A stretch of 64,000 bases of DNA from NCBI GenBank assembly GCA_030538255.1, contig JAUNUI010000005.1, positions 1 to 64,000 on the forward strand, in the 5' to 3' direction. The position numbers were made by a program, and so were the translations under genes. Under the pieces are notes generated by a model that was not told where the DNA came from, did not search any database, and worked only from the letters and a program-made list of their open reading frames with translations. This DNA comes from Pelistega sp. (GTDB lineage: Bacteria > Pseudomonadota > Gammaproteobacteria > Burkholderiales > Burkholderiaceae_B). Shown one piece after another: positions 1 to 64,000 of the stretch. The first letter of the stretch is position 1. Each line of letters starts with the position of its first letter.

Positions 1-1
1 A

Positions 2-670
2 GGAGCGACGGATGTTCATGCTGTGGACGGACCAACTGAGGCTGTGCGAGTGGTTGAGCGTGAGCCCGTAGTTGTAGGCTAACCTGTTCCCGAAACTGAA
101 CCCGTAGTTGAACCCGAGCCCGAGCCAGTCGTGGAGCCCGAGCCTGATCCAGTGGTTGAACCTGAGCCAGTGCCCGATCCTGTGGTGATCAAAGAGCCGC
201 CCAAGCCCAAGCCTAAGCCGAAACCAGTAGAGAAACCAAAACCCAAAGAGAAACCTAAGCCTATTGAAAAACCTAAGGCTAAGCCTGTGGAGCGACCGAA
301 AGTAGCGTCAAGCACGAAGGGAAACCCTGAGGCTAAGCCATTCGGCACGCCGCAAGGTAATCCGAACAGCAAGCCTGGCGGCAGTGTGTCTGCAGCACCC
401 GTACGTGTTAGTAGTGTGCAGTACGTCGTTAAGCCAAGGCCCGTGATGCCGCGAAGCTCACAATTACGTGGGGAGCGTGGGCGCGTTATGGTGCGGGTCT
501 TGATTGGTACCAATGGCGCAGTAAAGAGCGCCAGCTTAAGTCAAGCTTCAGCGTATTCAGCCTTAAATGAAGAAGCTTTAAAAGCGGTGCGTAAAGCACG
601 CTTTAAACCGTATACAGAGAATGGTGTGGCCAGAGAGTCTTTGGCCGATATTCCAATTGATTTTAAATAA
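2..670 (+). pseudogene. tonB: TonB energy-transducing protein, interrupted by an in-frame stop
   Basis: TonB spans the periplasm and passes ExbB/ExbD-derived energy to outer-membrane siderophore and haem receptors. What is seen: a long Pro/Glu/Val then Pro/Lys spacer (about 131-300) followed by a clear TonB C-terminal domain (about 400-670, ending PIDFK). The reading frame is open from the left edge of the window (VVEREPVVVG) but meets TAA at 80-82; after it the same frame continues in the same Pro/Glu style (PVPETEPVVEPEPEP). The N-terminal membrane anchor must lie left of the window. A restart, for example GTG at 131, would give a protein without the anchor that TonB needs. So this is either a nonsense-disrupted tonB or a sequencing error. 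exbB follows after 14 bp, as in a tonB-exbB-exbD operon. Confidence 0.8.
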
Positions 671-684
671 GAAGGATAGTGAGA

Positions 685-1746
685 ATGTTTTCAGATTGGA
701 TCAATGCAGGTGTTAAAACCGTGAGCCATATGAGTAATCAAATTGCTAGTGGGACAGTGGACGGGGTGAGTCAAGCTGCCCAGAATCTTGCACCAACTGC
801 GCAAGCAGCTGGACAGGCCACGGGGCAAGTGGCTGGGCAAGCACTGCCGGCGGCAGGCTCGACAGGAACTGCGGCAACTGGGGCGCAAGTCCTTAGTGAT
901 GCAGCTAATTCTAATGCTCAAATGAGTACCTCGATTCAACAAGCATCGACGGGTTTAGGGCATGTATCCGGACAAGCGCCGACAGGCTTAGCTCAAGCAA
1001 ACTCGGAGATGGCCACTCAGCCAGGCATGTTAGAGTTTATCCAGCAAAGTGATATTGTCGGTCAAACCTTATTTGGCATTTTAGTGCTGATGTCGCTGAT
1101 TACTTGGTATTTAATTGTCGTTAAGGTCTTACTAAATATACGTCAGAAGCATCGTAGCAAGCAATTCCTTGATCGTTTCTGGTCAGCGGCTTCCTTGGAG
1201 CAAGTGGATAAGGACCTTCATCAGTTTGGGGCGCATGACCCATTCTCACGTCTAAGCAATCAGGCCCTACATGCAAGTGATCACTACGCTCGTTATGGGG
1301 CCAGTAGTCTGGCTGAAGTTGGAGGGAGTGCGGAGTTTGTCACACGTGCTATGCGTAAGGTGCTGGATGAAGAAACCGCACGAGTGGAGAATGGTTTAAC
1401 CATTCTAGGCTCGATTGGTTCAACGGCTCCATTTGTTGGTCTCTTTGGAACTGTTTGGGGGGTTTATCATGCTCTGATTGGTATTGGTTTGTCAGAAGGG
1501 GTATCGATTGCCAAAATTGCCGGTCCCGTTGGAGAGGCCTTGATTATGACGGGCTTGGGATTAGCCGTAGCGATTCCTGCTGTGTTGGCATTTAATGCTT
1601 TTGTGCGTCGCAATCGCGTGATGTTAAGTCACTTAGATGGCTTTGCCCATGATTTATTTTCTTTCCTTGCAACCGGTCAGCAAGTGGATACCAATCCTGA
1701 CCGTAAATTAGTCTTGCCACAGAAAACATCGAAAGGGGGTGTCTAA
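685..1746 (+). CDS. exbB: Biopolymer transport protein ExbB (MotA/TolQ/ExbB proton channel)
   Basis: Inner-membrane proton-channel subunit that energises TonB together with ExbD. Three membrane segments are visible: about residues 127-150 (LFGILVLMSLITWYLIV), 240-268 and 280-308, the last two forming the MotA/TolQ/ExbB domain with the typical GSTAPFVGLFGTVWG and MTGLGLAVAIPAVLAFN stretches. I choose ATG 685 over the in-frame GTG at 679 because an AAGGAT ribosome-binding site sits seven bases upstream of 685. Odd: the first 105 or so residues are a low-complexity Ala/Gln/Gly/Ser region, longer than in E. coli ExbB but like the long periplasmic N-termini of some proteobacterial ExbB proteins. 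It overlaps exbD by one base (TAATG). Confidence 0.93.
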   Translation: MFSDWINAGVKTVSHMSNQIASGTVDGVSQAAQNLAPTAQAAGQATGQVAGQALPAAGSTGTAATGAQVLSDAANSNAQMSTSIQQASTGLGHVSGQAPTGLAQANSEMATQPGMLEFIQQSDIVGQTLFGILVLMSLITWYLIVVKVLLNIRQKHRSKQFLDRFWSAASLEQVDKDLHQFGAHDPFSRLSNQALHASDHYARYGASSLAEVGGSAEFVTRAMRKVLDEETARVENGLTILGSIGSTAPFVGLFGTVWGVYHALIGIGLSEGVSIAKIAGPVGEALIMTGLGLAVAIPAVLAFNAFVRRNRVMLSHLDGFAHDLFSFLATGQQVDTNPDRKLVLPQKTSKGGV

Positions 1747-2237
1747 TGGCATTCGGCAGTTTTGATTCGGGACGCGGTCAGAATCAGAGCACTTTATCAG
1801 AAATTAATATGGTGCCCTTGATTGACGTGATGTTGGTGCTCTTAGTGATCTTTATTATCACTGCCCCCTTACTGGCGCACTCGATTAAGATTGACGTGCC
1901 CCAGGTGAGTAGTCAGGCGATTGAGCAGGATCCCAAATCAGTGGATATTGCGGTGGATGCCCAGGGCTTAATCTTTGTTAATGAGAGTCCCATGGATATG
2001 AGCAATCTACGCGAATACTTTGTGAATACGGCAAAGTTAGACCCGGCAACGGAGTTTCGTATCCGTGCCGATGCGGATACTCGTTATGAGTTGATCGCGC
2101 AAATAATGGCTGCTGCCAAGGGATCTGGAGTGAAAAAGCTGGGCTTTATTACCAGTCCAGCACCAGAGCAAGGTAGTGGTGTTAAGCCAGCGCCTGAGCA
2201 AAGTCAAACAAGGGGTGTAAAGCCAGCGACAGAGTAA
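1746..2237 (+). CDS. exbD: Biopolymer transport protein ExbD/TolR
   Basis: Small single-pass partner of ExbB. Cytoplasmic N-terminus (about 22 residues), one transmembrane helix (MVPLIDVMLVLLVIFIITAP) that carries the conserved proton-path Asp, then a periplasmic ExbD/TolR domain to about residue 136. Start ATG 1746 overlaps the exbB stop by one base, implying translational coupling. Odd: the last 25 residues (PAPEQGSGVKPAPEQ and so on) are not part of the family domain but are encoded by a 36-bp tandem repeat. The stop codon itself sits in the third repeat copy, where the second copy has CAA and the third TAA. Confidence 0.94.
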   Translation: MAFGSFDSGRGQNQSTLSEINMVPLIDVMLVLLVIFIITAPLLAHSIKIDVPQVSSQAIEQDPKSVDIAVDAQGLIFVNESPMDMSNLREYFVNTAKLDPATEFRIRADADTRYELIAQIMAAAKGSGVKKLGFITSPAPEQGSGVKPAPEQSQTRGVKPATE

Positions 2238-2260
2238 AGTCAAACAAGTGGTGTAAATTT
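2157..2260 (+). repeat. Three-copy 36-bp degenerate tandem repeat across the exbD stop codon
   Basis: Copies begin with CCAGC at 2157, 2187 and 2223. Copy 1 is shorter (30 bp) and more diverged; copies 2 and 3 share the core AAAGTCAAACAAG and GGTGTAAA. Thirty-six bases are twelve codons, so expansion keeps the frame. The exbD stop TAA (2235-2237) aligns with a CAA codon in copy 2. Confidence 0.8.
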
Positions 2261-2927
2261 ACTCTTTATTCTCATTCGAGTAAAACTTTACACCAATCTG
2301 GATTCGCTCGCGTCCTTGGTTCTGACGATGACGATTGGTGTCACGCATGGAGTAGACGCAACCACAGTATTCTTGTTGATAGAATTCTTCACGCTTACTG
2401 ATTTCGATCATACGTGCTGAACCACCACCCTTGCGCCAGTTGTATGTCCAATAGGCGAGCTCAGGATAACGGGCAGCAGCGCGCTCGCCACAACCATTGA
2501 TTTGTTGCATATCTTTCCAGCGTGAGATGCCTAAGGAACTGGTAATTGTATCAAAGCCGTGCTCATGCGCATATAAAGCCGTGCGTTCAAAGCGCATATC
2601 AAAGCAAGCAGTGCAGCGAATACCACGCTCAGGCTCCATCTCTAAACCCTTGACGCGCTCGAACCAGTTATCGACATCATAATCCGCATCAATAAAAGGC
2701 ACGCCATGTTGTTGGGCAAAGCGGATATTCTCTTCTTTGCGAATTTCGTATTCTTTCACGGGATGAATATTCGGATTATAGAAATAGATGGTGTAATCAA
2801 TCTCAGATGCCAATAAGGCCTCCATCACTTCTCCAGAGCAGGGCGCACAGCAGGAGTGCAAAAGCACTTTGCTACGGCCTTCGGGGAGGCTTAATTTGGG
2901 GCGTTGAATATCTGTAACAGTAACCAT
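2259..2927 (-). CDS. queH: Epoxyqueuosine reductase QueH
   Basis: Catalyses the last step of queuosine tRNA modification, reducing epoxyqueuosine to queuosine; QueH is the non-orthologous replacement of QueG. The protein has the family signature [13 protein letters not shown] near the N-terminus (adjacent Cys pair plus CxxC-like spacing), a [13 protein letters not shown] motif in the middle and a C-terminal EYCGCVYS, which together supply the Cys ligands for the iron-sulfur and metal site. Length 222 residues is normal for the family. Start at the ATG ending at 2927. It converges with exbD; only about 20 bp separate the stop codons, with no strong terminator visible. Confidence 0.9.
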
Positions 2928-3058
2928 GGCAATCGAAAAACCGTAAAACTTGAGTGAAATATCGCTATTTTATCAAACTACTAGGAGAAAAAGGCGATTT
3001 ACTGCTTCCAACACGGGCAGTAAATACACTTAATTATTCACGCGCCAACAGAGAAACT

Positions 3059-5953
3059 TTAGGCATAATCTCGATGCGGAAATACCCATTGCCATAATTC
3101 TTGGACGGCCTTGCGTTCATCTTGCAATAGCTCTTGGCTAACTCGTGCCTTGTCTTCACCCCGCAGACGAACGGCATGTTGTGATTTACGCAGCACACGA
3201 TAAGCATCAGAAACCTGTTCTGCTAAGTCAAGGGGAATCAAACCTGCTTGGCCAGCTATTTTCAGTAAGGCAATATTGCCTAAGTTTTCTAATAACTTGG
3301 CATGGTCTTTAGCATGGGCCAGCACCAGATATTGGGTGATAAATTCTATGTCCACCATGCCGCCCGAGTCATGCTTAACATCAAAGAGTTCAGAGTGATT
3401 GGGATGGCCATCGCGCATTTTGAGGCGCATCTCGACAATATCATCTTTGAGCTTTTCAGGTTCACGTTCAAGTAATAAAACTTGTCGGCGAATTTGCTCG
3501 AATTGTTCACCAACTTGAGGGTCGCCTGCGGCAAAGCGCGCACGGGTTAAGGCTTGGTGCTCCCAGACCCAAGCATGTTCACGCTGGTACTTCTCAAAGC
3601 CTTCCACGGTAACCGCTAATAATCCAGCATCGCCATCAGGCCTTAAGCGCATATCTAATTCGTACATGCGGCCTGATGAGGTCATGGTGGAGACCCAGGT
3701 ACTCAGGCGACGGCCAAGCTTGGCATAGGTTTCAATCGCATGTTCAGAGTCGTCATCGAAGATAAGTACCAAGTCCAAGTCTGAGGCATAGCCTAATTCT
3801 TTACCGCCTAACTTACCATAGGCAATAATTGCAAACTTAGGTTTTTCTGGCAGCGCATACTTGCTGGTTTTGCGCAGCTGGCACCAGGTGCGCGCGAGAC
3901 TTTCTTCTAGGAGCATATCGGCTAAAGCGGAGAGATAATCGGCGAGCGCTTCAACGCTTAGCTCTCCTTCTAGGTCTTGCGCCAGAAGTTGAAAACTCAC
4001 CATCTTCTGGGCATCACGCATGAGATTCATCTGGCGTTCAATATCGGGCTCGCCCTCATGAATCAGACTTGAGTCCAAGTCCATCCTGAGTTGCTCAGCA
4101 GTGCCGGCTATATCGACAGGTTCAAGCAGGGTGCGCCAATCAATTAAGCTATCAAGTAAAAGCGGATTCTGTAAAAGATATTGTGCGGTCCATGGACTCG
4201 CCGTCATTAAGCGGGCAACACGTTGCAGGATTTCTGGGTATTCAGCCAATAGCGCAATATAGGCACTGCGTTGTGCAATGGTTTCAATTAAATCGAATAG
4301 ATAAAAGCACGCTTGCTGCGGATTATCGGTTTTCGCCGCCGCTAACAAGATGCTTGGGATTAAAGCCTTAATACGTTCGCGATGAGCCTCTGATAGATTA
4401 CGCAGGCGATGGCTTTTAAATAAAGACTCAATTGATTCTTGAATTTTAGCTTGACTCTCAGGCGTAAACTCTTGCTCAATAATGGTTTCTCGCTTTAGGT
4501 TTAAAGCTTGTACAGGAGTGGTGCCTGAATTTAACGCCGACTCCTCAGCACTTTCCTTAAAGCCTAAAAGTCGAAACACATTGCGAAAGGTATGAGAGAC
4601 AAATTGGCGATGTTGCTGCAGTTGAGCCTCGAATGCCTCTACGCTAAAGCCCATGGTTTGTGCCAGCAGTTGCAACACCTCAGGGTCAGAAGGCAATAGG
4701 TGAGTTTGTGCATCATCACGATATTGCAGCATATGCTCAACTCGGCGCAGAAATCGATAAGCTTGTTCTAATTGCTTGGCATCACTCTCACTCATTAAAC
4801 TCGAAAATACCTCGGCTTGTAAGGCATTGAGTAAGCGCTTATGCTGTAAGCTAGGCATACGACCACCGCGAATCAGTTGAATCAACTGCACGATAAATTC
4901 AATTTCGCGGATACCGCCTTCCCCGAGCTTGACATTCTGTGTCGTCTCAATACCTTGGCGGGCATTGGCGCGGCGTTGCCAATCTTGGCGAATTTGTTCA
5001 CGTAAACCACGTAATGAGGAGAGAGCATCAAAGTCAAAATATTTACGATAGACAAAAGGCGTACGAATACTTTCTAAAGCATGGATATCACTGGAGGGGT
5101 CGCTGTCGGGAAAATACTTGAGCTCAATCACGCGAGCCTTAATCCAAGCATAGCGCTCCCACTCACGTCCTTGAGTGATTAAGTAATTTTCTAAAGCATC
5201 TAAACTCCACGCCAGTGGCCCACTATCACCATCAGGGCGAAGGCGTAAATCCGTACGAAATACAAAGCCATCCGCATCAGGGTCTGAGATGATCGGCATC
5301 ATGCGTTGGGTAAGGCGACCATAAAACTCATGGTAGCTTAAGGGGCGGCGCCCTTGCGTTTCACCTTCGTCGCCATACAACATAATCAGATCAATATCTG
5401 AGGAGACGTTCAACTCTTCACCACCGAGTTTGCCCATCCCTAGGACTATCATTTCCATCGGCAAGCCGGTAAGCGGATCGAGTGGTGCGCCATGCGCCTC
5501 AACTAGCGTATGCATCACGCTACGATAAGCGGCTTGAATCACCAAGTCAGCGAGAAAGCTCATGCTTTGCGTGACTTCCTCTAAGCTAGCTAGGCCCGCA
5601 ATATCACGTATCAAAAGCGTGCTGAAAATACGTTGTCTTAACTGTCGAACTTGTCGACGGCAATCAGCATTATCAGCGGGTGGCATGGCTGTTAAGGAGC
5701 CACCAAGTTGTTCAAACCAGGTAAGAATACGCTGCGGATTAACTTCAGCTTGTATATCCTCGTGCCACTGTGCTTGTAGCTCAGGGCGCGCGTTGAGACG
5801 GCGTTGTAAAAAAAGTGACCAGTTCAAGGCTTGCGCTATGGGGTCGATATTAGGACCTGATGAAAGGTCTGATGACTTAGCTAATGATTTATCTACGGAC
5901 TCAGATGAAGACTGAGGATTTGATTGACTTGTTAAGGGATGTAAAGTATTCAT
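3059..5953 (-). CDS. glnE: Bifunctional glutamine synthetase adenylyltransferase/adenylyl-removing enzyme
   Basis: GlnE adds AMP to, or removes it from, glutamine synthetase in response to PII, tuning nitrogen assimilation. At 964 residues it has the family size. Both nucleotidyltransferase domains are visible: the N-terminal one with [11 protein letters not shown] then [11 protein letters not shown] (about residues 170-192), and the C-terminal one with [12 protein letters not shown] then [10 protein letters not shown] (about 710-735), each followed by a GlnD/PII-uptake helical domain. The N-terminal 30 residues are Ser/Gln-rich and poorly conserved. Start ATG at 5953 is the only reasonable one. 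It is divergent from the YhdP-like gene, with 70 bp between them. Confidence 0.95.
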
Positions 5954-6023
5954 AATTCGCGCAAGAGTTAGCTCACTACTTGTTATAATAACGTGAATTT
6001 ACCACCAGTAATGGGTCAGGGTA

Positions 6024-9000
6024 GTGCGTATATTGAGAAATACTTTACGAGTTGTAGGGCTAGTAGTACTGATTTTATTGTTGCTCCTTGTAGCAGCATT
6101 TTTTATTGTGCGCTTTTATCTTGCACCCAATCTTGATCAGTGGCGTCCCGAGCTGCAGGCATGGCTTCACAAGGAAATTCATCCAGGCCTACACGTGGAT
6201 AAGTTTGAGATTAGTTGGCATGGCATGGAGCCAGAGCTCGTTCTATTGGGCACCAAAATCCTCAATCAAGAAAACCAAGCTGAAGGCTCCGTCGAACAGA
6301 TTAATGTTCAAATGAATTGGATGCAGAGTTTCTCAGGACGGATACAGGTTCAGGATTTACGACTTGATCAAGCGCAACTCATTATCTACCGCGACCAGCA
6401 AGGCTATGTGCGCTTAGCCGATGAAGCAATTTTATACAATCCTTACCAAGCAAAGCTGGAACATAATTTACCCACTAGTCGTGAGCTGCAAGAGCGTGAA
6501 GCTAAATTTAAAGCACAATTACAGCAAGTTTTTGACTATCTGCCAGCGAATGTTCATCTGAGTCGTAGTCAGATTGTTTGGCGCGATGAACAACGCCAAA
6601 GTCCAGAGCTAGTCTTGGATGAGGTGCAATTTGATCTCACCCAAGGTTTGTCAGGTTTACAACTTAATGCGTCTATTTTACCGCCCGAAAATTTGGCTGG
6701 ACCGATACAGGTACAGGCCGATTTAAGCCGTCTAGGCAAAGGGCGTGCCAAAATTAAATTCAATCATTTCTATCCTCAAGTGCTACGTCATTGGCTTGAC
6801 TTACCCGTGCTTATCTCGCAAGGCTATATGCAAGAGGCGCGCTTATCGATTGGCTATCAACAAGGCAGCGTGGCAGACTTCGACTGGCAAAGTAAGTGGC
6901 TGGATTTTGTGATTCATGAAGATCAGGGCGAGCAAGCGCTGGATATTCGCGCCGATGTGCTGGATGTGAATATTGCTTCTAACAATGGAGTCAGCCTACC
7001 TTATGAGTATAGTGTTGCTGCCTCTAACTTAGGCGTTATCAGCGATGAGGTGTTTCGACATCCACTGACTTTTTTTGGTGTGCAAGCGAAGGGGCGTTAT
7101 ACTGAAACCGCAGAATTGCAACCGCGGATTGAGATTGATTTGCTTCGTGCGCGTTTGCCGTCTGGTTCATTGCGGGCACAGGGAGCTTGGCAGGTCGACT
7201 CGAATAGCGATAATGGCTTATTGGACGTAGATGCAAAGATTGACTTTTTAAGTTTAGCCGACTTGCCACGCCTTTTACCCAAAGCGATTGATGCCGACTC
7301 CTTAAATTGGCTTGAGGCTGCTTTTGTCTCCGGTGATATGGAGAATGTTTCCTTGAAAATTCAAGGCGTCGTCGACCATATTCCTTTCGGACGCCGACCT
7401 GAGTCAGGTGAGTTTCGTATCCAGGGGGATGTCAAGAATGTCTTGCTGAATTACCACCAACATGATGATCGTGGTGGCAAGCGTTGGCCCAGATTGCATA
7501 CAGAACAAGCGAAAATTGATTTTCATAATGATGCTATTCATGTCACAGCGGCACAGGCACAACTCGAGGGTAGCGAAGCCTTGCGTTTGCAGGATGTCGA
7601 AGCACAAATTACGAGTATTGAAAAAGGCACTGTTGTTAATGTGCAGGCGAATTTACAGGCGACGGGCCAAGACTTTGCGGGTTTTTACCAAAACAGTCCA
7701 TTACAACGTATTCTTAAGGGAGCCTTAGATCAGAGCGTATTGGCAGGGCGTATGACAGGCAATCTTGCACTGACAATACCTATTTCTGATGTCGATGCTA
7801 GCCGTGTTGACGGTCGCATAGAGTTGAGTCAGGCAAGTTTTCAGTTTGAACCAATCTACCCAGTGTTGACACAGGCCCAGGGTGTATTGCGGGTTTCGGA
7901 GAAGAATCTTCGGGTCGATAGTTTACAAGGACAATTGCTCGGTGGACCTGTTACGGCTCAGGGTAGCATTGGCAGTGCAGGGGATAGTTTACAGTTCAAT
8001 GGTGAACTCAGCGGACAAGGCTTACGTGATTTTCTGCCTTTAAAGGGCTTGCAGCGTCTCCAAGGTAAAACTGCCTATAAAGCGCGTCTTGATTTCTTGG
8101 GTCAAGATCGCTTGAATTTTGACTTGTCTTCAACCTTAAAAGGACTGGCATTAGACTTTCCAGGTAGCTTTAAAAAATCGGCTGCGCAAGAGCGAGCCTT
8201 AGAGCTCCAGTGGCTCGACCGACGACCGCAAGGCACACGGCAATTACAGGTGAATTTAGGTAAGGAACAGGTGCGAGCCTTATTTGAACGAGTCGATAAG
8301 AGTACACGGTTTTTCCATCGTGGTGTGGTGGCGGTTAATCGTGCCCCGACACTACCCACTAAAAATTTAGCGGTATTAATTAAGGGTGGAGAATGGGATT
8401 TAGTGCAGTGGGAAGATCTTGTTGATGAGTTTGATCAGCGCCTAGGTACTCAAAGAACTAATACTAAGAACAGTCGCTCAAACCAAAGCCACGGGGGGAC
8501 TTTTCCAGAGCTCTATCAGTTAGACCTGCAGATGGATCATATGGATTATCACTTCTTGCACGTCGATAATATGCACTTACTGGGTAATCGAATCGATAAT
8601 CGGAACTGGCAATTACAGCTGCGCTCGCCTGATATCCAAGGGCAGCTGGATATTCGCATGAGTGAGGATTTAAAAGACTTACAGGCACTAAAAGGCAGCT
8701 ATGACCATATTCATTGGCGCGACTCTTCGCTAAGTTCAGGTAACTCTGGGACAGAGAGTACGGCAGCACCAGGAGCCCAGGCAGGGGGCCGAAACTCCAC
8801 GAGTAACTCATCCACAACTAAGCGCTTAGATTTACCGAATATTGATGTTCAGGTTAAACGTCTCTCCGTGTATGGTAAAACCTTAGGTAGTTTGAATTTG
8901 AAGGGAGTTGCGCGAGGTAATAATGCATGGCAACTCGATGAACTAAGCATTCATAACGATGTGGGCTCCATGTTCGCAACGGGCCGCTTGCAGAGTAGTG

Positions 9001-9701
9001 CGCAAAGTACTGTAGCGGATATTGCGCTGAATGTGAATGCTTTGGATATGGGTAAATTCTTAACGCATTTTGGCTTAAACGATGTGATGAACGGCGGTAA
9101 TGGCTTTGTGAATGGGCGTATTCAGGTGTCTGATGTACGCAATATTGCCTTGAATAATGTACAAGCGCAGTGGGAAGCACAAATCACCCAAGGTAGCTTA
9201 TTAAGTGTGCGATCGAAAGCAGTGAAAGCCTTGGAATTTATCTCTTTGCAATCGCTTTCCCGTCTTAGTCAAGCAGGTGACGGGCATCGCTTATTTGGTG
9301 CTGGCTTGCAATTTGATTATGTCCGCGGGCATTTTAACTTGGCACAGCAACGCTTGAATGTAGCGGACTTTCGCCTCGATGGCCCCCTCGTAGCAGTGGT
9401 TGCTATGGGACATACCAATTTGCATTCTAAGCAACTTGATTTCCAAGCCGTCGCCGTGCCGAAAATTGAGATGAGTGGTGCGGCCATTCTATCGGGTATT
9501 ATTGTGAATCCAGTCGTTGGTGTTGGTGCATTCTTGACGCAATGGCTTTTACAAGAACCCTTAGGTCGCGCATTAACTCAGCGCTTCCATGTGACAGGTA
9601 ACTGGGACCAAGTGAAATTAGATGATGTGCCCCTGCCGAGTGAAGAGCAACTGAAGGAAAAAGACACTCAGCGTAAAATCGATGATCTCTATCGTAATTA
9701 G
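6024..9701 (+). CDS. yhdP: YhdP/AsmA-like envelope protein (DUF3971 family)
   Basis: Very large (1225 residues) inner-membrane-anchored periplasmic protein of the AsmA-like superfamily, whose members are implicated in phospholipid transport to the outer membrane. Seen: one N-terminal transmembrane helix (about residues 10-30, VVGLVVLILLLLLVAAFFIV), then a long beta-rich DUF3971/AsmA_2 body, ending in a conserved C-terminal block with VVAMGHTNLHSKQLDFQAV and a hydrophobic IVNPVVGVGAFLTQWLL stretch. GTG start at 6024 preceded by a CAGGG motif. A Ser/Gly/Thr-rich low-complexity linker lies near residues 908-935. The glnE-yhdP divergent pairing fits Burkholderiales gene order. Function in lipid transport is family knowledge, not visible here. 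Confidence 0.88.
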   Translation: MRILRNTLRVVGLVVLILLLLLVAAFFIVRFYLAPNLDQWRPELQAWLHKEIHPGLHVDKFEISWHGMEPELVLLGTKILNQENQAEGSVEQINVQMNWMQSFSGRIQVQDLRLDQAQLIIYRDQQGYVRLADEAILYNPYQAKLEHNLPTSRELQEREAKFKAQLQQVFDYLPANVHLSRSQIVWRDEQRQSPELVLDEVQFDLTQGLSGLQLNASILPPENLAGPIQVQADLSRLGKGRAKIKFNHFYPQVLRHWLDLPVLISQGYMQEARLSIGYQQGSVADFDWQSKWLDFVIHEDQGEQALDIRADVLDVNIASNNGVSLPYEYSVAASNLGVISDEVFRHPLTFFGVQAKGRYTETAELQPRIEIDLLRARLPSGSLRAQGAWQVDSNSDNGLLDVDAKIDFLSLADLPRLLPKAIDADSLNWLEAAFVSGDMENVSLKIQGVVDHIPFGRRPESGEFRIQGDVKNVLLNYHQHDDRGGKRWPRLHTEQAKIDFHNDAIHVTAAQAQLEGSEALRLQDVEAQITSIEKGTVVNVQANLQATGQDFAGFYQNSPLQRILKGALDQSVLAGRMTGNLALTIPISDVDASRVDGRIELSQASFQFEPIYPVLTQAQGVLRVSEKNLRVDSLQGQLLGGPVTAQGSIGSAGDSLQFNGELSGQGLRDFLPLKGLQRLQGKTAYKARLDFLGQDRLNFDLSSTLKGLALDFPGSFKKSAAQERALELQWLDRRPQGTRQLQVNLGKEQVRALFERVDKSTRFFHRGVVAVNRAPTLPTKNLAVLIKGGEWDLVQWEDLVDEFDQRLGTQRTNTKNSRSNQSHGGTFPELYQLDLQMDHMDYHFLHVDNMHLLGNRIDNRNWQLQLRSPDIQGQLDIRMSEDLKDLQALKGSYDHIHWRDSSLSSGNSGTESTAAPGAQAGGRNSTSNSSTTKRLDLPNIDVQVKRLSVYGKTLGSLNLKGVARGNNAWQLDELSIHNDVGSMFATGRLQSSAQSTVADIALNVNALDMGKFLTHFGLNDVMNGGNGFVNGRIQVSDVRNIALNNVQAQWEAQITQGSLLSVRSKAVKALEFISLQSLSRLSQAGDGHRLFGAGLQFDYVRGHFNLAQQRLNVADFRLDGPLVAVVAMGHTNLHSKQLDFQAVAVPKIEMSGAAILSGIIVNPVVGVGAFLTQWLLQEPLGRALTQRFHVTGNWDQVKLDDVPLPSEEQLKEKDTQRKIDDLYRN

Positions 9702-9871
9702 GCTTAGTTGAGTATTCCGATATCCACTTTACACGGGCGAGAAGCAGTTACCGATATGTTTAATTAAGCCCAGTTGAGTATTCTGGTATTCACTGTGTGC
9801 GGGCGGGAAGCTGGCGCCAATATGTTTAATTAGGCCTAGACGAGTATCCCGGTGTTCAATGGGCGCGACCT
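9699..9871 (+). repeat. 66-bp tandem repeat, two full copies and one decaying copy
   Basis: Copies start at 9699, 9765 and 9831 and each full copy is exactly 66 bp, from TAGGCTTAG or TAAGCCCAG to GATATGTTTAAT or CAATATGTTTAAT. The repeat begins on the stop codon of the yhdP-like gene. The third copy loses similarity after about 40 bp. All frames have stops, so it is non-coding. Copies differ by many substitutions. Confidence 0.85.
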
Positions 9872-10120
9872 GCATCGAGTACGGGAGTGTGTCATTTAAG
9901 CTTGTCTAGAATAGGCTTATCAAACTTAGGGTCTAGCACCTTGGTATAGACATTTTCAGCTAATCTATATGGCATAATTGAAAGCGTTATTTAGCGTACT
10001 GTAGCACGGACATTTTCTTGTCAACTTCTTGTGCTATAAGATTTAAGAATAAATTAAAAATAATGAGTGGAGACAGATCAATTATTGTCTGTCTACGCGT
10101 ATTTTCATGAGGCAAAACAT
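9872..10120. other. Intergenic stretch upstream of sdaA
   Basis: Together with the preceding repeats this is the gap of about 420 bp between the yhdP-like gene and sdaA. It is AT-rich near the gene and must hold the sdaA promoter, but I cannot pick a convincing -35/-10 pair. An in-frame GTG at 10067 would extend SdaA by 18 residues; I reject it as the start. Confidence 0.4.
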
Positions 10121-11494
10121 ATGGCATTAAGTATTTTTGATGTGTTTAAAGTAGGTGTGGGCCCATCGAGTTCACATACGGTAGGGCCGATGATTGCGGC
10201 CGTACGCTTTGTGCGTCGCTTGGAAGAGGCGAATTTACTACAGCAAGTGAAGCGCTTGCATATTGAGCTGTTTGGCTCACTCGGTGCAACCGGCTATGGT
10301 CACGCCAGCGATACGGCAATTATTGTGGGCTTATTTGGGCATCTTCCTGATCAGGTCGATACGGAAATGATTCCAGGCTTAGTTGGCAAGGTCCGTCAAG
10401 AGCAGAAGGTAAAATTATTAGATCAAGTTGAGGTGAACTTTAATCCTGATACGGATTTGATTTTTAACCTTGAAGAGTCTCTGCCTGAACATCCGAATGG
10501 TATGCGTTTTAAAGCCTTCGATGCCGATGGTCAGCAGCTGATGAAAAAAGAATACTACTCAATTGGTGGTGGCTTCGTGATGAATTGTGATGGGATGCGA
10601 GTGAATACAACACCCGATATTCAAATCCCATATCCTTTCAGTAGCGGTGATGAGCTTGTGGCTTTATGTGAGAAACATAATCTCACTGTAGCCCAATTAA
10701 TGATGGAGAACGAGAAAGCCTACCAAGATGAAGCTGCAGTGCGCGAGAAAGTGCTGCATATCTGGCATGTGATGCAAGAGTGCGTGCAACGTGGCCGTTC
10801 TAAACAAGGTGTCTTGCCTGGGGGCTATAACTTACGCCGCCGCGCTTTTAAACTCTATGAAACCTTAAGGGAGCGCCCTGAGGAGTCATTGCGCGATCCC
10901 TTGTCGATGTTGGATTGGGTGAATTTATATGCCATGTCGGTGAATGAAGAGAATGCCTCTGGCGGTCGCGTGGTTACTGCACCGACGAATGGAGCTGCAG
11001 GTGTTATCCCAGCGGTACTTCATTATTATGAACGCTTTATCCCGACATCTAATCCACAAGGCATTATAGATTTTCTCTTAACCGCTGCCGCCATTGGTAT
11101 CCTATATAAGGAGAATGCGTCTATCTCAGGCGCTGAGGTGGGGTGTCAAGGTGAGGTGGGTGTGGCTTGTTCGATGGCCGCGGGCGCTTTAGCCGCTGTG
11201 CTTGGCGGTACTGTGCAACAAGTAGAGAACGCTGCCGAAATTGGTATGGAGCATAATCTTGGCATGACTTGTGACCCAGTTGGGGGCCTAGTTCAGGTAC
11301 CTTGTATTGAGCGCAATGCCATGGGAGCGGTGAAGGCGATTAATGCGGCACGCTTAGCCTTACGTGGTGATGGCCAGCACTTTGTTTCTCTAGACAAGGT
11401 GATTATCACCATGAAACAAACAGGTGATGATATGAAGTCTATCTATAAAGAGACCTCACGTGGTGGTTTGGCGGTTAACGTTATTGAGTGCTAG
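10121..11494 (+). CDS. sdaA: L-serine dehydratase, iron-sulfur dependent, single-chain type
   Basis: Deaminates L-serine to pyruvate and ammonia using a [4Fe-4S] cluster. Both domains of the single-chain enzyme are present: the N-terminal beta domain opening with [20 protein letters not shown] and the C-terminal alpha domain. Cluster Cys candidates lie in [14 protein letters not shown] and [14 protein letters not shown]. Length 457 residues matches E. coli SdaA. ATG 10121 is chosen because family members begin at this methionine and GAGGC lies eight bases before it. A strong terminator follows at 11518. Confidence 0.95.
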
Positions 11495-11517
11495 AGTTAT
11501 GTGCAGTAGATAAAGTA

Positions 11518-11556
11518 ATGGGCAAAAGAAGCAATCGTTCTTTTGCCCATTTTCTT
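11518..11556 (+). terminator. Rho-independent terminator after sdaA
   Basis: Perfect 13-bp stem ATGGGCAAAAGAA / TTCTTTTGCCCAT around a 7-base loop, followed by TTTTCTTG. Confidence 0.88.
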
Positions 11557-11694
11557 GTCTACTGAGCTCTTGCTTGTTGGCAAGAGGATTGTGCTATTTA
11601 AGGGACCTGATTCATGAATAAGTATATTTCATTAGCGTGCTACTTAGATACTTATATTTAGGCCTCTATATTGAGTAAGCTTAATTTTGAGCAC

Positions 11695-11726
11695 ACGTAA
11701 AGAACTCATGAACGTAAAGAACTCAT
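11695..11726. repeat. Direct repeat of ACGTAAAGAACTCAT
   Basis: Two exact 15-bp copies at 11695-11709 and 11712-11726, a 17-bp period. The second copy touches the stop codon of the minus-strand membrane-protein gene. Confidence 0.8.
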
Positions 11727-12181
11727 TATTTAGCACTTTTAAAGACGAAGCGGTCAAAGACAAAACCACCGAAGAGGGCGAGTACAGCGATATGTGACCA
11801 GTGGATGGAGTCGACGAGATTGCTATGCACGAAAATAGTCACAGCAGTGCCAAAAATCATACCAAACACGGCGCGCATGGTTAAGTAGGCCCAGTTTTCA
11901 TCTTCTAGACTAATAATACCTTGCTTGGATTTAAAGCTGAGTTTGCTGTGATCCATCAAGCAAGTGGCTACCGACAATAAAGCACCGATAGCGCCAAAGA
12001 ATAACGCTAAGAAACTGACTGACCATGTAATCATCGTGGCAAATAAGCCAAATACGATTAAGGCAATCACAAAACCGCCGCTTTTAAAAAGCGAGTCTGC
12101 TGGTGGTAAAGATAACTCTGATTCCTGTACAGGGGTCTGCTCTGTTGCCTGTTGTGATTCATTCAATTGCGGATCATTCAT
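11726..12181 (-). CDS. Small integral membrane protein, function unknown
   Basis: A 151-residue protein that I do not recognise. Residues 1-30 are a polar, Gln/Glu-rich cytoplasmic-type tail; after that there are about four hydrophobic segments (SGGFVIALIVFGLFATMI, SFLALFFGAIGALLSVA, MRAVFGMIFGTAVTIFV, HIAVLALFGGFVFDRFV). Start ATG at 12181 is well supported by an AAGGAG ribosome-binding site seven bases upstream on the minus strand. It converges with sdaA across a gap of about 230 bp. No catalytic motif is visible. Confidence 0.75.
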   Translation of the reverse strand: MNDPQLNESQQATEQTPVQESELSLPPADSLFKSGGFVIALIVFGLFATMITWSVSFLALFFGAIGALLSVATCLMDHSKLSFKSKQGIISLEDENWAYLTMRAVFGMIFGTAVTIFVHSNLVDSIHWSHIAVLALFGGFVFDRFVFKSAK

Positions 12182-12564
12182 ACGTCTAACTCCTTTTGCG
12201 TTGTTTAAACATTGTATTCATTGTAAAACAGTTACTCATGAAATCGAGTAGCGAAAACCTGAGGAAAAACCTATTGTAACGAGTTACGATAGCAAGATTA
12301 TGACGATTTTGTCATAAATTTAAGGCATACTAAGAAATCTCATGTGTACGACATAGCTGAAAATAAGTTGTATAAGCGAAGCTAATGTTAAGCTAGGTCG
12401 TTAATCAAGGTCGCACTTAGCGCTCAGCAAAGTTCCACCGGAATGCATCACGAGTATGAGCGAACCAGGTTATTGTGTAGCTGACCATAATAGAAATGAG
12501 GTGCTACCTTAATCTGTAATGATTGCCCGTACTTGTCTGACTACTATATAGAAGCGAGTCGATT
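12182..12564. other. Intergenic region without a recognised gene
   Basis: About 380 bp between the membrane-protein gene and a tiny lipoprotein frame. AT-rich; it must contain divergent promoters. I see no RNA gene or long open frame. Confidence 0.4.
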
Positions 12565-12687
12565 ATGAAAAAACGAATTTTAATTGTCTGTCTCTGCAGT
12601 CTCTTAAGCGCCTGTGTTTACGGTGCATCCGCCTCAGGTGGCAGCGGTGGTTTCGGGATTGGCGTGGGTACAGGGGTTCGGTTTTAA
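12565..12687 (+). CDS. Probable 40-residue lipoprotein
   Basis: Short reading frame that starts MKKRILIVCLCSLLSAC, a near-ideal lipoprotein signal with an LSAC lipobox, then a Gly/Ser-rich mature part ending GTGVRF. The mature peptide would be only about 24 residues (CVYGASASGGSGG...). It lies about 105 bp upstream of tig. Caveat: the frame depends on one base near 12600 that I could not fix with certainty, so start and phase may be off by one. No strong ribosome-binding site is seen. Confidence 0.5.
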   Translation: MKKRILIVCLCSLLSACVYGASASGGSGGFGIGVGTGVRF

Positions 12688-12794
12688 TGAAAATTTCATC
12701 TTAGTAAGGCCTCTATAGCATTTCTTGATGAATTTATGGGTAAAATAGACGGTTGATTCCTCATTTACTATGTTAAAAAATAGGTTTATAGATA

Positions 12795-14102
12795 ATGCAA
12801 GCAACTGTTCAAACACTCGAAGGCCTAGAGCGCCAAGTAGATTTAGTCTTATCTTTAGAAGACGTAGAAAAAGAAGTAAAAACACAATTACAACGCGTTG
12901 CTCGTACTGCGAAAGTACAGGGTTTCCGTCCAGGCAAAGCACCTTTGTCAGTGATTGAGCGTAGCCACGGTCCTAGCGTTCGCTACGATGTGATTAATCA
13001 ACAAGTTGGTAAAGCCTTCGACGAAGCGATTAAACAAGCTGAATTACGTGTTGCGGGTGCGCCAACTGTTGAACCTAAAGAAGACTCTGCTGAAGGTACA
13101 GTGGCTTTCACCGCAAAATTTGAAGTGTATCCTGAAGTGGTTACGCCAGATTTATCTGCAATTGAAGTGACTCGCTATACCACTGAAGTGGGTCAAGCGG
13201 AAGTGGATAACACCATTGATATTCTACGCAAACAACGTGCAACGTATAAAGCTGCTGAAGATCGTGCAGCGCAAGACAATGACCGCGTAACCGTGGATTT
13301 CGTTGGCACGATTGATGGTGTTGAGTTTGATGGCGGTAAAGCTGAAGACTTCCCATTCCTATTAGGTCAAGGTCGCATGTTGCCTGAATTTGAAGAAGCC
13401 GCTAAGGGTCTTAAAGCTGGCGAAAGCAAAACATTCCCATTGAGCTTCCCTGAAGACTATCAAGGTGAAGAAGTGGCTGGTAAAACAGCAGAATTCACGA
13501 TCACCATGAAAGAAGTCGCTGAGCCTGAACTACCTGTGGTGGATAGCGATTTTGCTAAATCACTTGGCCAAGCCGAAGGCAATGTTGAGAAATTAACCGA
13601 AGAAATTCGTCAAAACATCGAGCGTGAAGCCAAGAGTCGTGCATTAGCGCGTACTAAATCTAGCGTATTTGATGCAGTGGCTAAAGCAGCGACATTTGAC
13701 GTGCCTAAAGCCTTGGTGAATGATGATGTTCAAGGTCGTATTCAGATGGCACGTGAAGAGTTAAAACAACGTGGTATCCCTAATGCGGACTCTATGCCCA
13801 TTCCAGCGGAAGCGTTTGCTGAAGAATCAGAGCGTCGTGTGCGCTTAGGTTTATTAGTAGGTCAATTGGTTGAAGAGGCGAAACTTCAAGCGACACCAGA
13901 GCAAGTACGCGCACGCATCGAAGAGTTTGCGAAAAACTATGAGAAGCCAGAGCAAGTTGTTGCTTACTACTTATCAGATCGTCAACGCCGTGCTGAGATG
14001 GAAAACATCACATTAGAAGACAATGTTGTTGAGCACATCTTGTCACAAGCGAAAGTGACTGAAGAAAGTATTCCTTTTGAAGAAATTATGGGAACTATGT
14101 AA
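12795..14102 (+). CDS. tig: Trigger factor, ribosome-associated chaperone and prolyl isomerase
   Basis: Binds at the ribosomal exit tunnel (through L23) and shields nascent chains. The N-terminal ribosome-binding domain contains the signature QGFRPGKAP (about residues 42-50, the GFRxGxxP loop). The FKBP-type PPIase domain follows at about 150-245 ([19 protein letters not shown], then [21 protein letters not shown]), and a helical C-terminal chaperone domain runs to residue 435. Start ATG 12795 fits the family N-terminus. The stop overlaps the clpP start by one base, so tig and clpP are probably coupled. Confidence 0.96.
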
Positions 14103-14755
14103 TGATGAATCGCTTTACCGATTTTTACGCCTCTATTCACGGTGCTGAGTCGGTGACCCCGACTGGACTAGGTTATATCCCTATGGTGGTAGAGCAGTCT
14201 GGTCGTGGTGAGCGTTCATATGATATCTACTCACGTCTACTGAAAGAGCGAATTATTTTTATGGTGGGTCCGGTCAATGACCAGACGGCCAATTTAGTGG
14301 TTGCCCAGATGCTTTTCTTAGAGTCTGAGAACCCCGAGAAGGATATTTCGCTCTACATTAACTCACCCGGTGGTGGTGTGTATGCGGGTTTAGCGATCTA
14401 CGACACCATGCAGTTTATTCAACCTGATGTATCGACTTTATGTACCGGTATGGCGGCGAGTATGGGGGCGTTTTTACTTAATGCGGGTACGGCAGGTAAG
14501 CGTTATAGTCTTCCTAACTCTCGCATTATGATTCACCAGCCTCTAGGTGGTGCACAAGGCCAAGCAACAGATATCGAAATTCAAGCACGTGAAATTCTAA
14601 GCTTGCGTGAACGCTTGAATGAGATTATGGCCAAGCATAGTGGACAGAATATCGAGAGAATCCGCGAGCATACTGAGCGTGATAACTATATGTCAGCAGA
14701 CCAAGCGAAAGAGTATGGTTTGATTGATAAAGTTCTCACGACTCGTAATGGCTGA
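14102..14755 (+). CDS. clpP: ATP-dependent Clp protease proteolytic subunit
   Basis: Forms the tetradecameric serine-protease chamber fed by ClpX or ClpA. Catalytic Ser120 sits in [11 protein letters not shown] and His145 in [10 protein letters not shown]; the Asp lies further downstream near [15 protein letters not shown]. The substrate-binding [14 protein letters not shown] is intact. Length 217 residues is usual. Start ATG at 14102 overlaps the tig stop; a second ATG immediately after (14105) is an alternative. Confidence 0.97.
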
Positions 14756-14801
14756 TTTTTTTGGCAATATACGCTACTATAAAACCTAATTTAAGGTGAC
14801 G

Positions 14802-14830
14802 GGCCAGCCCTTAAGGCTGGCCTATATTGT
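14802..14830 (+). terminator. Hairpin between clpP and clpX (attenuating terminator)
   Basis: Perfect 8-bp GC-rich stem GGCCAGCC / GGCTGGCC (14802-14822) followed by a weak T-rich run (TATATTGTTT). It may only partly stop transcription into clpX. Confidence 0.6.
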
Positions 14831-14844
14831 TTATTAAGAATGCT

Positions 14845-16119
14845 ATGACAGATAAAAACTCCTCATCTACACCGAGCAAAACCCTACATTGCTCTTTTTG
14901 CAATAAAACGAAAGCTGAAGTACGTAAGCTAATTTCTGGCCCAGGTAATATTTTTATTTGTGATGAATGCGTTGATATGTGCAATGACATTATTAAAGAA
15001 AGTAATGTCCAAGCTGTTAAGAACGCCATCAAAACTGAATTACCGACGCCTGTAGAAATTAAGGAGTTTTTAGATCAATACGTCATTGGTCAGAATATCC
15101 CTAAGCGTAATTTAGCGGTTGCCGTCTATAATCATTACAAGCGTATACGCCACGCCAGCATCAAAGAGGAAGATGGCGTCGAACTCGCTAAGAGTAATAT
15201 TCTTCTTATTGGCCCAACAGGCTCAGGTAAGACTTTACTTGCTCAAACTCTAGCACGTATGCTTGATGTGCCTTTCGTGATGGCCGATGCCACAACCTTA
15301 ACTGAGGCAGGCTATGTCGGCGAAGACGTAGAGAATATCGTTCAGAAACTTCTCCAGAAGTGTAATTACGATGTAGAGAAAGCGGAACAAGCCATTATTT
15401 ATATTGACGAAATTGATAAGATTTCACGCAAATCAGATAATCCATCGATTACGCGTGACGTATCGGGTGAGGGTGTGCAACAAGCCTTACTGAAATTGAT
15501 TGAGGGTACCGTTGCTTCAGTGCCACCACAAGGTGGACGTAAGCATCCGAATCAGGACTTTATTCAAGTCAATACCACCAATATTCTTTTTATTGTCGGT
15601 GGTGCATTCGACGGTCTTGAGAAAGTCATCCAAAATCGTACTGAAAAATCAGGCATCGGCTTTGGTGCAAGCGTTCAATCAAAATCTGAGAAGGGCGTTG
15701 GCGAACTCTTTAGCACTGTAGAACCTGAAGATATTATTAAATTTGGTTTGATTCCAGAGTTGGTTGGTCGTTTACCTGTTGTGGCGACTTTGGAAGAGTT
15801 GGATGAGCAAGCTTTAGTACAGATTCTCACAGAACCGAAGAATTCGTTGGTTAAGCAATTTGAGAAACTGTTTGCCATGGAAGATGTCGAATTAGAGATT
15901 CGCCCTCAAGCCTTACATGCGATCGCCGCTAAAGCCCTTAAGCGTAAGACTGGTGCTCGTGGTTTGCGCTCAATCTTGGAAGCGGCCTTAATGAGTACCA
16001 TGTTTGATTTGCCGTCACAGAAGAACGTGACCAAGGTTGTGCTTGATGAGGCAGTGATTGATGGCAAGGGTACGCCATTATTAATTTATGCGGGTAATAA
16101 GAAAGATCAAGCGGCTTAA
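14845..16119 (+). CDS. clpX: ATP-dependent Clp protease ATP-binding subunit ClpX
   Basis: AAA+ unfoldase that recognises tagged substrates and threads them into ClpP. The N-terminal zinc-binding domain shows the four ligand cysteines (HCSFCNKT and [10 protein letters not shown]). Walker A is [15 protein letters not shown], Walker [11 protein letters not shown], and the pore and IGF-type regions follow; sensor II lies near [12 protein letters not shown]. An in-frame TTG lies 18 bases upstream, but ATG 14845 is used because the family begins MTDK. Length 424-425 residues. Confidence 0.96.
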
Positions 16120-16237
16120 GGCTTATCTACATCGACTGCATCAATTTATTTACAGCTTAGGCTTGGCGCACTCTTGATATTCAGGAGTGCGTCTCCACAT
16201 TACTTGCATTAAGTATCAAAATTCGAGGATTTAATCC

Positions 16238-18721
16238 ATGTCAACAAGCCAATTATTAGCTGACGAAATCATTGAATTACCATTGTTGCCTTTGCGTGAC
16301 GTGGTGATTTTTCCGCATATGGTGATGCCGCTATTTGTCGGTCGTCCTCGCTCAATCAGTGCCCTTGAGAAGGCAATGGCTGCGCCAACACATCATGTTG
16401 TGTTAGTTACTCAGAAAGCAGCGGCCACCGATGAGCCAGAGCCCGAAGATATCTACAAGATGGGCGTCATCGCGAATATCTTGCAATTATTAAAACTACC
16501 TGATGGCACCGTTAAAGTATTGGTTGAAGGCCTTCAGCGTACCCGTATTGATGAGATCAAAGAGTCTGATGGCCACTTCGTGGCAACGGTACAACCTTTA
16601 CCAGCGGATAAACGCTCAGGTTCAGAAATTGAGGCCTTGCGTCGCACCTTGATCAACCTTTTTGATCAATACGTTAAACTCAATAAGAAGATTCCTCCTG
16701 AGGTCTTGACGAGCTTATCTAGCATTGATGAGTCTGAGCGCCTAGCCGATACCATTAGCTCACACTTACCTTTAAAGCAAGAACAAAAACAAGCCTTGCT
16801 TGAAGAGCTTGATGTGAATAAGCGCCTGGATAATCTCTTAACGCAGATTGAAGCCGAAATCGACATCTTGCAAGTCGAACGTCGTATCCGTGGCCGCGTC
16901 AAAAAGCAGATGGAAAAAAGCCAGCGCGATTACTATTTGAATGAGCAAGTTAAAGCCATCCAGAAAGAATTAGGTGAGGGTGAAGATGGTGCGGATATCG
17001 AAGAGCTTGAAAAGAAAATCGAAGCTGCTCAGATGTCCAAAGAGGCGCGTGCTAAGGTTGATGGTGAGCTCAAGAAGCTCAAGTTGATGTCACCCATGTC
17101 CGCTGAGGCAGGTGTGATCCGTAACTACATCGATCATCTGATTGGTTTGCCGTGGAAGAAGAAGAGTAAAGTAAATAACTCTTTAGTCCATGCTGAAGGC
17201 ATTCTCAATGACGATCATTTTGGTCTTGAGAAAGTCAAGGAACGCATTTTAGAATACCTAGCGGTGCAACAGCGCGTGGATAAGGTTAAAGCCCCAATCC
17301 TATGTTTAGTTGGGCCTCCAGGCGTTGGCAAGACTTCATTAGGTCAGTCTATCGCCAAGTCAACGAATCGTAAATACGTGCGCATGGCCTTAGGTGGCGT
17401 TCGTGATGAGTCGGAGATTCGTGGTCACCGTCGTACCTATATCGGTGCGATGCCAGGCAAAATCTTGCAGAACATGAATAAAGTCGGTGTACGCAATCCC
17501 TTATTCTTGCTTGATGAAATCGACAAGATGGGTACCGATTTTCGTGGCGATCCCGCTTCAGCCTTGCTTGAGGTATTAGATCCTGAACAAAACCATACCT
17601 TCCAAGACCATTACGTTGAAGTTGACTATGATTTGTCCGATGTAATGTTTGTGGCGACCAGCAATACACTGAACATTCCGCCAGCACTTTTGGACCGTAT
17701 GGAGGTGATTCGTCTATCAGGTTATACCGAAGATGAAAAACTGCATATTGCGACGGATCACTTAATTCCTAAACTGATTAAGAACAATGGCTTGGCTGAG
17801 AATGAGCTAAGCATTGATGAGGCAGCGATTCGAGATATCGTGCGTTACTACACACGTGAAGCAGGTGTGCGTGGTTTAGAGCGCGAGCTCAGCAAAATTT
17901 GCCGTAAGGTCGTTAAACAAATTATTACCGTAGCTGGCGCGAACAAAACCACTCGTCGTGCTAAAGCCGCGAGTAGCATCCCAGGTCTGGAGTTGCCGAT
18001 TCAGGTGACGGCAGAGAACTTAAGCGAGTTCTTGGGTGTGCGTAAGTTTAACTTCGGCATGGCAGAGAAAGACAATCAAGTGGGTCAAGTGACTGGTTTA
18101 GCCTGGACGGAAGTGGGTGGTGATTTACTGACCATTGAAGTGGCCTCGGTTAAAGGCAAGGGCAATATCCAGCATACAGGCTCACTCGGTGATGTGATGA
18201 AAGAGTCTATGCTTGCCGCTCGCACGGTTTTACGTGCACGCGCCCATACTTTCGGTTTTACCGATAGTGTGTTCGAGAAAAAGGACATCCATATTCACGT
18301 ACCTGATGGTGCTACACCGAAAGATGGCCCTTCAGCAGGTATTGCTATCACCACGGCTTTAGTATCATCTTTATCAGGTATTCCTGTACGTGCGGATGTG
18401 GCCATGACAGGGGAGATTACCTTACGTGGTGAAGTGCTCGAAATTGGTGGCTTAAAAGAGAAGCTCCTTGCAGCACATCGTGGCGGTATTAAGACTGTGT
18501 TAATCCCTCATGATAATGTGAAAGATCTCGCTGAAATTCCAGACAATGTGAAGAATAGCCTAGAGATCATTCCTGTGCGTTGGATTGACCAAGTACTTGA
18601 GGCTGCTCTTGAGCGCATGCCGACACCTTTAAGTGAAGAGGAAATCGCCAAACTAGCTGAAGAAGCGATGGCAGCGAGCAAGTCAACACCTGACTGCGGT
18701 GATACTAACGCAAGACACTAA
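16238..18721 (+). CDS. lon: ATP-dependent protease La (Lon)
   Basis: Homohexameric AAA+ serine protease that degrades misfolded and regulatory proteins. Order: N-terminal substrate-binding LAN domain (about 14-205), coiled coil, AAA+ domain with Walker [10 protein letters not shown] (about 358-366) and Walker [10 protein letters not shown], and C-terminal protease domain with catalytic Ser699 in DGPSAGIAI and Lys740 in [10 protein letters not shown]. Length 827 residues, slightly above E. coli Lon because of a polar tail. ATG 16238 is preceded by GAGGA. Closes the tig-clpP-clpX-lon cluster. Confidence 0.97.
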
Positions 18722-18759
18722 ATACTTGAAGCAATTACGTAACGCTTAACGCAAAAAAT

Positions 18760-18796
18760 AAACACGCTCTGGAGCAATCTAGAGCGTGTTTTTTAT
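18760..18796 (+). terminator. Rho-independent terminator after lon
   Basis: 11-bp stem AAACACGCTCT / AGAGCGTGTTT around GGAGCAATCT, followed by further T residues (TTTTAT). Confidence 0.88.
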
Positions 18797-18812
18797 GCGG
18801 AACGCATTCTGT

Positions 18813-18872
18813 GAGAAGTTAATAGAATTCATCATGAGAAGTTAATAGAGCTCATCATGAGAAGCCAATAGT
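18813..18872. repeat. 23-bp tandem repeat downstream of lon
   Basis: GAGAAGTTAATAG... copies at 18813-18835 and 18836-18858 differ at only a couple of positions; a third, decaying copy (GAGAAGCCAATAG) starts at 18859, just before the stop of the minus-strand gene. Confidence 0.85.
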
Positions 18873-18884
18873 ATTGCAATCCAA

Positions 18885-19970
18885 TTATTGCAGTCCTAGT
18901 GAGCGACGTAATTCATCTTTCTCATTGCGTAATTGGCGTAGTTTCCGTGTTTCAGCAGAGTTATTGTTGTTTTTCTTGGCGACTTTGCGAGGGGCTGGTT
19001 TATGAGCTGCTGGTGCAGCTGGTCGAGCGCTATCTGCTTCATTCGTAGACGCCGCGCTTATATTGCTGGATGTGCTAAGCGCAGCGGCCGTTGCTGTTGC
19101 AGCTATGCCTAGCTCAGTACTTGGAAGATTGCTAGGATTCGTGACGTCTGGTGCTTCTTGAGGTTGCTGCTGAGAGCCTAAAGGAGCAGGGAAATCGCTG
19201 TTCGGTGCAGGGGTGGGTGCTGAGCCTGGTATACCTGGAGTTTCTTGGTTCGGACTAACGGGAGCAGGAAAGCCGGAATTTGGTGAAATAGGGGTTAGAG
19301 GGCCTGATGGTGTAATCGGGGCAGGGAAGCTATTCGTAGGCGCAGGGAACTGCGATGCGTCACCAGAACTCGTTGACGGATTCAGTGGTAAAGCTGTCCC
19401 TAGTTCGCTTGTATTGCTAAAGGCTTCTTGACTGGAGCTAGGCGGCGGTGAGACTGTCGTGCTTGGTGGGGCGCTTGGCACGGGCGGTAAGGCATCGCGT
19501 AACTCAGGCTTCTCACGTAAGATGTGGTTTGGATCACTGGTTTCAGCGGTGTTTGAATCGGTAATCAATGAATCAGGGCTTGTTTCATCATTGCTTGCTG
19601 CAGGGGTGTCGGTAGTGTCTGCTGGCATCTCTGATAATGTATCAGTACTGCTAGCGTCACTAGGCTCATCCGTTGTGGAATCATATGCGCTCTGTGTTGT
19701 ACTATCACTCGTCGCTGTACTTGTATCCGTAGTGACGTTGCTTGGAGTCGTCTGACTTGCCTCGGTATTTTGGTGGCTCTCTACTTGTGTAGGTGTACCG
19801 CTTTGAGCTGCGCTATCAGTAGAGCTAATGGCGCCTGAACTGCTTGGGCTGACCTCAATTTGGCGGTTGACAGGCTCACGGGTGAATGCATCATAAAACG
19901 CAATGGCTATAAAAAGTAAAATAAGAGCAGAAATAATAGCTAGTACTAAATTGGAAATTTTACGAGCCAT
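18885..19970 (-). CDS. Membrane-anchored Pro/Ser/Thr-rich protein, function unknown
   Basis: A 361-residue protein with one N-terminal membrane helix (about residues 7-26, LVLAIISALILLFIAIAFY) and then about 300 residues of low-complexity sequence: first Ser/Thr/Asp-rich, then Pro-rich with recurring FPAP units (FPAPTNS, FPAPITP, FPAPVSP, FPAPLGS). The last 40 residues are basic and helical with possible coiled coil (ETRKLRQLRNEKDELRRSL). I do not recognise a domain; a periplasmic spacer reaching toward peptidoglycan is one guess. Start ATG at 19970. Converges with lon. Confidence 0.7.
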   Translation of the reverse strand: MARKISNLVLAIISALILLFIAIAFYDAFTREPVNRQIEVSPSSSGAISSTDSAAQSGTPTQVESHQNTEASQTTPSNVTTDTSTATSDSTTQSAYDSTTDEPSDASSTDTLSEMPADTTDTPAASNDETSPDSLITDSNTAETSDPNHILREKPELRDALPPVPSAPPSTTVSPPPSSSQEAFSNTSELGTALPLNPSTSSGDASQFPAPTNSFPAPITPSGPLTPISPNSGFPAPVSPNQETPGIPGSAPTPAPNSDFPAPLGSQQQPQEAPDVTNPSNLPSTELGIAATATAAALSTSSNISAASTNEADSARPAAPAAHKPAPRKVAKKNNNNSAETRKLRQLRNEKDELRRSLGLQ

Positions 19971-20412
19971 AACGATGTTTTACCTCAACAAGTAATTAGA
20001 GTGCTTCTAATGATATTTTTCTAGTATAAGTTCTTTGGGCTTCTTAAGGGAAAAGAAGCAATCTATTGTCAAATTCGATTGTGTCAAGTTTAATAATCAT
20101 ACGCTTTTTTTGTGCACTTTTGATGACAAATGACCATTATCTCGTACAGGGAGCTCATGTTAGCCCATACCTTGAAGGCATTTTTTGCGCTCATCTTTGT
20201 ATCGCTTATCTTTGTATCGTTTGAGGGCTATCATACACAGCTGGAGGCATTCGTCTCTGTCGATGAGATTGCTCTTGTCATGCGTCTCTCTTGCGATGTG
20301 CATCTATTAGCGTGTAGTGGAACTTAGCACAGAGTTTAGGAGAGCTCGTCGTAAAAACAAAATTCGTCGTAAAACCCCATCTTTTAGGGGCGAGGAGGGA
20401 GTCAACTGCGCT
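19971..20412. other. Intergenic region, no convincing gene
   Basis: Contains a possible 60-residue frame beginning near 20130-20157 with a hydrophobic stretch, but it has no good ribosome-binding site and includes an internal direct repeat of ATCTTTGTATCG (about 20193-20218). TCGTCGTAAAA is also duplicated near 20347-20373. Confidence 0.4.
20371..20390 (-). terminator. Possible weak terminator for the minus-strand lipoprotein gene
   Basis: Read on the minus strand: CCCC, short A/G-rich loop, GGGG, then TTTT. The stem is only 4-5 bp, so this is tentative. Confidence 0.35.
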
Positions 20413-20880
20413 TTACTGGTCCAAAAGCATAGGGCGATGAAATTCACGAATATCCTCATCTAAGAAAATAACTCGCGAACTTGGCGGGTAAACTGGTTTT
20501 TTGCGAGTGACCTCGACAAATGCTAGGCGATATTTGTCGATACCACGCTCTACTAATGCTTTCATCAGGGTCAGTGATCGCACCTCATGCAATTCATTAT
20601 TTAAAGCACGCGAGCCGATTTTCTCGTGTTCTACTTCAATTAAGGCAGAGCGCCTAGATTTGGACTTCATTAATTGCGCAATATGATCCAAATACTCCTC
20701 GCCTTGAGCGGTGAAGGCGGAAGAGCCCCTAACGAAGATAGGATCTTGTGTGCTCACAGCAACACCACGTGAACTTGCATCGAAGGAAAGTCCCTTATCT
20801 TTGTAAGAGGCTATTGTGGAGCAAGCGCTTAGAAAGGCTATGAATGTGGTAAGCAGAGCATAGAGAGATATCTTTTTCAT
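20413..20880 (-). CDS. Small lipoprotein with OmpA-like flavour
   Basis: From ATG 20880 the product (155 residues) starts MKKISLYALLTTFIAFLSAC, a lipoprotein signal with an LSAC lipobox. The mature part has a segment (ALIEVEHEKIGSRALNNELHEVRSLTLMKALVERGI) that resembles the alpha-helical part of OmpA-type peptidoglycan-binding domains, where bacterial proteins often have NxxLSxxRAxxVxxxLxxxGI; the key NxxLSxxRA spacing is only loosely kept. Upstream in-frame codons back to 20940 exist, but they would bury the signal peptide, so I start at 20880 despite the lack of a clear ribosome-binding site. Confidence 0.65.
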   Translation of the reverse strand: MKKISLYALLTTFIAFLSACSTIASYKDKGLSFDASSRGVAVSTQDPIFVRGSSAFTAQGEEYLDHIAQLMKSKSRRSALIEVEHEKIGSRALNNELHEVRSLTLMKALVERGIDKYRLAFVEVTRKKPVYPPSSRVIFLDEDIREFHRPMLLDQ

Positions 20881-20940
20881 GAGAGCAGGCACGCTGAGCA
20901 TTGAGAGAATAATTAATTGCTCTCTATTGTAGGGGGTCAC

Positions 20941-21422
20941 TATTATAAAATCCTAATAAATACTTTATATTAATAAAATTTTACGTAAAAACATGCTTTG
21001 GAAACTTTAAATAACAAAGATTACATTTTGTATCTTATTGCTTTTGTGTTTATTGAGAGTCGCTTGTGTATCTTCTAACAGGTCGATGCAGACATATTAA
21101 GCGCTATGTGATGTCCCAAGTAAGCTTGTCGTCGCATGTTTAGTCCGCCGCTTTGACTAAGTAACATTCATTGATTTAAGTCGCATTCATTGACTTAAGT
21201 TTCAAACTTATTAGCAACGGCGGTTGAAAATTGACCACTATACTTAAGCCACAATCTTTAAATCGGCTTAGTGGTATGTGATAAGGTAGCTCTGTTCAGC
21301 TAAATAACCACACCTAGACACTTTTAGTGAGTTTTTATCTTAAAATACCGATAAAATCGTGCCCGCACCCAAGATAAATGCTAAAATAACAGAGTTAATT
21401 TTATTTGAGAGACAGGGAATAT
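20941..21422. other. Long AT-rich leader/intergenic region upstream of thrS
   Basis: About 480 bp without a gene. It holds a three-copy 19-bp direct repeat (21153-21208) and a bulged hairpin using ACCAC / GTGGT and TAAGCC / GGCTTA (about 21231-21275). The thrS promoter must be within it but is not obvious. Confidence 0.45.
21153..21208. repeat. Three-copy 18-19 bp direct repeat upstream of thrS
   Basis: TTGACTAAG, TTGATTTAAG and TTGACTTAAG begin copies at 21153, 21171 and 21190; the first two continue into CATTCA. The spacing is close to two helical turns, so iterated binding sites are possible. Confidence 0.6.
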
Positions 21423-21455
21423 ATGGTTTATTCAATGACACGAACTACGACTTAA
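21423..21455 (+). CDS. Threonine-rich leader peptide of the thrS attenuator
   Basis: Ten-codon frame MVYSMTRTTT with Thr at positions 6, 8, 9 and 10 (ACA, ACT, ACG, ACT) before TAA. AGGGA lies just upstream of the ATG (21414-21418). It ends 58 bp before the attenuator stem and about 110 bp before thrS. Four Thr codons in the last five, in front of threonyl-tRNA synthetase, is hard to explain by chance. Inferred role: a sensor of charged tRNA-Thr by ribosome stalling. Confidence 0.75.
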   Translation: MVYSMTRTTT

Positions 21456-21462
21456 TTATTCT

Positions 21463-21551
21463 AGTCGCGCTCGTGCTTGAAATTTGTGCTCCATAACAGT
21501 CTCTACGTCATGACGCGGCAACCTAGCTTAGGGAGTCGCGTTTTTTATTTT
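21463..21551 (+). promoter_or_regulatory. Transcription attenuator of thrS (antiterminator/terminator)
   Basis: The terminator is ACGCGGC (21513-21519), an inner CCTA / TAGG stem, and GTCGCGT (21535-21541), followed by a T-rich run TTTTTTATTTTT. The 3' arm motif AGTCGCG is duplicated at 21463-21469, only seven bases after the leader stop, and can pair with CGCGGC of the terminator 5' arm (6 bp including one G-U). The two pairings exclude each other. A ribosome at the leader stop would cover 21463-21469 and allow termination; one stalled on the first Thr codons would leave it free. This mirrors pheST and amino-acid operon attenuation. Confidence 0.72.
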
Positions 21552-21563
21552 TAAGGTTTTTCC

Positions 21564-23498
21564 ATGATTCAAATTACTTTACCTGATGGTTCGCAGCGCC
21601 AGTTTGACAATCCGCTTACTGTTGCTGAAGTCGCTACCTCAATTGCTCCAAGCTTGGGCAAGGCGGCTTTGGCAGGTAAGGTAACGACGAGCACGGGTGA
21701 AAGCAAATTAGTCGATACCAGTTATCTCTTGGATAGCGATGCGAACTTAGCCATTGTGACCGCGAAAGATGCGGATGGCTTAGATTTAATTCGTCACTCA
21801 ACCGCGCACTTATTAGCCTATGCAGTGAAATCATTATTCCCTGATGCGCAAGTGACAATTGGCCCAGTGATTGATAATGGCTTTTATTATGACTTTGCTT
21901 ATAAGCGTCCATTCACACCTGAAGACTTAGAGAAAATCGAAAAGAAAATGGCCGAATTGGCTAAGAAAGACGAAGTCGTTGTGCGTGAAGAATGGTTGCG
22001 CGATGATGCGGTTGAGTTCTTTAAATCTCAAGGTGAGATTTATAAAGCAGAAATCATTGCTTCAATCCCAAGTAATGAAACCATTAGTCTATACCGCGAG
22101 GGTGAGTTTATCGACTTATGCCGTGGCCCTCATGTCCCTTCAACAGGCAAGCTGAAAGTCTTTAAACTCATGAAAGTTGCTGGCGCCTACTGGCGCGGTG
22201 ACTCGAATAATGAGATGTTGCAACGTATCTACGGTACGGCTTGGGCGACTAAGGAAGAGCAACAAGCTTACCTAACTATGCTGGAAGAGGCTGAGAAGCG
22301 CGATCACCGTAAACTTGGTAAAGAGCTTAATTTATTCCATTTCCAGGATGAGGCACCAGGCTTGATTTTCTGGCATCCGAAGGGCTGGCAGATTTGGCAG
22401 CAGGTAGAGCAATATATGCGTAAAGTCTACGTTGATAATGGCTACCAAGAAGTCAAGGCACCGCAAATCCTCGACTTGAGCCTGTGGAAGAAGACTGGCC
22501 ACTGGGATAACTATAAAGAAAATATGTTTACCACTGAGTCTGAAAACCGTGCCTACGGTTTGAAGCCGATGAATTGCCCTGGTCATGTGCAAATCTATAA
22601 CGCAGGTCTGCATTCTTATCGTGAACTGCCGATTCGTTATGGTGAGTTCGGTCAATGCCACCGCAATGAACCCTCAGGTTCTTTGCATGGCATGATGCGC
22701 GTACGTGGCTTTACCCAAGATGATGGCCATATTTTCTGTACTGAAGACCAGTTGCAAGAAGAGTGCGCACAGTTTACTGAACTTTTACAAAAAGTTTACC
22801 GTGACTTTGGTTTTACCGAAGTCTTATATAAAGTGGCTACCCGCCCTGAAAAACGTATCGGTGAAGATGCGGTATGGGATAAGGCGGAAGACGCTTTAAT
22901 GGAGAGCTTACGTCGCTCAGCTTGTGAGTTTGAAATCTCACCAGGCGAAGGCGCTTTCTATGGTCCGAAAATTGAATACACCTTGAAAGATGCTATCGGT
23001 CGTCATTGGCAGTGTGGCACGATTCAAGTTGACTTCTCCATGCCAGTGCGCTTAGGTGCTGAGTATGTTGATGCGAATGACCAACGTCGTCCGCCTGTCA
23101 TGCTACACCGTGCAATCTTAGGTTCGCTAGAGCGTTTTATTGGCATGTTGATTGAGAATTATGCCGGTGCTATGCCACCATGGTTGGCCCCTGAGCAAGT
23201 TGTCGTTTGTTCAATTTCAGAACAATTTAACCCTTATGCACAAGCGGTTGTTGATCAGTTAACAGCACTTGGCTTTAGGGCTAGTGCGGATTTACGTAAT
23301 GAAAAAATTACTCGTAAAATCCGTGAAAATAGTATGCAGAAAGTACCTTATATCTTAGTGGTCGGTGAGAAAGAACGTGAAAGCCAGAGCGTGGCTGTAC
23401 GTGGTCGCGGCAATTTAGATTTAGGTGTCTTAACTGTTGATACATTTATTGCGCGCTTAGACAATGACGTTAAACTACGTCAAGATGTACAAGCTTAA
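21564..23498 (+). CDS. thrS: Threonyl-tRNA synthetase
   Basis: Class II synthetase charging tRNA-Thr. Domains: TGS (residues 1-62), second additional domain with the [12 protein letters not shown] editing motif (about 75-90), catalytic core with class II motif 2 [25 protein letters not shown] and the zinc Cys in [10 protein letters not shown], and the C-terminal anticodon-binding domain (about 540-640). Length 644 residues. ATG 21564 follows TTTTTAAGG. infC lies 21 bp downstream in the same direction, the usual thrS-infC order; rpmI and rplT do not follow here. Confidence 0.97.
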
Positions 23499-23519
23499 AC
23501 TTTATTAGGAGATTTTAAG

Positions 23520-24038
23520 ATCGCAACCGATAAAACCCACCGTATTAATGGTGAAATCCGTACCCCAGAAATTCGTTTAATTGGCCTAGAGGGTGAACAA
23601 CTAGGTGTTGTCGCTATTCAAGACGCTTTGCGTCAAGCAGAAGAAGCGGAAACAGACTTAGTTGAAATTGCACCGAATGCGACACCGCCTGTCTGTCGTT
23701 TGATGGACTACGGTAAGTTTCGTTATCAAGAACAAAAGCGTCAACACGAAGCGAAAGCCAAACAAAAAGTTGTCCAGGTTAAGGAAGTTAAGTTCCGTCC
23801 TGGTACTGACGAGGGTGATTATCAAGTTAAACTACGTAACTTGAAGCGCTTTATTGATGATGGTGATAAAGCCAAGGTTACCTTGCGCTTCCGTGGTCGT
23901 GAGATGGCCCACCAAGAACTTGGTATGAAAGTGCTTGAGCGTATTCGTGATGATTTAGGTGATACCGTTACTGTTGAAGCAATGCCTAAACTCGAAGGCC
24001 GCCAAATGGTTATGGTTGTGTCACCAAAGAAAAAATAA
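23520..24038 (+). CDS. infC: Translation initiation factor IF-3, rare AUC start codon
   Basis: IF-3 discriminates start codons and keeps 30S subunits apart. The family N-terminus begins at ATC 23520 (reading [20 protein letters not shown]), with an AGGAG ribosome-binding site eight bases upstream (23507-23511) and no ATG, GTG or TTG between the thrS stop and this point. Starting at the first common start codon (TTG 23628) would delete 36 conserved residues. Non-canonical AUU/AUC/AUA starts are a known infC feature allowing IF-3 to repress its own synthesis. Product 172 residues with both IF-3 domains, ending VVSPKKK. Confidence 0.93.
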
Positions 24039-24122
24039 TGCGCTAAGCTCAATTGGACTCGCAACTGGGTAAGCATCTTGCCAAGTCTGTTGCTTAAACC
24101 TATTGGGTACTATAATTTGATT

Positions 24123-24244
24123 CGTGCCTTAGCACGGAGTTAAATTGAATCTGTAAGGCATATCCTTTAAGATGCCTTACAGAGAACGCATTCGTTGAAT
24201 TGATGCTAGAGTGGGTAGCAATCTATATTGCGCTGCCTTAGCGC
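24123..24244 (+). terminator. Cluster of three hairpins between infC and gshB
   Basis: CGTGC-CTTA-GCACG (24123-24136), an 11-bp perfect stem CTGTAAGGCAT / ATGCCTTACAG (24151-24182), and GCGCT-GCCTT-AGCGC (24230-24244). None has a strong T tract, so factor-assisted termination or RNA processing is as likely as intrinsic termination. Confidence 0.5.
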
Positions 24245-24331
24245 GCATCTGTATTGGGTCGTCTGAACGAGAATATCTCCTGCTTATTCGAACGGTAGGA
24301 AGTTTCCCTGTTCTAAGTAGGAGTTATTATC

Positions 24332-25291
24332 ATGGAAGTTTTGTTTATCATTGATCCTTTGGTGCAATTGAAAGCCTATAAGGACAGTTCTGTGGCGATA
24401 ATGCGTGCCCTGCAGAAGCGTGGTCACAGCATCTTTGTGGCTTCACAAGGTGATCTCTATATCGAAGGGCAAGTTTATGCGCAGACGCATAAGATTCGTC
24501 TTGACGATGAGGCCGATCTTACGGAACCGAATTGGTGGACTTATGAAGGTGGCGTGCATGAGCGTAAGCTAAGTGAGTTCGCTGCGGTGATTATGCGTAA
24601 AGATCCGCCTTTTGATATGGAATACTACTATAGTTGCCATCTCTTAGCCTATGCCGAGAAGTTTGGGGCTAAGGTTTTCAATAGTGGTGCAGCAATTTAC
24701 TCGCATCCAGAGAAACTCACGATTACCGAGTTCTCTCAATTTACCTCTCCTACCTTGGTCAGCCGTAATATGGCTCGTCTTAAGCAATTCCATCAAGAAC
24801 ATAAAGACATTGTGGTAAAGCCATTGGATGGTATGGGTGGTGCGGGTATTTTTCGTGTTGCGCAGAAAGAGGTGAACTTTAGTTCGATCTTAGAGATGCT
24901 AACGCAAAATGGTCAACAGACAATTATGGCGCAACGCTATATCCCAGAAATTGTGAATGGCGATAAACGTATCTTGATTATTAATGGTCAGGTCGTGCCG
25001 TATTGCTTAGCGCGGATTCCTTTGGCTGGCGAGACACGCGGTAATTTAGCCGCAGGTGGACGTGGCGTGGCTCAGCCTTTGACGGCACGTGATTTGGAAA
25101 TTGCTCAAACTTTGGCGCCGATCCTCAATGAGCGTGGCTTGTTTTTAGTTGGTTTAGACGTGATTGGTGACTACTTAACCGAAGTTAATGTGACCAGTCC
25201 AACATGCTTTGTAGAAATCACAGAGCAGACTGATTTTAATGTTCCTGATTTCTTTGCGCAAGAGCTAGAGAAGCGCCTGAATTTAGTGTAA
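24332..25291 (+). CDS. gshB: Glutathione synthetase
   Basis: ATP-grasp ligase joining gamma-glutamylcysteine and glycine. The N-terminal MEVLFIIDPLVQLKAYKDSS, the middle YYSCHLLAYAEKFGAKVFN and the ATP-grasp segment VVKPLDGMGGAGIFR (about residues 163-177) with NGDKRILIINGQ and LDVIGDYLTEVNVTSPT are typical GshB. Length 319 residues. ATG 24332 has TAGGAG eight bases upstream. It heads the gshB-EIIA-ptsH-ptsI cluster conserved in Burkholderiales. Confidence 0.95.
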   Translation: MEVLFIIDPLVQLKAYKDSSVAIMRALQKRGHSIFVASQGDLYIEGQVYAQTHKIRLDDEADLTEPNWWTYEGGVHERKLSEFAAVIMRKDPPFDMEYYYSCHLLAYAEKFGAKVFNSGAAIYSHPEKLTITEFSQFTSPTLVSRNMARLKQFHQEHKDIVVKPLDGMGGAGIFRVAQKEVNFSSILEMLTQNGQQTIMAQRYIPEIVNGDKRILIINGQVVPYCLARIPLAGETRGNLAAGGRGVAQPLTARDLEIAQTLAPILNERGLFLVGLDVIGDYLTEVNVTSPTCFVEITEQTDFNVPDFFAQELEKRLNLV

Positions 25292-25306
25292 TCAAGTGAT
25301 GTGTTT

Positions 25307-25723
25307 ATGACAACGATTGCTATTATTGCGCATACGCCTATTGCCTCAGCACTTTTAGCGGGTGTACAGCATGTATTCCCAGCAGCTGAGCGGGTATTTA
25401 TTTTTGATATCTTGCCGGATGATGAGCCCGATGCGATGGTGACTAAGGTGCTTGAACAACTCAAAGACTCGGCACCAGAGCAAGTCCTTATTTTTACCGA
25501 TTTAATTGGGGCAACGCCTTCTAATATCGGTGTGCGTGTTGCGCAAAGTTTAAATGCAGCGCATATTAAAACCGAGCTCTTAACTGGCACGAATATCTGT
25601 ATGTTATTAAGTGCCGTGCGTTATCGTGATATGCCTATAGAGCAATTACAAGATAAAGTCATTGAAGCCGGTAAGCGCGGTATGCAAAGCATTGATTGTG
25701 ATGGCGGTGATGCTTGCTTGTAG
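25307..25723 (+). CDS. PTS EIIA component, mannose (EIIA-Man) type
   Basis: 138-residue phosphocarrier of the mannose-family EIIA fold: TTIAIIAHTPIASALL carries the phosphorylated His9, and FTDLIGATPSNIG is the second family motif. No EIIB, EIIC or EIID gene lies nearby, so it probably serves a regulatory phosphorelay rather than sugar import, as known for other beta- and alphaproteobacteria. ATG 25307 preferred over GTG 25301, which lies two codons earlier. Confidence 0.88.
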   Translation: MTTIAIIAHTPIASALLAGVQHVFPAAERVFIFDILPDDEPDAMVTKVLEQLKDSAPEQVLIFTDLIGATPSNIGVRVAQSLNAAHIKTELLTGTNICMLLSAVRYRDMPIEQLQDKVIEAGKRGMQSIDCDGGDACL

Positions 25724-25772
25724 TGCGTTAGTTTGTTAGTAGTGCGCTGCTTGTTGTTAGTCGCGTGAATAG
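25722..25772. repeat. Degenerate short repeats between the EIIA gene and ptsH
   Basis: Imperfect copies of TTAGTAGTGCG / TTAGTTTG / TTAGTCGCG after the EIIA-gene stop, inside the 140-bp gap before ptsH. Confidence 0.5.
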
Positions 25773-25863
25773 TACATGAATGAAGGCGCTAAGCAGTGTT
25801 GTATAAGGTCTCAGACAATGAGTGCCGTATTTTTTAAAAATTAAAATTTTAATAGGTTAGGAT

Positions 25864-26133
25864 ATGCCAGCTGTCGATATCGTGATTAGTAATAAATTAG
25901 GCTTACATGCGCGTGCAGCTGCTAAATTAACGCAGTTAGCCTCATCATTTAAGAGTGAAGTGTTTATTGCGCGAGGGCAAAATCGGGTGAATGCAAAAAG
26001 CATTATGGGTGTGATGCTCCTTGCTGCTGGCAAAGGCCTGACCGTCACCGTTGATGCCGAAGGTGAGGACGCAGATACCGCGCTCATCGAAATTGAAAAA
26101 TTATTTAATAATAAATTTGGTGAGCCAGAGTAA
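25864..26133 (+). CDS. ptsH: Phosphocarrier protein HPr
   Basis: Accepts phosphate from enzyme I on His15 (KLGLHARAAA) and passes it to EIIA. Ser46 in NAKSIMGVM is present, so HPr kinase regulation is possible. Length 89 residues. ATG 25864 follows TAGGAT. ptsI starts 13 bp after its stop. Confidence 0.95.
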   Translation: MPAVDIVISNKLGLHARAAAKLTQLASSFKSEVFIARGQNRVNAKSIMGVMLLAAGKGLTVTVDAEGEDADTALIEIEKLFNNKFGEPE

Positions 26134-26146
26134 AACGAGGTAGGAG

Positions 26147-27907
26147 ATGGGGCAGACAGCACAACAAGAAGTTCAGCATGATGCTGTGATGGTATTGCGC
26201 GGTAAGGGGGTTGCTCGTGGTATTGCGATTGGCCAAGCTGTCGTGATGGGAGCGACCTTACTTGAGGTGGACCATAGTTTTATTTCAGGTGATGAAATTG
26301 ATCGCGAATGCGAGCGTCTTGACCAGGCATTAGCAGCCGTGAATACGGAGCTGATACAGATAAGAAGCCGACTGCCTGAGGATGCTCCTAAAGAGCTAGC
26401 ACCTCTTTTAACCGTGCATAGTCTTTTGGTCTCTGACCCCATGCTGGCCGAAGATACGAAAGAAATTATTCGTACACGTAAATATAATGCGGAATGGGCA
26501 ATTAGTACCCAAGGGCAGATTTTGAGCTCCCAGTTCGCACAGATGGATGATGAATATTTACGCGAGCGTGCGGCTGATATTAATCAGGTGATTGAGCGTG
26601 TGGTGGCGACTTTATCTGGTGCTGAGCAGTTCGCCTTGCCGACGATAAACGAGAGGGGTGGCTGCGATCTTCCGATGATTGTGGTGGCGCATGATATTTC
26701 ACCTGCAGATATGTTGAATTTGCGTGAGGCGCATTTTGCCGCCTTCTTAACCGATACAGGTGGACCAACTTCGCATACCGCTATTGTTGCACGTAGCCTA
26801 GGTGTTCCCGCGGTCGTGGGGATGAGCAATGTGCGTCAATTGGTACGTGATCGCGAAGTGTTGATTATCGATGGCGAAGTGGGTTTGGTGATTGTCAATC
26901 CATCAGATTTAATTCTTGAACAATATCGACGCAAGCAACGCCAGCAAGCGGCTGAGCGTGAATTTTTACTGCTGAAGAAAGATGAACCTGCAATTACCTT
27001 AGATGGCGTGCCGATTCGCCTTGAGGCAAATATTGAACTCCCCGAAGAGGCGCAGGAAGCCTTAGCCTTAGGGGCTACGGGGATTGGTTTGTACCGCAGC
27101 GAATTCTTGTTTATGGGTCGTGATGATTTGCCTAGTGAGCAAGAACAATACGAAGCCTATGCACATGTCCTTAAAACCATGGGTGAGCGTCCAGTGACCA
27201 TTCGTACCCTTGACATCGGTTCCGATAAAACCTTAAGTGAGGAAGCCACGGTAGCGGTTAATCCTGCCTTAGGCTTACGTGCTGTGCGCTACTGCCTAGC
27301 ACGACCTGAGATGTTTATCACGCAATTACGTGCTTTATTAAGAGCCTCAGTGTATGGTCGCTTGCGTATATTAATTCCTATGATTTCGCATATTCATGAG
27401 GTGCATGCGGTTAAACGCTATTTGGAGCAAGCTCGAGCTGAATTGTTGGACGAGGGTGTCGCACTTGGTGATAAAATTGAGCTCGGTGCTATGGTTGAGA
27501 TACCAGCGATTGCGATTGCCATTGAGCCCTTTTTAAAAGAGTTAGATTTCGTATCAATTGGAACGAATGACCTCATTCAATATACTTTAGCTGTTGACCG
27601 TGTTGATAGCGAAGTGGCAGACTTATTCGACCCCTTGCATCCGGCTGTTTTACGCTTGGTGGCGAATACCATTCAGGCGGGTGAGCGTGCGGGTAAGGAT
27701 GTCTGTGTTTGTGGTGAGATGGCCGGTGAGGTTGACTATACGCGCTTATTGCTTGGTTTAGGCTTGAAGGGATTCTCTATGCATGCGCAACAGATTCCTG
27801 ATGTTAAAGAAATCGTTCGCCAAGCGCATACGAATATTCTGCGTGGTAAAGTAGCTCAATCTTTAAATTATGCGACGCCGATAGACCTGGAGCAGATTAA
27901 TGCCTGA
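26147..27907 (+). CDS. ptsI: Phosphoenolpyruvate-protein phosphotransferase (enzyme I)
   Basis: Autophosphorylates from PEP and donates to HPr. The active His210 lies in GGPTSHTAIVARSLGVPAVVG; the PEP-binding domain shows GIGLYRSEFLFMGR, RTLDIGSDK, the FVSIGTNDLIQY signature and CGEMAG. Length 586 residues. ATG 26147 has GAGG six bases upstream. Its last eight bases overlap the next frame. Confidence 0.96.
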   Translation: MGQTAQQEVQHDAVMVLRGKGVARGIAIGQAVVMGATLLEVDHSFISGDEIDRECERLDQALAAVNTELIQIRSRLPEDAPKELAPLLTVHSLLVSDPMLAEDTKEIIRTRKYNAEWAISTQGQILSSQFAQMDDEYLRERAADINQVIERVVATLSGAEQFALPTINERGGCDLPMIVVAHDISPADMLNLREAHFAAFLTDTGGPTSHTAIVARSLGVPAVVGMSNVRQLVRDREVLIIDGEVGLVIVNPSDLILEQYRRKQRQQAAEREFLLLKKDEPAITLDGVPIRLEANIELPEEAQEALALGATGIGLYRSEFLFMGRDDLPSEQEQYEAYAHVLKTMGERPVTIRTLDIGSDKTLSEEATVAVNPALGLRAVRYCLARPEMFITQLRALLRASVYGRLRILIPMISHIHEVHAVKRYLEQARAELLDEGVALGDKIELGAMVEIPAIAIAIEPFLKELDFVSIGTNDLIQYTLAVDRVDSEVADLFDPLHPAVLRLVANTIQAGERAGKDVCVCGEMAGEVDYTRLLLGLGLKGFSMHAQQIPDVKEIVRQAHTNILRGKVAQSLNYATPIDLEQINA

Positions 27908-28445
27908 GCTAAGCCAACAATACGAACCTCAGTATATGATTAAAGCAAGTGCTCAATTGAACAAGAAAGTTCAATCTACTAGGAGCGCTCAAACTACTAG
28001 GAAAGCAGAGTCTGTTAAGAAAACCCAATCTGCGCTGATGAGCATGGGTAAACATCAAACTCTCTATCGGAGCTTGGGCATGGGGTTGCTATTGAGTTTA
28101 AGCGCTTGTAGCAGTAGCACTTTGTATGAGCGTACAGATATTCACTATATTCAAGCTTGTGGCGATAAACAGCTGAGTTGTGCCCAAGTACAGGCTGACT
28201 TTACCCAGCGTTGCACTCGGGAGCATCGTGGTCAAGTAGTGCTGTTGGATGATTTGCGTCCAAACCGTTTACACTTGGTTTGTCGTCCTGCACCTGAAGA
28301 GAAGCCGAGTACGGGTACACCAACACCTAAGCCTGACACACCGAATATGCAACAGGCTTTACAGCAATCTTCGCCACAGGGGCAGGAGCAAGCCGTATCA
28401 GCTGATTCACCTGATGCTCCTGGTGCTAATTCTGACGATAATTAA
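27900..28445 (+). CDS. Putative lipoprotein encoded downstream of ptsI
   Basis: Start ATG 27900 overlaps the ptsI end by eight bases and has GGAG upstream, which favours coupled translation of 181 residues. However, the lipoprotein signal (MSMGKHQTLYRSLGMGLLLSLSAC) begins only at residue 47 (28038), leaving an unusually long polar N-region, so the real start may be 28038 or 28044, where I see no ribosome-binding site. The mature part has four more cysteines (QACGDKQLSC, RCTREH, LVCRP), then a Pro/Ser/Gln-rich tail. No family recognised. Confidence 0.65.
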   Translation: MPELSQQYEPQYMIKASAQLNKKVQSTRSAQTTRKAESVKKTQSALMSMGKHQTLYRSLGMGLLLSLSACSSSTLYERTDIHYIQACGDKQLSCAQVQADFTQRCTREHRGQVVLLDDLRPNRLHLVCRPAPEEKPSTGTPTPKPDTPNMQQALQQSSPQGQEQAVSADSPDAPGANSDDN

Positions 28446-28496
28446 TATAAGCGTAAACCTTGTGCAGTTCACTGCATAGTTGCATATCATCCGTGA

Positions 28497-29165
28497 TTAA
28501 CACAAGCCCATGCATTGCTCGAGATCAGGCTGGTCAGCATAAGCGTCTTGAATATACTTCACCACTTCGGTGGGCTCATCGGTCACGTGATAGAGCAAGG
28601 TATCACGCGGAGAGATATAGCCTTCATCAATTAAGGTAGTGTTAAACCAGTTCAATAATCCCGACCAGAATTCTGTGCCGACAAATACCACCGGAACGCG
28701 GTTGGCTTTACCTGTTTGGATTAATGTCAGCGCTTCACTGAGTTCATCTAACGTACCAAAACCGCCTGGCATAATCACATAGGCGCAACTATTCATAAAG
28801 AAAGTGGTTTTACGAGAGACGAAGTATTTAAAGTAGATACTATGCGATTGATATGGATTGTCATGCTGTTCATGGGGTAACTCAATATTTAAGCCTACGC
28901 TGGTGCCTCCTGCCTCATAACAGCCCTTATTAGCTGCTTCCATAATGCCTGGGCCACCGCCTGATATAATGCTAAAACCAGCTTCCACTAATAGCTTGCT
29001 GATTTCTACGGTTTTCAAATAGTTAGGATGATCTGGTTTGGTGCGTGCACTACCGAAGATGCTGACGGCAGCTCTGACTTCTTTTAGATGATCGGCTGCT
29101 GTTAATAGCTCGGCAGTAATCTCGTGAATTTGACCTTGAATAGTAGTTGCTCTAATGACTGACAT
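28497..29165 (-). CDS. LOG-family (TIGR00730-type) Rossmann-fold protein
   Basis: Members of this family are often mislabelled lysine decarboxylases; several cleave cytokinin riboside monophosphates (LOG enzymes). The diagnostic PGGFGTLDE motif is present near residue 130, with an upstream SGGGPGIMEAANKG phosphate-binding loop and VSIFGSAR. Length 222 residues. The start ATG ends at 29165 and overlaps the polA start region on the other strand; AAGG lies eight bases upstream, inside polA. Role in this organism unknown. Confidence 0.85.
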   Translation of the reverse strand: MSVIRATTIQGQIHEITAELLTAADHLKEVRAAVSIFGSARTKPDHPNYLKTVEISKLLVEAGFSIISGGGPGIMEAANKGCYEAGGTSVGLNIELPHEQHDNPYQSHSIYFKYFVSRKTTFFMNSCAYVIMPGGFGTLDELSEALTLIQTGKANRVPVVFVGTEFWSGLLNWFNTTLIDEGYISPRDTLLYHVTDEPTEVVKYIQDAYADQPDLEQCMGLC

Positions 29166-31884
29166 GAAAAAAACCTTATTACTTGTTGATGGCTCTAGTT
29201 ACTTATACCGCGCATTTCATGCTATGCCGAATTTGCGCAATAAGTCGGGTGAGCCGACAGGAGCGATTTACGGCATCATTAATATGATGCGCAAGATAAT
29301 GCACGACTACCGTCCCGACTATATGGCGTGTATTTTTGACGCACCTGGCAAAACATTTCGTGACGCTCTATATCCAGAGTATAAAGCACAACGTCCGCCA
29401 ATGCCCGATGATTTGCGATTACAGATTGAACCGATTTATCAAACCATTGCAGCACTCGGCTGGCCTGTCATCGCACAAAGCGGGGTTGAAGCAGACGATA
29501 TCATTGCTACTTTAGCAGAAATTGCTTATCAGCATGATGTCAAAACTGTAATCTCTACAGGTGACAAAGATATTACACAGTTAGTGAATGGTCATATTAA
29601 TTTAATTAATACCATGACGAATGAAGCCTTAGACCGCGAAGGTGTATTGAATAAATTTGGGGTCTACCCAGAACAGATTATTGATTTTTTGATGTTAGTA
29701 GGCGATAAGGTCGACAATGTACCTGGTGTGAATAAAGTCGGTGATAAGACCGCGGCTAAGTGGTTACAAGAATATGGCAGCTTAGAAAATCTGATCAACC
29801 ATGCTAATGAGATTAAGGGTAAAGTGGGGGAGTATTTCCGCGAAGCAATCCCACAATTTCCGCTCACCCGTGAGCTCATCACGATTAAGCGTGATTGTGA
29901 TGTCTCGGAATTTTTTACGAATTTAGACGATTTAAAGCCGCGCGCACAAGATGACGAAAGACTGGCCGAGCTGTATAACCGCTTTGGTTTCAGAACCTTC
30001 TTACGCGATGTGACCGGTGATGAACAGAGCGTGCCTGAACAAGATGCGCGCCAGAGTGATAATCTGCCTCAAGCCCCAACAACGGTGCACTATCAGATGG
30101 TGAATACGGCAGAACAATTGGCCGATTGCTTAAGGCAAATTCGCCAAGCCGAGGTGGTGGCTTTTGATACAGAAACCAATAGCTTAGATCCTATGCATGC
30201 CAAATTGGTGGGGATGAGTTTTTCTATTGAGGTCGGGCAAGGTTGGTATATTCCCTTGGCCCATAGTGGCAATCTGTTGGATGAGCAGCTGGATAAGCAA
30301 GCAACCTTAGCCGAGTTTGCGAGCTGGTTTAGTGACCCGAATGCTAAGAAAATTCTCCAGAACGCGAAATATGATGCCCATGTTCTCGCGAATGAAGGAT
30401 TTGAGCTGCAAGGCGTTGTACACGACACGATGCTAATGGCCTATGTTTTAGAATCAAATAAAAAGGTCTCGCTTGAAGACCTAGCCGAGCGCTACCTAGG
30501 ACGCCGAGGCTTAAGTTTTGAAGAAATATGCGGTAAAGGCGCGAAAGCGATTACTTTTGACCTTGTAGACTTAGAAAAAGCCACCCAATACGCCTGTGAA
30601 GATACAGATTTCACCTTGCAATTAGCCCAAGTGCTAAAGCAGAAGATTGAACAAGATGAGGGGGTTCAACGTATTTATGCCTTAGAGATGCAGGTATGGC
30701 CGGTGCTCTTTAAAATTGAACGAAATGGCGTCAAGTTAGATGAGAAAGCACTATTAGAGCAGTCTGCGGAAATCAGCGCACAGCTACAACAGCTTGAGCA
30801 ACAGGCCTACGCCATGGCAGGAACCGAGTTTAATTTAAACTCACCGAAGCAATTAGGTGAAATATTATTTGATCGTTTGCAATTGCCGATTGTTAGCAAA
30901 ACCGCCAAAGGGGCCCCCTCCACCAGTGAAGATGTCTTGAGTAAACTTGCTGAAGATTATCCATTACCTGCCATCTTGATGGAGTATCGTAGCTTAAATA
31001 AACTCAAAACTACCTATACCGATAAGCTCCCTGAGATGATTAACCCGAGAACGGGACGAGTGCATACGCATTATGCTCAGGCCGCTGTGGTGACAGGGCG
31101 CTTGGCTTCATCCGATCCGAACTTACAGAATATTCCTGTGCGCACCGAAGAGGGGCGTCGCGTGCGTAAAGCCTTCGTAGCCAATCCTGGCTGGCATATT
31201 ATGTCGGCAGACTATTCACAGATTGAGTTGCGAGTGATGGCGCATATCTCGAATGATGAGAATTTGCAGAAGGCCTTTGCTGAAGGTAAGGATATTCACC
31301 GCGCCACAGCTTCTGAAGTATTCGGCGCAACACTTGATGAGGTGACATCAGAGCAACGTCGCGCGGCTAAAGCGATTAACTTTGGCTTAATTTATGGCAT
31401 GGGGGTCTTTGGCTTAGCAGCTAACTTAGGTATTGCTCGTGATGCCGCGAAGAGCTATATCGACCGTTACTTTATGCGTTACCCGGGTGTCGCCATGTAT
31501 ATGGAGAAGACGCGTGAACTTGCCGCAAGCCAGGGTTATGTGCAGACCGTCTTTGGTCGTCGTCTTTGGTTACCTGAGATAAAAGGCGCTAAGGGACCGC
31601 TTAAGGCTGCGGCTGAGCGTGCGGCGATTAATGCGCCGATGCAAGGAACTGCGGCGGACCTTATTAAGATGGCCATGGTGGCCGTGCAAAATTGGCTTGA
31701 ACAAGAACAACTCCAATCGAAGATGATTATGCAAGTACACGATGAACTGGTACTTGAGGTCAAGGACGAGGAAGCCGATCGTGTACGTGAGGCCTTACCA
31801 AGATTGATGAGTCAAGTGGCAGAGCTGTCTGTACCCTTATTGGCTGAAGTCGGAGAGGGTCAGAATTGGGAGCAGGCTCATTAA
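29155..31884 (+). CDS. polA: DNA polymerase I
   Basis: Okazaki-fragment processing and repair polymerase. Order: 5'-3' exonuclease (about residues 1-290, opening TLLLVDGSSYLYRAFHAMP), 3'-5' proofreading exonuclease with the acidic motif VVAFDTETNSLD (about 335) and YACEDTDFT, and polymerase with MSADYSQIELRVMAH, KAINFGLIYGMG and the QVHDELVLEV palm motif. Length 909 residues. Either ATG 29155 or ATG 29164 could start it; the second overlaps the LOG-gene ATG in a shared CATG. No good ribosome-binding site precedes either. Confidence 0.96.
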   Translation: MTDMKKTLLLVDGSSYLYRAFHAMPNLRNKSGEPTGAIYGIINMMRKIMHDYRPDYMACIFDAPGKTFRDALYPEYKAQRPPMPDDLRLQIEPIYQTIAALGWPVIAQSGVEADDIIATLAEIAYQHDVKTVISTGDKDITQLVNGHINLINTMTNEALDREGVLNKFGVYPEQIIDFLMLVGDKVDNVPGVNKVGDKTAAKWLQEYGSLENLINHANEIKGKVGEYFREAIPQFPLTRELITIKRDCDVSEFFTNLDDLKPRAQDDERLAELYNRFGFRTFLRDVTGDEQSVPEQDARQSDNLPQAPTTVHYQMVNTAEQLADCLRQIRQAEVVAFDTETNSLDPMHAKLVGMSFSIEVGQGWYIPLAHSGNLLDEQLDKQATLAEFASWFSDPNAKKILQNAKYDAHVLANEGFELQGVVHDTMLMAYVLESNKKVSLEDLAERYLGRRGLSFEEICGKGAKAITFDLVDLEKATQYACEDTDFTLQLAQVLKQKIEQDEGVQRIYALEMQVWPVLFKIERNGVKLDEKALLEQSAEISAQLQQLEQQAYAMAGTEFNLNSPKQLGEILFDRLQLPIVSKTAKGAPSTSEDVLSKLAEDYPLPAILMEYRSLNKLKTTYTDKLPEMINPRTGRVHTHYAQAAVVTGRLASSDPNLQNIPVRTEEGRRVRKAFVANPGWHIMSADYSQIELRVMAHISNDENLQKAFAEGKDIHRATASEVFGATLDEVTSEQRRAAKAINFGLIYGMGVFGLAANLGIARDAAKSYIDRYFMRYPGVAMYMEKTRELAASQGYVQTVFGRRLWLPEIKGAKGPLKAAAERAAINAPMQGTAADLIKMAMVAVQNWLEQEQLQSKMIMQVHDELVLEVKDEEADRVREALPRLMSQVAELSVPLLAEVGEGQNWEQAH

Positions 31885-31993
31885 GGCGAGAGTGGTGCGC
31901 TAAGACTATGAGTCTTGCTTATTACAGATCGGGAACCGACGCCTTAAGAGCCTAAACGCTGTAGAGAAGAAGCGTTAATAGACGTGACAGTAT

Positions 31994-32034
31994 ATAGAGC
32001 GTCAGTCCATAGAGCCTTAGTCCATTGCGTGACA
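31994..32034. repeat. 15-bp tandem repeat after polA
   Basis: ATAGAGCGTCAGTCC (31994-32008) and ATAGAGCCTTAGTCC (32009-32023) abut exactly; CGTGACAG also occurs on both sides (about 31983 and 32027). Confidence 0.75.
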
Positions 32035-32040
32035 GATAAG

Positions 32041-32096
32041 AAAATCCCCCAAGTCTAAATATAGATCAATGATCTGAATCCAGACTTGGGGGATTT
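32041..32096. terminator. Bidirectional terminator shared by polA and htpX
   Basis: Perfect 15-bp arms AAATCCCCCAAGTCT (32042-32056) and AGACTTGGGGGATTT (32082-32096), with an inner AGATC / GATCT hairpin. A-rich on one side and T-rich on the other, so it can work for both converging genes. Confidence 0.88.
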
Positions 32097-32134
32097 AAGC
32101 TTGTATGGCTAGTCGCTTTAATTATGTCGAAACA

Positions 32135-33019
32135 TTAACCCGCATTCAAATTCTGCAAGGCATTAATACGACTTTGCATTGGGGGGTGAGTTGAGAATAG
32201 GGCAGCGACATTAATCTTGCCAGAGATACCCGAAGCGGCCATGCCTTTTGGCAATTCACCTGGCTCAATATTGCCAAGACGCGCTAAGGCATGAATCATT
32301 GGCTTGGTTGAGCCTAAGAGCTGGGCAGAACCCAAGTCAGCGCGGTATTCACGTTGGCGCGAGAACCAGGCCACAATAATCGAGGCCAGAATACCGAAGG
32401 CAATCTCACAGACAATGGTGGTAATCCAATAGCCAGGACCTACGCCATCACGATCATTCTTTAAGAGCACGCGGTCAACGAAGTAACCTGCAATACGGGC
32501 AAAGAACACGACGAAGGTATTCACTACGCCTTGAATCAATGTCAGGGTAATCATATCGCCATTCGCAACGTGAGCAACCTCATGGCCTAGTACCGCGGTG
32601 ACTTCTTCCTCGGTCATGCTTTGCAATAAACCAGTCGATACAGCAACTAATGAAGAGTCTTTAAAAGCACCCGTAGCGAATGCGTTCGGCTCGCCTTGGT
32701 AAATCGCCACATCAGGACGACCAATGCCTGCGCGATCAGCTAATTGATGCACAGTATCGACCAACCAGGCCTCAGTACTATTGGCAGGGGCTTGAGGGTC
32801 AATCACTTGCGCGCCTGTGCTCATAATCGCCATGCGCTTACTCATTAAGAGTGAAATAATCGAACCTGTAAAACCAACAATCACAGAGAAAATGAGTAAT
32901 TGTTGATAGTCAATACCGTTAGCGGTTAAAAAGCGGTTGGCACCCGTTAAGCTTAAAGTGACACTTAAAACCACCATCACGGCTAAGTTGGTCATTAAGA
33001 ATAAGACAATACGTTTCAT
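32135..33019 (-). CDS. htpX: Membrane zinc metalloprotease HtpX
   Basis: Inner-membrane M48 peptidase that degrades misfolded membrane proteins alongside FtsH. Two N-terminal membrane helices, zinc motif HEVAH within [13 protein letters not shown] (about residue 140), two further hydrophobic segments and a downstream [14 protein letters not shown] region with the third ligand Glu. Length 294 residues. ATG at 33019 with AGGA somewhat far upstream. It joins ClpXP and Lon as a third quality-control protease in this window. Confidence 0.94.
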
Positions 33020-33156
33020 CCGAGCTGAATCCTAGTAAGAAATGAATACCTAATTGTAATGTGAATCATGTATTATATGATGAGCTAGCGCGAAATTTTA
33101 AATACTTCAGCGCAAGTTTTACTTAACTAAATGTTTCAATTTAATTCGTATTTACT

Positions 33157-34020
33157 ATGCAAGCCTTATGGATGTTAGTCGCCTCATTGATGTTCGCCTT
33201 AATGGGGGCAGGGGTGAAGCTGGCCACCGACCAAGGAACCTCCTTGGCGCTAATCGTGATGGCTCGGGGTTTGCCATCGGTCGTATTTATCTTGGTTTGG
33301 GCCTTGCTCACCCAACATAGTTTAAAACCCAAGAGCGTGCGCCTACATGTGCAACGGAATATCTTTGGTGGTACGGCGCTCTGGTTGGTATTTTTCAGTT
33401 ATGGCTTTTTGCCCCTCGCTTCAGCCACCAGCTTAAACTATACTTCGTCCCTCTTTATTGGCGCTTGGGTCATCTATCGTGCAGGCAAGGGGCAGCGTGA
33501 TATCTGGCGCTTATCGACCATCCTACTGGGTTTTCTCGGCGTCTTATTAATTTTGCGTCCGAGTATTACGGAAGAACAATGGATAGGCGCCTTAGCGGGT
33601 TTAGGTTCAGGCTTTTTCGCCTCCATTGCGATGTTCCAAGTCAAGAGCTTAGGACAAGTTGGAGAGCCTGTTTGGCGTACAGTTTTCTATTTTTCTATTG
33701 TGATTTGTTTAAGTAGCTTAATTGCTGTGCAAAAAGCCGATATCTTAGCGCTAAGCTTAGCCTCTACGATTACGCTGTTTGGGGTGGGTGTGTTTGGTAT
33801 GCTGGGTCAATTGTGCATGACCCAAGCGTATGGTGCGGGTTCACCCATGTTGGCAGCCGTTTTACAATATAGTACGATTATTTTTGCCGCCCTAATAGGC
33901 ATCGTGATGTGGGAGACTATCCCCGATACATGGGCTTGGTTAGGCATGAGTTTAATTATTTTTGCCGGTGTGTTTAGTGCATGGCGCACCATGCAACAAC
34001 AAAAGAGGAATCCTTCATGA
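33157..34020 (+). CDS. EamA/DMT-family permease
   Basis: 287-residue protein with about ten hydrophobic helices arranged as two EamA repeats (roughly 5-135 and 145-280); the start MQALWMLVASLMFALMGAGVKLA is typical of the drug/metabolite transporter superfamily. Substrate unknown. Its TGA overlaps the ATG of the following sulfurtransferase gene (ATGA), so the two are probably co-transcribed. Confidence 0.85.
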   Translation: MQALWMLVASLMFALMGAGVKLATDQGTSLALIVMARGLPSVVFILVWALLTQHSLKPKSVRLHVQRNIFGGTALWLVFFSYGFLPLASATSLNYTSSLFIGAWVIYRAGKGQRDIWRLSTILLGFLGVLLILRPSITEEQWIGALAGLGSGFFASIAMFQVKSLGQVGEPVWRTVFYFSIVICLSSLIAVQKADILALSLASTITLFGVGVFGMLGQLCMTQAYGAGSPMLAAVLQYSTIIFAALIGIVMWETIPDTWAWLGMSLIIFAGVFSAWRTMQQQKRNPS

Positions 34021-34871
34021 GTGATATTTTAATAACTGCAATAGCCTTACGTTCACGTCTACAAGAAGGACAGACACTACGTATTTTCGATGCGCGTCAT
34101 GATTTAATGAACCATGCTTGGGGTCATGATGTCTATTTGCAAGGCCATATTCCTGGGGCGATTTTTCTTGATCATGAAACCGAGTTAGCGGCTGAGAAGA
34201 CCGGTAGCAACGGTCGTCACCCCTTGCCTAATCGTGAAGAGTTTGCCGCATTAATTGCCCACAAGGGTGTGCATATTGATGATGCGGTAGTGATTTATGA
34301 TAATGATAATATGATGTTTGCAGCCCATCTCTGGTGGATGTTACGCTGGCTAGGCTTTGAGAAAGTACAGATTCTGAGTGGTGGTTTCAAGGCTTGGCGC
34401 GCGATTGAGGGTGAGGTTGAGACAGGCGAGGCACCAGTCCTGCCTCCACAACAATGGTCACTACGTGAAAGTTTGGTGCGTCTGGTGACGGTCGATGAGG
34501 TTGAACGCAATTTAGAAACACCAGAATTTACCTTACTCGATGCGCGTACCCCTGTGCGCTATCGTGGAGAAGAAGAACCGATGGACCCAGTCGCCGGGCA
34601 TATTCCTGGTGCCTTAAATCGTCCGTTCGCACTGAATTTGGATGCCGAGGGCTACTATAAATCGGCTGAGCAATTGCGTGAGGAGTTTACAGCGCTAGCC
34701 TCAAGTCCTGAACAGATTGTGCATCAATGTGGCTCAGGGATCACGGCTTGCCATAATATCTTAGCGATGGAAATTGCCGGTCTTAAGGGAGCTGGTTTGT
34801 ATGCGGGTTCATGGAGTGAGTGGATTGCCGATCCAAGTCGTCCTACAGCTACGATTGAGCAGGAAGACTAG
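34017..34871 (+). CDS. sseA: 3-mercaptopyruvate/thiosulfate sulfurtransferase (two rhodanese domains)
   Basis: Transfers sulfur from 3-mercaptopyruvate to thiol acceptors or cyanide. Tandem rhodanese domains (about residues 5-125 and 160-280). The active-site loop in the second domain reads QCGSGITACHN, the CGSGxTA form typical of mercaptopyruvate sulfurtransferases rather than the CRxGx[RT] of thiosulfate enzymes. ATG 34017 chosen over an upstream in-frame ATG inside the permease gene because AGAGGA sits seven bases before it. Confidence 0.9.
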   Translation: MSDILITAIALRSRLQEGQTLRIFDARHDLMNHAWGHDVYLQGHIPGAIFLDHETELAAEKTGSNGRHPLPNREEFAALIAHKGVHIDDAVVIYDNDNMMFAAHLWWMLRWLGFEKVQILSGGFKAWRAIEGEVETGEAPVLPPQQWSLRESLVRLVTVDEVERNLETPEFTLLDARTPVRYRGEEEPMDPVAGHIPGALNRPFALNLDAEGYYKSAEQLREEFTALASSPEQIVHQCGSGITACHNILAMEIAGLKGAGLYAGSWSEWIADPSRPTATIEQED

Positions 34872-34945
34872 GTTTTACTGCGCTAAGGTATTGCTTGCCA
34901 GTTGAGAGGCTGCAGCTCATTCGCTTAAGTATATACTAGAAAATA

Positions 34946-34998
34946 TCAGAGCCCAGTTGCGCTAAGGATTATAAATCTTCAGCAAGGCTGGGCTCTGA
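34946..34998 (+). terminator. Long hairpin after the sulfurtransferase gene
   Basis: 11-bp perfect outer arms TCAGAGCCCAG / CTGGGCTCTGA, with an inner GCT...AGC arm set. No T run follows, so termination is only probable. Confidence 0.5.
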
Positions 34999-35040
34999 TG
35001 TTATAGCAAGCTCATCTACTCTATTAGCTGAGCTACTCTG

Positions 35041-35074
35041 TAAGTTGAGCTGATATGCAAGTTGAGCTGACGTG
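35041..35074. repeat. 17-bp tandem repeat
   Basis: TAAGTTGAGCTGATATG (35041-35057) is followed directly by CAAGTTGAGCTGACGTG (35058-35074), inside the 255-bp gap before the Rieske gene stop. Confidence 0.75.
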
Positions 35075-35126
35075 CAGGCTTTGTGCTTATCAATAACTGG
35101 TGAATAGCTTCGCAGCAGTTTTATAC

Positions 35127-36275
35127 TTAAGCCGTCTTATCCATCATCTTGGCATACCACTCATGAAAGTGTTGCATACCATCTTCCATAGGAGATTGAT
35201 AGGGACCCACTTCGCTGGTGCCTCGTTGCATCAAGGCTAGGCGTCCTGCGTCCATGCGTTCGGCAATTTCGTCGTCCTCAATCGCGGTTTCCATATAGGC
35301 AGCGCGCTGGGCTTCGACAAAATCACGCTCAAACATGGCGATTTCTTCAGGGTAGTAGAACTCGACCACATTCATGGTTTTCTGTGGGCTGATAGGGTAG
35401 AGCGTCGACAGCACGAGAACATGCGGATAAAGCTCAATCATATGGGTTGGATAATAGGTCACCCACACGGCTCCAAAATCAGGGCTTTCACCTTGACGGA
35501 ATTTGAGGACTTCATCATGCCAACGTTGATAGACTTTAGAACCAGGATTGGCTAGGGCTTGATGCACACCAACACGTTGTGAGCTGAAAAAGTCAGCAAA
35601 CTCCCACTCCAAGTCACTGCAAGTTACAAACTGACCCAAACCAGGATGGAAGGGCTCCACATGATAGTCTTCTAAGTAGACTTCAATAAATGTCTTCCAG
35701 TTATAGTTGCACTCATGCATTTCCACATGATCCAAGACATAGTCAGAGAAATCAAACTGGTTTTGCGCAAATAAAGACTGCATATCTTGTGCTGGATTGC
35801 GTGGGCCTTCGAATAATAGGCCGTGGCAATTTTGCAGCGGAAACTTTTGCAGGTTTTTACATGGGTTTTTATTAAAATGCGGTGCGCCAATTAGCTCGCC
35901 ATCATTTTTATAGGTCCAACGGTGTAATGGGCAGACAATATTGCCACCATTATCACGAAGATTGCCGGTATTATTATTCGGGTCGGTGACATTGCCAGCT
36001 TGACCACCGAGCATAATCGCTTGGCGGTGTCGGCAGACATTGGACAGTAATTCTACGCCTTGCTCATTGCGGACCAGAACGCGGCCAGCATTCTCTTGGG
36101 GCAAGGTGCGCCAATCGCCTGTTTCCAGGACGGCTTTCTCGTTACCGACGTAGATGGAAGAATTTTTAAAGATATGTTCTTGCTCGCGAGCAAAGATGGT
36201 GTCGTCAAAATATACATGCACAGGTAGTTGTGTCTTCCCTGGTGTGAGATGCGATAACTTGGCGATGTCTGACAT
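35127..36275 (-). CDS. Rieske-type aromatic ring-hydroxylating oxygenase, alpha subunit
   Basis: Rieske [2Fe-2S] N-terminal domain with ligands in NVCRHRQAI (Cys-x-His) and IVCPLHRWTY (Cys-x2-His), then a catalytic domain with the mononuclear iron site DYHVEPFHPGL (two His, acidic residue further on). Length 382 residues. No ferredoxin or reductase partner and no small subunit is nearby, so substrate is unknown; a gene of this kind beside xseB-ispA-dxs is common in Burkholderiales. ATG at 36275. Divergent from xseB with 236 bp between. Confidence 0.85.
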   Translation of the reverse strand: MSDIAKLSHLTPGKTQLPVHVYFDDTIFAREQEHIFKNSSIYVGNEKAVLETGDWRTLPQENAGRVLVRNEQGVELLSNVCRHRQAIMLGGQAGNVTDPNNNTGNLRDNGGNIVCPLHRWTYKNDGELIGAPHFNKNPCKNLQKFPLQNCHGLLFEGPRNPAQDMQSLFAQNQFDFSDYVLDHVEMHECNYNWKTFIEVYLEDYHVEPFHPGLGQFVTCSDLEWEFADFFSSQRVGVHQALANPGSKVYQRWHDEVLKFRQGESPDFGAVWVTYYPTHMIELYPHVLVLSTLYPISPQKTMNVVEFYYPEEIAMFERDFVEAQRAAYMETAIEDDEIAERMDAGRLALMQRGTSEVGPYQSPMEDGMQHFHEWYAKMMDKTA

Positions 36276-36511
36276 GATGGAACCCCCCGCTTATAAAATA
36301 AAAAGCCACCTCACCAAGGGTCATGAGATAGCGGTTAATGAAAAAATAGCACCGTTGTAAAAAGAGGACTAATTATATAGCCATTTCAAGACCTTAGCAT
36401 ATTTTCTAGGCAATATAAAAGAAATATTTTCAAGGATGAAATCGCTTGTTGCAACAGCGGATGTCACGATTGCGTACAATAGGGGCTTAATGCACAAAAG
36501 AGGTACTTACA

Positions 36512-36745
36512 GTGAGTGATTTGAACCAAGAGCTTGAGCAATTAAGCTTTGAACAAGCCTTAGCCGAGCTTGAGAGAATTGTTGACGATATGGAGAGCAA
36601 TACCTTGGCCTTAGAGCAATCGCTCAAGGTGTATGAACGCGGTGCGGCCCTGGCTATTATCTGCCAGAAGAAGCTCGATGCCGCTAGTCAGCAGGTACAA
36701 GTCTTGCAAGATAATTTATTACGCCCTTTGAGTGCACAAGAGTAA
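36512..36745 (+). CDS. xseB: Exodeoxyribonuclease VII small subunit
   Basis: 77-residue helical subunit that joins XseA to degrade single-stranded DNA. The body LSFEQALAELERIVDDMESNTLALEQSLKVYERG is the typical XseB motif. GTG start at 36512 with AGAGG about nine bases upstream. A plausible -10 (TACAAT, 36475-36480) precedes it. ispA starts 14 bp after the stop. Confidence 0.94.
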   Translation: MSDLNQELEQLSFEQALAELERIVDDMESNTLALEQSLKVYERGAALAIICQKKLDAASQQVQVLQDNLLRPLSAQE

Positions 36746-36759
36746 GGGAATATGGTTGC

Positions 36760-37674
36760 ATGAATGATATCAATTTGTCATTTGAGAATTGGTTGCAGAA
36801 TGCGGTGAGTACCGTTGAAGCGCAACTGGAGCAGGCACTTCCTGCAACAGTTGAAGAGCCGGTTGTTTTACATGAAGCCATGCGCTATGCCTGCTTAGGT
36901 GCGGGCAAAAGAGTACGCGCAGCATTGGTGTATGCAGCGGGTCAAGCTTGTAGTGCACAGTTGACGCTAGACACGAGTTTAACGCAAGCGCTTTCACATG
37001 CGGCAGCAGCGGTTGAATTAATTCATGCCTATTCATTGGTGCATGATGATTTGCCTTGCATGGACGACGATGTCATGCGTCGTGGTAAGCCGACTTTACA
37101 TATTGCCTATGGTGAAAGTCTCGCCTTATTGGCAGCCGATGCCTTGCAACCATTGGCTTTTGAACAGCTCTCCAATATGCCTGTGGCGCCTGCATTGATT
37201 GTGCAGGCTGTACAAGTGTTAGCGCGCGCTAGTGGTAGCTTAGGCATGGTAGGTGGACAGGTTATCGATACACAGAATACCGACCAAATCCTCGCCTTGG
37301 ATAAGTTGCAACAGATGCATCGTTTGAAAACTGGTGCTATGATTGAAGGCAGTGTCCTATTGGGGGCAATTTGTGCGGCGGCTAACTTTGAGACACGTAA
37401 TGCACTTGAGGCTTACGGCGCTGCGATTGGCTTGGCGTTCCAGGTTGTGGATGATATTTTAGATGTCACGGCTGATAGCCAAGAGCTCGGTAAGACCGCT
37501 GGCAAAGATGCACAAAATAATAAGCCGACCTATGTGTCGATCATGGGTCTAGAGGAGTCTAAAGCATTTGCCGAGCAGCTTTATCAGGCAGCTTTGCAGT
37601 CGCTTTTACCCTTAGGTCCCCAAGCTAATCGTCTACGTGAGTTAGCCCATTTTATTATTCGCCGTGATAATTAA
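36760..37674 (+). CDS. ispA: Polyprenyl (farnesyl) diphosphate synthase
   Basis: Condenses isopentenyl diphosphate with dimethylallyl/geranyl diphosphate. The first Asp-rich motif is DDLPCMDDD and the second DDILDVTAD, both intact; the CLxxxKR segment YACLGAGKRVRAALVY is also present. Length 304 residues, normal for short-chain synthases. ATG 36760. It lies directly between xseB and dxs, the common xseB-ispA-dxs operon. Confidence 0.94.
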   Translation: MNDINLSFENWLQNAVSTVEAQLEQALPATVEEPVVLHEAMRYACLGAGKRVRAALVYAAGQACSAQLTLDTSLTQALSHAAAAVELIHAYSLVHDDLPCMDDDVMRRGKPTLHIAYGESLALLAADALQPLAFEQLSNMPVAPALIVQAVQVLARASGSLGMVGGQVIDTQNTDQILALDKLQQMHRLKTGAMIEGSVLLGAICAAANFETRNALEAYGAAIGLAFQVVDDILDVTADSQELGKTAGKDAQNNKPTYVSIMGLEESKAFAEQLYQAALQSLLPLGPQANRLRELAHFIIRRDN

Positions 37675-37680
37675 TCGAAT

Positions 37681-39702
37681 ATGTTTAATCTATTAGAAAA
37701 AATTCAATCCCCTGATGATTTAAAACCCTTAAGCCGCCTGCAATTAGGTCAGTTGGCTGATGAGCTACGCAATTATATCTTGCATACCGTATCACGTACG
37801 GGTGGGCACTTATCATCGAACTTGGGTACGGTCGAATTAACAGTGGCCTTGCACAGTGTTTTTCAGACACCACACGATCGCATTGTTTGGGATGTGGGTC
37901 ATCAATCCTATGCCCATAAGATTCTCACGGGGCGTCGTGAACAGATGAGTGGTTTGCGCCAAGCGGGCGGTATTTCTGGCTTCCCTAAGCGTAGCGAATC
38001 GATCTACGATAATTTTGGTACGGCACACTCATCCACGTCGATTTCAGCGGCTTTAGGTATGGCTGTCGCTTCGCGTAATGCGAATGTTAAGCGCCAACAT
38101 ATCGCGGTGATTGGTGATGGGGCGATGACCGCAGGCATGGCATTTGAAGCTTTAAATAATGCGGGCGTCACCCCAGATATTAATTTACTGGTTATCTTGA
38201 ATGATAACGATATGTCGATTTCGCCACCTGTGGGTGCTTTAAACAAGTATTTAACGCGCTTGATGTCAGGTAGCTTGGCGAAAGAAGCGCATGATTTAGG
38301 CAAGGCGGTCTTAGAACATCTGCCTAGCCCCGTGATGGACTTAGCACGTAAGTTCCGTGGTCACGCTAAGGGTATCTTAGGCCCAGCGACCTTGTTTGAA
38401 GAGTTAGGTTTTAATTACTCCGGCCCGATTGATGGTCATGATTTAGACTCCTTACTGCCAACACTAGAGAATTTGCGTGACCTAGGTGGTTTGCAATTCT
38501 TGCATGTAATTACCAAAAAAGGTCAAGGCTATAAGCTGGCCGAAGCCGATCCTGTACTCTACCATGGTCCAGGCAAGTTCGATCCTTCCGTCGGTATTGT
38601 GCCTAAGCAGGGTGCGAGCAAAGCCACATTTACCCAAGTGTTCGGGCAGTGGATTTGCGATATGGCGGAGCAAGATGAGAAGTTGATGGGCATCACGCCA
38701 GCGATGCGTGAAGGCAGCGGTTTAGTCGAATTCGAGCAGCGTTTTCCTAAGCGTTATTTTGATGTGGGTATTGCTGAACAACATGCAGTGACATTCGCGG
38801 CAGGGATTGCCTGTGAAGACTTTAAGCCTGTGGTGGCGATTTACTCGACTTTCTTGCAGCGTGGATACGATCAGTTTATTCATGATGTGGCCCTACAGAA
38901 TTTAGATGTAACCTTCGCATTAGATCGCGCAGGTATCGTGGGTGCGGATGGCGCAACCCATGCTGGTAATTACGATATCGCCTATTTGCGCTGTGTGCCA
39001 AATATGGTGGTGGCTACCCCTTCGGATGAAAATGAAGCTCGCTTATTATTAAGCACCTGTTATGCCCATCCAGGCCCTGCCAGTGTACGCTATCCACGTG
39101 GTGCTGGCGTCGGTGCTGAGATTGAAACGGGACTACGTACTGTAGCTATTGGTAAGGCCGTAGTGAAGCGCCAAGCATCTGGTCTGCAAGTGGCTAGTGC
39201 CCCCGTTATTGCTGAACAAGTAAAAAGAGAGCCTGTCACGGCTGAACAAGCAAGTCGTGTTAAAGTCACTAGTACGCCAGCAACAGGCGAGCAGAGCGTT
39301 TCAGCAACAGGTGAGCAGAGCGCATCGAAGCATCAGCGCTCACAGAAGCGCCTTGCCTTATTAGCATTCGGTACTTTATTACCAGCGGCTCTGCAAGCGG
39401 GTGAAGCTCTTGATGCGACCGTGGTAGATATGCGCTTTGTTAAACCATTAGATGAAGAGCTCTTGCGTGAGTTGGCGCAGACACATGATGGCTTTGTGAC
39501 GATTGAAGAGGGCTGTATCATGGGGGGGGCGGGGAGTGCAGTCACTGAATTCCTACATGCGCAACAAATTTCCACCCCGGTCTTGCAATTGGGCTTACTG
39601 GACCAATTTATAGATCACGGTGATCAGGCCGTGATCCTTAGTCAACTTGGTCTGGATGGTGCGGGGATTGAACGCCAAGCGCGTGCTTATTTTGCCGGCT
39701 AA
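37681..39702 (+). CDS. dxs: 1-Deoxy-D-xylulose-5-phosphate synthase
   Basis: First enzyme of the MEP isoprenoid pathway; condenses pyruvate and glyceraldehyde 3-phosphate with thiamine diphosphate. TPP-binding [16 protein letters not shown], the [19 protein letters not shown] motif with the catalytic Glu and the C-terminal transketolase domain ([14 protein letters not shown] onward) are intact. Length 673 residues is about 55 more than usual: residues about 498-555, between AVVKRQ and RLALLAFG, are a low-complexity Ala/Glu/Gln/Ser/Thr insert with repeated units. The stop of ispA is six bases upstream of ATG 37681. Confidence 0.95.
39278..39325 (+). repeat. 24-bp in-frame tandem repeat inside the dxs insert
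   Basis: CAGCAACAGGCGAGCAGAGC at 39278 is repeated at 39302 with C/T change, giving ATGEQS twice. A related AEQ-encoding pair lies about 50 bp upstream. Confidence 0.8.
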
Positions 39703-40012
39703 CTTACCTGAAACTGAGAGGGCGAGCTTGGCTTGTATGCGTAAGGTTGATCACAGGCGTGTTTTCTGTGCCTTAGGAGCGACTAGGGCAGACTAGGACG
39801 TACATATTGAGCGTTCTCAAGTAGCGAACGCATGTCTATCAAATCTGGCGCAAGTGTATCTAGCATCTTAGGCTTAGGCTATCGCAGCCTTCAGTATTAT
39901 AAATTAGTCCTAAATGAGCATCTCAGGTACAATGAGAGCTTATATTATGGATACTTCGGTATGGTCGATACAGACCTGCCGCTTTTTTAAAGAAGTAGAT
40001 TGTTTGAGTACT
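39703..40012. other. Intergenic region between dxs and folE2
   Basis: 310 bp with no gene that I can support. GACTAGG occurs twice around 39780-39797. An in-frame upstream ATG at 39932 could extend FolE2, but the family start is 40013. No Zur-like palindrome is evident. Confidence 0.4.
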
Positions 40013-40810
40013 ATGAATTCAATTATCAGTAACACCCAGCTGATGCCTGATGTGCAGAGCAGCTATGACCCTCGTCGCATTGCGATTCAGCGCGTTGGTG
40101 TGCGTCGTGTGAAACATCCTATGCTGATTCAAGCCGATGACGGCACCGTTCAGCCAACCATTGCTGAGTGGACCTTGACCGTGTTCTTACCTGAGACCGA
40201 GAAGGGCACCCATATGTCGCGCTTTATGGCTTTGCTAGATACCTATCGCACAACGCCAATGACCATGGATCTCTTTAAACAGATGGCTGCAGAGATGTTG
40301 CCTCTGCTGAACGCACCTAAGGGTGACCTCATTGTTAGCTTCCCATACTTCATTAATAAGAAGGCGCCCGTATCGGGTGTGGCGAGCTTGATGGATTATC
40401 AAGTGACATGGACTGCTGCGGCAACTGAAGAAGCTGTAGAGTTCGAGCTGAATGTGGTGGTTCCTGTGATGAGCTTATGCCCATGCTCTAAAGCGATTTC
40501 TGAGTATGGTGCGCATAATCAGCGCTCACACATTACCGTGCAGATGGTTAGTAATGAAGCCTACAGCATGGATGCAGTGATTAAGCTGATTGAGAAGCAA
40601 GGTTCTTCAGAGCTTTGGGCCTTATTAAAGCGCCCCGATGAAAAGTTCGTCACCGAAACCTCATACGATAACCCTAAGTTTGTGGAAGACTTAATTCGTG
40701 ATGTAGCCAGCCAAGTGAAGCAGATCCCTGGTATTGTGCGCTACCGTATTGAAGCAGAAAACTTCGAGTCGATTCATAATCACTCAGCGTATGCGGTGAT
40801 TGAAGGTTAA
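40013..40810 (+). CDS. folE2: GTP cyclohydrolase FolE2 (type IB)
   Basis: Converts GTP to 7,8-dihydroneopterin triphosphate for folate or queuosine; type IB enzymes can use metals other than zinc. The family motif SLCPCSKAISEYGAHNQRSHI, with its metal-site Cys, is intact, and RIAIQRVGVRRVKHP opens the domain. Start ATG 40013 (MNSIISNTQLMPDVQ) has GAG five bases upstream and gives 265 residues, the usual length. In many bacteria folE2 is Zur-regulated; I could not find such a site here. Confidence 0.92.
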   Translation: MNSIISNTQLMPDVQSSYDPRRIAIQRVGVRRVKHPMLIQADDGTVQPTIAEWTLTVFLPETEKGTHMSRFMALLDTYRTTPMTMDLFKQMAAEMLPLLNAPKGDLIVSFPYFINKKAPVSGVASLMDYQVTWTAAATEEAVEFELNVVVPVMSLCPCSKAISEYGAHNQRSHITVQMVSNEAYSMDAVIKLIEKQGSSELWALLKRPDEKFVTETSYDNPKFVEDLIRDVASQVKQIPGIVRYRIEAENFESIHNHSAYAVIEG

Positions 40811-41270
40811 TGAGCTTTTTGTACGACGAGATACTTTAGCATCTATGTCTTGAGAAGTAGTGCATTGGGCTCATAGCGTACTAGCAATCTTCGAGTGCTT
40901 ATTCTCTGTAAACCAGGCTCTAGCAATACCAGCGTGAGCCTGATTCGTTTCTCTCACACAACATAAATCTCTATTTAATCCCAGAGAATCTATTTTCTAG
41001 GGCTAAATCCTTGATTATTTTATGGAAATATCCCATAATTGATAGTTTCTTGCTCGACTTATTGTGCGTTTCTTACTTAACGATTGTTTACGTTACTTAA
41101 GAAGCGGGTGGTAGGCGGGCTGAACCAGCCACTTATGTTGTTTAGCTTGTGTTTTAAAGCGGAAATTTTAAGGCGATAGTTTTTTAGGCGAAAGCTTTTA
41201 AGGCGGAAGTTTTTTAGGTGAAGGCTTTTAAATACGGAACAGCAGGTGGGTTTATCCTTAAGGAGTTATT
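40811..41270. other. Intergenic and leader region of the rpsF operon
   Basis: 460 bp. It holds a hairpin CAGGCTC / GAGCCTG (40914-40941) that may end folE2 transcription, a 6-bp inverted repeat TTATGG / CCATAA, and two 30-bp AT-rich repeats at 41166-41225 near rpsF. I cannot verify an S6:S18-binding leader by eye. Confidence 0.45.
41166..41237. repeat. 30-bp tandem repeat in the rpsF leader
   Basis: Two copies (41166-41195 and 41196-41225), each made of TTTTAAGGCG then TTTTTTAGG[CT]GAA[AG]GC, with the beginning of a third. It lies 45-105 bp upstream of the rpsF start. Confidence 0.8.
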
Positions 41271-41651
41271 ATGCGTCACTACGAAGTAGTGTTTATTGTG
41301 CACCCTGATCAAAGCGAACAGGTTCCTGCCATGACAGAACGTTACCAAACTTTGGTAACTGGTAACGGTGGTCAAGTTCACCGTACAGAAGACTGGGGTC
41401 GCCGTCAATTGGCTTACCCAATTCAGAAATTAGTTAAAGCACATTACGTGTGTCTTAACATCGAGTGCGATCAAGCAACTTTAGACGAGTTAGAGCATTC
41501 TTTCCGCTATAACGATGCAATCTTACGCAACTTGATTATCAAGTCTAAGAAAGCCCCAGCTGGCGCATCAGTAATGATGAAATCAGTTGAGCGCGAAGAA
41601 GCACGTAAAGTACCAGCTGAAGCTGCTGCAGAAGCAGAAGGCGAAGAATAA
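41271..41651 (+). CDS. rpsF: 30S ribosomal protein S6
   Basis: 126-residue ferredoxin-like ribosomal protein ([21 protein letters not shown], then [10 protein letters not shown]-like [17 protein letters not shown]) that pairs with S18. AAGGAG lies six bases before ATG 41271. The acidic C-terminal tail ([10 protein letters not shown]) is usual for proteobacterial S6. Confidence 0.96.
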
Positions 41652-41664
41652 TTCCGAGATCAGC

Positions 41665-41997
41665 GTGAATCAGGTTTATCTTCAAGCGCGGGTTGTTGAA
41701 ATACAATCTATACGTCACACCCCCGCAGGTTTACCGGTTCTGGACTTGATGTTGGCGCATAGCGCTGAGGTGATTGAAGCAGCACACCAACGCCGAGTAG
41801 AATTTACCATTATGGCCCGTGCCTTAGGCCCACAAGCCACACAATTACAGGCAATGGCTATTGGTACCGAGTTAAGAGTAGAAGGGTTTTTAGCCCCGAC
41901 ACGTAAGAACTCCAGTAAATTAGTTCTACATATTCAGGCAGTGAGTTTACCCGCTCAACACACTGGCAGCGTCGCTAATACAAGCTATATGGTCTAA
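41665..41997 (+). CDS. priB: Primosomal replication protein N (PriB)
   Basis: Single-stranded-DNA-binding OB-fold protein of the restart primosome. GTG 41665 (VNQVYLQARVVEIQSIRHTPAGLPVLDLMLAHS) fits the family start; an ATG 78 bases upstream lies within rpsF and is a poor candidate. Product 110 residues. It sits between rpsF and rpsR, the standard rpsF-priB-rpsR-rplI order in beta- and gammaproteobacteria. Confidence 0.9.
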   Translation: MNQVYLQARVVEIQSIRHTPAGLPVLDLMLAHSAEVIEAAHQRRVEFTIMARALGPQATQLQAMAIGTELRVEGFLAPTRKNSSKLVLHIQAVSLPAQHTGSVANTSYMV

Positions 41998-42096
41998 ATG
42001 GTAAGGTACTCAGCACAATAGTTTATGACTCAATGTGCGAATACCTTAAGTTAACAGTTTAGAGGCTTAGGTCTCATCGATTTAAAAGGCAAAATC

Positions 42097-42372
42097 ATGG
42101 CTTTCATGAAAAAAGGCAAGGAGCGTCGTAGTAAATTTACGCAACAAAATCCGTTGTTCAAGCGTCGCAAATTCTGCCGCTTTACAGCAGCAGGCGTTGA
42201 AGAAATTGACTACAAAGATGTTGATACATTACGCGATTTTATTACAGAAACAGGTAAAGTTATTCCTGCTCGTTTAACAGGTACTAAAGCAAACTACCAA
42301 CGTCAGTTGGATACCGCTATCAAACGCGCGCGTTTCTTAGCTTTGCTTCCATACACTGACAACCATAACTAA
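42097..42372 (+). CDS. rpsR: 30S ribosomal protein S18
   Basis: 91 residues; [13 protein letters not shown] and [33 protein letters not shown] are the S18 core. Slightly extended N-terminus ([13 protein letters not shown]). 15 bp separate its stop from rplI. Confidence 0.96.
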
Positions 42373-42387
42373 TAGGGATGACATATC

Positions 42388-42843
42388 ATGCAAGTTATTT
42401 TATTAGAAAAAATTGGTAAATTAGGTGATTTAGGTGAGATCGTTAAAGTACGTAACGGTTTTGCTCGTAACTATTTAATCCCTCAGAAAAAAGCTCGTCG
42501 TGCAACTGACGAAGCTATCGCTGAGTTCCAAGAGCGTCGTGCTGAACTAGAACAAGCTCAAGCTGAACGTCTAGCCGCTGCTCAAGCAGTAGCTGCTAAA
42601 CTTAACGAATACCGCTTAGTGATTTCTCAGAAAGCGGGTGTTGATGGCCGTCTATTCGGTTCTGTCACCACAATGGACATCGCCGCTGCACTCGTTGCTG
42701 CTGGTTTTGATTCTATCGTTAAGCAACAAGTTCGCTTACCTGACGGTGCATTGAAAGCAGTGGGTGAATTCCCAGTGTCTTTACACTTGCACGCTGACGT
42801 GAATGCAGACATCACTGTTGTGATTCAAGGTGAAATGGCTTAA
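42388..42843 (+). CDS. rplI: 50S ribosomal protein L9
   Basis: 151 residues; the N-terminal [35 protein letters not shown]-binding domain, a long connecting helix and a C-terminal domain ([20 protein letters not shown]) are all present. ATG 42388 follows AGGGATGAC. Confidence 0.96.
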
Positions 42844-42857
42844 TTAATTTAAGCTAT

Positions 42858-42957
42858 ATGAGTTAAGTAATTAACTCATGACCTGATAAAGCCAACTCAT
42901 CACGAGTTGGCTTCAAACTGCTAAAACCTCTTGTTTTTTGACAAGGGGTTTTCTTTT
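42858..42957 (+). terminator. Three hairpins ending the rpsF-rplI operon
   Basis: ATGAGTTA / TAACTCAT (42858-42879), AGCCAACTC / GAGTTGGCT (42890-42912) and AAAACCTCTTG / CAAGGGGTTTT (42923-42952) followed by CTTTTG. The last is the best intrinsic terminator. Confidence 0.75.
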
Positions 42958-43066
42958 GTGGGTGTGTACAGTGGTATGGAAAGTAATTACTCAGTAGAAC
43001 ACATCTTGTGAGGGCTCTGGAAATGCGTGAAGCTAATGTCTTCACGCATTTTGTATAACATACCGA

Positions 43067-46057
43067 CTACCAGGTATAACGTAGAGAGGCATTGGCTGCG
43101 TGTTGTTTCGCCCCAGAGCGGTATTCACCACCATAAGAGAGTCCTAAGCTGAGTTGCTTACTCACCGCATACTGCACGCCCAGATCTACCACTAAAGCAT
43201 CGCGACCAAGACGTGGGGAATGGGTTTTAATTTGTGTGCCCATCAAATGTGTTGAGGTATGCGCTTGACGGTCCATATGTTCATGCGCCCAATACACACC
43301 GAGATTGAGACGTGCTGAAGAATCGACATCGGTCGATAAGCGCGCACTCATGCGTGCCCCCACTAAGGTTTCTAAGGAGTTTAGTCGATGATGCTTGACG
43401 TTTAATGCGCTTAAGGCATCACCGTGCTCTTGAGTGGCGCGACGACTTAAGTGGTTATAGCGCAAGCCCACCTCAGGAACCAAGCTGAGGCTATCACTGC
43501 CCAGTTGATAACCTAACATGGCTGAAGCCATCATATCGTAGCCACGTGTTTTGCCCTTAGTCTGTGCACTCCAACTGCCGATTTGCATAGAGCGACGAAC
43601 ATCCGTGCTATTGTAAGCGATACCTAAAGTGCCACGCGCTTGGAAATTACCCATGGCGGTTTGCCCATAGAAGTTCAGTCCGTAGCTATCAGTATCGGCC
43701 TTATCGGCGGTGCCATTTAAGCCCGTCGTCTTGCTACGCAAAAAGCTTGCGCTCAGACCTAAGCGACTCTGTGCATTGATGTGGCGATCGACCCCTAAGA
43801 CTAAACCAGAACTGCGATCTTTAAAACCACTGGCGAAACTATCACGATCGTAATCACCCTTTTGGTATAAGAGGCTGCCCCAGACATCGTAGTTGCGATC
43901 GGTACTGGTTTTCGTAGCATAGTGACCATCACGGATCAATAGGGTATCACCGACGAGATGGTGATCAATGGTGCGCGTGACTAAACGCTGTGCCGCCAAG
44001 TTACTCAGCAAGGCATTACTATAGGCCTGCCCTGAAAGGGAAGAGAGGGCATCAGGTAGTGCTTGTGCAGAAAGACGGTATAAACCATCCCAGAAATCTT
44101 GTGCATTGGCCTGCGGGCGCGCTGCTGCAGCGGGGCGTACACCATCCAGAGCACGGCCTACCATTGATTGATTGGTATTGATCTGTATGCCTAATCGGCT
44201 TAAGTTGGCATAGTATTGCGGGGTCACAAACAGATCTAAATTCTGCTTGCTGTATACAGTATCCCAGCGGTAGCCCGCTGCTTGATTGACGTGAATTAAA
44301 TCCTTAAAGGAACCCTGTATCTCTTGGCTGGTGCTGACGACTCTGATGCCTTGGCCTAATACAGGAGCACCAGTTCCACCCACTACCAGACTACCGTCAG
44401 CCTTAAACACACCTTGATCGCCCGTTAGCTGCAAGCGTGGGATCAGCATTGATGAGGCTGTGGCTGCACGAGCTTGCTGAGGACTCGATGCTGTCTTAGT
44501 GGCTGTTGTTACGCTAGATTTTTGCTCGGCTATCGCTTGGCTTGTCGTCGTATCGACCAGTAATCGGCTACCTGGCAGCATGGTGACGGTATTGTTGACG
44601 GTCATGGTTTGGCCATATTGCCCAGGTTTGAGTTCGCCTGCTATATAGATGGGGGCCGCAAAATAGCCCGTACCTTGTAAGCGCGCCACTTGCGCGATTT
44701 GGACGGTAGAAGCGAGACGTCCTGTGACATCCAAGATACCTGAGTAAATGTAGGTACCCCCTTGATATCGATTATCCCCTGTAAGGGAGAGTGTACCAAG
44801 ACCTGATTTATATAAGCCCCCAGCACCCGCAATATCATTGGTAAATACGGTGTTATGACCTTGAGTATTGACGATAAAATCTTGGGTGAAGTAGGCGGGA
44901 CCATTAATCGCCTTGCCTAAATCAAGTAAGCCCCAGCCATAAATCGCCCGATCACCTAAAGGTTTAGCCGTGCTTAACAGCGTCTGTACGATATTCGGTG
45001 CCGTCATGAACGGAAAAACTTCACGCAGTACCGCTGCAGCACCCGCCACATGTGGCGTTGCCATGGAGGTGCCCGTCATTTCGAGATAAGGGGGATCAGC
45101 CCCTTGCGTAGGATACGTTGAAATAATGTTGGTGCCAGGCGCTGTGATACACCAATCGGCGGCGACACCACATTGATTACTGCTAGGGGCTAATTTACCA
45201 TCTTGAGCGAGATTAACAACGGCGATCAGGTGTGGCTGCAATCCCGAGTAATCAAAACCACTGCCGTCAGTCTTTATGAAGTCTGGATTGGATGGATCAG
45301 GGGCGTAAGGGTCAGGCCCGAAGAAAGTATACTTACCAAGATGATAATTTTCTGGGCGAATAAAGGGGTAAAATCCGGGCCCAGTAGGATCTTTACCGAT
45401 AATGGGCTGTGATACACCATCATTACCTGCAGCAAACACGATAACCATATCTGCGCGAGCCGCCCCCATTAGTGCGTGGAACTCAGCATCAGTATCGAGT
45501 TCGTGGTAAGGTTGAGAGTCATAGACCGTATCATCATACATAGGGCCATAACTTGCATTGAGGACCTGGGCGCCTTGTTTAATCGCACTATAAATGGCGG
45601 CTACCTCATCCTTTGTTGTCATGTTTGAGACGATGGTACGCAGGGCTAAAATATTTGCATTATATGCAACCCCATGTATAGCTACTCCATCTCGAGCAGC
45701 GGCAATGGTGCCGCTCACATGCGTACCGTGCCCAATTATCTCGCCGTTATCATCCAGTGAGGTATCTGAAAAATCATCCTTAGCTTGGCCATCAGGGCCA
45801 TCAAATACAAAATTAGCAGAACCTGGGAGGATTTTGTTCTTGAACTCTGGGTGATAGCGATCTAATCCACTGTCAATCACGGCAACCGTGATACCTTTGC
45901 CCGTAAAGCCCGCATGATAGGCTGGAGCTGCATTAATTGCCGCTAAACCCCATTGCCTGTTGTATTCATCGTCTTCGACAAAGGCTTGTGCATACGCGGT
46001 TTGGCAACTGAACACTAAGGGCAAAAGAATATATAAATGGCGTGTGACAGTTTTCAT
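43067..46057 (-). CDS. Autotransporter serine protease, subtilisin (S8) type, SphB1-like
   Basis: Secreted protease of the type V (autotransporter) class. From ATG 46057: signal peptide MKTVTRHLYILLPLVFSCQTAYA, cleaved about AYA-QA (LVFSC is a poor lipobox but should be noted, since Bordetella SphB1 is a lipoprotein). Subtilase domain about 35-390 with Asp62 (AVIDSGLD), His113 (GHGTHVSGT) and Ser331 (GTSMATPHVAGA), all intact. A PATR-like repeat (GGTYIYSGILDVTGRL) and linker follow, then a C-terminal beta-barrel of about 270 residues ending RYTW. An AGGA ribosome-binding site lies eight bases before the ATG. In Bordetella this family matures FhaB; a two-partner exoprotein locus lies 3 kb away here, so a similar job is plausible but unproven. 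Confidence 0.9.
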   Translation of the reverse strand: MKTVTRHLYILLPLVFSCQTAYAQAFVEDDEYNRQWGLAAINAAPAYHAGFTGKGITVAVIDSGLDRYHPEFKNKILPGSANFVFDGPDGQAKDDFSDTSLDDNGEIIGHGTHVSGTIAAARDGVAIHGVAYNANILALRTIVSNMTTKDEVAAIYSAIKQGAQVLNASYGPMYDDTVYDSQPYHELDTDAEFHALMGAARADMVIVFAAGNDGVSQPIIGKDPTGPGFYPFIRPENYHLGKYTFFGPDPYAPDPSNPDFIKTDGSGFDYSGLQPHLIAVVNLAQDGKLAPSSNQCGVAADWCITAPGTNIISTYPTQGADPPYLEMTGTSMATPHVAGAAAVLREVFPFMTAPNIVQTLLSTAKPLGDRAIYGWGLLDLGKAINGPAYFTQDFIVNTQGHNTVFTNDIAGAGGLYKSGLGTLSLTGDNRYQGGTYIYSGILDVTGRLASTVQIAQVARLQGTGYFAAPIYIAGELKPGQYGQTMTVNNTVTMLPGSRLLVDTTTSQAIAEQKSSVTTATKTASSPQQARAATASSMLIPRLQLTGDQGVFKADGSLVVGGTGAPVLGQGIRVVSTSQEIQGSFKDLIHVNQAAGYRWDTVYSKQNLDLFVTPQYYANLSRLGIQINTNQSMVGRALDGVRPAAAARPQANAQDFWDGLYRLSAQALPDALSSLSGQAYSNALLSNLAAQRLVTRTIDHHLVGDTLLIRDGHYATKTSTDRNYDVWGSLLYQKGDYDRDSFASGFKDRSSGLVLGVDRHINAQSRLGLSASFLRSKTTGLNGTADKADTDSYGLNFYGQTAMGNFQARGTLGIAYNSTDVRRSMQIGSWSAQTKGKTRGYDMMASAMLGYQLGSDSLSLVPEVGLRYNHLSRRATQEHGDALSALNVKHHRLNSLETLVGARMSARLSTDVDSSARLNLGVYWAHEHMDRQAHTSTHLMGTQIKTHSPRLGRDALVVDLGVQYAVSKQLSLGLSYGGEYRSGAKQHAANASLRYTW

Positions 46058-46195
46058 GGCAATGTTCCTAGTCCAGATACGGGTCAGTAGAGTAAACATA
46101 CCCAGTGCAAGTAGCGTTTACATAATGTACATGTAAGAAAATTTACCATTATTTACATTATTTGGGTATCACTAGAACTAGTGAAAATTTTTAGC

Positions 46196-46225
46196 TTAAC
46201 CTAAGGATGAAATTAAGGCTACAAT
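46196..46225 (+). promoter_or_regulatory. Possible dnaB promoter
   Basis: TTAACC (46196-46201) and TACAAT (46220-46225) with an 18-bp spacer, about 48 bp before the dnaB start. Fair but unproven sigma-70 match. Confidence 0.35.
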
Positions 46226-46272
46226 ATATAGCTTAGTTCTCGATTTACCTCTCTTTAATAGCCACGCGTTTA

Positions 46273-47748
46273 ATGAATACTCCAGACCCTTTTGACGTTT
46301 TTGCGGAACAAGACTTTCCCCTTGATGTAGAGTCGGTGCAGGCACTAGAGCCACCCGTACCTGAACTGCATAGAATGGATCCGCAAATTGCCCAGATGCG
46401 CTTACCGCCTCAATCGATTGAGGCTGAACAGGCGGTCTTAGGAGGTTTATTGCTCGATAATCGTGCCATGGAGCATATTAATGGTATTGTGCATGAGCAT
46501 GATTTTTATCGTCACGATCACCGTCTCATTTGGCATCATATTAATGAGCTGATTAATTTAGACCGTCCAGCCGATGTGATTACGGTGGCTGAGTCTTTGC
46601 GCTTAGTGAATAAAGAGGATGAAGCAGGGGGCTTAATTTACCTTAACTCACTCGCATCGAATACGCCCTCCGCCGCGAATATCCTGCGTTATGCCGAGAT
46701 TGTGCGTGAGCGCTCTATGCTGCGCCAACTGGTGAGTGCCAGTGATGAAATTGCGGCAACCGCATTTAACCCTCAAGGTCGTCCTGCACGTCAATTACTG
46801 GATGAAGCTGAATCGAAAATCTTTATGATCTCGCAGGCCAGTGGCCAGAATCAGGGTGATTTTCACTCCATGGATAGGGTGATTGTCCAGGTGATTGAGA
46901 ATCTGGAAGCCTTATATATGCGTGATGATCACTCTGATGTCACGGGGATTGGTACTGGCTTTACCGATTTGGATTCTAAGACAGCGGGTTTACATGGGGG
47001 GCAATTGATTATTGTTGCTGGGCGTCCAGCCATGGGTAAGACCTCTTTTGCCATGAATATTGCGGAGCATGTGGCGCTTGAAGAGAAACTGCCTGTGGTG
47101 GTGTTCTCTATGGAGATGGATGCGGTGCAATTAGGCCATCGTATGCTGGGCTCAGTCGGTAAGATTAACCAGCAGCGCATGAAGACAGGCCGCTTACATG
47201 AGGAAGATTGGCCACGCATTACTTATGCAACCCAACAGCTGCAAGATGCGCCGATTTATATTGATGAGAGTGCAGCACTCACCCCTATGGACTTACGTGC
47301 ACGTGCTCGTCGTCTGCGCAGCCGTGAGGGTAAATTGGGTTTGATAGTCGTCGATTACCTGCAGTTGATGTCAGGTAATGGCCGAGTCGATAACCGTACC
47401 GCGGAAATCTCAGAGATTAGCCGCTCACTGAAGAGCTTGGCGCGTGAGCTTGATTGCCCGATTATCGCCTTATCACAGTTAAACCGTAGTCTTGAGCAAA
47501 GGACAAATAAGCGACCGATTATGAGTGACCTACGTGAATCAGGAGCGATTGAACAAGACGCTGACGTGATCCTCTTTATCTATCGTGATGAGGTCTACAA
47601 CCCCGAAAGCCCTGATAAGGGTACGGCCGAAATTATTATCGGTAAGCAACGTAGTGGCCCGATAGGTACCTTACGCTTAACCTTTGCCGGTGAATACACC
47701 AAGTTTATGAACTATACGGGGGCTGGTCCAAGCTTTGAGGGCGCTTAA
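46273..47748 (+). CDS. dnaB: Replicative DNA helicase
   Basis: Hexameric 5'-3' helicase of the replication fork. N-terminal helical domain with RLPPQSIEAEQAVLGGLLLDNRAM (about residues 52-75), RecA-like domain with Walker A GRPAMGKTSFAMNIA, VVFSMEMDA, the VVDYLQLMSG Walker B and DLRESGAIEQDADVI. Length 491 residues, with about 25 extra acidic/Pro residues at the N-terminus. It closes the ribosomal-protein block rpsF-priB-rpsR-rplI, with the protease gene on the opposite strand in between. Confidence 0.96.
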   Translation: MNTPDPFDVFAEQDFPLDVESVQALEPPVPELHRMDPQIAQMRLPPQSIEAEQAVLGGLLLDNRAMEHINGIVHEHDFYRHDHRLIWHHINELINLDRPADVITVAESLRLVNKEDEAGGLIYLNSLASNTPSAANILRYAEIVRERSMLRQLVSASDEIAATAFNPQGRPARQLLDEAESKIFMISQASGQNQGDFHSMDRVIVQVIENLEALYMRDDHSDVTGIGTGFTDLDSKTAGLHGGQLIIVAGRPAMGKTSFAMNIAEHVALEEKLPVVVFSMEMDAVQLGHRMLGSVGKINQQRMKTGRLHEEDWPRITYATQQLQDAPIYIDESAALTPMDLRARARRLRSREGKLGLIVVDYLQLMSGNGRVDNRTAEISEISRSLKSLARELDCPIIALSQLNRSLEQRTNKRPIMSDLRESGAIEQDADVILFIYRDEVYNPESPDKGTAEIIIGKQRSGPIGTLRLTFAGEYTKFMNYTGAGPSFEGA

Positions 47749-47813
47749 TGTGACGGCGGAGCCTATGGTAGAGCGATGCTTTGCTTTGGTTTAAACCTTG
47801 GACTTGGCGGCTT

Positions 47814-48791
47814 TTAACTTTCTTCTGACTGCTTAGCATAACGATTCGCTAAGACAGCACACACCATTAATTGAATTTGATGGAAAATAATCAGGGGCAG
47901 AACAATTGCCCCAATCGCTTGCCCAGCAAAAATCACCTGCGCCATCGGCAGACCACTGGCAAGGCTTTTCTTCGAGCCGCCGAATACCAAAGTAATCTGA
48001 TCTTCACGCGAGAAGCCCACCCATTTGCCCAGATAGTGCGTGAAAGCCAAAACAATGGCCAGCATGATACAACTAATCACCGTCACGCTAATCAAGGCAT
48101 AGAGCGGCGTTTGCTGCCATAGACCTTCACTAACCGCTTGGGAAAAAGCCGCATAAACCACTAATAAAATTGTGCCTTGATCGACCCAGCGTAACAAGCT
48201 GGCATTACGAATAATCCAGCCCCCAAGCCAAGGACGTAAGAGGTGACCGACGACGAAGGGAACGAAAATTTGCATTACAATCTTGCCGATAGCAGCTAGA
48301 TTGAACTCAGGAATTTGACTGCTATATTCGGCCAGTAAGAACGCCACTAATAGGGGCGTTAAGAAAATACCGATAATACTAGAGGCCGAGGCACTGCAGA
48401 CAGCAGCGGCGACATTACCACGGGCAATCGAGGTAAAAGCGATTGCCGATTGCACCGTCGCGGGTAGAATACATAGATAGAGGACACCAAGATAGAGTTC
48501 TGGCGTGATGAAAGGGCGTAGAACGGGTCCTAATACCACCCCCATAATCGGGAAGAATATAAATGTCGTACTAAAAATCGCCGTATGCAAGCGCCAGTGA
48601 CTCGCACCCTTAATAATCGCCTCACGTGATAAGCGCGAACCATGTAAGAAAAATAGTAAGGCAATCGCTAAGTTGGTTACCCATGACATGGCCACAGCGG
48701 ACTGTCCTTGGACGGGTAATACCGTGGCAATAAGAACCGCTAAAATCAATAAATTAGTAAAACGATCAGGGATAAAACGGCGCAAATTCAT
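47814..48791 (-). CDS. Bile acid:sodium symporter family protein (YfeH-like)
   Basis: 325-residue membrane protein with about ten helices. The start MNLRRFIPDRFTNLLILAVLIATVLP and the motif LVFGGSKKSLASGLPMAQVIF are typical of the SBF-like YfeH group. A TTG start at 48851 would add 20 residues, but ATG 48791 matches the family N-terminus. Substrate unknown. It converges with dnaB. Confidence 0.84.
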   Translation of the reverse strand: MNLRRFIPDRFTNLLILAVLIATVLPVQGQSAVAMSWVTNLAIALLFFLHGSRLSREAIIKGASHWRLHTAIFSTTFIFFPIMGVVLGPVLRPFITPELYLGVLYLCILPATVQSAIAFTSIARGNVAAAVCSASASSIIGIFLTPLLVAFLLAEYSSQIPEFNLAAIGKIVMQIFVPFVVGHLLRPWLGGWIIRNASLLRWVDQGTILLVVYAAFSQAVSEGLWQQTPLYALISVTVISCIMLAIVLAFTHYLGKWVGFSREDQITLVFGGSKKSLASGLPMAQVIFAGQAIGAIVLPLIIFHQIQLMVCAVLANRYAKQSEES

Positions 48792-49159
48792 AGAGATAAC
48801 ACAGAGCAAATAAGAGTAAATAATAAGTATCTGAAGAAGTGTAACATCCAATGCAAAATGCGTCTATCGAAGGCGTAAGATGAATTAAAGTGAATTAATA
48901 AGCACAATCGAAAGTTCTAATTTCAGTTGATAGTTAGGTGCGGTTCTTAGGTTAAAAATAGGTAGCTAATATCGTGTATATTATAGAAATTAATACTTAG
49001 TTTCGCAAAATTTTTTAAGCTTGATTAAATAAATACCAACACTAATTTTAATTTGGTATATAATTTTCACGTAGCTAAAACAATATATATCTATACTATT
49101 TATCAATAGTGAAGCGTGTTGAGTACTTATTGATAAAATAATCAAGGGAACTTAGTAGA
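48792..49159. other. AT-rich intergenic and promoter region of the cdiB-cdiA locus
   Basis: Divergent gap of about 370 bp, clearly more AT-rich than the flanks. A consensus-like TATAAT at 49059-49064 with a weak CCAACA (49036-49041) 17 bp before it could be the locus promoter. No other gene seen. Confidence 0.4.
49036..49064 (+). promoter_or_regulatory. Possible promoter of the two-partner secretion operon
   Basis: Perfect -10 TATAAT with a poor -35; about 95 bp upstream of the transporter start. The weak -35 would suit an activator-dependent promoter. Confidence 0.35.
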
Positions 49160-50962
49160 ATGACTGCGCATTCTGTATTATGCTCTGGAGCGATAGTGAT
49201 GGCGCTCTCAATGCTATGTATATCCAGCGCTACTGCACAAATTCCTTCCTCCATTCCTACCCCGAACGCCGCTCAATTTGAAGAACAACGCCAACAACAA
49301 CGTGAGGCGCAGCAGCAGGCTCAACAGCAGACACGAAGCGATGTGCACTTAGATGCGCCCCCTCAAACTTTGCCCGTCCTAAATACCTTGTCAGCAATAG
49401 GGGATGAGACTCCATGTTTTCCGATTCACGCGATCAGTTTGCAAGGTGAAGAAGCAGGACGGTTTCAATTTATTCTCGCCGTGGCTGAACAGCGGGCTGG
49501 GTTTGTGCCAGGCCAGTGTGTCGGTGTGCAAGGGATAGACTTACTGAGTACCTATGCGCAGAATGCCTTGATTGATTATGGCTATACCACCAGTCGCGTC
49601 GCCATCGCACCACAAGATTTAGGGCAAGGTCACTTAGCCTTAACCGTCCTGCCAGGTTATGTGGGTGAGGTGACTATTAACCAAGCGGATGCGTCATCCA
49701 CACGATCCCACCGCATTGTTGGCTTGCAGAATGAGATCCCTGTCCAAAGCGGGGATGTTTTCAATCTGCGTGATATTGAGCAGGGCTTGGAGAATTACCG
49801 TCGCGTGCCAACGGTCCAGGCCACGGTGCGGATTGAAGGGGCTGATCGCCCCCAATACAGTGATATCCATGTGGATTGGCAACAGCGCCGCGTGCCCTTA
49901 CGCCTAAGCGTGGGCTTGGATAACTCAGGTAGTCAACACACAGGACGCTATGTTGGCAACACCACTTTATCGGGCGATGGCTTGCTGGGCTTAAGTGATT
50001 TATTTTATGTTTCTTATAACCGTAGCTTAGGTGATAAAGTCAGTTTACGTGACGATGCAGGGCATCGGACCGATAGCGGCACCGAGAGTTACTCGTTACA
50101 TTACTCCATTCCCTGGGGCTATTGGCAGATATTTTATAATCAAAGTTATTATCGCTATCATCAAGCGATTGCCGGGGCGTATGAGCATTACGACTATAAC
50201 GGTCGCAGTCTTAATCGTGAATTGGGCATCAGTCGTACCCTGTATCGAGATAATCAACGCAAAACCTTGGCCAGCGTCAAGCTGTGGCAGCGTCGCTCAC
50301 ATAACTACATTGCTGATGCTGAAGTGGATGTACAGCGCAAGAAGATGGGTGGCTGGCAAGCTACTCTTTCGCATAAAGAATTTATCGGTGCCAACACACT
50401 GGGGATTGATGTGTCATATCGGCGTGGCACGGGCTTATTAGGTAGTGAGCAGCCCGCCGAAAACCTTTTTGGTGAGGGCACCTCACGTATGCGCGTGATG
50501 ACGGCCGATGTACATTGGCATATGCCATTTCAACGAGGGCAAGAAACCTTTGCTTGGGATAGTCGTGTACATGCCCAATGGAATAAGACGCCCTTGGTTA
50601 CTCAAGATCAGTTAGCGATCGGTGGGCGTTATACGGTGCGCGGTTTTGATGGTGAGTTATATCTGATGGCGGAGCGAGGTTGGTATTGGCGCAATGATCT
50701 CATCTGGCAGTATCAGCCTAGTCATCAATTGTACCTAGGCCTTGATGTCGGGCGCGTTAGCGGCCCATCCGCACGGAACCTACTTGGTCAAACACTAGCG
50801 GGAGCGGTCGTGGGTCTGCGCGGTCAGTTCGCCCTAGGCGGTGATTCTGGCTCATGGGGGCAGTGGCACTATGATGTGTCGGTTGGCACACCGCTTAAAA
50901 AACCGTCGAATTTTAAAACCAAGAATACCACGATTAATTTTAACCTTAACTATGCGTTCTAG
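49160..50962 (+). CDS. Two-partner secretion outer-membrane transporter (CdiB/FhaC/ShlB family)
   Basis: Exports the adjacent giant exoprotein across the outer membrane. Signal peptide of about 26 residues ending SSATA. A polar Gln-rich stretch follows, then a POTRA_2 domain (about 85-165, CFPIHAISLQGEE) and the ShlB 16-strand barrel domain (about 240-600), including the L6-loop-type VRGFDGELYLMAERGWYWRND and a C-terminal strand ending in Phe (NFNLNYAF). Cys pair CFPI and GQCVGVQ is typical of the POTRA1 region. Length 600 residues. The exoprotein gene starts 158 bp downstream, so the order is B then A, as in E. coli cdiBA rather than Burkholderia bcpAIOB. Confidence 0.92.
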   Translation: MTAHSVLCSGAIVMALSMLCISSATAQIPSSIPTPNAAQFEEQRQQQREAQQQAQQQTRSDVHLDAPPQTLPVLNTLSAIGDETPCFPIHAISLQGEEAGRFQFILAVAEQRAGFVPGQCVGVQGIDLLSTYAQNALIDYGYTTSRVAIAPQDLGQGHLALTVLPGYVGEVTINQADASSTRSHRIVGLQNEIPVQSGDVFNLRDIEQGLENYRRVPTVQATVRIEGADRPQYSDIHVDWQQRRVPLRLSVGLDNSGSQHTGRYVGNTTLSGDGLLGLSDLFYVSYNRSLGDKVSLRDDAGHRTDSGTESYSLHYSIPWGYWQIFYNQSYYRYHQAIAGAYEHYDYNGRSLNRELGISRTLYRDNQRKTLASVKLWQRRSHNYIADAEVDVQRKKMGGWQATLSHKEFIGANTLGIDVSYRRGTGLLGSEQPAENLFGEGTSRMRVMTADVHWHMPFQRGQETFAWDSRVHAQWNKTPLVTQDQLAIGGRYTVRGFDGELYLMAERGWYWRNDLIWQYQPSHQLYLGLDVGRVSGPSARNLLGQTLAGAVVGLRGQFALGGDSGSWGQWHYDVSVGTPLKKPSNFKTKNTTINFNLNYAF

Positions 50963-51120
50963 TGAACTAAAGTGATGGTCTTGTGGCGGTATCTGATGTG
51001 GGTCGTGACAGCAGTTAGAACGGCAACTAACAATACGCGTGACACGATTACCTACTACCTAACGACACTGCATAACGATAGTTAATATACAAAATTATTT
51101 TTAATCAACGCCGTGGCCAG

Positions 51121-53787
51121 ATGACGGTGGTGAGTGATGTGGCGATGGGTCAAGGGAAGACGACGGGTGAGCGTCGCGTAGACGGTGGTGTGGCAGGTGC
51201 CTCCAGAGCCTTATATGTGCGCGTTAAAGCGGTTTGCTTAGGTGTATTTGTGGCACTGGGCATGTTATCCATGATGAGCTTGCCGATTGGTGAGGCACAC
51301 GCGCAAATCCGTGCGGATAAATCCGCCCCTGGTCATCAGCAAGCCACCGTGTTGCAGACGGCCAATGGCTTAGCGCAAGTGAATATTCAGACCCCGACTG
51401 CCGCGGGCGTGTCGGTGAATCAATTCAGTCAGTTTGATGTGCAGCGTCAAGGGGCTATTTTAAACAATAGCCGCCAGCAGACGCGGACCCAACTGGCGGG
51501 TTGGGTGCAAGGTAATCCGCACCTGGCGCGCGGTGAGGCGACTATCATTGTGAACCAAGTTAACAGTCGCCAGCCGAGTCACGTACAGGGATTTGTTGAG
51601 GTGGCGGGGCGGCGCGCTGAGGTGGTGGTGGCCAATCCTGCGGGCATTGCGGTGAATGGTGGGGGCTTTATTAATGCGCAGGGCGTGACCTTGGCAACGG
51701 GTCAGGCGCAGCTCAATGCCCAAGGACAACTGACGGGGATGGCGGTAAACCAAGGGGTCATTCAGATTGGCGCCCAAGGCTTGAACACTAAAGACGCCAA
51801 CTATACGCAACTGATTGCCAAGGCGGCGCAGGTGCAAGGGGGCGTATGGGCCAATGATCTGAGTGTCGCGACAGGGGAGCAACACGTTAAGTTTGACGGT
51901 AAAGACCTCAATCAATCGGCCAAACTAAAACAACAAGCGGCGAAGGACAGCAATACACACACCACACCAGCGCTTGCCATTGATGTGGCGCACTTGGGTG
52001 GCATGTATGCCAATTCCATTGTGCTGGTGAGTAATGATAAGGGCGTGGGGGTGAATAATGCGGGGCAGCTGTATGCGGGCAAGGGGAGTTTACAGCTCAG
52101 TGCCGATGGTAAGCTGAGCAATACGGGCGAGATGATTGCGTCACCTGCCGCTAGTAACACGGCAGCCACCAGCCCGACCGCTCAACGTTCTGGTATTCAG
52201 CTGATTGCCGCGTCCATCGACAACCGGGGCACGGTGGCATCGCAAAACGTGGCCGTAAAAACCGCACAACTGAAAAACCAAGGCGGCTTGATCACGGCCA
52301 GTCATGAGCTTAAGAGTCGCTCAGTGCAGCTTGAGAACACGCATCAAGGTCAGATTGTTGCGGGCCGCGTGGATGTGCAGGCGCAGGCTATCACTAACCG
52401 AGACGCTGCCATTACACAAACAGGCCAACAAGATCTCGTGCTGAAGACGGCGACGTTAACGAATAGCGGCCAAGTGGGTGCGAGCCTCTCCGTCAAGGAA
52501 GACACAGCAGTTCCGCCGCCAACCCAGGGTGGCCCATCCCCTCAAGCGCGTCCTCACACTGGCGTGACACAAACACCAAGTAGCGGCACGGCGGCGGGTA
52601 CCGTTCAGATTCAAGCGACCCCAGCGCCCGTCTTAGCCGATGGACAATTGATTGCCACACAAAGTTTGGTGAATGAGGGCGGGGTCATCACCGCGAATGG
52701 TGAACTGCATGCTCATGTGAGCGAGGACGTGAATAACCGTGGCGCTATCCAGGTCAAGACCTTTACCGCATCCGGCGAGCGCTTGCAGAACGCAGGTCGG
52801 CTAGTGGCGCAGGACTTGCGCCTACAGCATGCGCATATTAACAATACAAAAGGCGCTATTTACTCACCAAATGCGATTACCTTAACGACACAGACCCTCA
52901 CGAACCGTGCGGGTCAGATCGCGACGCAAGGGGCGTTAACCCTCAATAATGTGGGTTTGTTAGACAATACGCAAGGGGAATTAGCGGCTGCGCAAGCGGT
53001 GACGATTGGCACCGATTCACTGCGCAATGATCATGGGCAGGTCAATGCAGGCGGTCAGATGGATGTTCGTGTTAAGACGAGCTTGCAAGATCAGGCAGGG
53101 CAATGGACGACGCCAGGAACACTGCGCCTGACGGCAGGTGGACTCCTGGGTGAAAACACAGAAATACGTACAGGCGGTGCATTGACGGTATCGACCACAG
53201 GACAATTGCAGCTGAATCACGCCAAGGTACAGAGTGCGCAAGCGATTGCATTGACAGGCGCACAGTTGACTCTGCAGGGTGCCGAGGTTGTAGGGCAGGC
53301 ACTTGATCTACACACCGCTGGGGCATTGAACAGTGAAGCGGCGCATGTGCACACCACGAACGTGCGCCTAGAAGCGGGTGATTGGCAAAATGCCCGAGGA
53401 CGTATATTGGCGACCCATACTGCCGCCATTCGTGCGCGTTCTTTGGATAATCATGCGGGACAGGTACAGAGTGGGGGCGATCTCACCGTACAGCTGGATA
53501 AGGCCTTGACGAATCAAGCAGGTACACTACTGGCAGGTAAAGCCTTGCAGTTAGCAGCGCACACCGTCCAGTCAAAGCAAGGCACAATTGCCGCGCAGGG
53601 CCCCGTGCACCTAGCGATAGAGGAATTATTTCATCAAGATGGTGGCGTGATGCGGTCAAATCGTGAATTGACACTCTCGAGTCGCCGTTTTGATAATACG
53701 GGTGGTCGATTAGAAAGCACCAATAATCTTGAGCTGAACGTGCGTGACACCATAAACAATACCCAAGGGCAGATACAGTCTGGGTAA
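51121..53787 (+). CDS. CdiA/FhaB-type exoprotein, N-terminal part (before ochre codon)
   Basis: N-terminal piece of a giant two-partner-secretion exoprotein. An extended signal peptide of about 61 residues (hydrophobic core CLGVFVALGMLSMMSLPIG, cleavage AHA-QI) is followed by the TPS haemagglutination-activity domain (about 65-320), with NPHLARGEA at 132 and NPAGIAVNGGG at 172, the usual NPNL and NPxGI motifs. Then begins the FHA repeat stretch (LTNRAGQIATQG, LDNTQGELAAAQA and so on). The frame ends at TAA 53785-53787; the same frame continues without a gap (SG-stop-DIVLQSQGALNN), so this is one coding region with a premature stop. If real, the product (888 residues) would be a short secreted protein lacking the toxin end. 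Confidence 0.9.
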   Translation: MTVVSDVAMGQGKTTGERRVDGGVAGASRALYVRVKAVCLGVFVALGMLSMMSLPIGEAHAQIRADKSAPGHQQATVLQTANGLAQVNIQTPTAAGVSVNQFSQFDVQRQGAILNNSRQQTRTQLAGWVQGNPHLARGEATIIVNQVNSRQPSHVQGFVEVAGRRAEVVVANPAGIAVNGGGFINAQGVTLATGQAQLNAQGQLTGMAVNQGVIQIGAQGLNTKDANYTQLIAKAAQVQGGVWANDLSVATGEQHVKFDGKDLNQSAKLKQQAAKDSNTHTTPALAIDVAHLGGMYANSIVLVSNDKGVGVNNAGQLYAGKGSLQLSADGKLSNTGEMIASPAASNTAATSPTAQRSGIQLIAASIDNRGTVASQNVAVKTAQLKNQGGLITASHELKSRSVQLENTHQGQIVAGRVDVQAQAITNRDAAITQTGQQDLVLKTATLTNSGQVGASLSVKEDTAVPPPTQGGPSPQARPHTGVTQTPSSGTAAGTVQIQATPAPVLADGQLIATQSLVNEGGVITANGELHAHVSEDVNNRGAIQVKTFTASGERLQNAGRLVAQDLRLQHAHINNTKGAIYSPNAITLTTQTLTNRAGQIATQGALTLNNVGLLDNTQGELAAAQAVTIGTDSLRNDHGQVNAGGQMDVRVKTSLQDQAGQWTTPGTLRLTAGGLLGENTEIRTGGALTVSTTGQLQLNHAKVQSAQAIALTGAQLTLQGAEVVGQALDLHTAGALNSEAAHVHTTNVRLEAGDWQNARGRILATHTAAIRARSLDNHAGQVQSGGDLTVQLDKALTNQAGTLLAGKALQLAAHTVQSKQGTIAAQGPVHLAIEELFHQDGGVMRSNRELTLSSRRFDNTGGRLESTNNLELNVRDTINNTQGQIQSG

Positions 53788-56700
53788 GATATTGTCTTAC
53801 AGAGCCAGGGGGCGTTGAACAACACGGCGGGCCGTCTGATTGCAGATGGCAAGCTCTCCATGACGGCTCAAGCCGTCCAGAGTGAACGTGGCACGATTTC
53901 TGCTCAGGGTGATCTCCTCATGACTGTAGAGGAAGGAATCGTTCTTGACCAAGGGCAGCTGTTCAGTGATAAAAATCTGCACCTTCAATCGACGACGCTA
54001 AGTGCTGATAAGGCCAAACTGGGTGCACAAGGTCAGCTACAGGTCACCGCAACGCAAGGTGCGCGCACCCAAGGCAGTGAATGGCGTGTTGGGGATGCTC
54101 TCACCTTGAATGCCAAGCAGATTGATCTCACGGGTGCTCGGGTGGCTGCCGAGTCACTGGCGTTGCGCGCACAAGACGCATTAACGAGCCAGGGCAGTCT
54201 GCTGGTGGCGGAACAAGATGCCACACTGGCGGCGCATACCCTCACCACCTCACAGGCTACCGTATCGGCGGGTAAGACCCTGAGTTTACGTGCGGTGGAT
54301 CGCTTGACGAATGAAGCAGGTACTTTGGTGGCCAATGAGGCCTTGACGCTTCACACGAAAACCATGCTTAACGCGCAAGGGCAGGTTTCTGGGGGTAAGC
54401 ACCTAACGTTGAGCGCATCAGAGACGCTGGATAACCAGGCGGGTAAGCTCCTGTCAGGCGGCGAGGCACAGTTGCGGGTCGGTCAGTTAGAGAATCATCA
54501 GGGGAAGCTTCATACGCAATCGCAACTCACCATTGAGGCGACGCGAGGTATGGATAGCCAGCAGAGCGAGATCGTGGCGGGAGGACCTGTGCAGATAAGC
54601 GCGCAGAGCGATATGCGTTTGGGTGGGCTCGTGGTCAGTGGTGACGCGTTGAGCATTCAAGCTGGCGACCTCTCGCTGGACACGGCACATACACAAGCGC
54701 AGCAATTGCACGTAAAAAGTGCTGGCGATTTGTCACTGAGTGACAGCACACTCCTGGCTCAAACCGATGCACACCTACACGCAGGTAATCATTTGCGTGT
54801 CAATAAAACGCAGTTACAAGCCCGTGATGCCATAGAACTCTCGGCAGGTCAGGATGCGGATTTTACCCAGTCGAGCGTGATGAGTGAAGTGGGGCGACTC
54901 CTTCTAACGGCACACCAGAGCCATCAAACACAGACAAGCCTAGCGGCCCATGCCCTGGATATGCAGTTAAGGGGTGATTTGCACGCTAGTCAGGGGCAAT
55001 GGCAAGCGAAACAGGATTTACACCTTGATGCGCAGTCGATGACACTGTCCCAGATGAAGACGGTGGCGCAGTCGGTGGCTATGCAAACGCTGGGCGATGT
55101 GAATCACCAGGCGAGTGTGTTGGTGGCTGAGGGTGATGTGCACCTATCAGCGCACAAGGTGACGAATCGTGACGGACAAATGATTGCGGGTGGTCGTGCG
55201 ACGGTGTTAGCGACAGGGCAAGTGGACAATCAGAAAGGACGCATTGCCGCTGACAACTCGCTACAGATTCAGGCCGACGCCCTCACGAACCAAGAGGGTC
55301 AACTCTCCAGTGCGCAGGCGGTGGATATCGCCGTCAAGCAGCGCTTGGATAATACGCAAGGCACCATCTTAGCCGCCAAGCAGGTCAACATTGGTGCACA
55401 GAGCGTGCGTAACCAGGCGGGGCAAGTGTCAGCAGGAGAGGATTTAACGATTGTTGCCACAGGAACGGTCGATAACCAAGCGGGTTTACTGGTCTCGGAT
55501 AACACTATCCGTCTACATCAAAATCACTTACGGAACACCCAGGGTCAACTGCATGCGGGTGGCGGTATCCAGATTCAGGCGTCTCAGGGCATAGAAAGTC
55601 AGGCGAGTGAAATCATCGCTAATCAGGCGATTCAGATGGTCACGCAAGGTACTATCACCCAAGGTGGTTTACTGTCGGCGCAAGAGACGCTGAACATCAA
55701 TGCCAAGCAATTACGTCATCAAGACGCACAAGTACAATCTTCAACCATTGTCGCGACGACACAGGAAGATATGAGTGTTAGCGATAGCACCTTGGTGGCG
55801 CAAGCGGGCATTACGCTGAATGTGGGCACGGACATGGGACTGTCCGCCGCGCAGATTCAAGCCCGTGAGGCGATTGATCTACACGCACAGCAGCAACTCA
55901 CCGTTAGCGATACCATAGTCAACAGTACCCATAACACCATTCGCTTAACGGCTCACGATAGCCAACAGCAGGGCAGTACCTTGGTGGCGGATGCCATCAC
56001 TGCGCAGTTAGGGGGTGCACTGAACGCTAAAGAAAGCCAATGGTTTGCCGATAAGGCCTTAACGGTGACGGCCAAGGCCATCGCTCAAGAGAAGGTCACG
56101 CTAGTGGCCGAGAACCTGGCGATAAGGGCTGATAAGACCCTGACGAGTCAGCACAGCCAATGGCTTGCCGATAAAGCCTTAAGCGTAAAAGCATACACCA
56201 TTGAACATATTGACGGCAAGAGTCGTGGCGCCACTGTGGCACTCACGGCTTTAGGCCATATCGATCATCAGCGCAGTGTGATGGTAGCGGATGAGGCCAT
56301 CACGATACGTGCACAAGGCGTAAATAACCAAGCGGGTACGCTATCGGCAGGCACCACCCTCGGTGTTGAGGCCGCTGAGGTGCTGAATAATCAAGCGGGG
56401 CTGATCGTTGCCGATAGCACTGTGAATGTTCAGACGACGACGTTCAACAACCATTCGGGTGATATCGCCAGTGGTGAACACCTGACACTGAAGGTTGCAG
56501 ACCACCTGGATAATCAAGCAGGGCGTATCGCGAGTGCCCAACAGGCCGGCTTGACAGTAGGTTCGCTGAATAACAGCCAACAGGGAAGTATTTCGGCTGG
56601 TAACGAGGCGAGCATCGCGGCAGCACAATCCGTGATCAATCAGTCGGGGACGATTGTGGCGAATCAGGCCTTGAGGATAGCGGCACAGGATGTGGATAAC

Positions 56701-59700
56701 CGTGCTGGACAGCTCTCAGGCGGTCAAGGTATTGACATCAAGGCGCAAGGGGAGCTGAATAATCACTCAGGTTTACTGGTCTCGGATAAGCACCTGACCT
56801 TAACATTAGGGCAATTAGACAATAGCCACGGTAAGCTTCATGCGAAAACCGATGCGGTGATCGACGCCACGAAGGACATACGTAATCTAGACGGTGAGAT
56901 ACTGGCGGGACAACACGTTCAAGTGCACGCATTAGGTGAGGTCGTTAATAGTGGTTTGATGTCAGCCCAGCAGAAATTAACGCTAGACGCTCAGATGATT
57001 GCGCAGCAAGGCGGACGCTTGCAAGGGAATGTGGTGCAGCTTAAGGCCCAAGAGAACATGACGATGCGTGACAACAGTCGTGTGGTGGCGCAGACGACGG
57101 CCGATCTGTCCGCAGGCCAAGATATTCTTCTTGACCACACGCAGGTGCACGCCAAGGGTGATATAGACGTACAGGCAAAGCGCCACGCCCTAATGAACGC
57201 GAGTGAGATTCATAGCCAAGCGGGTCAACTGAGGCTGTCGGTCAGAGCCCTTGATCAGCATGAAAGTAGCCTGGGTGCGCGGGATATCCGCCTTGAGGCA
57301 ACGGGTGCTGTGAACGCCAAAGAAGGCCAATGGCTTGCGGACAAGACGCTGACGCTGTTGGGCGATACGTTTACGCTGTTTAAGATGAAGACAGCGGCAG
57401 ACATAGTGGACATCACGGCAACAACTGCGTTAAATCATCAGCAAAGCACATTGATGGCTAAAGAATCCCTTGGTGTTCACACGGAAAACCTCACCAATAC
57501 GCAGAGTCAATTAGCCGCAGGCGAACACCTTACCTTGAACGCCCGTCAGCAGCTTAGCAACCAAGGCGGCACTATACTGGCGGAGCGTAATCTAAGGGTC
57601 AATACAGCACGTGTGGATAATCAAGGCGGCAAACTGTCGGCTAAGCAGGACTTGAGCATACGTGCACAACAGGGCGTACATAATCAGGGTGGCACGTTGG
57701 TAGCGGACGAGAAACTCACACTGAACACACCCGTCTTAGAAAATCGCGGCGGAATCCTTTCCGCAGGGGACGATGCACAACTGACGATCAGTCAAGCGTT
57801 CTCGAATCAACACGGTACCCTGGTGTCCGATAACAACATTCAGTTGAACACAGCCCACCTTGATAATACCCAAGGGAAAGTGCATGCCAAGGGGGATGTC
57901 CGTCTTGAGCTTGCGCAGTCCTTGACGAATAATAGCGGTGAGCTCTTAGCCGGCAAGACCCTGACGATTGCGGATCCCGCGAAAACACCAGCACAGCGCC
58001 GTCTACGGATTGAGCAAGATGCTCACGGTATTTTACAGGGCAATGCAGGGACGACGATTGTTGCACAGACACTGGACAGTCAAGCCCGCGTAGAAACCCC
58101 TGGTCATTTACACCTGGATGTGGTGAAGGGTTTAAGGAATGTGGGCGGCCTACAAGCGGGCGGTGATCTCTCCGTCGTGACGCAAGAAGCCTTCCATAAT
58201 GCCCATACGATGTATAGCCCTCACGCCTTAACGATCCAGGCGAGCACGGTGCATAATGCCGCCACAGGTGAGCTGGCAGGGGAAACCGCCGTGACGGTGA
58301 CGGCCAGTGCGGGGGATGTGATAAATCGCGGCTTGATCAACAGCAATGGCACCACCACCGTCAAAGCCACAGGCACCGTGGAGAATGTGGGCACAGGTCG
58401 GATTTATGGTGACCATGTCAAGATCCAGGCTAAAACCCTTCTGAATCGAGAGGAAGCCCAGGCCGATGGGTCACGCAAAGCGGCCGTGATTGCAGGACGC
58501 GAGCAGGTTGATATTGGCGTAGAGACGCTGAACAACCGTGAAGAGGCCTTAATTTTTAGTGGCGGAAAGTTAGCGATAGGGCGTCATATGGATGCCTATG
58601 GAGATGCTCAAGGACAGGCGACGCGTCTGATCAATAGCGGTGCCACGATTGAATCCATGGGGGACATGCGGATAGTCGCGGGCACGGTTCATAATCTGAA
58701 TCCACATGTGGAGGTGACAAGCGTCCAAGTTGGTCCCGTTGAGAAATTGGGCTATGTTGTCCATGAAGCACGTAGTTATGAAACACGTGTAGATAAAAAA
58801 GAGCTAAAACTCGTCTCTTGGTCGCGTCCTGACATGTGGGTCAGTAAAGAACCAGGTGACTATGCGAAATTGATTCCAGGGGAAACGCCGCTATGGAGCA
58901 TTGATGCGGCAGGTTGCCATTATCTTTATCATAGGCTTTGTAGGCCTTTATCTGATAATACGGAGCTTGCAAACTTTGAGAAATACGCACCTGATAATCC
59001 TGCGTGGGCGTATTTTGGGATCACCCCTGGGATTACCCATGAACCTCACAAACCCGTGGCACCACAGGCGCCTGAGGTGGATGATCCCAGAGGATGTTCT
59101 CAACACTTTAATACCCTGGATCGAGAAATGTGCCAAGCGGATGTGGATGCCTGGATAAACTATCGACAAGCCTATGCAAACTATCAAACCAATCTTGCTG
59201 CTTATCAAGACGCGCATCAGGCCTGGATGGTAGAGGATGGCCCCCGTTGGTTCCAGTTAAATCAAGCCTTAACGGCGTACAATAAAAAATTTCAGCATCG
59301 GTTTGAGCATGAATATACGGAGTATTGGATTAACCGTACGACCCATGAGGATCAGGTGGTCAGTTCACGTCCTGGCGATATCATCGCGGGCGGTAATTTA
59401 ACGATTGATGCGGACTCCCTCGTGAGTGATAAGAGTCGTATCGTGGCGGGGCAGGCCTTACAAGTCAATGCAGGCCGCATTCAACATATTGACCTCAAGG
59501 GGACAAGAGTCGTTACAGATCAAGGGAGGAGTCGTTATTCATGGGAAGAGCATCATGGTGGTTTTGGTGGTGATTCCTTCAGTCGGGAGTATGATACGCC
59601 TGTGCCGTTCCAATCCGTGCGTCAGGAAACGATTGATCTGCCTGTATCGGTGTATCAAGCGTATACCACGTTAAGCCCCAGTGGCACGACACCGGCGCAA

Positions 59701-61914
59701 CTGACGGGGCAGGGTCAGGTGTCAATGGTTAAGCAACAGTCAACGGCGGCCGCTGCGAATGGCACCGCAATAAACCCGTCAGCGATCACAGTGGGGCAGA
59801 TGACATCCACGACTCAGCAATCCAGTCAGGCTGCCACGGGCGTCACCGCCGCCATGTCAGGTGATGCTCAGCAAGGACCTACTTTACCGAACATTGGGGG
59901 GCAAGGTAGCGATGTCTCTCTAAAACACGCCATAGCCTATACATCATCGACAGGATCCAACGAAGGCCAGGCACCAGGAGTTATGGAAGGGGCGATGATT
60001 TCACCTGTGCGGGCCTTAAGCAGTGCCTCCGCAGAGCGCGCGAGTCATGCGGATCAGACGACACTCAGCCATCACCAAGCGTCCACTCTGAAGGCTCCAC
60101 AGACGGCAGCCCCTGAAGGAGCGGCGATTACAGCGCTGAGCGCCCAGCGCATTCTGGTGCCCAACAACAGTCTGTACAGTGTGGATCCTGCCCGCACACG
60201 CTATTTAGTGGCCACCGATCCTGCCTTCACCAACCAGCGCCAATGGTTAAGCAGTGATTATATGCTACAGGCCTTAAATCAGGATCCCGCCCGTATGATG
60301 AAGCGCTTAGGGGATGGGTATTACGAACAGCGCCTGTTGCGAGAACAGATACTCCAACTCACAGGCCATCGCTTTTTAGACGGCTATGAGAATGATGAGG
60401 CACAATTTAAAGCCCTGATGCAACAGGGGGTGACGTTTGCCAAGGAACAACGCTTAACGCCTGGGATTAGCCTAACCGCCGCGCAGGTGGCGCGCTTAAC
60501 CAGTGATATAGTTTGGTTAGAGCGTCAAGAGGTCACGCTCCCCAATGGCACCACGCAAACTGTCTTAGTCCCGCGCGTGTATGTTAAACCACGTCAGGGT
60601 GACTTAGCCAATACAGGCGCCTTATTGGCGGGCAAAACCGTAGAGTTGTCGATAAAAAATGGCTTCGTTAATAGTGGCACGGTAGCAGGGCGCGACATTG
60701 TTTCCATTCAAGCCGATACGATGGAGAACACCTTAGCGACGATCCAGGGTAAGCGCGTGCACCTTGAGGCCGATAAAGAGATCCGTTTGCTCGGGAGCAC
60801 GGTCGTGGGGCAGGAGGTGGCGAGCATCCGTGCAGGGAATCACATCACATTGGAAAGTGCCACCTACCATACCCGTGCGGATATCGTGGGTGAGAAGGGG
60901 ACCCACTTTAGTGGTGAGCGTAAGGGGATTGATCGCCTAGCGAGTATTCATGTCACGGGGGATCAAGCACAACTTCTGCTGTCTGCTGGCAAGGACATGA
61001 CCTTAACAGCGGCGCTAATCAGTAACACGGGGAAAGACGGCCACACCCAACTGGGGGCAGGTCGTGACCTGAACGTGGGTACGGTGACCACAGGGTATCG
61101 TCAAGACAGTATTGTGAATGCCCGCAACTACATCAAAGAGCAACGTTGGCAGGATGTGGGGACACACATTCAAGCGGTAGGGGATATTCAACTGATCGCA
61201 GGTAGAAATGCGAACCTCACCGCCGCCCAGGTGAGCAGTGAGCACGGTCATCTCCAGGTGGCGGCCAAAGAGAACCTCACGGTCCAAGCAGGACAACTTG
61301 AGTCCCATTTGGATGAGCGTCACGTCACCAAGAGCCGAAGCTTATTTGGCAGTAAATCTAAAGACAAGCACTGGCTCCAAGACACACAAGAAGCTATCGC
61401 CAGTGAGCTGACAGGCGCACAGGTGACGCTGCAAAGTGGTCACGATATCCGTATCAGGGGCAGCGATATCATCTCCGATCAGAGCACGCAACTGTACGCC
61501 GCGCGTGATATTACCCTGGAAGGCGCCCAAGAGCACGCCTTCAGTGACTATCATGAAAAAATCAAGAAATCGGGTTTCTTCGGCACAGGGGGTTTAGGCT
61601 TTACTATTGGCAGCAAATCCACGCAAATCGATCACGATCGTACCGATGGCGCCCTACGTGGCAGTTTGGTGGGGAGCCTAGAGGGCAATACCGTGATTCA
61701 CTCAGGACGCGGCTATAGTCAAGAAGCCAGTACCGTATCCACACCGCAAGGCCATCTTCTCATCACAGGACAGCGTGTTGATATCACGGCAGGCGCGCAA
61801 CCCTATTCTGAAAACTACCGTCGCGTGGATAAGCAAAGTGGCTTAACCGGTAGCGGCAGATGTGCCCGTGGTGAACGCCGCGATCAACCTGGTCAAAGCC
61901 GCAGAATCCATTGA
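53788..61914 (+). pseudogene. CdiA/FhaB-type exoprotein, central FHA-1/FHA-2 part, displaced by ochre and frameshift
   Basis: In-frame continuation (frame of 51121) across the TAA to about 61849. Seen: a long FHA-1 array of about 20-residue beta-helix repeats organised in three or four larger modules (landmarks LH[AT] near 54505, 55545, 56830 and 57875), a non-repeat region with four Cys at about 58700-59380 that occupies the position of the receptor-binding and Tyr/Pro-rich region in E. coli CdiA, then the FHA-2 region beginning NNSLYSVDPARTRYL, with KSGFFGTGGLGFTIGSK. The frame leaves the homologous sequence at about 61849 and ends at 61914 in nonsense residues (GRCARGERRDQ); the homologous sequence resumes one base over. 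Confidence 0.85.
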
Positions 61915-64000
61915 TGAAAGCAAAAACCGCCGTACCCAAGCGATGGCCTTGGCCAATACGGCCTGGCGTGCGTATGAGGGGATTGGGCAGGTGATGGGCA
62001 ACCCTGTTGGTCAAGGGGCACAGGCGAAGCAGAATGTGCGTGTGTCGATAACGGTGGGTGCGCAAAAGAGCGAAACCGAGCAACGCCAACAGGGGCATAC
62101 GGCCGCACCAAGCCAGGTCCTGGCAGGTAAGACAGCGACGGTGATTGCGCAAGGCGCAGGCACAGACGCAAACCTGACCGTGACCGGATCGGATATAGTG
62201 GGGACTACAGGTACCCATCTTGTGGCCGAGAACCACATGACCTTACAGTCTGCGGCACAACAAGATACCAGTCGCAGTAAAAATAGTTCCTCAGGCTGGA
62301 ATGCAGGGGTAGCGATTGAATACGGTCAAGGCGGTGCTTCCTTCGGCATTACCGCAGGAGCGAATAAGGGTAAAGGTCACGCCAATAGTGATACCACCAC
62401 TCACCGCCATACGCATATTGGGGACGCCACCAGTCTCACCAGCTTAAGCGCAGGGGATACCACCACCTTAAAAGGCGCGCAAGTCATTGGTGAACAAGTC
62501 CAACTCAGCACCCCAAACCTCACCATCCACAGTGTTCAAGACACCTCCACCTATGAAGGGAAACAGCAGCACATGAGTGGACAGATTACGGTGGGCTATG
62601 GGGTGTCGGGAGAAGCGAGCTTTAGCCGCTCGAACTTGAGCGCCAATTATGCCAGTGTGACCGAACAATCGGGTATTTATGCAGGGGATAAGGGCTATCA
62701 AGTCGCCGTCAAGGAGCGCACCGATTTAACAGGGGGCCTGATGACCTCGACGGCCCGTGCCGAACAAGACGGTAAGAATCAGTTCCGTACAGGCACGATC
62801 ACTGCGCGAGATATTCAGAACTATGCGGACTATGAGGGAAGTAGTCTCGGTATCGGCGCCGAAGCCAATCTTGGCGGGGGCTGGAATGGACGCACCGTCA
62901 CTAAAGAGGGTAAACCGACCGATGCAGTGAGCAGTGGTATCGGCTATGGTAGCGTGGGTGATAGCCAGAACAGCACTACCTCTAGTGGCATTAATACGCA
63001 GAATATAACGATTACTGACGCAGACAAGCAAGAGCTCCTCACCGGGATCACTGCACAGGCAATGGCTGAGCAGGTCTTTACCGCGACCACCACGGATAAT
63101 GCAAAAGCCCTGAGTGGTGCCTTAGAGAATCGCTTTAATGCCCAAGCACTCCAGAAAGAACTCGATGTGCAACGTGAGGTGAGTCAAGAGTTTAGCCGTA
63201 ATGTGCAGAGTGCGAAGGGAGAACTTAACAAAGCCGCCGATCGCCTTAAAGAGCAATATGAACGCGGGGAATTAAACACAGCAGACTATAACGCACAGCG
63301 TGAACAGCTAGAAAATACCTCACTGCTCTTAAGCACCATCGCTGCAGGACTCTCTGCACCCACGAATAGTGGGTTAGGTATTGCTGCTGCTAGCCTCAGC
63401 CCAGTGGCCGCCAAACAGATTGGGCAGTATTTTAAGGCACAAGGAGAACAAGGAGGCGCAGGCGAAGGCAATGCCCAGCATTTGATTGCCCATGGCCTGC
63501 TAGCAGGTGCAGTGGCTGTAGCAGGCGGAAATAATGCCTTAAGTGCCGCGACTTCTGCCATGAGTGCTGAAGCGGCAGCACCGCTTTTAGCCAGCTATCT
63601 CTATGGGAAAGACGCCAACACCTTAAGCGCTGATGAGAAAACCACCATTACCGCCATTACGAGCATCATCGGCGCAGGTGTGGGAGCCAGCACGGGCAAT
63701 AACAGTAATATCGCCCAAGGTGCGCAGTCGGTGCAGAATGCGGTGGAGAATAACTATCTGACTGAGGTTACTGTCCAGCGATTAAAAGACTGTTTGAATG
63801 GAACAACGTGCAAAACTGAACATGAAAAGCAGTCTAAGCTTGAAGAGTCAGAAAAATTAAGTCAGTTTTTGGATCAAGAATTGGCGAATCTTTGTGCGGC
63901 CTCTCCGACAGGTGATGCGTGCCGCACGGGCATCAATACAGCGATTAAGTATATTGCGATGCGTGATGCATGGGAGTATTTAAATAACGATGTGAGTCGC
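61850..64000 (+). pseudogene. CdiA exoprotein, C-terminal part with VENN pre-toxin domain, runs off the window
   Basis: Open from GTA 61850 to the window end in the frame one base after the previous piece; joined they read SGLT-VAADVPVVNAA, so a single extra G in the ACCGGTA context explains the shift. Contains further FHA-2 haemagglutinin repeats (GWNAGVAIEYGQGGASFGI), helical linkers (about 63050-63320) and the pre-toxin (PT-VENN) domain with AVENNYL at 63740-63760. After VENN begins the variable C-terminus: Cys-containing (CLNGTTC, LCAASPTGDAC) and visibly richer in A/T. The toxin domain and any immunity gene lie to the right of the window. Confidence 0.87.
63743..63754 (+). other. VENN motif marking the CdiA-CT junction
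   Basis: GTG GAG AAT AAC in the open frame. In CdiA proteins this motif separates the conserved protein from the polymorphic toxin region. Confidence 0.85.

Follow-up and report, generated by a model that had tools for sequence, protein, structure and literature searches.

A putative threonine-codon leader and transcription attenuator upstream of thrS in Pelistega and other Burkholderiales

The thrS locus and its leader region

In the window, the whole 64-kb stretch of Pelistega DNA analysed here, thrS and infC lie one after the other on the plus strand, and thrS is preceded by a short leader region. The features are as follows:

21379–21387, plus strand: extended −10 promoter-like element TGCTAAAAT (motif position; occurrence compared to shuffles in relatives)
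21414–21418, plus strand: Shine-Dalgarno-like AGGGA of the leader ORF, with the ATG 4 nt downstream (sequence)
21423–21455, plus strand: Thr leader ORF MVYSMTRTTT with stop codon TAA (sequence; Thr-rich leaders in relatives)
21438–21452, plus strand: control codons ACA CGA ACT ACG ACT (sequence and fold)
21463–21476, plus strand: region 2, AGTCGCG (putative antiterminator arm) and CTCGTGC (partner of region 1) (sequence and fold; placement in relatives)
21512–21519, plus strand: region 3, 5′ arm of the terminator, GACGCGGC, which can also pair with region 2 (fold, hairpin search)
21535–21552, plus strand: region 4, 3′ arm of the terminator, GTCGCGTT, continuing into the T tract (sequence and fold; terminators in relatives)
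21564–23498, plus strand: thrS, threonine-tRNA ligase (TIGR00418, 720 bits)
23628–24038, plus strand: infC, IF-3 (TIGR00168, profile positions 35–170)

Judged by spacing and strand, infC is probably the second gene of the thrS operon. Since the listed infC ORF is devoid of the N-terminal part, its start is likely located upstream and atypical. A glutathione synthase gene follows infC (23628–24332), and no plus-strand ORF of at least 60 aa is listed between them. Upstream of the leader, the closest long ORF (20413–20940) is on the opposite strand, and ARAGORN identified no tRNA in the window.

The leader frame starts with the ATG at 21423, reads M V Y S M T R T T T and ends with the TAA at 21453–21455. 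The four Thr codons, pointed out in an earlier sequence-only reading of this DNA, are borne out by the sequence. When ATG ORFs of 6–30 codons with at least four Thr in six codons were searched on both strands, the leader was unique in the 64 kb; it appears twice in the ORF scan because of a nested in-frame ATG. With a looser cut of three Thr in six codons, 15 ORFs were found in the 64 kb, and a terminator-like hairpin also stands behind ORFs at two other places, both on the minus strand, near 51647 and 45558. The Arg codon preceding the Thr run is CGA (21441–21443); it is CGA in 91 of 96 leaders, and CGA makes up 6.9% of the Arg codons in the 25 window ORFs of at least 250 aa.

Judged by the extended −10 element, transcription would start near 21394. 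Our scan for −35/−10 sigma-70 consensus sites did not list this element; it returned two promoter-like sites, compared to 2.7 in shuffles. Among Alcaligenaceae-type leaders, TGNTANNNT was found 15–85 nt before the leader ATG in 53 of 66, compared to a mean of 4.3 and a maximum of 9 in 50 shuffles.

AGTCGCG is located at 21463–21469, just past the leader stop, as a duplicate of the terminator 3′ arm; it occurs again at 21534–21540, followed by TTTTTT-A-TTTTT (21541–21552) and then thrS. The sequence-only reading had located both copies correctly. The intrinsic terminator spans 21512–21552; GACGCGGC (21512–21519) pairs with GTCGCGTT (21535–21542), and CCTA and TAGG form the inner pairs. In isolation, the terminator hairpin has a folding energy of −16.8 kcal/mol (z −3.1); for the fold of the whole 144-nt leader, z is only −1.6. 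The generic terminator scan found no terminator at this locus, probably because the hairpin carries an internal loop, and the hairpin was detected by our own zipper search.

Two further pairings are predicted for region 2. In the antiterminator fold (21459–21528, −16.9 kcal/mol), GTCGCG pairs with CGCGGC, extended by TCGTG with CATGA. Refining the earlier reading, region 2 can also pair with the Thr/Arg codons; CACGA within the control codons forms region 1 and pairs with TCGTG in 21470–21476. When the linker of the window was shuffled, 38% of the shuffles yielded an ungapped complement as good as AGTCGCG (p 0.385); therefore, the argument depends on where the arm lies and on its conservation, and the seven letters by themselves do not suffice.

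Recurrence in relatives

We collected 215 sequences upstream of thrS, from 80 named contigs, from the window and 60 relatives, and from 74 of 77 further genomes of the family (G097, G121 and G132 are outside the set). Two of them, L158 and L161, were excluded from the counts owing to an offset that missed the start codon, leaving 213 readable starts; L161 was retained in alignment A1 (see below). After near-duplicates and sequences shorter than 260 nt were dropped, 193 remained. The family-type labels given to these sequences are taken from record titles and from general taxonomy.

A Thr-rich leader was defined as an ATG ORF of 6–30 codons with at least three Thr in six codons. Excluding frames that overlap a tRNA or start with MVG, such a leader is present in 107 of the 193 dereplicated sequences, compared to a mean of 4.0 and a maximum of 9 in 20 shuffles. 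Before this exclusion the count was 108 of 193; 20 shuffles gave 3.6 (maximum 7), and the reverse complements gave 6. When the same count was made for each of the other 19 amino acids, two went beyond their shuffle maximum, both slightly: Val, with 12 (4.4 and at most 10 in shuffles), and Glu, with 3 (0.6 and at most 2). The length of the peptide and the spacing differ among relatives, and the Thr-coding frame recurs. A terminator within 150 nt before thrS was found in 160 of the 213 readable sequences; 10 shuffles gave a mean of 27.3 and a maximum of 39, and the reverse strand gave 24.

Within the genus of the window, a leader with at least three Thr is present in four of seven genomes. One same-genus genome, G002, has a seven-codon leader with two Thr; two of the six genomes besides the window, G003 and G005, have no Thr leader. 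The bulk of the relatives do not lack both the frame and the arm, an absence that the earlier reading had named as counting against it; G003 and G005 are among the leaderless ones. Five Alcaligenaceae-type sequences (L011, L112, L107, L179 and L195) carry the promoter-like element and the terminator and no Thr leader; we suggest reading these terminators as constitutive damping or as decayed attenuators.

A covariance model built on A1 was searched against 61 genomes. It gave 38 matches, and all 22 above 35 bits are located directly upstream of thrS. Seven of these 22 are in genomes outside the model: G035 (59.9 bits), G023 (42), G009 (42), G011 (40.8), G025 (37.8), G021 (35.8) and G042 (35.5); the G025 match has the terminator and lacks the Thr leader. 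Among the 16 weaker matches, five are upstream of thrS, two are there on the opposite strand and nine are elsewhere. The pattern GTTATGACACCGCGRAC occurs once in each of 38 of 300 genomes of the order, and the reversed control gave none; among the matches listed, at least 31 of the 38 are upstream of thrS (29, plus two placed later).

The device is not confined to Alcaligenaceae, which extends the earlier reading. In the order outside the family of the window, a leader with at least three Thr together with a terminator was found in 16 of 61 loci, from 11 of 37 families; without L277 and L289, whose frames are read from tRNA, 14 loci and 10 families remain. Three sequences of this order-wide locus set (L273, L295 and L306) do not begin at the start codon. 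Among the 29 other Gammaproteobacteria with loci (of 55 outside the order), no convincing case was found, and three of the 29 have a Thr-rich short ORF. One of these three, L240 from another order, has MSTTTAQR before a terminator; it leaves no room for an antiterminator, was judged spurious and was not counted. L220 and L230 have no Thr leader. These sequence comparisons are best read as a thrS attenuator that is widespread, yet patchy, across the order.

Pairing among the leader regions

Alignment A1 consists of 42 of 44 Alcaligenaceae-type leaders picked by eye (L096 and L146 were left out), cut at CGAA[CT] and at CGCG(T) before the T tract. This procedure fixes CGAA and some of the terminator arm, and it likewise accounts for part of the 3:4 and 1:2 agreement. 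From 5′ to 3′, the A1 consensus reads ACGCGAACTAC (Thr-Arg-Thr-Thr codons, region 1), the stop codon, GCCGCGT (region 2), ACGCGGC (region 3) and GCCGCGTTTTTT (region 4). Regions 1 and 3 resemble each other, as do regions 2 and 4, which is the logic of trp-type attenuators. In Oxalobacteraceae-type leaders (L028, L041 and L051), the stop codon is inside region 2 (GACGCTAGTCG). A second alignment, A2, contains 30 sequences retrieved with the pattern ATGACACCGCG[AG]AC, so its core is invariant by construction and only the flanks are informative; with a looser pattern, the core was kept in 33 of 35. In A2, which is of Oxalobacteraceae-/Comamonadaceae type, GAGCGAGAAAGGCA is strongly conserved before the leader ATG, outside the stretch used for picking the sequences.

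The earlier reading had called for a Thr leader and covarying stems upstream of thrS in relatives. The leader recurs, as described above, and the stems differ from one another. Helix 3:4 is paired in 99.7% of the A1 cells, and its covariation score was reached by 5 of 500 shuffles. Helix 1:2 is paired in 82.8%, weakly above the 79.8% of shuffles, its covariation score was reached by 23 of 500 shuffles, and there were 2 both-side pair changes compared to 2.5. Helix 2:3 is 91.8% paired in the 42 leaders and shows no covariation beyond shuffles (211 of 500 as high). MAFFT places region 2 of the window itself wrongly in A1, and its cells count against 1:2 and 2:3. When the partners were slid, pairing reached at most 57% (3:4), 46% (1:2) and 54% (2:3).

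Complementarity was also analysed without the alignment. Under a looser rule, 117 regions bear a leader, and 99 of them combine a detected terminator with a Thr leader that starts with ATG and lies within 230 nt. In these 99 regions, the stretch most complementary to the terminator 5′ arm scored 17.97, compared to 15.24 in 50 shuffles (sd 0.22, maximum 15.67). In 86 of the 99, this stretch starts between −15 and +10 nt relative to the end of the stop codon, compared to a mean of about 38 and a maximum of 50 in 50 shuffles. These computations support the earlier proposal that the duplicated arm pairs with the terminator 5′ arm as the alternative to the terminator proper. In single sequences, the complement reached p ≤ 0.05 in 28 of 108 (0.385 for the window); because these per-sequence values are weak, the analysis relied on pooled tests of score, position and cognate pairing. 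Cognate arms pair better than re-dealt ones: with segments set by the stop codon alone, 6 of 5000 permutations were as good for the 2:3 duplex and 0 of 5000 as strong for the 1:2 duplex, figures that relatedness can inflate.

We also computed how a ribosome on the leader changes the pairing of region 3. For the stalled state, the ribosome edge was placed 15 nt beyond the first base of the first post-Arg Thr codon, and for the terminating state 13 nt beyond the first base of the stop codon. The mean probability that region 3 pairs upstream is 0.75 with the ribosome stalled and 0.45 with the ribosome at the stop; counting differences larger than 0.1, it is higher in the stalled state in 73 of 97 leaders and lower in 5 of 97. 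For the window, the corresponding probabilities are 0.998 and 0.85, a modest contrast. When the fold of the full sequence in the window is computed at equilibrium, the terminator forms even with the stalled position as the start; therefore, the model needs kinetic folding.

Proposed attenuation of thrS and its possible origin

Trp-type leader-peptide attenuators are known from the E. coli trp, his, leu and thr operons, and from pheST with pheM. Like them, the Pelistega region has a leader ORF with many cognate codons, a terminator before the gene and a stop codon near region 2; helices 2:3 and 3:4 and a candidate helix 1:2 are predicted to exclude one another. The predicted leader, with its Shine-Dalgarno-like site, is a translatable short ORF rich in the amino acid of the downstream gene; an intrinsic terminator is located between leader and gene in the window; and in 86 of 99 regions the stop is placed such that a terminating ribosome would cover region 2. 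Competition of region 2 for the terminator 5′ arm is supported by the pooled tests, without within-family covariation. Different from the trp-type examples, the target here is thrS, no Rfam family matches, a conserved CGA precedes the Thr run and the hosts are Burkholderiales.

We consider it very probable that thrS, and probably infC as well, is controlled by ribosome-mediated, trp-type transcription attenuation in response to a shortage of threonyl-tRNA, so that the leader would sense charged tRNA-Thr. When threonyl-tRNA is plentiful, the ribosome would translate to the stop at 21453 and cover the start of region 2 (21463). After its release at the stop, the 1:2 leader hairpin would form, region 3 (21512–21519) would then join region 4, and transcription would terminate at the T tract. 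When threonyl-tRNA is scarce, the ribosome would stall on ACA/ACT/ACG/ACT and hide region 1; region 2 would thereby be freed and would join region 3 ahead of the synthesis of region 4. With 2:3 paired, the terminator would not form and thrS would be transcribed. Such a device would control an essential aminoacyl-tRNA synthetase, and probably IF-3 also, in a large bacterial group, in a mode unlike that of the textbook E. coli thrS. As a candidate RNA family, it has clear orthologues and cases of loss, and it may have originated from a tRNA terminator.

A different, improbable explanation is that the terminator merely ends an upstream transcript or yields a short RNA, and that the Thr ORF is incidental. 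Terminators at thrS are indeed present in leaderless relatives (L011, L014 and L112), and among 31 regions with a tRNA and a terminator and, by our cut, no Thr leader, tRNA and terminator are at most 40 nt apart in 15. In the window, however, there is no tRNA and the closest long upstream ORF is on the other strand; in addition, Thr leaders are about 27-fold more frequent than in shuffles, and the complementary arm is positioned at the leader stop.

In E. coli, ThrRS binds the thrS operator and acts on translation. Binding of ThrRS to the leader RNA could likewise repress thrS here, with the leader ORF being secondary; we regard this as very improbable. In its favour, autoregulation is the known mode for thrS in E. 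coli, and the nucleotide conservation of the leader exceeds the needs of the peptide (the CGA codon; a 17-nt core in 38 of 300 genomes of the order). Both systems would adjust thrS to the status of ThrRS and tRNA-Thr, but the Pelistega region has a transcription terminator with a T tract ahead of thrS and a Thr-coding leader, whose frame recurs despite varying peptide length and spacing. In Gram-positive bacteria thrS is under the control of a T-box, which also antiterminates upstream of thrS when tRNA-Thr is uncharged but binds the tRNA directly; a T-box, another riboswitch sensing tRNA-Thr directly or a known Rfam leader family can be practically dismissed, since the window has no covariance-model match at the gathering threshold. 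Searching Rfam with 21000–21700 at E ≤ 5 returned one chance match, to a snoRNA model on the other strand, and 11 relatives at E ≤ 1 returned tRNAs and four matches below the family thresholds, and nothing else.

The accessible part of PMC2965389 mentions the autoregulation of E. coli threonyl-tRNA synthetase and, within that part, not a thrS leader; an insertion upstream of E. coli-type thrS is treated in PMC12323667, as far as its accessible text goes. For Streptomyces lividans, the accessible portion of PMC8079986 describes a threonine-dependent leader peptide upstream of thrS (thrL-thrS), with 18 residues, two Thr, a leaderless transcript and termination reported as unclear; therefore, judged by that portion, the finding of a leader peptide before thrS is in itself not new to the literature. 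Compared to that account, the Pelistega leader belongs to another phylum, four of its ten codons are Thr, and it comes with a ribosome-binding site of its own and with an intrinsic terminator. Among open-access titles and abstract beginnings, none announced a betaproteobacterial thrS leader. We do not claim the thrS attenuator of Burkholderiales as unpublished; the screen of attenuation in aminoacyl-tRNA operons by Lopatovskaya et al. (2010), cited in the accessible part of PMC4833913, may already report it.

A same-strand tRNA gene lies within 400 nt upstream of thrS in 70 of 246 regions, and in 68 of them it is tRNA-Val(GAC). Different from the tRNA-bearing regions without a leader by our cut, none of the 15 regions with a tRNA, a terminator and a leader has a tRNA-to-terminator distance of at most 40 nt. 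The arrangement suggests that a tRNA terminator may have been co-opted for the control of thrS. It is possible, though we hold it rather doubtful, that the ancestral order was tRNA-Val(GAC), terminator and thrS; that a Thr leader arose between tRNA and terminator and made it a threonyl-tRNA sensor; that the near-fixed rare CGA serves as a pacing codon and as part of region 1; and that several Burkholderiales lineages went back to the terminator alone. In L290, L294, L136 and others, tRNA-Val(GAC) stands before thrS, and in some of these nothing but a terminator intervenes.
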